From: a virus
Length of the DNA: 24,893 nucleotides
IMG/VR virus record: IMGVR_UViG_3300049734_000156
Span: 1 to 24,893 of that record
Reading direction: 5' to 3' (one strand)
The notes below the pieces were generated by a model. The model worked only from the letters and a program-made list of their open reading frames with translations, searched no databases and was not told where the DNA came from. Made by a program: the position numbers and the translations under genes. Of the stretch, positions 1 to 24,893 are shown piece after piece. How positions within the stretch are numbered: the stretch's first letter is position 1; each line of letters opens with the position of its first letter.

Positions 1-41
1 GGCCCGGGGGGGGGCGGGCGCCGCGCTGGGCGGGCAGTTGA

Positions 42-70
42 CTTCGGACGCAGACATTGTAAGTCCGAAA
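42..70. promoter_or_regulatory. Inverted repeat just upstream of the HNH gene
   Basis: Arms TTCGGAC (43-49) and GTCCGAA (63-69) are separated by 13 bases and end two bases before the ATG at 72. A TTGACT hexamer at 38-43 could be a -35 box, but no convincing -10 box follows. The repeat could be an operator or could fold over the start region; nothing in the sequence decides between these. Confidence 0.35.
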
Positions 71-71
71 C

Positions 72-434
72 ATGACTTGGACACCTGAGCGCCGCCGTGA
101 GTATGATCGAGACTGGTGGAAGTCTCGTAGCCCTGAGTATAGAGCACGCAAGGTACAGCGCGATAAGAGCCGCCGTGACGCAGTGATCCTAGCTATTCGA
201 GAGTACAAGTTGGCGCATCCCTGCGCCTGTGGGGAAAGTCACCCGGCGTGTCTCGACTTCCATCATGTTTCAGATGATAAGGAGGCCACGATTGGCAACG
301 TGGCATACAGGGGCTGGGCCCTTGCACGGGTGATGAAAGAGATCGCGAAGTGCATCGTGATCTGTGCCAACTGTCACCGCAAGTTGCATGCGGCAGAGGT
401 GGTCGGGGTGGGAGGCTTCGATCCTCCGGCCTGA
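72..434 (+). CDS. HNH endonuclease, probably a mobile (homing-type) gene
   Basis: This 120-residue protein has a basic N-terminal half followed by a compact zinc-bound HNH core. Visible residues are C51/C53, H57, C60, the LDFHH motif at 61-65 and the CANCHRKLH motif at 98-106 (C98, C101, H102, H106). This arrangement is typical of small phage HNH nucleases that cut double-stranded DNA. It is the only rightward gene left of the control region and converges on the leftward tRNA and gene array, which fits an insertion. Its last ten or so codons are antisense to the 3' half of tRNA-Pro, and the terminal peptide GGFDPPA is the usual translation product of an antisense tRNA. The ancestral reading frame probably ended elsewhere. 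Base composition looks less GC-rich than that of the structural genes. Confidence 0.8.
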   Translation: MTWTPERRREYDRDWWKSRSPEYRARKVQRDKSRRDAVILAIREYKLAHPCACGESHPACLDFHHVSDDKEATIGNVAYRGWALARVMKEIAKCIVICANCHRKLHAAEVVGVGGFDPPA

Positions 435-476
435 CGCTTCCGAAGCGCCTGCTCTACCTGACTGAGCTACACCCCG
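400..476 (-). tRNA. tRNA-Pro (anticodon CGG), 3' CCA encoded
   Basis: Read on the minus strand, 77 bases fold into a cloverleaf. The acceptor stem is CGGGGTG/CACCCCG, the D stem GCTC/GAGC with a 9-base loop, the anticodon stem GGCGC/GCGTC with loop TTCGGAA, the variable loop AGGCC and the T stem GGAGG/CCTCC. Discriminator A is followed by an encoded CCA. The C1-G72 pair, A73 and G35-G36 are bacterial proline identity elements. Two features are odd: position 37 is A where proline tRNAs normally have G (the m1G37 site), and the T loop begins with A instead of T54. It may decode CCG, a codon used often here. It lies just beyond a terminator and overlaps the convergent HNH gene. Confidence 0.85.
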
Positions 477-477
477 A

Positions 478-523
478 CAAAAGAAATCTCCCCGGGCGGG
501 AAGGCTGTTCTCACCCGGGGAGA
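478..523 (-). terminator. Rho-independent terminator of the leftward gene array
   Basis: A perfect 10-bp stem, TCTCCCCGGG (487-496) with CCCGGGGAGA (514-523), is followed on the minus strand by TTTCTTTTG. It sits downstream of the last array gene (stop at 568) and directly upstream of the tRNA. The tRNA therefore needs read-through or its own promoter. Confidence 0.75.
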
Positions 524-524
524 C

Positions 525-548
525 CGTGTGTCGAGGAGACGACACGCG
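525..548 (-). other. Second stem-loop downstream of the array
   Basis: Nine base pairs, one of them G-T, form between 525-533 (CGTGTGTCG) and 540-548 (CGACACGCG), with loop AGGAGA. There is no U-tract. Lying between the last stop codon and the terminator, it may protect the transcript's 3' end. Confidence 0.45.
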
Positions 549-567
549 ACTTAGTGCCTTGATACAG

Positions 568-933
568 TTATGAAGTCAAGGCGAACTCCTTGAAACGAGT
601 GCCGAGGCGGGCAAAGATCTGCTCGCACTGGGCGACCGTCGCACGGTTGAGGATGAAATCCTCGATACTGGTGGCGTCGAGCGACACCTGCGCAGCCATG
701 AGCGCTGGCCTTTTGTCCTCGGCCTGCAGCACGGGGACGTGCTCGTCGTTGCCCTCGTCGGCTAAGATCTGGTCGATCTTGACTTCGGTTACAGCCTTGA
801 TCTGCTCCTGCAGGTCGTTGAGGAAAGCGATCAGGCTGGGCTTCAACATCGGGACGTCCAGCGTCTCGAAGCTTTTGCCAGCTGCAGCCTGTGTGCCGAC
901 GATCTCACCGTCGGTACGGCGGTAGAGCCTCAT
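568..933 (-). CDS. Hypothetical protein, last gene of the leftward array
   Basis: A 121-residue soluble protein that I do not recognise. The first ~20 residues look like a beta hairpin (RLYRRTDGEIVGTQ) and the rest is predicted to be largely helical and acidic, with no cysteines until C103. There is no signal peptide or membrane segment. Its ATG overlaps the stop of the preceding gene by four bases (ATGA), so translation is probably coupled, and this junction lacks the linker hairpin found at most others. The two products may therefore work as a pair. Its stop is followed by two stem-loops, one of them a terminator, marking the end of the transcription unit. Confidence 0.7.
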   Translation of the reverse strand: MRLYRRTDGEIVGTQAAAGKSFETLDVPMLKPSLIAFLNDLQEQIKAVTEVKIDQILADEGNDEHVPVLQAEDKRPALMAAQVSLDATSIEDFILNRATVAQCEQIFARLGTRFKEFALTS

Positions 934-1124
934 GACTGCGCCTCTTTGATCGCCTTGACGATCTTCTTGCCGTTAGTCTGGATGCTCTTCTGCATCGTGT
1001 TGAGGGCGGCGACACCAGCGATACTGGTCGCGCCGCCGAGGGCCTCCGCCCGGTCAGACAGCTGCAGGACGGCGTCGACGAACGCGAGCGCCATGCCTTC
1101 AGCCTTCTTGAGATTTACTTCCAT
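930..1124 (-). CDS. Small hypothetical helical protein
   Basis: A 64-residue protein that I do not recognise, mainly alpha-helical, with an alanine/glycine-rich middle and a lysine-rich C-terminus. The start is the ATG seven bases after AGGAG in the start-associated sequence (AGGAGAATGACGATG). The nearer ATG abuts the ribosome binding site and is rejected. A full linker with hairpin lies upstream (1125-1194), and the gene overlaps the next one by four bases. Confidence 0.7.
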   Translation of the reverse strand: MEVNLKKAEGMALAFVDAVLQLSDRAEALGGATSIAGVAALNTMQKSIQTNGKKIVKAIKEAQS

Positions 1125-1194
1125 CGTCATTCTCCTCTTCCGCACTGATGCGGCTAGAACCGTGGTGCGTTTAAACACCACGGCTCAGGTCGGA
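1125..1194 (-). repeat. Array linker: hairpin plus start-associated sequence
   Basis: The main stem is CCGTGGTG (1160-1167) with CACCACGG (1176-1183), loop CGTTTAAA. The second stem is CCGCA/TGCGG (1140-1144/1149-1153), loop CTGA. The start-associated sequence AGGAGAATGACG then leads into the gene ending at 930. Confidence 0.8.
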
Positions 1195-1545
1195 TCAGTT
1201 GCCGTACAGCCTTTCCTCTTCGCGGTCGGCCAGTTCCATCGTGCGAGCGAGCACGGTGTCGAGATTGATGGTGTAGTCGTTGATGACGTCCGGGCCGTCG
1301 TTGCCGTAGATGAAGCGGACCCAGCCCTGCTGGATCCCGGTCTTCGGATCGACGGCGTAGAGCCAGTCCTCGTCGGTGGTGAACATGGCGTTCAGCACCT
1401 CGTTGTGATCGAGGCTGTTGACGACCGTGTCCTCCTCGCCGCCGTTGACCGTAATGCCGTAGCCAGCATCATGCAGGTCGTTGATGCACTGGGAGGCGAT
1501 CTTGCGTTCGCACTCGTGGCGCAGCTTGTAACCAATTTCTGCCAT
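1195..1545 (-). CDS. Conserved phage protein of unknown function
   Basis: This 116-residue acidic protein resembles, from memory, a family of unknown function found in many proteobacterial phages. The recognisable stretches are the GYGITVNGGEED region near residue 28, MFTTDEDWLYAV near 54 and FIYGNDGPDVINDYT near 78. It has two cysteines (C13, C20) and no membrane segment. The start is the ATG seven bases after AGGAG (AGGAGAAAGACAATG). Linkers lie on both sides, so it is a self-contained cassette. The family assignment was not checked by search. Confidence 0.75.
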   Translation of the reverse strand: MAEIGYKLRHECERKIASQCINDLHDAGYGITVNGGEEDTVVNSLDHNEVLNAMFTTDEDWLYAVDPKTGIQQGWVRFIYGNDGPDVINDYTINLDTVLARTMELADREEERLYGN

Positions 1546-1603
1546 TGTCTTTCTCCTCTTCCGCACTGATGCGGTCCTCGGGGCGGTAGCGTTTAAACTA
1601 CCG
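1546..1603 (-). repeat. Array linker whose hairpin overlaps the upstream stop codon
   Basis: The main stem is CGGTAG (1584-1589) with CTACCG (1598-1603), loop CGTTTAAA. On the minus strand the loop contains the TAA stop (1593-1595) of the preceding gene, so one arm of the hairpin is coding. The second stem is CCGCA/TGCGG (1561-1565/1570-1574), loop CTGA. Confidence 0.8.
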
Positions 1604-1874
1604 ACTGGGTGGCATCGTTGATCGAGCTGTCGGCCTCGTCAAGGGCGCTGAGCGCCTCATCGACCCAGCTGGCCGTGCGCTCGATAGCGTCGATAGCTTC
1701 CTGCGCCCGGTCGCCCTTCTCGCCCTGCTGGAAGCTCTCGGGCATGTTGTCGAGGTAGTCCTGCTCCTCGCTCTGCAGGTCTTCGAGCTGGTTGCGGATG
1801 TCGTCCAGCTGGCCGCGAGCCTTGGAGATGTCCTCCTGCAACGAGAGCAAGGCCTTGCGACGTTCGTTGTTCAT
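1593..1874 (-). CDS. Small coiled-coil hypothetical protein
   Basis: A 93-residue, highly acidic and almost wholly helical protein. Residues ~8-45 show a heptad-like pattern (LLSLQEDISKARGQLDDI) and residues ~60-85 form a second helical stretch, so it probably dimerises as a coiled coil. No catalytic motif is visible. The start chosen is the second ATG in AGGAGAATGAACATG, seven bases after AGGAG. The TAA stop lies inside the loop of the next linker hairpin. Confidence 0.7.
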   Translation of the reverse strand: MNNERRKALLSLQEDISKARGQLDDIRNQLEDLQSEEQDYLDNMPESFQQGEKGDRAQEAIDAIERTASWVDEALSALDEADSSINDATQSVV

Positions 1875-1962
1875 GTTCATTCTCCTCTTCGGTTTTCCGC
1901 TGATGCGGCTGGAGCCGTGCGCCGTCAGCGAGACGGAGAGCGCACGGCTCGGGTCGTATCAG
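1875..1962 (-). repeat. Array linker with nested hairpin
   Basis: The outer stem is GAGCCGTGCGC (1912-1922) with GCGCACGGCTC (1940-1950). A CGTC/GACG inner stem lies within it (1923-1926/1932-1935). The short stem CCGC/GCGG (1897-1900/1905-1908) precedes the start-associated sequence. This is the longest main stem of the set. Confidence 0.8.
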
Positions 1963-2220
1963 CTACTTCATAGACTTCTCCTGTGCCATCCTGTCGAGCT
2001 GGAGCTGCAGGTGGCCGAAGAAGTCAGTCTTCAGCAGCTCCTTGATGTGGGTCTCTTCGACCTCGACCTGCGCGGCGACAGCCGGAAAGCCGTAGGCCTT
2101 CAGTTTGCCTGCCTCGCGTTCGTAGTTGGCGAGCACCCGGCGCGCGGCCTCCTCGACCTCGGCTGCAGTGTAGCCGGTGAAGTGAGGACGCAGGCCGGGA
2201 TCGATGGTGGTCGTGGTCAT
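1963..2220 (-). CDS. Hypothetical protein
   Basis: An 85-residue, charged, mostly helical protein that I do not recognise. A short threonine-rich N-terminus leads into a helix around AAEVEEAARRVLANYERE. Its ATG overlaps the upstream stop by four bases (ATGA) with no linker, implying coupled translation with the basic protein encoded at 2217-2402. It ends with TAG. Confidence 0.7.
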   Translation of the reverse strand: MTTTTIDPGLRPHFTGYTAAEVEEAARRVLANYEREAGKLKAYGFPAVAAQVEVEETHIKELLKTDFFGHLQLQLDRMAQEKSMK

Positions 2221-2402
2221 CGCGCGGCCCTCGCCTGCACGAGCATCTGGCGATCCATCTCGACCAGCTTCTGGTCGCTGCGGTCACCGCGCCAGTGCTT
2301 GTGGGCTCCTGCCTTGAAGGCCTTGCTGCCAAACTCGTACCGGTGCGGCACGAGTCCCAGCTCGACCTTGCGGGCGTAACCCTTCTTTTCACGTTGTGCC
2401 AT
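2217..2402 (-). CDS. Small basic hypothetical protein
   Basis: A 61-residue protein rich in lysine, arginine and histidine, with predicted high positive charge, so it may bind nucleic acid. No named fold is visible. The start is the ATG seven bases after AGGAG (AGGAGAATGACAATG); the upstream ATG in the same frame is too close to the ribosome binding site. It is translationally coupled to the next gene by an ATGA overlap. Confidence 0.65.
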   Translation of the reverse strand: MAQREKKGYARKVELGLVPHRYEFGSKAFKAGAHKHWRGDRSDQKLVEMDRQMLVQARAAR

Positions 2403-2470
2403 TGTCATTCTCCTCTTGTCCGCTGATGCGGCTAGAGCCGTGGACAGTCAAGTCCACGGCTCAGGTCGGA
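2403..2470 (-). repeat. Array linker: hairpin plus start-associated sequence
   Basis: The main stem is GAGCCGTGGAC (2435-2445) with GTCCACGGCTC (2452-2462), loop AGTCAA. The second stem is CCGC/GCGG (2420-2423/2428-2431). The arms differ from the neighbouring linkers but stay complementary. Confidence 0.8.
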
Positions 2471-2614
2471 TCAGCTCTTGGTGGCTTCGATCACGCGACG
2501 AGCTGCTTCCTCGCGCTCAGCTTTGGAGAGGGGCCAGCCCCAGCCTTCAGCATCTGTGACATGAAGCCCTCGCAGAGCGTCGGCACCCTTCGCCAGTTTT
2601 TCAGCGTAGGTCAT
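2471..2614 (-). CDS. Very small hypothetical protein
   Basis: A 47-residue protein that starts at the ATG sharing one base with the upstream TGA stop (TGATG). GGGAGG just upstream, inside the previous gene, can serve as ribosome binding site. It begins MTYAEKLAKGADALRG and ends with the helix KAEREEAARRVIEA. I do not recognise it. The tight coupling, the shared linker pattern and a stop at the standard linker position support it as real. Confidence 0.6.
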   Translation of the reverse strand: MTYAEKLAKGADALRGLHVTDAEGWGWPLSKAEREEAARRVIEATKS

Positions 2615-2841
2615 CACCAGCCTCCCCGCTCGGCTGCGTCTGCACAACTGTCGCACTGGTAGCCGCGCTGGACGTCGATGGGCGTCAGCATGTTCGGCCT
2701 CTCGCACGTCGGGCACGGCTGGTTGCGCGGGTTGTCCCGGGTCGCGGCGCGCAGGGCGCTGTGACCAGTGGGATCAGCGAAGCCGACGCCGTCGATCTGG
2801 TCGTCGCCGTCGTCATCGTAATCATAGTCATAGTCGTACAT
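2614..2841 (-). CDS. Small zinc-ribbon protein with acidic Asp/Tyr N-terminus
   Basis: A 75-residue protein with two distinct halves. The first ~16 residues are an Asp/Tyr repeat (MYDYDYDYDDDGDD). Residues 43-66 carry two CxxC pairs, C43/C46 and C63/C66, typical of a structural zinc ribbon. The acidic tail could mimic nucleic acid or bind a basic partner; that is inference. The ATG lies six bases after AGGAG in the start-associated sequence; an in-frame upstream TTG is rejected. It is coupled to the gene ending at 2471 and stands next to two more zinc proteins. Confidence 0.7.
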   Translation of the reverse strand: MYDYDYDYDDDGDDQIDGVGFADPTGHSALRAATRDNPRNQPCPTCERPNMLTPIDVQRGYQCDSCADAAERGGW

Positions 2842-2902
2842 GTCATTCTCCTCTGGCAAAACATCCTCGCCCCGGGCACAAGGCCCGGGGTCCGGTGTTC
2901 AG
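2842..2902 (-). repeat. Array linker, CGAGGATGT subtype
   Basis: The main stem is CCCCGGGC (2870-2877) with GCCCGGGG (2883-2890), loop ACAAG. On the minus strand it is followed by CGAGGATGTTTTGCC and the start-associated sequence. The segment 2839-2869 is identical to 5310-5340. Confidence 0.8.
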
Positions 2903-3046
2903 TCAGCTCCAGCGCCACAAATCAGCAGGCTCGACGCCCTCGCCATGGCAGTAAGAGCAGCGGATGTAAGAGCCATCCGCATTGGTCTTCTTGCGACCGC
3001 TACCCCTACACTTGGGGCAGCGGTCAGGCTTGCTCTGGGTGCCCAT
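2903..3046 (-). CDS. Very small DnaJ-type zinc-finger protein
   Basis: A 47-residue protein beginning MGTQSKPDRCPKCRGSG. It carries two CxxCxGxG motifs, C10-PK-C13-RGSG and C30-SY-C33-HGEG, which is half of a DnaJ cysteine-rich domain and should bind one zinc ion. Such minimal zinc fingers occur in several phages, with unknown roles in protein or nucleic-acid binding. A strong ribosome binding site (AAGGAGG) lies six bases ahead of the ATG. The gene starts 15 bases after the SprT-like gene's stop, so the two probably share a transcript. A longer overlapping frame here is a shadow. Confidence 0.8.
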   Translation of the reverse strand: MGTQSKPDRCPKCRGSGRKKTNADGSYIRCSYCHGEGVEPADLWRWS

Positions 3047-3061
3047 GAGCGCCTCCTTCCC

Positions 3062-3664
3062 TTAGTCAGCGACCAGCATGCCGTCGCAGCCCACAACCGG
3101 GCACAGCATGTCGTCGTGGATGTGCACCTTGGTCGTCCGACAGGTCCAGTCGCACTCAGTGCAGACCAGCTTGAGCATGCGGGTGCCCTGCTTCTTCTTG
3201 CCGCCGAGCAGCTGGTCGTCGCCGAGCTTCGCAGCCGGGAACTTGCCCAGCTGCTTGATGATCGGGTCAGCCCATGCGTGCCACGCCGGGCCAGCGACGG
3301 TCGCCGTCATCTTGCCCGTCAGCCCGAGGCTGGTGGCCAGCCACTTGAAGAGCTTGCCGTGACCCTCGCCCTCGGGCAGCGCCGCATGGCACAGCTCGTG
3401 GGTCAGGACGTCGGCGATGCGGCTGGTGTCGCTCTGCAGCGACGGGCGGATGAATATCTCGGAGACCTTGTCACCGCTGGCCGAGGCCTGCCAGCACTCG
3501 CCGATGACGCTGGAGCGCCTGCCCTTCGAAGGAAAGCCGACGGAGCAGCGCACCTTCTTGGGCAGGGGATGCCCGGCCTTCTTGAACTCGGCCCGGGCCA
3601 GCTCGGTGAAGCGGTTGAGCCACTCCTCGCGGGTCTTGGGCTTGGTGGGTTTCAGATTAGCCAT
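3062..3664 (-). CDS. SprT-like zinc metallopeptidase
   Basis: A 200-residue protein with the gluzincin active-site motif HELCH at 89-93 (zinc ligands H89 and H93, catalytic E90) and a probable third ligand H102 in GEGHG. This is the SprT pattern. The C-terminal ~35 residues form a zinc-ribbon-like tail with C168, C171, C188 and C193. SprT/Spartan proteins act on DNA-bound or DNA-crosslinked proteins, and phage versions are widespread but little studied. It could remove host proteins from phage DNA, which is inference. The start is the second ATG of AGGAGAATGACAATG. It is the best-recognised enzyme of the leftward array. Confidence 0.85.
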   Translation of the reverse strand: MANLKPTKPKTREEWLNRFTELARAEFKKAGHPLPKKVRCSVGFPSKGRRSSVIGECWQASASGDKVSEIFIRPSLQSDTSRIADVLTHELCHAALPEGEGHGKLFKWLATSLGLTGKMTATVAGPAWHAWADPIIKQLGKFPAAKLGDDQLLGGKKKQGTRMLKLVCTECDWTCRTTKVHIHDDMLCPVVGCDGMLVAD

Positions 3665-3745
3665 TGTCATTCTCCTCGTTGCGATATCCTCTTCGTGATA
3701 TCATCGTCGGGGCGGAGGCGTTTAAACCTCCGCCCTCCCGGGATG
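3665..3745 (-). repeat. Array linker with substituted second hairpin
   Basis: The main stem is GGGCGGAGG (3710-3718) with CCTCCGCCC (3727-3735), loop CGTTTAAA. The second stem is GATATC/GATATC (3683-3688/3697-3702) in place of the usual CCGCA/TGCGG. Sequence has changed while pairing is kept. Confidence 0.8.
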
Positions 3746-4111
3746 TCACTTGCGAAGCAGGTGCTCGGCCAGCTTGCGCTGGTCCTCGTTACCGGCCTGC
3801 AGCGCGAAGACGATCAGTCCGACATCCATGTAGGGCAGGACGAAGTCCGGGTCGCGCAGGCGCTGCTTGACCAGCTGCATGTCGGCCAGCGTCAGGACGC
3901 TGCCTTCAGTCGGCGACGGGTCGTGCTTGCCGCCCTGATTGTGAGGCGGCGTGCGTTCGTCCTCCGGCAGGTCCAGCTCGGCTTCGAGCTGGCGCACCAC
4001 GCGCAAGTGGTGCTCCCGACTGGCCTTGGACAGGCTCAGGTCGCCGTAGGCCCTGCGCGCGAAGGCGAGCTTCTGGTGCAGCTCGGCGGCGATGGTGGAT
4101 GGGTTAGGCAT
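3746..4111 (-). CDS. Hypothetical helical protein
   Basis: A 121-residue charged protein that I do not recognise. Residues ~5-50 look like a helical hairpin (AAELHQKLAFARRAYG, then HHLRVVRQLEAELDL). A flexible proline/glycine segment around 52-70 follows, then a second helical region with the hydrophobic stretch VLPYMDVGLIVFALQ. No cysteine or catalytic motif is visible. The start is the second ATG of AGGAGAATGAACATG. Linkers lie on both sides. Confidence 0.7.
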   Translation of the reverse strand: MPNPSTIAAELHQKLAFARRAYGDLSLSKASREHHLRVVRQLEAELDLPEDERTPPHNQGGKHDPSPTEGSVLTLADMQLVKQRLRDPDFVLPYMDVGLIVFALQAGNEDQRKLAEHLLRK

Positions 4112-4183
4112 GTTCATTCTCCTCGTTGTTGTCCGCTGGTGCGGTCCTCGGGGCGGGTTGTTTAAACCCGCCCTCCGGTCGGA
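4112..4183 (-). repeat. Array linker: hairpin plus start-associated sequence
   Basis: The main stem is GGGCGGGTT (4151-4159) with AACCCGCCC (4165-4173), and the loop lies within GTTTAAAC. The second stem is CCGC/GCGG (4133-4136/4141-4144), loop TGGT. Confidence 0.8.
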
Positions 4184-4708
4184 TCAGCCTACCAATTCGA
4201 CGGTGGCGTTGCTCACCTTGCCGTCGTGATAGTCGATCTTGTACTCGACGCCGTCGACCAGCAGGTGGCCTGTGCGATAAGGGCGAACCCCATTGATGCG
4301 CTCAGGCACCGTCTTGCCCTGCTTGGCGAAGAGCTGGCCGATCATGGCGGCTTCGCGACGGTCGAAGGACAGGCGGCTGATATCTTCCAGCCCTTCGAAG
4401 CCCTTGATGAAAGCCGCAACCAGCGCCTTGCTCTCTTCGTCGGAGCGCATCTGGTCAATCTTGGCCTGCAGCTCCTGAGCCTTGCGGCGCAGGCCTGCAG
4501 CTGCCGCCAGATAGCGGTCGGAGCGGTTGTGCCCGATGCTGGCTGAAGCCCCGTACTCGTAGGCCTCGGCAGCAAGGTAGAGCACCTGCACAGTGGTGTC
4601 GCTCTCGTACCACATGTTATCGGCTGCTCGTGCAAGCTCAGCCCCGAGGTCTTCCCCCGCGTGAGGGGCTATCTCGGCAATGCGCTTGAGTTGAAACCTC
4701 TGTGTCAT
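4184..4708 (-). CDS. Hypothetical protein, largest of unknown function in the array
   Basis: A 174-residue protein that I do not recognise. Residues 1-60 are helical. A long charged helix follows around RRKAQELQAKIDQMRSDEE and may form a coiled coil. The last ~45 residues look like a small beta-rich domain (GHLLVDGVEYKIDYHDGK). No zinc ligands or membrane segments are visible. The ATG lies six bases after AGGAG in the start-associated sequence; longer upstream frames run through the linker and are rejected. Confidence 0.7.
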   Translation of the reverse strand: MTQRFQLKRIAEIAPHAGEDLGAELARAADNMWYESDTTVQVLYLAAEAYEYGASASIGHNRSDRYLAAAAGLRRKAQELQAKIDQMRSDEESKALVAAFIKGFEGLEDISRLSFDRREAAMIGQLFAKQGKTVPERINGVRPYRTGHLLVDGVEYKIDYHDGKVSNATVELVG

Positions 4709-4775
4709 GTCATTCTCCTCGTTTTCCGCACTGATGCGGTCATCGGGGCGGGCCGAAGCCCGCCCTCCTGTCGTA
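4709..4775 (-). repeat. Array linker: hairpin plus start-associated sequence
   Basis: The main stem is GGGCGGGC (4746-4753) with GCCCGCCC (4758-4765), loop CGAA. The second stem is CCGCA/TGCGG (4726-4730/4735-4739), loop CTGA. Confidence 0.8.
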
Positions 4776-4973
4776 TCAGTCCCTGCCCTTGTAGACCCGC
4801 TCCTCGACCACGCGAACGTGGCGGAAGCCTCCGGGTCCAAGAGCCTGCTGGGCCAGTGCCCAAGCGTCCTTGCGCTCGGCACAGCGCCCGCCGTACTGCT
4901 TCCAGCGGGTGAACTCCGAGACGCGGGCGTCGTCGGTGGCCTGCACCCGGTAGCGGTGAACCAGTTTCTTCAT
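4776..4973 (-). CDS. Small basic hypothetical protein
   Basis: A 65-residue, strongly basic protein with an apparent beta-alpha-beta pattern: a strand around KLVHRYRV, a helix around RKDAWALAQQAL and a strand around FRHVRVVEERV. It may bind nucleic acid or a partner protein, but I do not recognise the family. Its ribosome binding site (AGGAG, seven bases upstream) lies inside the last codons of the preceding gene, which stops three bases before this ATG. No linker separates the two, which suggests a coupled pair. Confidence 0.7.
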   Translation of the reverse strand: MKKLVHRYRVQATDDARVSEFTRWKQYGGRCAERKDAWALAQQALGPGGFRHVRVVEERVYKGRD

Positions 4974-4976
4974 GGC

Positions 4977-5312
4977 TCAGCTCCTGTAGTCTGTAGCGAT
5001 CCAGTCGAAGGCGACTGCGTTGAACACCACGCTGGCCTCGTCATCCGTCAGGTCGTGGTTGGCCTTCAGGTACTCCAGCGCATTGCGCAGGTTGCCCTTC
5101 AGGTCGTCGTACGATCCGACGAACGCAGAGTGCCGGGTGACACCGTCGCGGTCTACGAAGTTGGCCTGCACGAAGCCGTCCGACGTGATGACTGCCTTGC
5201 TGGTGAAGCGAGGCAGGTCTTCGCGCAGGACGCCAAGCGCGCATGCGATGATCGCCCCGATCTGGGTGCCGCGAAGGGCAAGCGCGATCATTTCCTTCTG
5301 GTTGTCTGTCAT
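4977..5312 (-). CDS. Hypothetical protein
   Basis: A 111-residue acidic protein that I do not recognise. The N-terminal ~30 residues include a moderately hydrophobic stretch (IALALRGTQIGAIIACALG) too polar for a confident membrane helix. A beta-rich middle and a helical end (DLKGNLRNALEYLKAN) follow. The ATG is the one six bases after AGGAG; a TTG six codons upstream in frame lies in the linker and is rejected. It is coupled to the basic gene that follows. Confidence 0.7.
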   Translation of the reverse strand: MTDNQKEMIALALRGTQIGAIIACALGVLREDLPRFTSKAVITSDGFVQANFVDRDGVTRHSAFVGSYDDLKGNLRNALEYLKANHDLTDDEASVVFNAVAFDWIATDYRS

Positions 5313-5387
5313 GTCATTCTCCTCTGGCAAAACATCCTCGGCCTGCAGCCTGCCGACGTAGGCAGGGCTGCAGGCTCCGGGGTGTTG
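5313..5387 (-). repeat. Array linker, CGAGGATGT subtype, long hairpin
   Basis: Outer arms GCCTGCAGCC (5341-5350) and GGCTGCAGGC (5366-5375) extend through TGCC/GGCA (5351-5354/5361-5364), with one bulged G. The segment 5310-5340 is an exact copy of 2839-2869, which lies 2.5 kb away. Confidence 0.8.
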
Positions 5388-5390
5388 TCA

Positions 5391-5429
5391 GCGCGTGACG
5401 GTGAACAGCTTGCCGACGTAGCCAGCAGG
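5391..5429 (-). pseudogene. Possible former C-terminal codons after an in-frame amber
   Basis: After the TAG at 5430-5432 the frame stays open for 13 codons (PAGYVGKLFTVTR). It then ends at TGA 5388-5390, the position where stop codons normally sit relative to the linker hairpin. This looks like a truncated tail of the gene at 5430-5624, or a readthrough extension. Confidence 0.4.
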
Positions 5430-5624
5430 CTATTGCGTCTTGCGGTAGTAGCCACTGGCGCGCTCCATGGCCTCCCATGGTATGCGGTCGTACAGCGCGC
5501 TCATTTGCGTGCCGACGCTAAAGTCGATCTGTTCCAGCAGCTTCAATGCTTCTGCCAGTTTGTCCTCTTCCGCCTTCATCTCGGCAATGCGCGCGTCGAA
5601 GGCAGCTGCGATCTTCTTGTACAT
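5430..5624 (-). CDS. Small hypothetical helical protein, possibly truncated
   Basis: A 64-residue protein made largely of one long amphipathic helix (AFDARIAEMKAEEDKLAEAL), followed by a short segment ending YYRKTQ. A coiled-coil dimer is likely. The ATG follows AGGAGAAATGAC. It ends at TAG, but 13 more sense codons in frame lead to a TGA at the usual linker position, so the gene may recently have lost its C-terminus. Confidence 0.65.
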   Translation of the reverse strand: MYKKIAAAFDARIAEMKAEEDKLAEALKLLEQIDFSVGTQMSALYDRIPWEAMERASGYYRKTQ

Positions 5625-5695
5625 GTCATTTCTCCTCGTAGTTGTGCTGAGCACATCCTCGCCCTGCAGCTGGTGTGCTGCAGGGTCCGGGGTGG
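5625..5695 (-). repeat. Array linker, CGAGGATGT subtype
   Basis: The main stem is CCCTGCAGC (5662-5670) with GCTGCAGGG (5677-5685), loop TGGTGT. A second short palindrome, GTGCTGAGCAC, replaces CCGCA/TGCGG and keeps TGA in the loop. Confidence 0.8.
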
Positions 5696-5863
5696 TCAGT
5701 TGAGCTTCTCGATCAGCCGCAGCTCGCGGGCAATGGCCGCGTCCACGTCGTCGATCTGCTGCTGGATGCGAGCCCTGCGGCCATGGCCTGCAGTCTGGAC
5801 GCGCTCGGCGACCAGCTGTTGGCGGAAGGCGCGCAGCTCGTTCAGTTCGTTGTTGCTGTACAT
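5696..5863 (-). CDS. Very small hypothetical coiled-coil protein
   Basis: A 55-residue charged protein predicted to be almost entirely helical, with two helices around residues 6-25 and 30-52, probably a helical hairpin or dimer. It resembles its neighbour at 5430-5624 in size, helicity and an MY start, but I see no clear alignment. The ATG lies six bases after AGGAG in the start-associated sequence, and the stop is at the standard linker position. Confidence 0.65.
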   Translation of the reverse strand: MYSNNELNELRAFRQQLVAERVQTAGHGRRARIQQQIDDVDAAIARELRLIEKLN

Positions 5864-5940
5864 GTCATTCTCCTCGTTGTCGTGCTGAGCACATCCTCGG
5901 GGCGCAGTGTTTAGACTGCGCCCTCTGGGGTGGTCAGTGA
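5864..5940 (-). repeat. Array linker, CGAGGATGT subtype
   Basis: The main stem is GGGCGCAGT (5900-5908) with ACTGCGCCC (5915-5923), loop GTTTAG, a variant of the TTTAAA loops. The second palindrome GTGCTGAGCAC is present. The upstream gene stops five bases before the usual TGA position. Confidence 0.8.
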
Positions 5941-6210
5941 TCACCAACCGTAGCGGCCAAGGTAATCGGCGCACTGGGTGGCAGTGTCGTCGGCGTTGCA
6001 GCCAAACTCGACCGGCAGGCCGATGGCGTCGCAGGTGCCGGGGAACTCGTCCTCCTCGGCGGCGGTCGTGGTGATGCGGTCAGGACCGCAGGCCACGCCG
6101 ACGAGGCGGTGCTCGACGGCTTCGCCGCGCATGACCGGCGCGGCGAGGATCGGTGCGATCATCAAAGCGCCCAGAGCCAAGGTGGCGAGCTGTTCGGGTA
6201 GCATCTTCAT
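5941..6210 (-). CDS. Small exported protein with four cysteines
   Basis: An 89-residue protein with a probable Sec signal peptide. A short N-region (MKMLPEQ) precedes a hydrophobic core (LATLALGALMIAPILA), with likely cleavage near ILA-AP. The mature part is acidic and holds four cysteines (in ACGPDR, TCDAIG, GCNADD and QCADYL), consistent with two disulfides in the periplasm. It is the only clearly exported product of the array and might act on the cell envelope, for instance in superinfection exclusion or inhibition of a periplasmic enzyme; that is inference. The ATG follows AGGAGAATGAC. Confidence 0.75.
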   Translation of the reverse strand: MKMLPEQLATLALGALMIAPILAAPVMRGEAVEHRLVGVACGPDRITTTAAEEDEFPGTCDAIGLPVEFGCNADDTATQCADYLGRYGW

Positions 6211-6270
6211 GTCATTCTCCTTGCTGAACACATCCTCGCCCTGCGCCGTGAGGCGCAGGGTCCGGGGTGG
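6211..6270 (-). repeat. Array linker, CGAGGATGT subtype
   Basis: The main stem is CCCTGCGCC (6239-6247) with GGCGCAGGG (6252-6260), loop GTGA. On the minus strand CGAGGATGTGTTCAGC and AGGAGAATGACATG follow. This is a compact example of the subtype. Confidence 0.8.
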
Positions 6271-6474
6271 TCAGAAACCTTCAGGACGTACCGGCTTGCG
6301 ATGGCCTTTGACGTCTCGCTCACCGGCTGAATAGCCGTCCATGTAGTCAGTGTGCCGGAACGTGCCGGGCAGACACTCCTCGGCAGTGAGCTGCACCTCC
6401 TTACCTCTGATCGCGTCATAGTAGCCGCGACGAAAAGCCTGAGATGCTCGCTGGAGCAGGGTGGCGCTCATCAT
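6271..6474 (-). CDS. Small hypothetical protein with GY motifs
   Basis: A 67-residue protein. FRRGYYDAIRG near residue 13 and YMDGYSAGERD near residue 47 form a pair of GY-containing helical motifs. From memory, this is seen in small phage proteins that interact with replication or recombination functions, but I cannot assign a family. The start region is unusual. Where the array normally reads GACATG, this gene reads GACATCATGATG, so the spacing from AGGAG to the first ATG is nine bases, and ATC occupies the standard start position in frame. Confidence 0.65.
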   Translation of the reverse strand: MMSATLLQRASQAFRRGYYDAIRGKEVQLTAEECLPGTFRHTDYMDGYSAGERDVKGHRKPVRPEGF

Positions 6475-6546
6475 GATGTCATTCTCCTCGCTGAACACAT
6501 CCTCGCCCTGCAGCCGTCGTAGGACGGGCTGCAGGGTCCGGGGTGA
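6475..6546 (-). repeat. Array linker, CGAGGATGT subtype, long hairpin
   Basis: Arms CCCTGCAGCC (6506-6515) and GGCTGCAGGG (6527-6536) extend inward through GTC/GAC with loop GTAG and one bulged G. Confidence 0.8.
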
Positions 6547-6813
6547 TCAGAGGCGGCCGAAGTTGCCGAAGTCGTAGTTCTCCGGGATGTCGAGGACCGG
6601 GCCGATGATGTAGCGGCCTGCGTCGTATTCTACCATCAGCTGGGCAGGTGACAGGATTTCGTCGTGGCGCTCGGTGAGAGTACCGCAGATCATCCGGTCG
6701 AGGTCGCGGAAGTTGATGTCGCCCGTGTCGGTGACTTCCCAGAAGATGCGCTGGCCGTGGCCAGTGTAGCAGCGGCCAGTGTTGAAGCCTCCGAAGTGCT
6801 TGCGCAGGTTCAT
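6547..6813 (-). CDS. Hypothetical protein, first gene of the leftward array
   Basis: An 88-residue protein that I do not recognise. It begins MNLRKHFGGFNTGRCYTGHG and looks beta-rich, ending with an aromatic, acidic tail (IPENYDFGNFGRL). It has two cysteines and no membrane segment. The ATG follows AAGGAGAAAACGAC, a slightly diverged start-associated sequence. It is the promoter-proximal gene of the array, preceded by a ~290-base leader from the proposed promoter at 7113-7141, and should be expressed early. Confidence 0.7.
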   Translation of the reverse strand: MNLRKHFGGFNTGRCYTGHGQRIFWEVTDTGDINFRDLDRMICGTLTERHDEILSPAQLMVEYDAGRYIIGPVLDIPENYDFGNFGRL

Positions 6814-6886
6814 GTCGTTTTCTCCTTGCTGAACTCATTGCTGCCCCGTGGTCCGCTTGGCGATGTGCCTGCGGCTCACGGGGCAG
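6814..6886 (-). repeat. Linker-like leader hairpin before the first array gene
   Basis: Arms CTGCCCCGTG (6841-6850) and CACGGGGCAG (6877-6886) enclose an inner CCGC/GCGG pair (6853-6856/6871-6874). GTTCAGC and AAGGAG follow on the minus strand. The layout matches the linkers, although no gene ends here, so the element may act at the 5' side of a gene or mark a deleted gene. Confidence 0.65.
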
Positions 6887-7074
6887 TGGAGAATTCAGCA
6901 CGACGTCTCTCTGGCTGGTCGGTCTTACCCTCGTCTCGCCTGCGTAGCAGTGGCAGTCCGCGCTGGACGTCGTCCGACGTTCGGTGCGGCCTGATGACAT
7001 GCAGTCGAGGGAGGTGCCTGATCCGCCGAGGGTGATGCCCTTGGCTCTGAGGAGGTCTCGTTCCCCCTAGGAGA

Positions 7075-7087
7075 GGCCTCGAAGGCC
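7075..7087 (-). other. Short stem-loop in the leftward leader
   Basis: GGCCT (7075-7079) pairs with AGGCC (7083-7087) around the loop CGA. It would lie about 20-30 bases into the transcript from the promoter at 7113-7141. Confidence 0.35.
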
Positions 7088-7112
7088 GGTGTCGTCGTCG
7101 TGTTGGCGGTAG

Positions 7113-7141
7113 CCAATACAGAGGCGTTTAAAGGATGTCAA
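7113..7141 (-). promoter_or_regulatory. Likely sigma-70-type promoter for the leftward array
   Basis: On the minus strand a perfect -35 box TTGACA (7141 to 7136) is followed, after 17 bases, by TATTGG (7118 to 7113) as a weak -10 box. Transcription would begin near 7106. The -10 box overlaps CCAATAC, related to the half-site of the inverted repeat at 7431-7444, so the same regulator could act at both sites. Confidence 0.5.
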
Positions 7142-7161
7142 GTGGATGGTTGATGTGTTTC

Positions 7162-7170
7162 TGTGGATAA
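7162..7170 (-). promoter_or_regulatory. DnaA-box match
   Basis: TGTGGATAA on the plus strand is a perfect match to the DnaA consensus TTATCCACA read on the minus strand. It lies just upstream of the leftward promoter and at the edge of the TGGACCA repeats. A single 9-mer match can arise by chance. Confidence 0.45.
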
Positions 7171-7177
7171 CTCTGGC

Positions 7178-7391
7178 TGGACCAACCTCCGGGCGAAAGT
7201 GGACCAACCTCCGGGCGAAAATGGCCTAGGTCGATCCACCCTCAAGCAAATGCTTGAGATTGTTTTGCAAAAACATTGCGAGCATATTTCTTGGCGGTGG
7301 ACCAACTGGACCATCGCAGGAGGGGTTGTGGACCATCCATTGTCCCAACCAAAAATGGCAGTTTTCTGCGGTGTGTCCCAACTGGACCAAC
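7178..7391 (+). repeat. TGGACCA repeat cluster
   Basis: Two exact 21-base copies at 7178-7198 and 7200-7220 are spaced at 22 bases, two helical turns, and begin TGGACCAACC. Further TGGACCAAC copies start at 7298 and 7383, and TGGACCATC copies start at 7307 and 7329. All six copies are on one strand within 215 bases. The pattern resembles iterons or operators for one DNA-binding protein. Confidence 0.75.
7260..7288 (+). promoter_or_regulatory. Weak candidate rightward promoter in AT-rich DNA
   Basis: TTGTTT (7260-7265) and CATATT (7283-7288) are 17 bases apart in the most AT-rich stretch of the region, which also contains the palindrome TTTTGCAAAA (7263-7272). The match to consensus is modest. 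Confidence 0.3.
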
Positions 7392-7430
7392 CTCTTCTTC
7401 TCTATGTTAGAAGGAGAAAGCCTGTATTGT

Positions 7431-7444
7431 GTATTGTGCAATAC
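7431..7444. promoter_or_regulatory. Operator-like inverted repeat
   Basis: GTATTG (7431-7436) and CAATAC (7439-7444) flank TG. An extra direct GTATTG half-site lies at 7424-7429, and a CAATAC half-site overlaps the leftward promoter at 7114-7119. Confidence 0.45.
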
Positions 7445-7468
7445 GCAAAACAGTAATTTGCAGGAAGT

Positions 7469-7482
7469 CCTCGCGCGCGAGG
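7469..7482. promoter_or_regulatory. Perfect 14-base palindrome
   Basis: CCTCGCGCGCGAGG equals its own reverse complement. It lies 47 bases upstream of the first rightward gene and could be a protein-binding site or a leader hairpin. Confidence 0.4.
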
Positions 7483-7529
7483 AGGTCGATCCACTTGGGA
7501 CAGGCAGTGACGGTAGAAGGGAAGTTGAG

Positions 7530-7916
7530 ATGGAAAGTGATCGCAAGTTGGCTCTGGCGAAGGGCGACAAGACGTTCATTGGCAAGCCTTGCCGGAAAGA
7601 CCCGGAAGGGCACGGAGATGAGAGGTATGTGAGCAGTGGGAGTTGCGTGGTCTGCTCGGCGGAGCGCGTCTACGCCGGGAGAGCGAACAAGCCGAAGAAG
7701 GCGATGATGGGTGAGGCAGAGGTGCAGGCGCTGTTACTGAGGGGAGGGCCAAACAGCAGGGAGCAGGCAGAAGCTGCCGGACTGGGCTGGTACAATGATC
7801 CCAAAGGACTGGAGGGAAGCTGTCACGCGATAATCGGGTTGAACGGGACGTGTCCGTTGTGCGGGACGGTGCAGGTCAAGGAGGAGCTTGATCTTGCGGC
7901 CAAGCTCCTCAGCTGA
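7530..7916 (+). CDS. Small zinc-finger protein, possible regulator
   Basis: A 128-residue protein. The N-terminal domain has C21, H28, C39 and C42 in the pattern F-x-G-K-P-C ... H ... RYVSSGSCVVC. This is the same kind of finger found at the N-terminus of the homing-type nuclease at 8543-9046 and in other phage nucleases. A helical middle (AEVQALLLRGGPNSREQA) could form a helix-turn-helix-like unit, and a CPLC pair (C108/C111) lies near the end. No nuclease core is visible. The ATG at 7530 is chosen because GAAGGGAAG lies just upstream; an in-frame ATG at 7404 is possible but poorly supported. Lying next to the control region, it may bind DNA there; that is inference. Confidence 0.65.
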   Translation: MESDRKLALAKGDKTFIGKPCRKDPEGHGDERYVSSGSCVVCSAERVYAGRANKPKKAMMGEAEVQALLLRGGPNSREQAEAAGLGWYNDPKGLEGSCHAIIGLNGTCPLCGTVQVKEELDLAAKLLS

Positions 7917-7928
7917 CAGCTTGAGGGG

Positions 7929-8411
7929 ATGGCTGGAAGACCAACGACGTACACCGAGGAGCTAGGCAAGAGGATTTGCCACGAGATAGCTGGCAGTGAT
8001 CAGGGCTTGCGGAAGCTGCTGGCGGAGCATGACGATTTCCCGACGCTGCAGACCGTGCTCCAGTGGACACGGAATAATGCGCAATTCGCTGACCATTTCG
8101 CGCAGGCCAAACGGCAGCAAATAGAGGCCATGGCTGAGGACATCGTTGATCTGTCCAACGACGACAGCATCGACCCCAACGACAAGCGCATTCGCATCGA
8201 CACTCGCAAGTGGCTTCTGTCGAAGCTGATCCCTCGCACCTACGGCGACAAGCTGGACGTCACCAGTGATGGGCAGGCGCTGCAGGTGCCCACGCACCAA
8301 ATCGATGCTCGCGTGCAGTCCATCATCATGATGGCACAAGCTCGACGCAACGGCGCGATGCAGGAGGCCATTGAGGGCCTCGACACCAACGCATTGAAAT
8401 TATTGGAATAA
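7929..8411 (+). CDS. terS: Terminase small subunit
   Basis: A 160-residue protein matching the Sf6 gp1-like small-terminase family in length and layout. It has an N-terminal helix-turn-helix region (GRPTTYTEELGKRICHEIAG, then TLQTVLQWTRNN), a central segment LIPRTYGDKLDVTSDG and a helical C-terminus. Small terminases recognise the packaging site on phage DNA, form a ring and recruit the ATPase subunit. The ATG follows TTGAGGGG, 12 bases after the previous stop. The large subunit is nearly 1.4 kb downstream instead of adjacent, because an endonuclease gene and several small genes intervene. Confidence 0.9.
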   Translation: MAGRPTTYTEELGKRICHEIAGSDQGLRKLLAEHDDFPTLQTVLQWTRNNAQFADHFAQAKRQQIEAMAEDIVDLSNDDSIDPNDKRIRIDTRKWLLSKLIPRTYGDKLDVTSDGQALQVPTHQIDARVQSIIMMAQARRNGAMQEAIEGLDTNALKLLE

Positions 8412-8446
8412 ATCGAAGGGGGCAGGGGCCTTTTCCCATCGACTTT

Positions 8447-8460
8447 GGGGGCTCTCCCCC
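8447..8460 (+). other. Stem-loop after the small terminase gene
   Basis: GGGGG (8447-8451) and CCCCC (8456-8460) surround CTCT. There is no following U-tract. It lies in the 131-base gap before the endonuclease gene and may mark an insertion boundary. Confidence 0.35.
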
Positions 8461-8542
8461 GGCTAGTGGGGCAGTAATGGCAATCCTACAAATTTCGCCG
8501 CAAAACACTTGTGTCTACAAATAAAGCTGATAGACATACGCC

Positions 8543-9046
8543 ATGCCCAGATGGCCAGAAGAGATCCGTGGAAACTTCACCAGAGCGAAAGCCAATAGTG
8601 ATGAAACTTACCAAGGAACGCCTTGCAGATATGGGCACCCGGGTATTCGGATGGTGCGATATCACGGTAAGTGCCTCGACTGCCACAGGGCCAAGAACAC
8701 TTGGTATCACCGCGAAGGTTCGAAGGAGAAGCGCAACGCCTACGAGCTGCTGAACGCCCGCAACCTGCTCTACTTGGCTGCGAAGAGCCGCGCCCGGAAA
8801 AAAGGACGGGAATTTAGTATCGAGCTGGAGGACGTGCAGATACCGGAAAAGTGTCCGGTGACGCTGAAGCCGCTGATCCCGAAAACACCAGATGCTCCCT
8901 CCATAGACCGGATCGACAACACCAGAGGCTACATCAAAGGCAATGTGCAGGTGATTTCAAAGCGAGCTAACCTAGCCAAGAACTCTCTGACGATAGCAGA
9001 GCTGGAGCGTCTTTTAGGGCTGATAAGGTCCAATATGTTGAGCTAA
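8543..9046 (+). CDS. HNH / endonuclease VII-like homing nuclease
   Basis: A 167-residue two-domain protein. Residues 25-50 hold a zinc finger (C28, H32, C44, C47; motif TPCRYGHPG ... GKCLDCH). Residues 100-150 hold the His-Me-finger nuclease motif PSIDRIDNTRGYIKGNVQVI followed by SKRANLAKNSLT, seen in many phage HNH and endonuclease VII-like proteins. These act as homing or DNA-branch nucleases. It interrupts the usual terS-terL neighbourhood, a common homing site. The gene is less GC-rich than its neighbours and has a weak ribosome binding site. A TAG four codons upstream in frame fixes the ATG as the earliest start. Confidence 0.85.
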   Translation: MPRWPEEIRGNFTRAKANSDETYQGTPCRYGHPGIRMVRYHGKCLDCHRAKNTWYHREGSKEKRNAYELLNARNLLYLAAKSRARKKGREFSIELEDVQIPEKCPVTLKPLIPKTPDAPSIDRIDNTRGYIKGNVQVISKRANLAKNSLTIAELERLLGLIRSNMLS

Positions 9047-9107
9047 CAAGCCATAAGTAAATGCTTAATATCTTCCCGTCGCCCTGAAAAGCGAGTATCC
9101 ACGCGGC

Positions 9108-9275
9108 ATGATCCGCCTGATAATCGCTGCCAGCCTGCTGGCCGGGTGCACCAGCATCCACGTTGCCTCGCCGGTCACCGGGTCGAACATCGTCGTGGTC
9201 ACCGGCGTCGGTAATCGCGCCCCTAACGAGGTTGGCAAGCCAGAACAGCCAGAACAGCCCGAGCCGAAGGCATAG
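9108..9275 (+). CDS. Small lipoprotein, possible Rz1-like outer spanin
   Basis: A 55-residue protein beginning MIRLIIAASLLAGCTS, a type II signal peptide with lipobox LAGC; C14 would be lipidated and the rest would face the periplasm. The mature part ends in a Pro/Glu/Gln-rich tail (KPEQPEQPEPKA). Short, proline-rich lipoproteins of this size are typical outer-membrane spanins (Rz1) that fuse membranes during lysis. No Rz-like partner is visible beside or around it, so the spanin role is a suggestion only. The ribosome binding site is weak. It could instead be a moron that alters the envelope. Confidence 0.65.
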   Translation: MIRLIIAASLLAGCTSIHVASPVTGSNIVVVTGVGNRAPNEVGKPEQPEQPEPKA

Positions 9276-9292
9276 AGCCGGTAAAAAGGCGC

Positions 9293-9320
9293 TTGTCATT
9301 AAGCTGGGCCTTGCTATAGT
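9293..9320 (+). promoter_or_regulatory. Likely sigma-70-type promoter
   Basis: TTGTCA (9293-9298) and TATAGT (9315-9320) each match consensus at five of six bases and are 16 bases apart. It would drive the gene at 9345 and the large terminase and head genes beyond. Confidence 0.6.
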
Positions 9321-9322
9321 CG

Positions 9323-9338
9323 CTCCTCGTTCGAGGAG
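9323..9338 (+). promoter_or_regulatory. Hairpin containing the ribosome binding site
   Basis: CTCCTCG (9323-9329) is exactly complementary to CGAGGAG (9332-9338). The second arm contains the GAGGAG ribosome binding site, six bases ahead of the ATG at 9345. Transcripts from the promoter just upstream would begin in or near the first arm. Confidence 0.55.
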
Positions 9339-9344
9339 ATCCAG

Positions 9345-9638
9345 ATGAAATACAGGAAGAAGCCGGTCGAGGTTCACGCCCACTTGTGGACGGGCGAGAG
9401 CGACGCCCAGTTGCCGCCGTGGCTGCAGTCCCGCATCGCGCTGGGTCACGTCGAGCTGCTGGCGACCGGCTCCAGCCTGCCCGTCTACGCCGCGATCAAG
9501 ACGCTCGAAGGCACCATGACCGCCAGCCCGGGCGACTGGATCATCAAGGGCACCAAGGGCGAGCTCTACCCGTGCAAGCCGGATGTTTTCGCGGAAGTCT
9601 ACGAGCCCGTGATCGAGGAGGAGAAGGTACATGGTTGA
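9345..9638 (+). CDS. Conserved phage protein of unknown function
   Basis: A 97-residue protein of a family common in diverse phages and prophages. It has an N-terminal KYRKKPVEVHAHLWTG strand region and the signature TASPGDWIIKGTKGELYPC near residues 59-77, followed by KPDVFAEVYEPV. The fold is probably small and beta-rich; no activity is established that I know of. It is the first gene after the promoter at 9293-9320 and its ribosome binding site lies in a hairpin. It overlaps the next gene by eight bases. Confidence 0.8.
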   Translation: MKYRKKPVEVHAHLWTGESDAQLPPWLQSRIALGHVELLATGSSLPVYAAIKTLEGTMTASPGDWIIKGTKGELYPCKPDVFAEVYEPVIEEEKVHG

Positions 9639-9843
9639 AGACATCATCGACGAGCCCAAGGCCGAGACCCACAGCACTGGGCCGTGCTACGGCGTGCGGG
9701 GGGCGCTCAAGGTCTCGCCAGCGCTGCACGAACGGCTTATAGAGGCGGGATGGACACCACCGGAAGCCCGGTTCGAGACGGAGAGCGGAGGCGGCGTTGG
9801 CGACCCCGGGGAGCGGCGTGAAGATCGAGATAGTCGAGAGTAA
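9631..9843 (+). CDS. Small hypothetical protein before the large terminase gene
   Basis: A 70-residue protein starting at the ATG inside the last codons of the previous gene, with GAGGAGGAGAAG upstream as ribosome binding site. Residues 18-48 look ordered (GPCYGVRGALKVSPALHERL, then EAGWTPP); the end is a charged, glycine-rich tail overlapping the terminase start by 46 bases. The function is unknown. The ordered core and good ribosome binding site support it as real. Confidence 0.6.
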   Translation: MVEDIIDEPKAETHSTGPCYGVRGALKVSPALHERLIEAGWTPPEARFETESGGGVGDPGERREDRDSRE

Positions 9844-11497
9844 CGAGCTCGACCTGCCGGACCTGACACCCGACGAGAAGGCCGAGCTCGCTCACCTCCT
9901 CAGTCACGACCGCAGGATCTTCTTCCCGACCCCGGGGCCGCAGTACGCGGCGTTTACATCGACTGCCGACATCACTGGCTACGGCGGTGCCGCCGGGGGC
10001 GGCAAGACTTATCTCGTCTCCGGGCTGGCGCTGACCGAGCACAGGCGCAGCGTCATCTTCCGGCAGAACAAGAACCAGACCCGGAAGTTCGTGCAGGATT
10101 TCGGGGAGATGATCGGCAATTCCGACGGCTACAGCTCGCAGAACAGCGAGTGGAAGTATGACGGCAGGCTGATCGAGTTCGGGGGTCTGGAGGATCCCAA
10201 GGACTACGAGAAGTGGCAGGGGCGCGACCATGATCTCAAGGCGTACGACGAGGCCACCCAGATGCGGGAGTTCGATGTCCGCTATACGATGGGCTGGAAT
10301 AGGTCTCCTGATCCCGGTCAGCGCTGTCGCACTCTCCTTACGTTCAATCCTCCGACAACACCGGAGGGCAGATGGGTCGTACGATTTTTCGCCCCTTGGC
10401 TTGATCCCCTACACCCCAACCCGGCCAAAGACGGCGAGATCCGCTGGTTCACGACGGTCGGCGACAATCAGGACTTCGAGGTAGCCGGGCCGGAGCCATT
10501 CGTCGTCAGGCGCATCGACGGAGTGCTGACCCCGTGCTATGACTTCGATCCCGCCGACTATGTCGATGAGGACATCATCCGGCCCAAGAGCAGGACGTTC
10601 ATCACCGCTCGGGTGACGGACAACCCGTACTACATGGCGACCGGCTACATGCACCAGCTGCAGATGCTGCCGGAGCCGCTCAGGAGCCAGATGCTGAAGG
10701 GTGACTTCATGGCCGGTATCGAAGACGCGGAGAACCAGCTGATCCCGACCGCTTGGGTCGAGGCAGCGATGGAAAGGTGGAAAGATGTCACGGAAAAAGC
10801 CGATTTCAAGTGGCCGGAAATGGTCTCGATGGGAGTTGATGCTGCCAGAGGCGGTAACATGGGCGGAACTACAGGAGCTACTGGCCGCGACAAGATGGTC
10901 ACCGCCTGCCGACACGACAGTCCCGCCCTACGAATTGTCGCCCCACTCCTCGTTGCCAAAGGCGTCGACGTCAACACCGGTAATCTGGCTGCGACCGAGA
11001 TCCTCAAAGCCCGCAAGAATTCCGCTCCCATCCATCTCGACGTCGCCGCCATCGGCACCAGCGTCTACGACGCCCTCTGCGAGAACAACATCCACACCGT
11101 CCCCCTCAACGGCGCGGCCCAGAGTGCAGGACGAGATAAGTCCAACCTCCTCAAATTCTCCAACCGGAGGGCGGAATTCCACTGGCGAATGAGGGAGGCG
11201 CTCGATCCCGAGGCCGAGATCCCGACGGCACTGCCGCCCGACCCTGAGCTGCTGGCCGACCTGACCGCGCCGCGATATTCGGTCAAGTCGACCGGCATCG
11301 TCGTCGAGCCCAAGGTCGACATCAAGAAGCGCATCGGCAGGTCGCCGGACAAGGGCGAGGCGGTCATGTACGCCAACGTCGACACCCCCAAGCGCGACCC
11401 GTCAACCGGCATGTACACGAACCTGCCGAAGGCCATGCAAGACCGTTTAAACAGCGCGCTTAACTACGACGAGAACAGGCTGAAGGAGCTGGGATGA
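9797..11497 (+). CDS. terL: Terminase large subunit
   Basis: A 566-residue packaging motor. The ATPase domain shows Walker A GGAAGGGKT (residues 63-71) and Walker B LKAYDEAT with catalytic D151-E152. The nuclease domain has RNase H-like acidic residues in GVDAARGG (D348), HLDVAAIG (~D415) and a late Asp in RSPDKGEAVMYA. It pumps DNA into the procapsid and cuts the concatemer. The start used is TTG at 9797, preceded by GGAGG at five bases; a GTG at 9818 after GGGGAG is an alternative. It ends overlapping the next gene by four bases. Length is normal for podovirus large terminases. Confidence 0.95.
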   Translation: MATPGSGVKIEIVESNELDLPDLTPDEKAELAHLLSHDRRIFFPTPGPQYAAFTSTADITGYGGAAGGGKTYLVSGLALTEHRRSVIFRQNKNQTRKFVQDFGEMIGNSDGYSSQNSEWKYDGRLIEFGGLEDPKDYEKWQGRDHDLKAYDEATQMREFDVRYTMGWNRSPDPGQRCRTLLTFNPPTTPEGRWVVRFFAPWLDPLHPNPAKDGEIRWFTTVGDNQDFEVAGPEPFVVRRIDGVLTPCYDFDPADYVDEDIIRPKSRTFITARVTDNPYYMATGYMHQLQMLPEPLRSQMLKGDFMAGIEDAENQLIPTAWVEAAMERWKDVTEKADFKWPEMVSMGVDAARGGNMGGTTGATGRDKMVTACRHDSPALRIVAPLLVAKGVDVNTGNLAATEILKARKNSAPIHLDVAAIGTSVYDALCENNIHTVPLNGAAQSAGRDKSNLLKFSNRRAEFHWRMREALDPEAEIPTALPPDPELLADLTAPRYSVKSTGIVVEPKVDIKKRIGRSPDKGEAVMYANVDTPKRDPSTGMYTNLPKAMQDRLNSALNYDENRLKELG

Positions 11498-11736
11498 TGG
11501 ACGAAAAAGAGCTCAAAAAGCCGCTGAGGGACGGACTGGAGTACTACGATGCCACGCCTTCTATCGAGCAGTGCCTCGACATGATCTCCCGGCTCAAGGA
11601 GACCATCGAGCTGCAGGGCGGTATCAACTTCAAGCTGATCGAGGCGATCAGGGATTTGCAGCTGAGGATTGAAATTATCGAAGGAAAAGGGCACAAGCCG
11701 TCGTCATTGCTCCTGCCTCCCGGGCTGACCAACTAG
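11494..11736 (+). CDS. Small coiled-coil hypothetical protein
   Basis: An 80-residue charged protein with a helical middle (CLDMISRLKETIELQG, then LIEAIRDLQLRIEII) consistent with a coiled coil and a disordered, proline-rich end. It starts at the ATG overlapping the terminase stop (ATGATG; AAGGAG five bases upstream), so translation is coupled. The function is unknown; its position between terminase and portal suggests a head or packaging accessory. Confidence 0.75.
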   Translation: MMDEKELKKPLRDGLEYYDATPSIEQCLDMISRLKETIELQGGINFKLIEAIRDLQLRIEIIEGKGHKPSSLLLPPGLTN

Positions 11737-11746
11737 GAGACCCGAC

Positions 11747-11893
11747 GTGATAACCCTCCAGCTACTCCTGTTCCTGATCGCGATGATCCTGTTCTTGGTG
11801 TCCGCGTTCGATCACGGTGGCCGCTGGCGTGTAAACCTCCTGTCGCTTGGCTTGGCCTGCTTCGCTGGAGCCTTTCTGATCGAGCTGATCTGA
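11747..11893 (+). CDS. Small membrane protein with two predicted helices
   Basis: A 48-residue protein beginning with GTG, seven bases after AGGAG. Residues 3-20 (TLQLLLFLIAMILFLVSA) and 31-48 (LLSLGLACFAGAFLIELI) are hydrophobic helices joined by a short charged loop (FDHGGRWRVN). Similar tiny membrane proteins lie near portal genes in other podoviruses. A holin-like role is possible but unproven, as no lysin is adjacent. Size, the strong ribosome binding site and tight spacing (10 bases after the previous stop, 3 before the next start) support it. Confidence 0.75.
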   Translation: MITLQLLLFLIAMILFLVSAFDHGGRWRVNLLSLGLACFAGAFLIELI

Positions 11894-11896
11894 GGG

Positions 11897-12097
11897 ATGT
11901 GCACAGGCAAGCCCAAGACTCCGGAAGTCCAGCCGATACCTGATCGCAGGCCGTCGGTCCTGCCCGACGGCGGCGACCCCAGCGTGCGCTTGGCGCACAG
12001 GAACCGTCGGCGGCTGATGGCCAGCTCGATGATCTTCACCAACCAAGGCACGCTGGGAGCCCCGTCGGTGACCGCGCCGTCAATGGGCGGAGGATAA
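11897..12097 (+). CDS. Small conserved protein upstream of portal
   Basis: A 66-residue basic, proline-rich protein (MCTGKPKTPEVQPIPDRRPS, then LPDGGDPSVRLAHRNRRR). A short protein of this kind, with an N-terminal Cys, a KPKTPE-type stretch, an LPDGG motif and an Arg-rich helix, often precedes the portal in BPP-1-like podoviruses. Its function is unknown to me. The Arg-rich part could bind DNA or an acidic partner such as the scaffold. It starts three bases after the previous stop and ends at the TAA that forms part of the portal's GGAGGATAAG ribosome binding region. Confidence 0.65.
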   Translation: MCTGKPKTPEVQPIPDRRPSVLPDGGDPSVRLAHRNRRRLMASSMIFTNQGTLGAPSVTAPSMGGG

Positions 12098-12098
12098 G

Positions 12099-13811
12099 TT
12101 GGCCAGACTGGAGTTGATCACCAAGCCGGAGCCGCCTTCGTCCTCCGGCTCCAACCTGACCAAGCGCGAACGGCTGGAAAAGCGCTTCCAGAGCGCCAAG
12201 TCGGTGCGCGATCCCTACGACAAGGACTACGAGGAAATCGAGCGCCTGTGCCTCCCGGCCCGGTCGCGTTTCATGGCTGGCACGACGCTCAAGCGCCGCG
12301 CCAACATGGCCAAGCAGGATACCGCCGGTATCATCGCCGGGCGCACCCTCGTCCACGGTATGTCAACCGGGCTCAGCTCGCCTGCCCGCCCGTGGTTCAA
12401 GCTGACCACCGGGGACCACGACCTCGACCAGTTCCAGCCGGTCAAGGAGTGGCTCTACGACACCGAGCATAAGATTTACGCGCACTTCTCCGCGACCAAT
12501 TACTACGACAGCGCCAAGGTCGCCTACGGCGAGCTGGCGCACGTTGGTTTTTCGGTCACTCTCGGCATCGAGCACAAGCATTACGGCGCGGTCTACCATG
12601 CCTTCGACCACGGCGAGGTGTGGATTGCCGAGGACGACGGGCTCAGGGTGACGACCTTGTTCTACAGGCCGTCGTACACCGTCGACCAGATGGTGCGGAA
12701 GTTCCCGTGGTCGAGGCTGTCGCAGAAGGTGCGCGACGCCTACGACAGGGGTGATGTCCAGAAGCTGGTCGAGTGCATGTGCGTCATCGAGAAGAACGAC
12801 GACCGCGATGCCAGCAAGCTCGACAGCTCCAACAAGCCGTGGCGCTCGACGTGGTGGGAAATCGGCCAGACCGACAAGAAGATCCTGCTCAAGGAAGGCG
12901 GCTTCGACAGCAAGCCGTTCTCGGCCCCGCGCTGGGAGACCACCGGCTCCGAAGTCTACTGCTCGTCCAGTCCGGGCTTCAACGCGCTCGCCGACCTGCG
13001 CGAGCTGGAATTCGCCTCCCGCCGCAAGGGCCGGGCCATGGACATCATGGTGCGTCCGCCGCTGTTCATTCCAGCTGGCCTGCAGCAGACCATGCTCAGC
13101 ATGGACCCGGGGTCGATGAACTTCATCAACGACATGCAGGGCAAGGTCGACTACTTCAAGCCGGATCCCAACGTCGGGACGTGGATCACTAGCGAGATCG
13201 ACCGCCTGACGCGGCGTGTAAACCAGCTATTCTACGCCGACCTGTGGATGGCGGTGACCGATATGGAGGGGATCCAGCCGCGCAATCAGCAGGAGCTGAT
13301 GTACCGCAACGAGGAGAAGCTGACCCAGCTCGGCCCGGTCGTCGACCGTGTAAACGTCGAGAAGCTGGAGGTCGAGATCGACCGCGCCTTCAACATCCTG
13401 CTCAACCTCAACGTCCTTATGCCGCCGCCGCCGGAGCTGCGCGGCTACCCGCTGCAGATTAACTTCGTGTCGATCCTCGCGCAGGCTCAGCTGGCGACCA
13501 GCAACTCTTCCATCGAGCGCGCTGCCCAGTTCGTCGGTTACGTCTCCGGGCTCTACCCGGACGCCAAGCTGAAGTTCGACGCCGAGCAGGCCATCGATGA
13601 ATTTGCCCGCAACTCGCACACTTCGCCGAAGATCATCCGGTCTGACGAGCTGGTCGCCGAGATGAAGGCGCAGATGGCGCAGGAGCAGGGCACCGAGCGC
13701 CTCATGGCGATGGCTCCGGCAGCTGCGCAGGGCGCGCAGGCTGCCGAGCTGCTGAGCCGCACGCAAGTCGGCAACGGCGGCTCGATGCTTGACCAGATGA
13801 TGGGTGTCTGA
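12099..13811 (+). CDS. Portal (head-to-tail connector) protein
   Basis: A 570-residue protein of the T7 gp8/BPP-1-type head-tail connector family. Supporting features are the N-terminal helical segment RERLEKRFQSAKSVRDPYDK, the motif HGMSTGLSSPARPWFKL near residues 87-103, a long core typical of the dodecameric portal, and an alanine/glutamine-rich C-terminal helix. Twelve copies form the ring through which DNA enters and leaves the capsid. The start is TTG, five bases after GGAGG. Its stop overlaps the next ATG (TGATG). Two uncommon GTGTAAAC codon contexts occur inside (near 13215 and 13349). Confidence 0.95.
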   Translation: MARLELITKPEPPSSSGSNLTKRERLEKRFQSAKSVRDPYDKDYEEIERLCLPARSRFMAGTTLKRRANMAKQDTAGIIAGRTLVHGMSTGLSSPARPWFKLTTGDHDLDQFQPVKEWLYDTEHKIYAHFSATNYYDSAKVAYGELAHVGFSVTLGIEHKHYGAVYHAFDHGEVWIAEDDGLRVTTLFYRPSYTVDQMVRKFPWSRLSQKVRDAYDRGDVQKLVECMCVIEKNDDRDASKLDSSNKPWRSTWWEIGQTDKKILLKEGGFDSKPFSAPRWETTGSEVYCSSSPGFNALADLRELEFASRRKGRAMDIMVRPPLFIPAGLQQTMLSMDPGSMNFINDMQGKVDYFKPDPNVGTWITSEIDRLTRRVNQLFYADLWMAVTDMEGIQPRNQQELMYRNEEKLTQLGPVVDRVNVEKLEVEIDRAFNILLNLNVLMPPPPELRGYPLQINFVSILAQAQLATSNSSIERAAQFVGYVSGLYPDAKLKFDAEQAIDEFARNSHTSPKIIRSDELVAEMKAQMAQEQGTERLMAMAPAAAQGAQAAELLSRTQVGNGGSMLDQMMGV

Positions 13812-14215
13812 TGGCTGAAACCCCTAGGCTCACCAGAGCCGAGCTGGCTCGCAATGACGTCGAGAGCCTGATGCTTGATCCAAAATTTTTGAGGTTCCTC
13901 TCGACAATCCGGTTGACCGCCGGTATTGAGACTGTTGCCTACGGTCCCGAAGATCGTCACCTCCATTTCGCGGAGGGGCGCAGGAGCCTTTGGTGTGACA
14001 TCCTCCGTACCGCTGAGTTAGCTCAGCCGGAAGCACTTCTGCTTATTTTGACGGAAGAGATGAAAGCAGCAAAGGAGACCACTCGTGGACGACCAAGAAA
14101 ATACGACCGACTCAGAACAGATGACGACGGAGACCCCGCCGCCGAACGAGACCGAGCAAACGGACTCGACGGATACCTCGACTACAGAGAAGCCGGGGAC
14201 ACTGCTGACGCCTGA
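13811..14215 (+). CDS. Bbp19-like phage protein
   Basis: A 134-residue protein. Residues ~15-85 match the Bbp19-like pattern from BPP-1-type phages: a helix (LARNDVESLMLDPKFLRFL), a central PEDRHLHFAEGRRSLWCDIL and a helix ending in LLLILTEEM. The family lies between portal and scaffold, as here; its role is not well established but is linked to head assembly. The C-terminal ~43 residues are charged and overlap the scaffold gene by 131 bases in another frame, so they are probably a non-conserved extension. Local DNA is more AT-rich than its surroundings (13876-13900). Confidence 0.75.
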   Translation: MAETPRLTRAELARNDVESLMLDPKFLRFLSTIRLTAGIETVAYGPEDRHLHFAEGRRSLWCDILRTAELAQPEALLLILTEEMKAAKETTRGRPRKYDRLRTDDDGDPAAERDRANGLDGYLDYREAGDTADA

Positions 14216-14777
14216 AGGCGGCGAGCAGACTGAGACCGAGACTGAGACCGAGACCGAGACCGAGGTTGATGCGCGTTATGGCGCTCCCGAGGGGGAGTAC
14301 GAAGTCACTGGCCTTCCCGAAGGCATGACGGTCGACACCGAGAGCCTCGCACTTCTGACGCCTGTCGCCAAGAAGCTGAACCTCTCCAACGAGAGCCTTA
14401 ACGAGATCACCAGCCTCTATGCCACGCAGATCCTGCCCAAGGTGACTGAGCAGCTCACTTCCGGGCTGGAGAAGGACATTGCCGCGCAGCACGCGGCATG
14501 GGCCAGCGAGAGTTTGGAGATGCTCCGCACCGAGGAAGATTTCAAAGGCCTGAAGCTGGTGGACGTCCAGCAGGTCGCGGCCAAGGCCCTCGACCGCTTC
14601 GGCGGGTCCGAGATCAGGGAATTCCTGCAGACCACCGGGCTGGGGAACCACCCGGCCTTCCTGAAGGCCTTCTACAGGATCGGCAATGCCATCAGCGAAG
14701 ACACCAGTTTCGAACGCGGGGACACTGCTCCCGTGGCGAAGTCGCGGACTGAAAAATACTATGGTCCGCAAGCGTAG
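14085..14777 (+). CDS. Capsid scaffold protein
   Basis: A 230-residue acidic protein. The first ~65 residues are disordered and rich in Thr, Glu and Asp, including a perfect Thr-Glu dipeptide repeat of six units encoded at 14229-14264. The remainder is helical and ends with a short basic segment (RTEKYYGPQA) that probably contacts the coat protein. The segment GLGNHPAFLKAFYRIG is typical of podovirus scaffolds. It guides procapsid assembly and is then released. The start is GTG, seven bases after AAGGAG. Position directly before the major capsid gene supports the call. Confidence 0.85.
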   Translation: MDDQENTTDSEQMTTETPPPNETEQTDSTDTSTTEKPGTLLTPEGGEQTETETETETETEVDARYGAPEGEYEVTGLPEGMTVDTESLALLTPVAKKLNLSNESLNEITSLYATQILPKVTEQLTSGLEKDIAAQHAAWASESLEMLRTEEDFKGLKLVDVQQVAAKALDRFGGSEIREFLQTTGLGNHPAFLKAFYRIGNAISEDTSFERGDTAPVAKSRTEKYYGPQA

Positions 14778-14797
14778 TTTAGACGAAGGAGCTTAAA

Positions 14798-15832
14798 ATG
14801 GCCGTGCAAGCAAGTGGCGTAGCCACACTACTCGACGTTCTTCAGACCATGGCTCCCGACGGGAAGCAGATGGACATCGCCGAGGTTCTCACCCAGCAGA
14901 ACGAGCTGCTGGAGGACATGACTTGGCGTGAAGGCAATTCCGTCTCGGGTCACCGTGACGCGGTTCGCACCTCGCTGCCGACCCCGTCTTTCCGCGCTCT
15001 TAACGAGGGCGTGCCGGTCACCAAGGCGGGCAGCACCCCGATTGAAGAGACCGCAGCGCTGCTGGAGGACTTCTCCCGCGTCGACCGCGAGCTCGCGATC
15101 ATGTCGGGCGACGTCAACGCCTACCGCCTGCGGGAAGCCAAGCCGCACATCATCGGCATGGGCCACAAGATGGCCCAGACGGTGTTTTATGGTAACGCCA
15201 ACATCGACCCCAAGAGCTTCACCGGCCTTGCCCCGCGCTACAACTCGACGAGCACGGCGGTGTCGGCTACGGCCACCAACGTCATCGACGCTGGCGGCAC
15301 CGGCTCCAACCTGCGTTCGATCTGGCTGATCGGCTGGAGCGAAGACACCATCACCGGGATCTACCCGAAGAACACCAAGGGCGGGCTCGACCACGAAGAC
15401 GCCACCAACGCCTCCGGCGAAGGGGCCCACGGGTTCCCGGCTGCCGCCGCGCTGGCCGATGCCTCCGGCAACAAATTCATGGGTTACGAGGACCACTGGA
15501 TCTGGCGCTGCGGCATGATGGTCAAAGACTGGCGGTATGCTGTTCGCATCGCGAACATCGATCCGACGGCGCTGGTCATCGATTATGCCACCGGCCCGAA
15601 CCTTGCCGACCTGATGGTGCAGGCTCAGGAGCTGATCGAGGACATGAACGGGGTTCGCGCCGCGTTCTACGTCCCTCGCGCGCTCCGCGCTTTCCTGCGC
15701 CGCCAGCTGCTCTCCAAGAAGAACGCCTTCCTGTCGTGGGACGAGATGGGCGGCAAGCGGGTTCTCAACTTCGGTGAGACCGTGGTGCGTCGTACCGACG
15801 CACTGAACGTCGCCGAGGCAGAGGTCGTCTAA
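14798..15832 (+). CDS. Major capsid protein (epsilon15 gp7 / BPP-1 type)
   Basis: A 344-residue protein of the HK97-fold family found in epsilon15 and BPP-1. Recognisable stretches are the N-terminal MAVQASGVATLLDVLQTMAP, the conserved TWREGNSVSGHRDAVRTSLP near residues 43-62, KMAQTVFYGNANIDPKSFTG near 127-146 and a C-terminal VLNFGETVVRRTDAL. These coats form the icosahedral shell. The ATG follows AAGGAG at six bases. A cement-protein gene directly downstream matches the order in those phages. Confidence 0.93.
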   Translation: MAVQASGVATLLDVLQTMAPDGKQMDIAEVLTQQNELLEDMTWREGNSVSGHRDAVRTSLPTPSFRALNEGVPVTKAGSTPIEETAALLEDFSRVDRELAIMSGDVNAYRLREAKPHIIGMGHKMAQTVFYGNANIDPKSFTGLAPRYNSTSTAVSATATNVIDAGGTGSNLRSIWLIGWSEDTITGIYPKNTKGGLDHEDATNASGEGAHGFPAAAALADASGNKFMGYEDHWIWRCGMMVKDWRYAVRIANIDPTALVIDYATGPNLADLMVQAQELIEDMNGVRAAFYVPRALRAFLRRQLLSKKNAFLSWDEMGGKRVLNFGETVVRRTDALNVAEAEVV

Positions 15833-15857
15833 CTCCAGTATTGAAAGGGTACATCCC

Positions 15858-16289
15858 ATGATCACCGACGCCCAAAACCGCCCCACAACGGTCTCGCAGG
15901 CCATCACTGGCACCGGCACCGTGGTTTCGACCGACAGCATCGATTTGCTGACCGCAAATAGGAACGTCGGGCGGGGCTTCCCGATGCGCGTGTTCTGCAA
16001 TGTCACTGTCGCCCTTGCTGGCGGCACCAGCATTCAGGCGCAGCTCATCGAGAGTGCTAACGCCAACCTGTCTTCGCCGACCGTGCTTGCCTCCGGCCCG
16101 ACCGTGGCCTTGGCCAGCGCCGTTGCCGGGGCTGAATTGCTGGATGTTCCCATCCCGGGAACAGCCAAGCGCTACCTCGGCTTGCAGTTCGTGCTGACCG
16201 GCACCTTCACTGGCTCCGGCGCAGTGCAGGGCGGTGTCGTTGCAGGTACGGACAACAACTCGTATCCGACCATGAACACCGGCCTGTAA
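15858..16289 (+). CDS. Bbp16-like capsid cement protein
   Basis: A 143-residue, beta-rich, nearly cysteine-free protein. It has the pattern of BPP-1 Bbp16-type decoration proteins: TDSIDLLTANRNVGRGFPMR, then a strand-rich AGGTSIQAQLIESANANLSS, and a C-terminal region around YLGLQFVLTGTFTGSGA. Such proteins bind the outside of the shell and stabilise it against DNA pressure. The gene lies 25 bases after the coat gene with AAAGGG as ribosome binding site. Identity rests on order and remembered family pattern. Confidence 0.8.
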   Translation: MITDAQNRPTTVSQAITGTGTVVSTDSIDLLTANRNVGRGFPMRVFCNVTVALAGGTSIQAQLIESANANLSSPTVLASGPTVALASAVAGAELLDVPIPGTAKRYLGLQFVLTGTFTGSGAVQGGVVAGTDNNSYPTMNTGL

Positions 16290-16302
16290 GGAGGGCATTC
16301 TC

Positions 16303-16848
16303 ATGACCTACATCGCTAAGACAGCTACCTTCACCAAGAAGGGCCGCTATGTCGAGCGCGGCCAAGTCATCGAAGACGACGAGATCGACTTCGAGGAAGG
16401 CAAGAGCGACGCGCATCTCATGGACGCTCCTGACGGGGTCGACGGAGCTGTCGCGGTCGAGATCTCGGCCATTGCTCCGACAGGGCCCAACCCCCAGAAC
16501 CCCCAGCAGCTGCCGAATGACGCCGTGCAGACCACCGGCGGGTATGAAATGGCTGGGGCTCGGCTGGTCGGCGAGGTGACGTTGCCGGAGAAGCAGCGCA
16601 TCGAGGTCGTCGGCATCGACAAGGAAGACGAGACGCAGGGCAAAGTCACCGAGGCCTTGGCCAATGCGGAGATCAACCAGCCCAACGAAGGCACCGAGGG
16701 CACAGTCGCTGACGTCGCCGCCCGCACCAGCGACATGGACGCCGCTGCACTCGACGAGCTGGAGGCCAGAGAAAAGGACCGCGAGAAGCCCCGCAAGGGC
16801 GTTCTCGATGCCATTGAGGCCCGCAGGGCTGCGCTGGCCCAAGCCTAG
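16303..16848 (+). CDS. Hypothetical head-associated protein
   Basis: A 181-residue acidic protein. Residues 1-45 look like a small beta domain (TATFTKKGRYVERGQVIEDD). A flexible, proline/asparagine-rich linker follows around 58-72. The C-terminal ~40 residues form a helical module (MDAAALDELEAREKDREKPR, then a helix rich in Ala and Arg) resembling the short LEM/SAP-like tails of phage head proteins. I do not recognise the whole protein. The gene follows the cement protein by 13 bases with AAGGAGG upstream and is closed by an intrinsic terminator, so it is the last gene of the head operon. Confidence 0.7.
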   Translation: MTYIAKTATFTKKGRYVERGQVIEDDEIDFEEGKSDAHLMDAPDGVDGAVAVEISAIAPTGPNPQNPQQLPNDAVQTTGGYEMAGARLVGEVTLPEKQRIEVVGIDKEDETQGKVTEALANAEINQPNEGTEGTVADVAARTSDMDAAALDELEAREKDREKPRKGVLDAIEARRAALAQA

Positions 16849-16869
16849 TCTCGGCTCCCCACTCATGTT

Positions 16870-16903
16870 AAGGCCGGGTGTGAAAGCGCCCGGCCTTATT
16901 TTT
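16870..16903 (+). terminator. Rho-independent terminator after the head genes
   Basis: A perfect 9-bp stem, AAGGCCGGG (16870-16878) with CCCGGCCTT (16889-16897), loop TGTGAAAGCG, is followed by ATTTTT. It separates the head genes from the tail genes. Confidence 0.85.
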
Positions 16904-16914
16904 GAAGGTGAGCC

Positions 16915-17091
16915 ATGATCATCGAGCGACACCCTGAGAAGCCCAAGGAGGTGGTCACCACTGCCGACGGCTTGCTCAGGCTGCAGCAGGCACTTGAGGC
17001 CAAGTCGGCAGTATTGCCGGTGGTGGACGGCTCCATTCCTCCCGTGTTCTTGCAGAACAGCGACGGCTCGTTGATATACACTCCGGTCTAG
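16915..17091 (+). CDS. Small hypothetical protein before the tail fibre
   Basis: A 58-residue protein (MIIERHPEKPKEVVTTADGL, ending DGSLIYTPV), too short for most gene callers. The ATG lies a few bases after GAAGGTGAG, directly past the head terminator, and the TAG leads into the fibre gene's ribosome binding site (TAGGAG). A short helix around LLRLQQALEAK is followed by a beta-like end. Function unknown; its place suggests a fibre-attachment or chaperone role, which is inference. Confidence 0.65.
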   Translation: MIIERHPEKPKEVVTTADGLLRLQQALEAKSAVLPVVDGSIPPVFLQNSDGSLIYTPV

Positions 17092-17101
17092 GAGAGCTTG
17101 A

Positions 17102-19945
17102 ATGGCGTACGATGGCCTGATCACCAGCTTCCTTGGGCAAGGCACTATAGCCGCTCGCCCGGCGACGCCGAACATTACGCCGGAGGCCATCGCCGTCTAC
17201 TGGGCGACCGACACCGATGCCTTGTCGATCTGGGCCGAGGGAGCGTGGAACGCCTTCACCGCGACCGTCGCCGACGACAGCATCACCAACGCCAAGTTGC
17301 GCGACAGCGTCGCGCTCTCGGTTATTGGCCGCAGCGCCAACTCGACCGGAGATCCAGCCGACATCGCTGCTGCCATCGACGGCGAGGTGCTACGTCGCTC
17401 TGGCACGACCCTCGGCTTCGGGACCATCGCCACCGGCGGCATTGCCGACGGCGCGGTGACCCTCGCCAAGCAGGCGAACATGGCAACCGCCAGCGTCGTC
17501 TATCGCAAGACGGCTGGCAGCGGAGCGCCAGAGGTCCAGACGCTGGCGACGCTGAAGACCGATCTCGGCCTGACTGGCACCAACTCTGGCGATCAGACCA
17601 TCACCTTGACAGGCGATGTCACCGGCACCGGCACAGGCTCCTTCGCCACTACCATCGGCTCCAGCAAGGTCGCCACTGGCATGCTGCAGGACGGCGCGGT
17701 GACGCTGGCCAAACAGGCCAACATGGCTACGGCGAGCGTCGTCTACCGCAAGACTGCGGGCAGCGGTGCGCCAGAGGTCCAGACCCTCGCTACTCTGAAG
17801 ACCGACTTGGGCCTGACCGGCACCAACAGCGGCGACCAAACCATCACGCTTACAGGGGACATTACCGGCAGTGGCACCGGCTCGTTCGCTACTACCATTG
17901 GTTCCAACAAAGTCACCGACGGCATGCTGCGCACCAGCAGCGCGCTGACGGTGATAGGCCGCGCAACCAACTCGACAGGCAATGTCGCCGACATCGCTGC
18001 TGCCAATGACGGTGAGGTGTTGCGGCGCTCCGGCACGTCGCTCGGCTTCGGCACCGTGGCGACTGCCGGGCTTGCGGACAACGCCGTGACCCTCGCCAAG
18101 ATGGCGGATGTCGCTACAGCGACCATCCTTGGCCGCGTGACTGCGGCCACCGGCGACCCCGAGGCGTTGACGGGCACGCAGGCAACAACCCTGCTGGACA
18201 CGTTTACATCGTCTCTCAAAGGCCTTGCGCCGTCTTCAGGCGGCGGCACCACCAATTTCCTGCGTGCCGACGGCACATGGGCAGCCCCGCCGGGTGGAGG
18301 CGGCGTCAGCGACGGCGACAAGGGCGACATCACTGTCTCCGGCAGCGGCACCGTCTGGGAAATCGAAGCCGGAGCGGTAGGCGATGCCGAGCTTCGCGAT
18401 AGCGCGGCGCTATCGGTTATTGGCAATGCGACCAATGCCGCCGCCGATCCCGCCGACATTGCCGCTGGCACTGATGGCCAAGTGCTCAGGCGCTCGGGGA
18501 CGACACTTGGTTTCGGCCAAGTTGCCACTGCCGGTATCACAGACAATGCCATTAGCAATGCCAAGCTAGACACTATCGCCTCTGCTCGCTTCAAAGGCCG
18601 GGTCTCTGCCTCGACCGGCAATGTCGAGGACATGACTGGTACGCAGGCCACCTCCCTGCTGGACGTCTTCACGTCTTCCTTGAATGGTCTTGCTCCATCG
18701 TCCGGGGGCGGCACCACCACTTTCCTGCGCGCTGATGGGACGTGGGCCGTGCCTGCTGGCGGCAGCGCCGACGGGCTTGGGCCGGATGGCGACAAGGGCG
18801 ACATCACGGTCGGCGGCACCGGCACGACACTGACCATAGATGCCAATGCCGTCACTGACGCCAAGCTTCGTCAGTCGGCGGGGCTTTCTGTTATTGGGCG
18901 CTCTACCAACACAACTGGCGATGTCGCGGACATCGCCGCCGGTACGGACGGACACGTCCTGCGTCGTTCAGGCACCGGGCTGGCTTTCGGTACCGTCGTC
19001 TCGGCAGGCATCGCGAGCGGCGCGGTGACGCTGGCCAAAATACAGGACATCAACGGGCACAGCGTCCTTGGAAATGCTACCTCTTCAAGCGGCGGTGTAA
19101 CAGCGATCAGCGCGTCGGCGAGCGACGACCTAGTCCTGCGCAGGTCGGGAACGACCATAGGTTTCGGTGCCATTAACTTGGCCAGTTCGAACGCCGTCAC
19201 GGGCGATCTGGCCTTTTCCAACTTGGCGCAGGGCTCTGCGCTGTCTGTGCTTGGCGTCACTGGCAACGCCACTGCCGACGTCGCCTCGATAGCGGCGGGC
19301 ACCGACAACCAAGTGCTGCGCCGGTCGGGCACGGCACTGGCCTTCGGGGCCGTCAACCTCGCCAGCAGCGACGCCGTCACCGGTGACCTGCCGTTCTCCA
19401 ACATTGCCCAGATCGCCACCTCGCGGTTTGTCGGGCGCGTTACCGCTAGCACGGGCGACATCGAGGCGCTGACCGGCACGCAGGCGACGACCCTGCTCGA
19501 CGCCTTCACCACCTCGCTCAAGGGCGTGGTCCCGGCGGGCAACAGCAACAAGCAGTATCTGCGTTCAGACGCGACGTGGCAGGATGATATTCGGGCCATC
19601 AATTTCGTCATCGACGGCGGCGGCTCGACGATCACCACCGGCATCAAGGGCGACATCGAGATACCTTTCGCCGGGACCATTCAGGGCTGGACGCTGTTGG
19701 CCGACCAATCAGGCTCCATCCAACTTGATCTCTGGAAAGACACCTATGCCAACTACCCGCCGGTCGTCGGTGACACCATCACTGCTTCAGACAAACCCCT
19801 TATCTCCTCGGCCACCAAGGCTCAGGATTTGGCCCCCACCGGCTGGACTACAACGGTGGCGGCTGGCGACATTATCCGGGTCAATGTCGACAGCATCACG
19901 ACCTGCCAACGGGTGACACTCAGCCTCCGGATCAAGGCTGACTAA
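17102..19945 (+). CDS. Large repetitive tail fibre protein
   Basis: A 947-residue protein rich in Gly, Thr, Ala and Ser, built of repeats. A module with the pattern SVIGR..NSTGD.ADIAA..DG.VLRRSGT occurs about five times, with VLRRSGT itself six times from about residue 96. Residues 116-196 and 197-277 are an 81-residue tandem duplication with 75 identical positions. Fibre motifs FLRADGTWA occur near 386 and 541, and YLRSDATW near 819. The last ~120 residues form a beta-sandwich-like tip (INFVIDGGGSTITTGIKGDI, then LDLWKDTYANYPP) that recurs in many phages and probably binds the receptor. It should trimerise. The ATG follows GGAGAGCTTGA. Confidence 0.88.
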   Translation: MAYDGLITSFLGQGTIAARPATPNITPEAIAVYWATDTDALSIWAEGAWNAFTATVADDSITNAKLRDSVALSVIGRSANSTGDPADIAAAIDGEVLRRSGTTLGFGTIATGGIADGAVTLAKQANMATASVVYRKTAGSGAPEVQTLATLKTDLGLTGTNSGDQTITLTGDVTGTGTGSFATTIGSSKVATGMLQDGAVTLAKQANMATASVVYRKTAGSGAPEVQTLATLKTDLGLTGTNSGDQTITLTGDITGSGTGSFATTIGSNKVTDGMLRTSSALTVIGRATNSTGNVADIAAANDGEVLRRSGTSLGFGTVATAGLADNAVTLAKMADVATATILGRVTAATGDPEALTGTQATTLLDTFTSSLKGLAPSSGGGTTNFLRADGTWAAPPGGGGVSDGDKGDITVSGSGTVWEIEAGAVGDAELRDSAALSVIGNATNAAADPADIAAGTDGQVLRRSGTTLGFGQVATAGITDNAISNAKLDTIASARFKGRVSASTGNVEDMTGTQATSLLDVFTSSLNGLAPSSGGGTTTFLRADGTWAVPAGGSADGLGPDGDKGDITVGGTGTTLTIDANAVTDAKLRQSAGLSVIGRSTNTTGDVADIAAGTDGHVLRRSGTGLAFGTVVSAGIASGAVTLAKIQDINGHSVLGNATSSSGGVTAISASASDDLVLRRSGTTIGFGAINLASSNAVTGDLAFSNLAQGSALSVLGVTGNATADVASIAAGTDNQVLRRSGTALAFGAVNLASSDAVTGDLPFSNIAQIATSRFVGRVTASTGDIEALTGTQATTLLDAFTTSLKGVVPAGNSNKQYLRSDATWQDDIRAINFVIDGGGSTITTGIKGDIEIPFAGTIQGWTLLADQSGSIQLDLWKDTYANYPPVVGDTITASDKPLISSATKAQDLAPTGWTTTVAAGDIIRVNVDSITTCQRVTLSLRIKAD
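17447..17932 (+). repeat. Tandem 243-base coding repeat in the fibre gene
   Basis: Units 17447-17689 and 17690-17932 encode 81 residues each. By hand count they differ at six amino acids and at about 31 further codons that are synonymous. Confidence 0.85.
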
Positions 19946-20649
19946 TGGCTGCCGTCACGCTCTACGGCAGTGGCTCCAGCGTCACGACAACGAACAACAG
20001 CAACCACTCGGTCACCATCTCGCCAGCTGTTGACGACCTGATCGTCTGCGTCTGTTTTGCAACCGGGCAGACAGACTGGACGAATGTTACACTGACCGAC
20101 GATCAGGGCGGCACCTACACGAGGCTTACCGGGGCCAGCGCTATCTTTGGTGTCTCTACGAACATGATCGCGGTCTGGGTCAGGAATAGTCTGGTATCAA
20201 CCACCAGTTCGCACGTCATCACTCTCGATTTCACTACCGGCAGCGTCGGCCATTCAGGGGCCGGACTGGTCGCGCACAAGGTCACCGGCATGAGCCGGTC
20301 GGGGACTAGCGCGATCCTGCAGGCAGCTAAGGTGGACAACGGCACGAACAGCACTACGCCGACAGTGACGTTGGGCAGCGCGGCATCGACCAGCAATGCG
20401 CTGATCGGCGCGGTTGCCAATGTTTCCAACCCGGCAGCACTGACCCCGCCAAGTTCGTGGACCGAGCTTCTGGACACCGGCTTTACCTCGCCGACCTCTG
20501 GCTTGGAGACCGTGTCTCGCGATAGTGGAGAGACCGCGTCCAGCATTGCTTGGGGCAACATCTCCTCTCGCTACGGCGCGGCCATTGTTGAACTGGACAT
20601 CACCTCGCCGCCAGCTGCGACGCCGCGCAGCCTAGTGATGATGTTTTAA
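19945..20649 (+). CDS. Putative tail structural protein, beta-rich
   Basis: A 234-residue protein rich in Thr, Ser and Val with alternating strand-like segments (SVTTTNNSNHSVTISPAVDD, then MIAVWVRNSLVSTTSSHVI), probably a jelly-roll or lectin-like sandwich. The overall pattern, an N-terminal DDLIVCVCFATG and a central AVWVRN strand, resembles phage tail-associated proteins of unknown function. Its ATG overlaps the fibre stop by one base (TAATG), so it is likely made with the fibre as a tip, chaperone or second receptor-binding protein. Exact role unknown. Confidence 0.7.
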   Translation: MAAVTLYGSGSSVTTTNNSNHSVTISPAVDDLIVCVCFATGQTDWTNVTLTDDQGGTYTRLTGASAIFGVSTNMIAVWVRNSLVSTTSSHVITLDFTTGSVGHSGAGLVAHKVTGMSRSGTSAILQAAKVDNGTNSTTPTVTLGSAASTSNALIGAVANVSNPAALTPPSSWTELLDTGFTSPTSGLETVSRDSGETASSIAWGNISSRYGAAIVELDITSPPAATPRSLVMMF

Positions 20650-20679
20650 GCCTGATCAAAAGCGTGATAGGACACGGCC

Positions 20680-21366
20680 ATGAGCTTCAAGGAATACACA
20701 TCTGACACCGCCATCGGTAACATGGCCTTGGCCATGGTGTCGGAGAGCAAGACGATCTCCTCGCTCGAAGACCCGGGGCAGAATGCCCAGAGCGTCAAGC
20801 GCTGGTACAAACCCATCGTCGCGCGGCTGCTGGAGATGCATCACTGGGGACTGGCCACCAAGCGAGCTGTGCTGGTAGAAGTGACCAACACTCGCGGCAA
20901 CGAGTGGCTCTATGCTTACGCCGCGCCGGATGACATGGCCTTCCCGGTCAGCATGGCCCTGCTCAACGGCACCTCCAGCGTCAGCTACTATCGGGGGTTG
21001 TCTGGCTTGATTGCCATGGCCTACGGCAAGCCCATATTCCAGTACCATAACGGGGTGATTTTCACCAACGTGGCAGGAGAGTTGGAGTACACTTCCTTCG
21101 CCATCTCCGAGACAGACTTCACTGCCAGCTTCGTCGACATCGTGGTCCTGATGCTGGCCTCTCGCCTCGCGCTGGAGTTGCCCAAGGATTACAAGCTGTC
21201 TGAGGCCTTGGCTAAGGATGCCACTACCAAGATCAACCTCGCCATTACGACCAACCTCAACACCGGAGGACAGCGCTACGGCGGCACACCAAGCGAGAGC
21301 GAGCTTGTGCGAGAAACCACGCTCGGCTCCAGCTGGGATTACTTCCCGTTAGGGCCGAGCGCATGA
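20680..21366 (+). CDS. Tail tubular protein A-like (T7 gp11-like)
   Basis: A 228-residue protein matching the podovirus tail tubular A/head-completion family. It has an N-terminal TAIGNMALAMVSESKTISSL, the motif SVKRWYKPIVARLLEMHHWG near residues 37-57 and a C-terminal helical region LMLASRLALELPKDYKLSEA. Twelve copies form a gatekeeper ring beneath the portal. It precedes and overlaps the gp12-like gene by four bases (ATGA), the same order as in T7. Confidence 0.88.
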   Translation: MSFKEYTSDTAIGNMALAMVSESKTISSLEDPGQNAQSVKRWYKPIVARLLEMHHWGLATKRAVLVEVTNTRGNEWLYAYAAPDDMAFPVSMALLNGTSSVSYYRGLSGLIAMAYGKPIFQYHNGVIFTNVAGELEYTSFAISETDFTASFVDIVVLMLASRLALELPKDYKLSEALAKDATTKINLAITTNLNTGGQRYGGTPSESELVRETTLGSSWDYFPLGPSA

Positions 21367-22040
21367 GTACGCTGCCTTTCGCCAATTTTACCAAAGGTGA
21401 GCTCGCCCCGGAGCTTCAGGCGAGGATAGACACCAGCCAGTATGCCGCTGGCAGCAGGAAGGTTCGCAATTTCATTATCCAGCGATATGGAGGGCTGGCG
21501 TTCCGCCCGGGGTTTCGGCTGGTGGCAGAGGTCGACGATTTCGACAAGGTGACGCGCTACTTCCCTTTCCAGTACAACATGGAGCAGTCCTACATCATGG
21601 CGATGGAGGACGAGAACATGCGGCTCCTGACCAAAGGCGGCGTCGTGCTGGAGCAGGATCTTGAGATAGTATCGATCACCAAGGAGCTGCAGGCGGTAAT
21701 CGAGGTGCCTTTCCACGAGTGGGAAGAGAGCGACCGGATCTACTTCACTGGCGTCGTTGGCATGACCGAGCTCAATGGCCAGTCCGCCGTCGTGATAGAC
21801 GTCATCGATGCAGACCACGTCAGGCTCGATATAAACACCTCCGGCTACACTGACTTTATCTCGTCGGACGGCGACACGCGCTCAGGCCCCCCGGCTCCTC
21901 CGCCGACGCCGGAACCGCCTCCGCCTCCGCCGCCGCCCCCGCCCCCGCCCCCGCCGGTTACTGGGGGAGGAGGCAATGGCACCGACATTGGCGGCATTGA
22001 CGACTGGACCCCGGACTATGGCGACAGGCATTTGAACTGA
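21363..22040 (+). CDS. Tail tubular protein B-like, N-terminal part with polyproline end
   Basis: A 225-residue protein. Residues 1-60 are the classic start of T7 gp12-like nozzle proteins (LPFANFTKGELAPELQARID, then FIIQRYGGLAFRPGFRLV). Residues ~60-160 continue the first beta domain. Residues 185-198 are 14 consecutive prolines, nine of them CCG, followed by a glycine-rich tail. The rest of the family's sequence is in the next gene, which begins in another frame at an ATG overlapping this stop (TGATG). The protein is therefore a split homologue. The polyproline run should stall ribosomes lacking EF-P. Confidence 0.8.
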   Translation: MSTLPFANFTKGELAPELQARIDTSQYAAGSRKVRNFIIQRYGGLAFRPGFRLVAEVDDFDKVTRYFPFQYNMEQSYIMAMEDENMRLLTKGGVVLEQDLEIVSITKELQAVIEVPFHEWEESDRIYFTGVVGMTELNGQSAVVIDVIDADHVRLDINTSGYTDFISSDGDTRSGPPAPPPTPEPPPPPPPPPPPPPPVTGGGGNGTDIGGIDDWTPDYGDRHLN

Positions 22041-23824
22041 TGGGCGCTGCACGCATGTACAAGGCGGTGACGCCGTTTCCAGACACCGAGCTGAGCAAAC
22101 TGGACTATGCTCAGACAGCCGATGTCGTCTATTTCGCGCACCTCGACTACGCGCTTAGGAAAGCCACCCGCGCCGATCACACGTCATGGCTGTTCTCGAC
22201 CGTCGTCTTCGGCCCTACCATTTCGCCGCCCAGCACGCCCACAGGCGACGCCAACAAACCCAACACGACAGGCTACAATGCCACCACCTACAGGTACAAG
22301 ATCACCGCCATGGGCGGCGCTAACATGCAGGAGAGCAGGCCGTCGGGTGTGCTGGAGCTGGAAAACGATCTGACCCTTACCGGCAATAATAACGTGCTGA
22401 CCATGGCAGCCATGCCTGCCGGGGTGGAACGCTACATCGTCTACAAGGAGATGGCCGGGGGTTTCGGTTATATCGGCGGTACCGATGGCACTCAGTTCAT
22501 CGACGGCAACCCGCAGCTGCAGCCGGTCTTGAGCGACACCCCGCCAGTAGCCGAGGATCCCTTTGCCAACGGCAACAACCCCTCGACTGTGACGTTCCAC
22601 GACCAGCGGTTGATGGCTGGAGGCACGCGCTCCGTGCCCAACGGCGTCTGGGGATCACATCCAGCGGACTTCGAGAACATGGACGTCTCTCGCCCCGGCA
22701 AGCCGGATGATGCCTTGTCCTTCGCGCTCGTGGCGGAGAAGGTCAACGCGGTGCACCAGCTGGTGTCGATGGAAGACTTCATGGTCTTCACCTCCAACGC
22801 CGTCTTCTCCGTCAATGGTGGCGGCGAGAACACGCCGATGACGCCGTCCGCCATCCAGCCCAAGCGCCAGAACAGCAGGGGCGGGTCGCGTTTAAACCCC
22901 ATCGCTCTGGACGATATTGTCTTCTACGCCCCGGCCAAGGGCACCTCGGTGAGGACGCTCGGCTTCCAGTTCGAGATCGACGGCTACCAGAGCAACAACG
23001 TTTCCATCTTCAGCCCGCACTTCTTCAAGGGCTACGTCATCTTAGACTGGGCCTATGTCGAAGAGCCTTACGCAGCGATCTTCGCGGTCAGGAACGACGG
23101 CGTGCTGCTGTGCTTCACTTGGGAGGCCGAGCAGCAGGTCTGGGGCTGGACCATGCTGGAGACTGACGGCAAGGTCAAAGCCGTGGCGTCGATTACCGAG
23201 GACGGCTACGACCGGCTGTACGCCCTGATCGAGCGCACCATCAACGGGGTGACGCGCAAGTTCCACGAGCGCTTGGCGCTGCCGCATGTCGACGACATAG
23301 CGGTGGCCGTTCATCTCGACTGCGCGGTGACGCAGGCCTACAACCCTCCGCGCAACGAGATCAGCGGCCTGTGGCACTTGGAGGGCGCTACCGTGTCGGC
23401 CTATTACGACGGGTTCGTGGCGCACGACCTGCTGGTCGAAAACGGCAAGATCTCGCTGCCCAATGAGTACGAAGCCACCATCGCCACCGTGGGCTTGCGC
23501 TATTACGGTGAGATCGAGACGCTACCGTTGGTGCTCAACTCCCGCGAAGGGAGCATGCACGTCAACAAGCAGAATATCGCCAAGGTGGTTTTGCGAGCTG
23601 TCGATACTCGCGGCTTGAAGGCAGGGGTTACCGGGGCCGAGCTGGAAGACATCGTCGAGCGCGTCGGCGGTGAAGAGGGGTTGGCGGATGTCGCCCAGCG
23701 CGACTACGAGATCACCCCCGGCGGCAGCTGGAGAGCAAGCAACACTGTCACCATCCGGCAGGATCAACCCTTGCCTGCGCACCTCACTGGTATCTTCATC
23801 GAGCCGAGGATCGCTCCGAAATGA
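22040..23824 (+). CDS. Tail tubular protein B-like, main part
   Basis: A 594-residue protein. The first ~60 residues (MYKAVTPFPDTELSKLDYAQ, then TADVVYFAHLDYALRKATR) match the region that directly follows the N-terminal domain in single-chain T7 gp12-like nozzle proteins. A fibronectin-like insert is suggested around residues 75-160, followed by a conserved core (FHDQRLMAGG, then WGSHPADFENMDVSR). It forms the tail nozzle with the preceding gene product. Translation is coupled by TGATG at its start and overlaps the GNAT gene by four bases at its end. A GTTTAAAC octamer occurs at 22890-22897. Confidence 0.85.
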   Translation: MGAARMYKAVTPFPDTELSKLDYAQTADVVYFAHLDYALRKATRADHTSWLFSTVVFGPTISPPSTPTGDANKPNTTGYNATTYRYKITAMGGANMQESRPSGVLELENDLTLTGNNNVLTMAAMPAGVERYIVYKEMAGGFGYIGGTDGTQFIDGNPQLQPVLSDTPPVAEDPFANGNNPSTVTFHDQRLMAGGTRSVPNGVWGSHPADFENMDVSRPGKPDDALSFALVAEKVNAVHQLVSMEDFMVFTSNAVFSVNGGGENTPMTPSAIQPKRQNSRGGSRLNPIALDDIVFYAPAKGTSVRTLGFQFEIDGYQSNNVSIFSPHFFKGYVILDWAYVEEPYAAIFAVRNDGVLLCFTWEAEQQVWGWTMLETDGKVKAVASITEDGYDRLYALIERTINGVTRKFHERLALPHVDDIAVAVHLDCAVTQAYNPPRNEISGLWHLEGATVSAYYDGFVAHDLLVENGKISLPNEYEATIATVGLRYYGEIETLPLVLNSREGSMHVNKQNIAKVVLRAVDTRGLKAGVTGAELEDIVERVGGEEGLADVAQRDYEITPGGSWRASNTVTIRQDQPLPAHLTGIFIEPRIAPK

Positions 23825-24267
23825 TCGAGGTAGTACCAGCCAAGCCGCGCCACATAGGCACCCTAGCCCGGAGGATGCGGGCCATCGACGTGCTGGAGTG
23901 CCACATCATGGGGCACTCGCCCAAGGACGCCCTGCGCACTGGCCTGTTAGGGTCTAGTGTCGCGTGGGTCGTGATGATCGACGGCAGGCCGGAAGCCATG
24001 ATGGGGGCCACGCCGATCAGCTTCATCGAGGGCAGGGGGCGGGCTTGGCTGCTGATGACCGACGTGGCCGAGCGCCACGCGGTGACGTTGGTGCGGCTCG
24101 GCAGGATCTACACCGAGGCCATGCATCGACATTACCCCATGCTTGAAAACTGGGTGCATGCGGACAACACAAAGGCCATCCGCTGGCTCACCCGGCTGGG
24201 CTATGCGGTCGGAGCGGTTGATGTTATCAGGGGCCACCCCATGCGGCCTTTTGTTCGCCATCGCTAG
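23821..24267 (+). CDS. GNAT-fold protein, T7 gp13-like
   Basis: A 148-residue protein with a GNAT acetyltransferase outline. It has an N-terminal strand-helix (MIEVVPAKPRHIGTLARRMR), a central strand (SVAWVVMIDGRPEAMMGATP) and the C-terminal NTKAIRWLTRLGYAVG motif typical of the acceptor side. It corresponds to the phage family with T7 gp13 (DUF2833), needed for virion assembly, sometimes without clear catalytic activity. The canonical Q/RxxGxG/A acetyl-CoA loop is not obvious, so activity is doubtful. Its start overlaps the preceding stop (ATGA) and it lies ahead of a gp14-like gene, as in T7. Confidence 0.82.
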   Translation: MIEVVPAKPRHIGTLARRMRAIDVLECHIMGHSPKDALRTGLLGSSVAWVVMIDGRPEAMMGATPISFIEGRGRAWLLMTDVAERHAVTLVRLGRIYTEAMHRHYPMLENWVHADNTKAIRWLTRLGYAVGAVDVIRGHPMRPFVRHR

Positions 24268-24278
24268 GAGTAAGGACC

Positions 24279-24809
24279 ATCTGCGATCCCATCACAGCGT
24301 TGGCCGTCACCGCAGCTGTCGCCGTCGCGGGCGGACAAATCTATCAAGGACAGGCGGCGGCTGCTCAGGCCAAGTACGAGAGCAAGATCGCCAACCGCAA
24401 TGCGGAGCTGGAAGAGCGCAAGGTGCGCGATGCCATCTCGCGCGGCGAGACCGAGCAGCGTAACCATTACAGGCGGCTGGCGCAGGCCATGGGCGAAGCC
24501 CGGGTCAAGAGCGCCGCAGCCGGGCTGGATGTCAACTTCGGCTCAGCAGCCAACCTAGAAGGTGACATCGCCCTGATCGGCTACGAGGACAGCGCGGCCA
24601 TTGCCGAGAACACTCACAAGGAAATCCAAGGCTACGACATCAACGCTGCCAACTTCCGTTCCGAAAGCGCTGCTGCCAAGGCCCGGGGCAAGGCTGCCAA
24701 GACCGCCAGCTACATCAGCGCGACTGGTACTTTGCTCAGCTCGGCCAGCCAGATTGCTCAGATGAACACTGGCAAGGGGTATAACTGGTATGGAGGCCCG
24801 AAGAGCTGA
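24279..24809 (+). CDS. Internal virion protein (T7 gp14-like), probable AUC start
   Basis: A 176-residue protein if translation starts at ATC 24279, eight bases after AGGAG. It would then begin with (M)CDPITALAVTAAVAVAGG, and an N-terminal MCDP motif is characteristic of many podovirus internal virion proteins. The only standard alternative, TTG at 24300, would remove that motif and lacks a ribosome binding site. The remainder is Ala-rich and helical (AAQAKYESKIANRNAELEER) with small hydrophobic stretches. Such proteins are ejected with the DNA and line a channel through the cell envelope. The stop overlaps the next ATG (TGATG). A sequencing error at the start codon is possible. Confidence 0.8.
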   Translation: MCDPITALAVTAAVAVAGGQIYQGQAAAAQAKYESKIANRNAELEERKVRDAISRGETEQRNHYRRLAQAMGEARVKSAAAGLDVNFGSAANLEGDIALIGYEDSAAIAENTHKEIQGYDINAANFRSESAAAKARGKAAKTASYISATGTLLSSASQIAQMNTGKGYNWYGGPKS

Positions 24810-24893
24810 TGCCGACACCGCCTGAAGCATGGCGCAACACAGTCGAGGGGGGGGCGGAGTCCGCCGCGCGACATAGTCCTGGCCCCACCGGCG
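24809..24893 (+). CDS. Start of a further gene, cut by the window end
   Basis: The ATG overlaps the previous stop (TGATG) and the frame is open to the end of the window (28 codons, beginning MPTPPEAWRNTVEGG). By position it could be the first part of a large gp15/gp16-like internal virion protein, but too little is present to recognise it. It includes a run of eight Gs, where a base-count error would change the frame. Confidence 0.5.
   Translation, partial: MPTPPEAWRNTVEGGAESAARHSPGPTG

Follow-up and report, generated by a model that had tools for sequence, protein, structure and literature searches.

In phage T7, five RNase III sites in the early region (R0.3, R0.5, R1, R1.1 and R1.3) lie in the leader, where the copy is R0.3, and in the gaps between cistrons; one of them, R1.1, has a length of 60 nt and contains a 4/5 internal loop (PMC6121014). 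A repeated element of another kind has been described in Cluster K mycobacteriophages, in which a start-associated sequence (SAS/ESAS) containing AGGAG is found in the large gaps of the non-structural half of the genome, with imperfect inverted repeats upstream and a variable spacer (PMC3203893). Pope et al. concluded that the departures found in these inverted repeats do not support RNA pairing (PMC3203893), and later work has interpreted the ESAS as SigA promoters (PMC11373665). In the Microbacterium phage AnnaSerena, of Cluster EF, a start-associated motif with a weak upstream element occurs at no fewer than 10 sites, and the ESAS is centred on GTAGAG; in the portion of that account considered here, neither an inverted repeat nor an RNA fold is among the features described (PMC7302621).

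We have analyzed a window of 24,893 nucleotides (IMG/VR record IMGVR_UViG_3300049734_000156, positions 1 to 24,893), a genome fragment from an uncultured, BPP-1-like podovirus. A sequence-only reading of this DNA had listed 13 intergenic elements and a leader element of one design on the minus strand, and all 14 were found, at 13 gene junctions and in one leader, from 6898 to 1122 (E0 to E13, hereafter linkers). Five junctions of the same operon, at about 4977, 3062, 2614, 2217 and 930, have no linker. In the linker-pattern scan they were confined to the minus strand, the rightward structural genes having none. The start motif AGGAGAATGACATG matched the minus strand of this region 10 times when up to three mismatches were allowed; the number expected for the entire window was 1.7. 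Of the 20 minus-strand SD-type starts, 13 were preceded by a GC-rich hairpin with 7 bp or more, and in 20 viral contigs of high GC content, taken as controls, the share was 17%. The folds were also more stable than dinucleotide shuffles (mean z -4.0). An Rfam search of the window gave no linker match above the gathering score, its sole match being a tRNA at 403-476.

Each linker forms an imperfect, roughly 20-bp hairpin in which a lower stem, P1, and an upper stem, P2, are separated by a small internal loop, often GGA/CGA. Both stems are of about 10 bp, P2 being GC-rich and free in sequence; where one GC-rich main stem had been described before, the lower stem had been overlooked. The total duplex length had a median of 20 bp (range 15-27) in the 34 elements, from seven contigs, that made up the set for the pairing tests. 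The 5' strand of P1 usually carries the upstream UGA stop within a CUGA box that pairs with UCAG, and this box provides the stop codon for most upstream genes, the exceptions being E12, with the stop inside the apical loop, and E3, E9 and E11, in which it is found ahead of the box. In 25 of the 34 copies, but not in the other nine, the 3' strand of P1 has an alternative to this pairing and can fold into a short hairpin, P3, immediately before the SD. Because this strand is reused, P1 and P3 are mutually exclusive, and over the 34 elements the energies of P1+P2 and P2+P3 were on average within about 3 kcal/mol. The second short stem-loop that had been described as often present is therefore a competitor of P1, and it is absent in E0, E1, E2, E5 and E9, although present in the other copies.

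The leader linker E0 (6811..6898) reaches to 6898 without an upstream ORF and with no ORF ending inside; its P1 is GCTGAATTCTC/GAGTTCAGC, its P2 has 10 bp (6841-6886) and its SAS is at 6811-6826. Among the type A linkers, E1 (6472..6550, P2 6506-6536, SAS 6472-6488), E2 (6208..6274, P2 6239-6260, SAS 6208-6221) and E9 (2839..2906, P2 2870-2890, SAS 2839-2852) have no P3, and E5 (5310..5391, P2 5341-5375, SAS 5310-5323) has the P1 version AACA/UGUU. The P3 of E3 (5861..5937, P2 5900-5923, SAS 5861-5874), with its stop directly upstream of the CUGA box, and of E4 (5622..5699, P2 5662-5685, SAS 5622-5636) is GTGC-TCA-GCAC. Type B is represented by E6 (4706..4779, P2 4746-4765, SAS 4706-4719), with a cUUCGg loop and the P3 CCGCA-TCAG-TGCGG, and by E7 (4109..4187, P2 4151-4173, SAS 4109-4123), with a GTTTAAAC loop and a P3. 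To type C belong E10 (2400..2474, P2 2435-2462, SAS 2400-2414) and E11 (1872..1962, P2 1912-1950, SAS 1872-1886), both with the P3 CCGC-ATCA-GCGG and the latter with a TAG stop directly upstream of the CUGA box, and also E13 (1122..1198, P2 1157-1186, SAS 1122-1136), with a GTTTAAAC loop and the P3 CCGCA-TCAG-TGCGG. The same loop is found in E8 (3662..3751, P2 3710-3735, SAS 3662-3676), with the P1 version GUGA/UCAC and the P3 GATATC..GATATC, and in E12 (1543..1619, P2 1584-1603, SAS 1543-1557), where it holds the TAA stop of the gene and a P3 is present.

Since P2 served to find the elements, its complementarity is partly by construction, and therefore the case for a selected structure rests on P1, which was not used in picking them. 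Specifically, we compared the pairing of the own P1 arms of each element with that of exchanged arms, anchored at P2. The values were 20.4 for own and 15.8 for swapped arms (z 9.3, 0 of 100,000 permutations), and the advantage of own arms was apparent in the window alone (z 5.3) and also inside single sequence types. The anchoring at P2 was adopted after an unanchored RNAduplex swap test that gave z -4.4 overall and p 0.07 in the window alone. Taken individually, only 22 of the 34 P1 stems were better than their letter-shuffles at p<0.05. In gapless alignments type C was 97% paired, and P1 had both-sided changes in five of nine pairs and one-sided-only changes in none, and both-sided changes were seen within phages as well as between them. 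Even the three strands involved in P1 and P3 change together across phages, from CG/CG/CG to UG/CA/UG in L186 and CC/GG/CC in L188. The earlier proposal of selection on the structure itself is thus strengthened by the swap test and the both-sided changes, and is supported by these sequence comparisons, although compensatory changes can also appear without selection by templated correction of quasi-palindromes. The unbiased mismatch count in P1 was 39 A.C and 6 G.U, RNA not being favoured over DNA in this strand test, which does not single out one over the other because the counts come mostly from the same inherited, conserved non-pairing columns.

Three sister phage contigs (L186, L188 and L189, with TerL 66-82% identical) have the linker design in other sequences, their P1, P2 and start sequences being different from those of the window. 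In the window phage and its sisters, linkers sit between nearly all small early genes, and each phage has one strict version of the start sequence. Named relatives, including Bordetella phage BPP-1 and Caulobacter phage RapA, have homology to the window phage in TerL, portal and capsid; a scan of six characterised relatives found no linker set, only 0-4 matches per genome, the level of shuffles. Absence from related phages had been named beforehand as a refutation of the proposal; these more distant relatives do lack the linkers, and the close sisters have them. Searching viral contigs with CCGCATCAG..AGGAGAA gave six stretches, of which L128/L133 and L130 are linker-like but carry little weight alone because the number of matches is near chance at the genome-scan rate. 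The 45 genome matches were chance-like, the two contigs matched by the GAGGATGTGYTCAGC pattern were both unrelated, and L007, a close SprT relative, had no linkers. Stenotrophomonas Siaravirus phages match the start sequence of L188 and have hairpins in some gaps, but not the repeated set of P1, P2 and SAS.

The linkers and the Cluster K elements are alike in that a strictly kept start-associated sequence recurs at the starts of many non-structural genes, with inverted repeats upstream. The published 13-bp Cluster K SAS, GGGATAGGAGCCC, is not the linker repeat, and the Cluster K inverted repeats are conserved in sequence (17 bp) and do not covary, while the linker arms vary and stay complementary. 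A scan for promoters of the sigma-70-like kind found no site in any linker. On sequence comparison the linkers resemble SAS/ESAS in layout and yet fail the key test of that family. The Cluster K parallel drawn earlier is thus good for the layout and not for stem-loops, since pairing is not supported there and the ESAS are read as promoters.

The T7 early sites are also similar. Folded in the same way, they gave about 10 + 10 bp with an internal loop, and the linkers likewise are hairpins of about two helical turns, imperfect and two-stemmed with an internal loop, in the leader and intercistronic gaps and some 30 nt before a start. The distance from the end of P2 to the next start codon was 27-52 nt (median 35), and that from cut to start in T7 we take to be 27-35 nt at four sites. 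The differences are that T7 sites have a conserved upper-stem sequence, while P2 is free, and that T7 has five in its early region, compared with 14 in less than 6 kb here. The stop codon in the lower stem, the alternative P3 and the strict start sequence also set the linkers apart.

Our tentative first choice, at somewhat under an even chance, is that the linkers divide the leftward early transcript into cistrons by RNase III-type cutting, yielding separately protected messages. We infer all the cleavage steps: as happens in T7 early mRNA, a putative double-strand endonuclease of the host would cut at the P1/P2 junction, on its 3' side, P2 would then cap the upstream message at its 3' end, the P1 strand so released would refold into P3 as the 5'-terminal hairpin of the downstream message, and the conserved SD/start sequence would keep the translation of every message independent. 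It is possible, although doubtful, that the linkers are bistable, the shared strand pairing with the stop-codon strand (P1, the cut site) and then with the downstream strand (P3), so shielding the newly made 5' end, with release by cleavage or by a terminating ribosome. Of the three roles suggested earlier, RNA processing and end protection fit best; recombination is weighed below.

A translational insulator, with the hairpin shielding the SD and start from upstream coding, blocking ribosome run-through and keeping the SD open without any cleavage, is rather unlikely. The SD had an unpaired probability of 0.59 in real linkers and 0.52 in shuffled ones (Wilcoxon p 0.005), a small gain that against linker deletion reached only p 0.05; the single strict start sequence per phage and a stop codon inside P1, meltable by a terminating ribosome, are in agreement with such a role. 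But the full element is present in leaders, without any upstream gene from which a ribosome could arrive, and the exclusivity of P1 and P3 would be superfluous. Passive protection of RNA ends, REP-like, with P2 stopping 3'-to-5' exonucleases after cuts elsewhere and not itself cut, would account for a strong, sequence-free GC-rich stem with no U-tract behind nearly every stop, but leaves the conserved and covarying P1, the internal loop and the leader copy unexplained, and we consider it improbable. Slightly less probable still are recombination handles, common ends that let small genes swap while the linker supplies stop, spacer and RBS. The neighbouring genes are indeed mostly unrelated between sister phages while the linker ends are common, and start sequences are uniform only inside a phage; yet handles need sequence identity, and P2, and in L189 also P1, vary freely with complementarity kept. 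There is little to recommend a DNA-level operator or promoter of the type proposed for Cluster K ESAS: the inverted repeats do lie upstream of starts and G.U was not favoured over A.C in P1, but promoter-like sites were not in excess (two found against 0.8 expected, none inside linkers), sequence-free arms are ill-suited to a protein that reads sequence, and the orientation relative to the gene start is fixed. Transcription control without a U-tract, by Rho-linked or pausing terminators or by put-type antiterminator RNAs acting on the polymerase, is very improbable even with stem-loops recurring along one operon, since 13 serial terminators and one in the leader would halt it, and put-type RNAs keep sequence motifs, unlike the linkers. 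That these are not simple intrinsic terminators, as had been stated, is supported: the GC-rich stems have no U-tract, and the terminator scan gave four matches on both strands (shuffle mean 4.1), only one of them on the minus strand (2883), with a tail that is not genuine.

The name start-associated sequences may cover different devices in different phages, promoters in Cluster K and RNA folds here. If the linkers are processing sites, the polycistronic early message would be turned into single-gene messages by a standard, roughly 80-nt part, in which the fold is fixed and the sequence free. They would then form a large natural collection of parts for RNA ends or insulation, and would allow the contributions of structure, stop codon and start sequence to be cleanly separated.

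The window, a linear IMG/VR fragment of 24,893 bases, codes rightward for terminase, portal, major capsid and tail proteins. These structural genes are akin to those of BPP-1/epsilon15-like podoviruses (TerL matches Bordetella phage BPP-1 at ~50%, the capsid Pseudomonas phage AF at ~47%). The leftward operon, from ~6.8 kb to 0.9 kb, codes for small proteins, nearly all unknown, one of them SprT-like. On the same strand are a tRNA gene (403-476), a 47-aa cysteine-motif protein (2903-3046) with a match below threshold to Anti-TRAP, an inhibitor of an RNA-binding attenuator protein, and a small phrog_4158-family protein (1195-1545); ~50-165 bases in or near the last gene show 70-89% identity in unrelated phages and plasmids.

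All 14 linker elements (E0-E13) claimed for the minus strand by the sequence-only reading were found. A GC-rich hairpin lies 5' of 13 of the 20 minus-strand starts with a ribosome-binding site (SD), against 17% in high-GC control contigs. A detector requiring both stems gave 11 matches in the window, every one of them minus-strand, and 0-1 in shuffles; five junctions of the operon lack a linker. Read as RNA, each linker has a CUGA box, which in most copies is the stop of the upstream gene, and then a short stretch that leads to the foot of the upper stem (P2); beyond P2 come the 3' flank and the start sequence AGGAGAAUGACAUG. Pairing between the flanks on either side of P2 gives the lower stem P1: CUGACCAC..CC with GG..GUGUUCAG in E2, AACA/UGUU in E5 and E9, GUGA/UCAC in E8, and GCUGAAUUCUC/GAGUUCAGC in the leader copy (E0), where no ORF ends. 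Since E3, E9 and E11 retain the box though the gene stop falls just ahead of it, the box is a linker part, beyond a mere stop codon. On the minus strand 5' of the leader linker (7140-7112), TTGACA, 17 bases and TATTGG form, by eye, a possible early promoter. The palindromic octamer GTTTAAAC, present 10 times in control viral DNA totalling 1.1 Mb, has 6 copies in the window (1169, 1591, 3720, 4160, 11445, 22890; 0.06 expected), and further ones in the related contig L186 (54, 3869) and in a SprT relative without linkers, L007 (237, 3328, 4581). Four copies form apical loops of linkers, and others lie in genes or directly 3' of stop codons.

Because the elements were found by means of P2, some of its complementarity follows from that choice; P1 played no part in the selection. 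Over 34 elements, P1 arms scored 20.4 with their own partners and 15.8 when swapped (z 9.3; 0 of 100,000, a shuffle count and not a probability because the elements are related to one another). The swap test gave z 5.3 for the window alone, p 0.003 within the related contig L188, z 4.6 for linkers of type CGA and p 0.0004 for type C. In a gapless alignment of 12 elements, 93.5% of P1 cells were paired, 5 of 9 pairs were altered on both sides and none on one side only, and the covariation score was 0.40 (shuffles 0.08, slid controls at most 0.07); type C gave the same picture. The slid controls and the recurrence in several phages carry the argument. The swap tests and both-sided changes support and strengthen the earlier claim that the structure itself is selected; templated correction of quasi-palindromes could also produce such changes without selection. 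The 3' strand of P1 can alternatively form a small hairpin, P3 (CCGC/GCGG, CGGC/GCCG, CCAC/GUGG, GUGC/GCAC and others), in 25 of the 34 elements, the 3' flank folding on itself at -4 kcal/mol at most. Its letters nearly always overlap those of P1, and in these 25 P1+P2 is preferred to P2+P3 by a mean of only 2.8 kcal/mol. P3 is less certain than P1, because only 14 of 34, taken one by one, surpass letter shuffles (p<0.05).

TerL searches gave L186 (82% TerL identity to the window), L188 (68%), L189 (66%) and L192 (64%). Presence in relatives held in part: the design, with differing letters, is common to L186, L188 and L189, and no linker sets were found in the six genomes of BPP-1, RapA, DC33, Acinetobacter 4316, zth2-2 and Pseudomonas AF. 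L188 has eight complete linkers, which use a start sequence of their own, AAGGAGCAAGACAATG; the P1 stems of L189 are very long, and L192 has two linkers. Related genes of L188 (594-256) and L189 (near 1504-1202), 49% identical, share one linker architecture and show no visible upstream sequence identity. One lone linker-like element lies in Caulobacter phage RapA (10433-10501), with CTAGCG/CGCTAG, holding a TAG stop, beneath GGAGCCCGG/CCGGGCTCC and then AGGAGG ahead of gp016. In Stenotrophomonas phage Bhz55 (2949-3036), CTGA and a gap hairpin precede the L188 start sequence. The other gaps in Siara formed no linker set.

The linkers had been likened to the start-associated sequences of Cluster K (SAS/ESAS). 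The layout does resemble theirs; the likeness fails at the stem-loops, since Cluster K inverted repeats keep their sequence and lack pairing-preserving changes (PMC3203893), whereas here sequence varies and pairing is kept. ESAS are nowadays interpreted as promoters (PMC11373665), and a sigma-70-like scan found no promoter in the linkers of the window. Because of this reversed behavior, and since no promoter was found, we do not class them as SAS/ESAS. The literature searched, with most subscription journals outside its reach, contained no description of such a set.

The linker duplex (median 20 bp) has two stems and an internal loop, and P2 ends 27-52 nt (median 35) from the start codon. Five T7 RNase III sites, folded around their published cut positions, have the same plan as the linkers, and four of them are cut 27-35 nt 5' of the start codon; a leader site is present in both phages. 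T7 R1.1, which lies between genes 1.0 and 1.1, is described as an RNA of 60 nt whose internal loop is asymmetric (PMC6121014). Among rival roles, the linkers might insulate translation, and they slightly raise SD accessibility; they might otherwise passively protect ends, serve as cassette handles or DNA sites, or control transcription. Given the T7-like stems, spacing and leader copy, we tentatively favor, as the likeliest single role, that of a site cut by an RNase III-type enzyme of the host. This is a likeness and not a claim of membership: the linkers may work like T7 processing sites. The host enzyme would cut the linker, P2 would remain as a 3' cap and P3 would form as a 5' hairpin.
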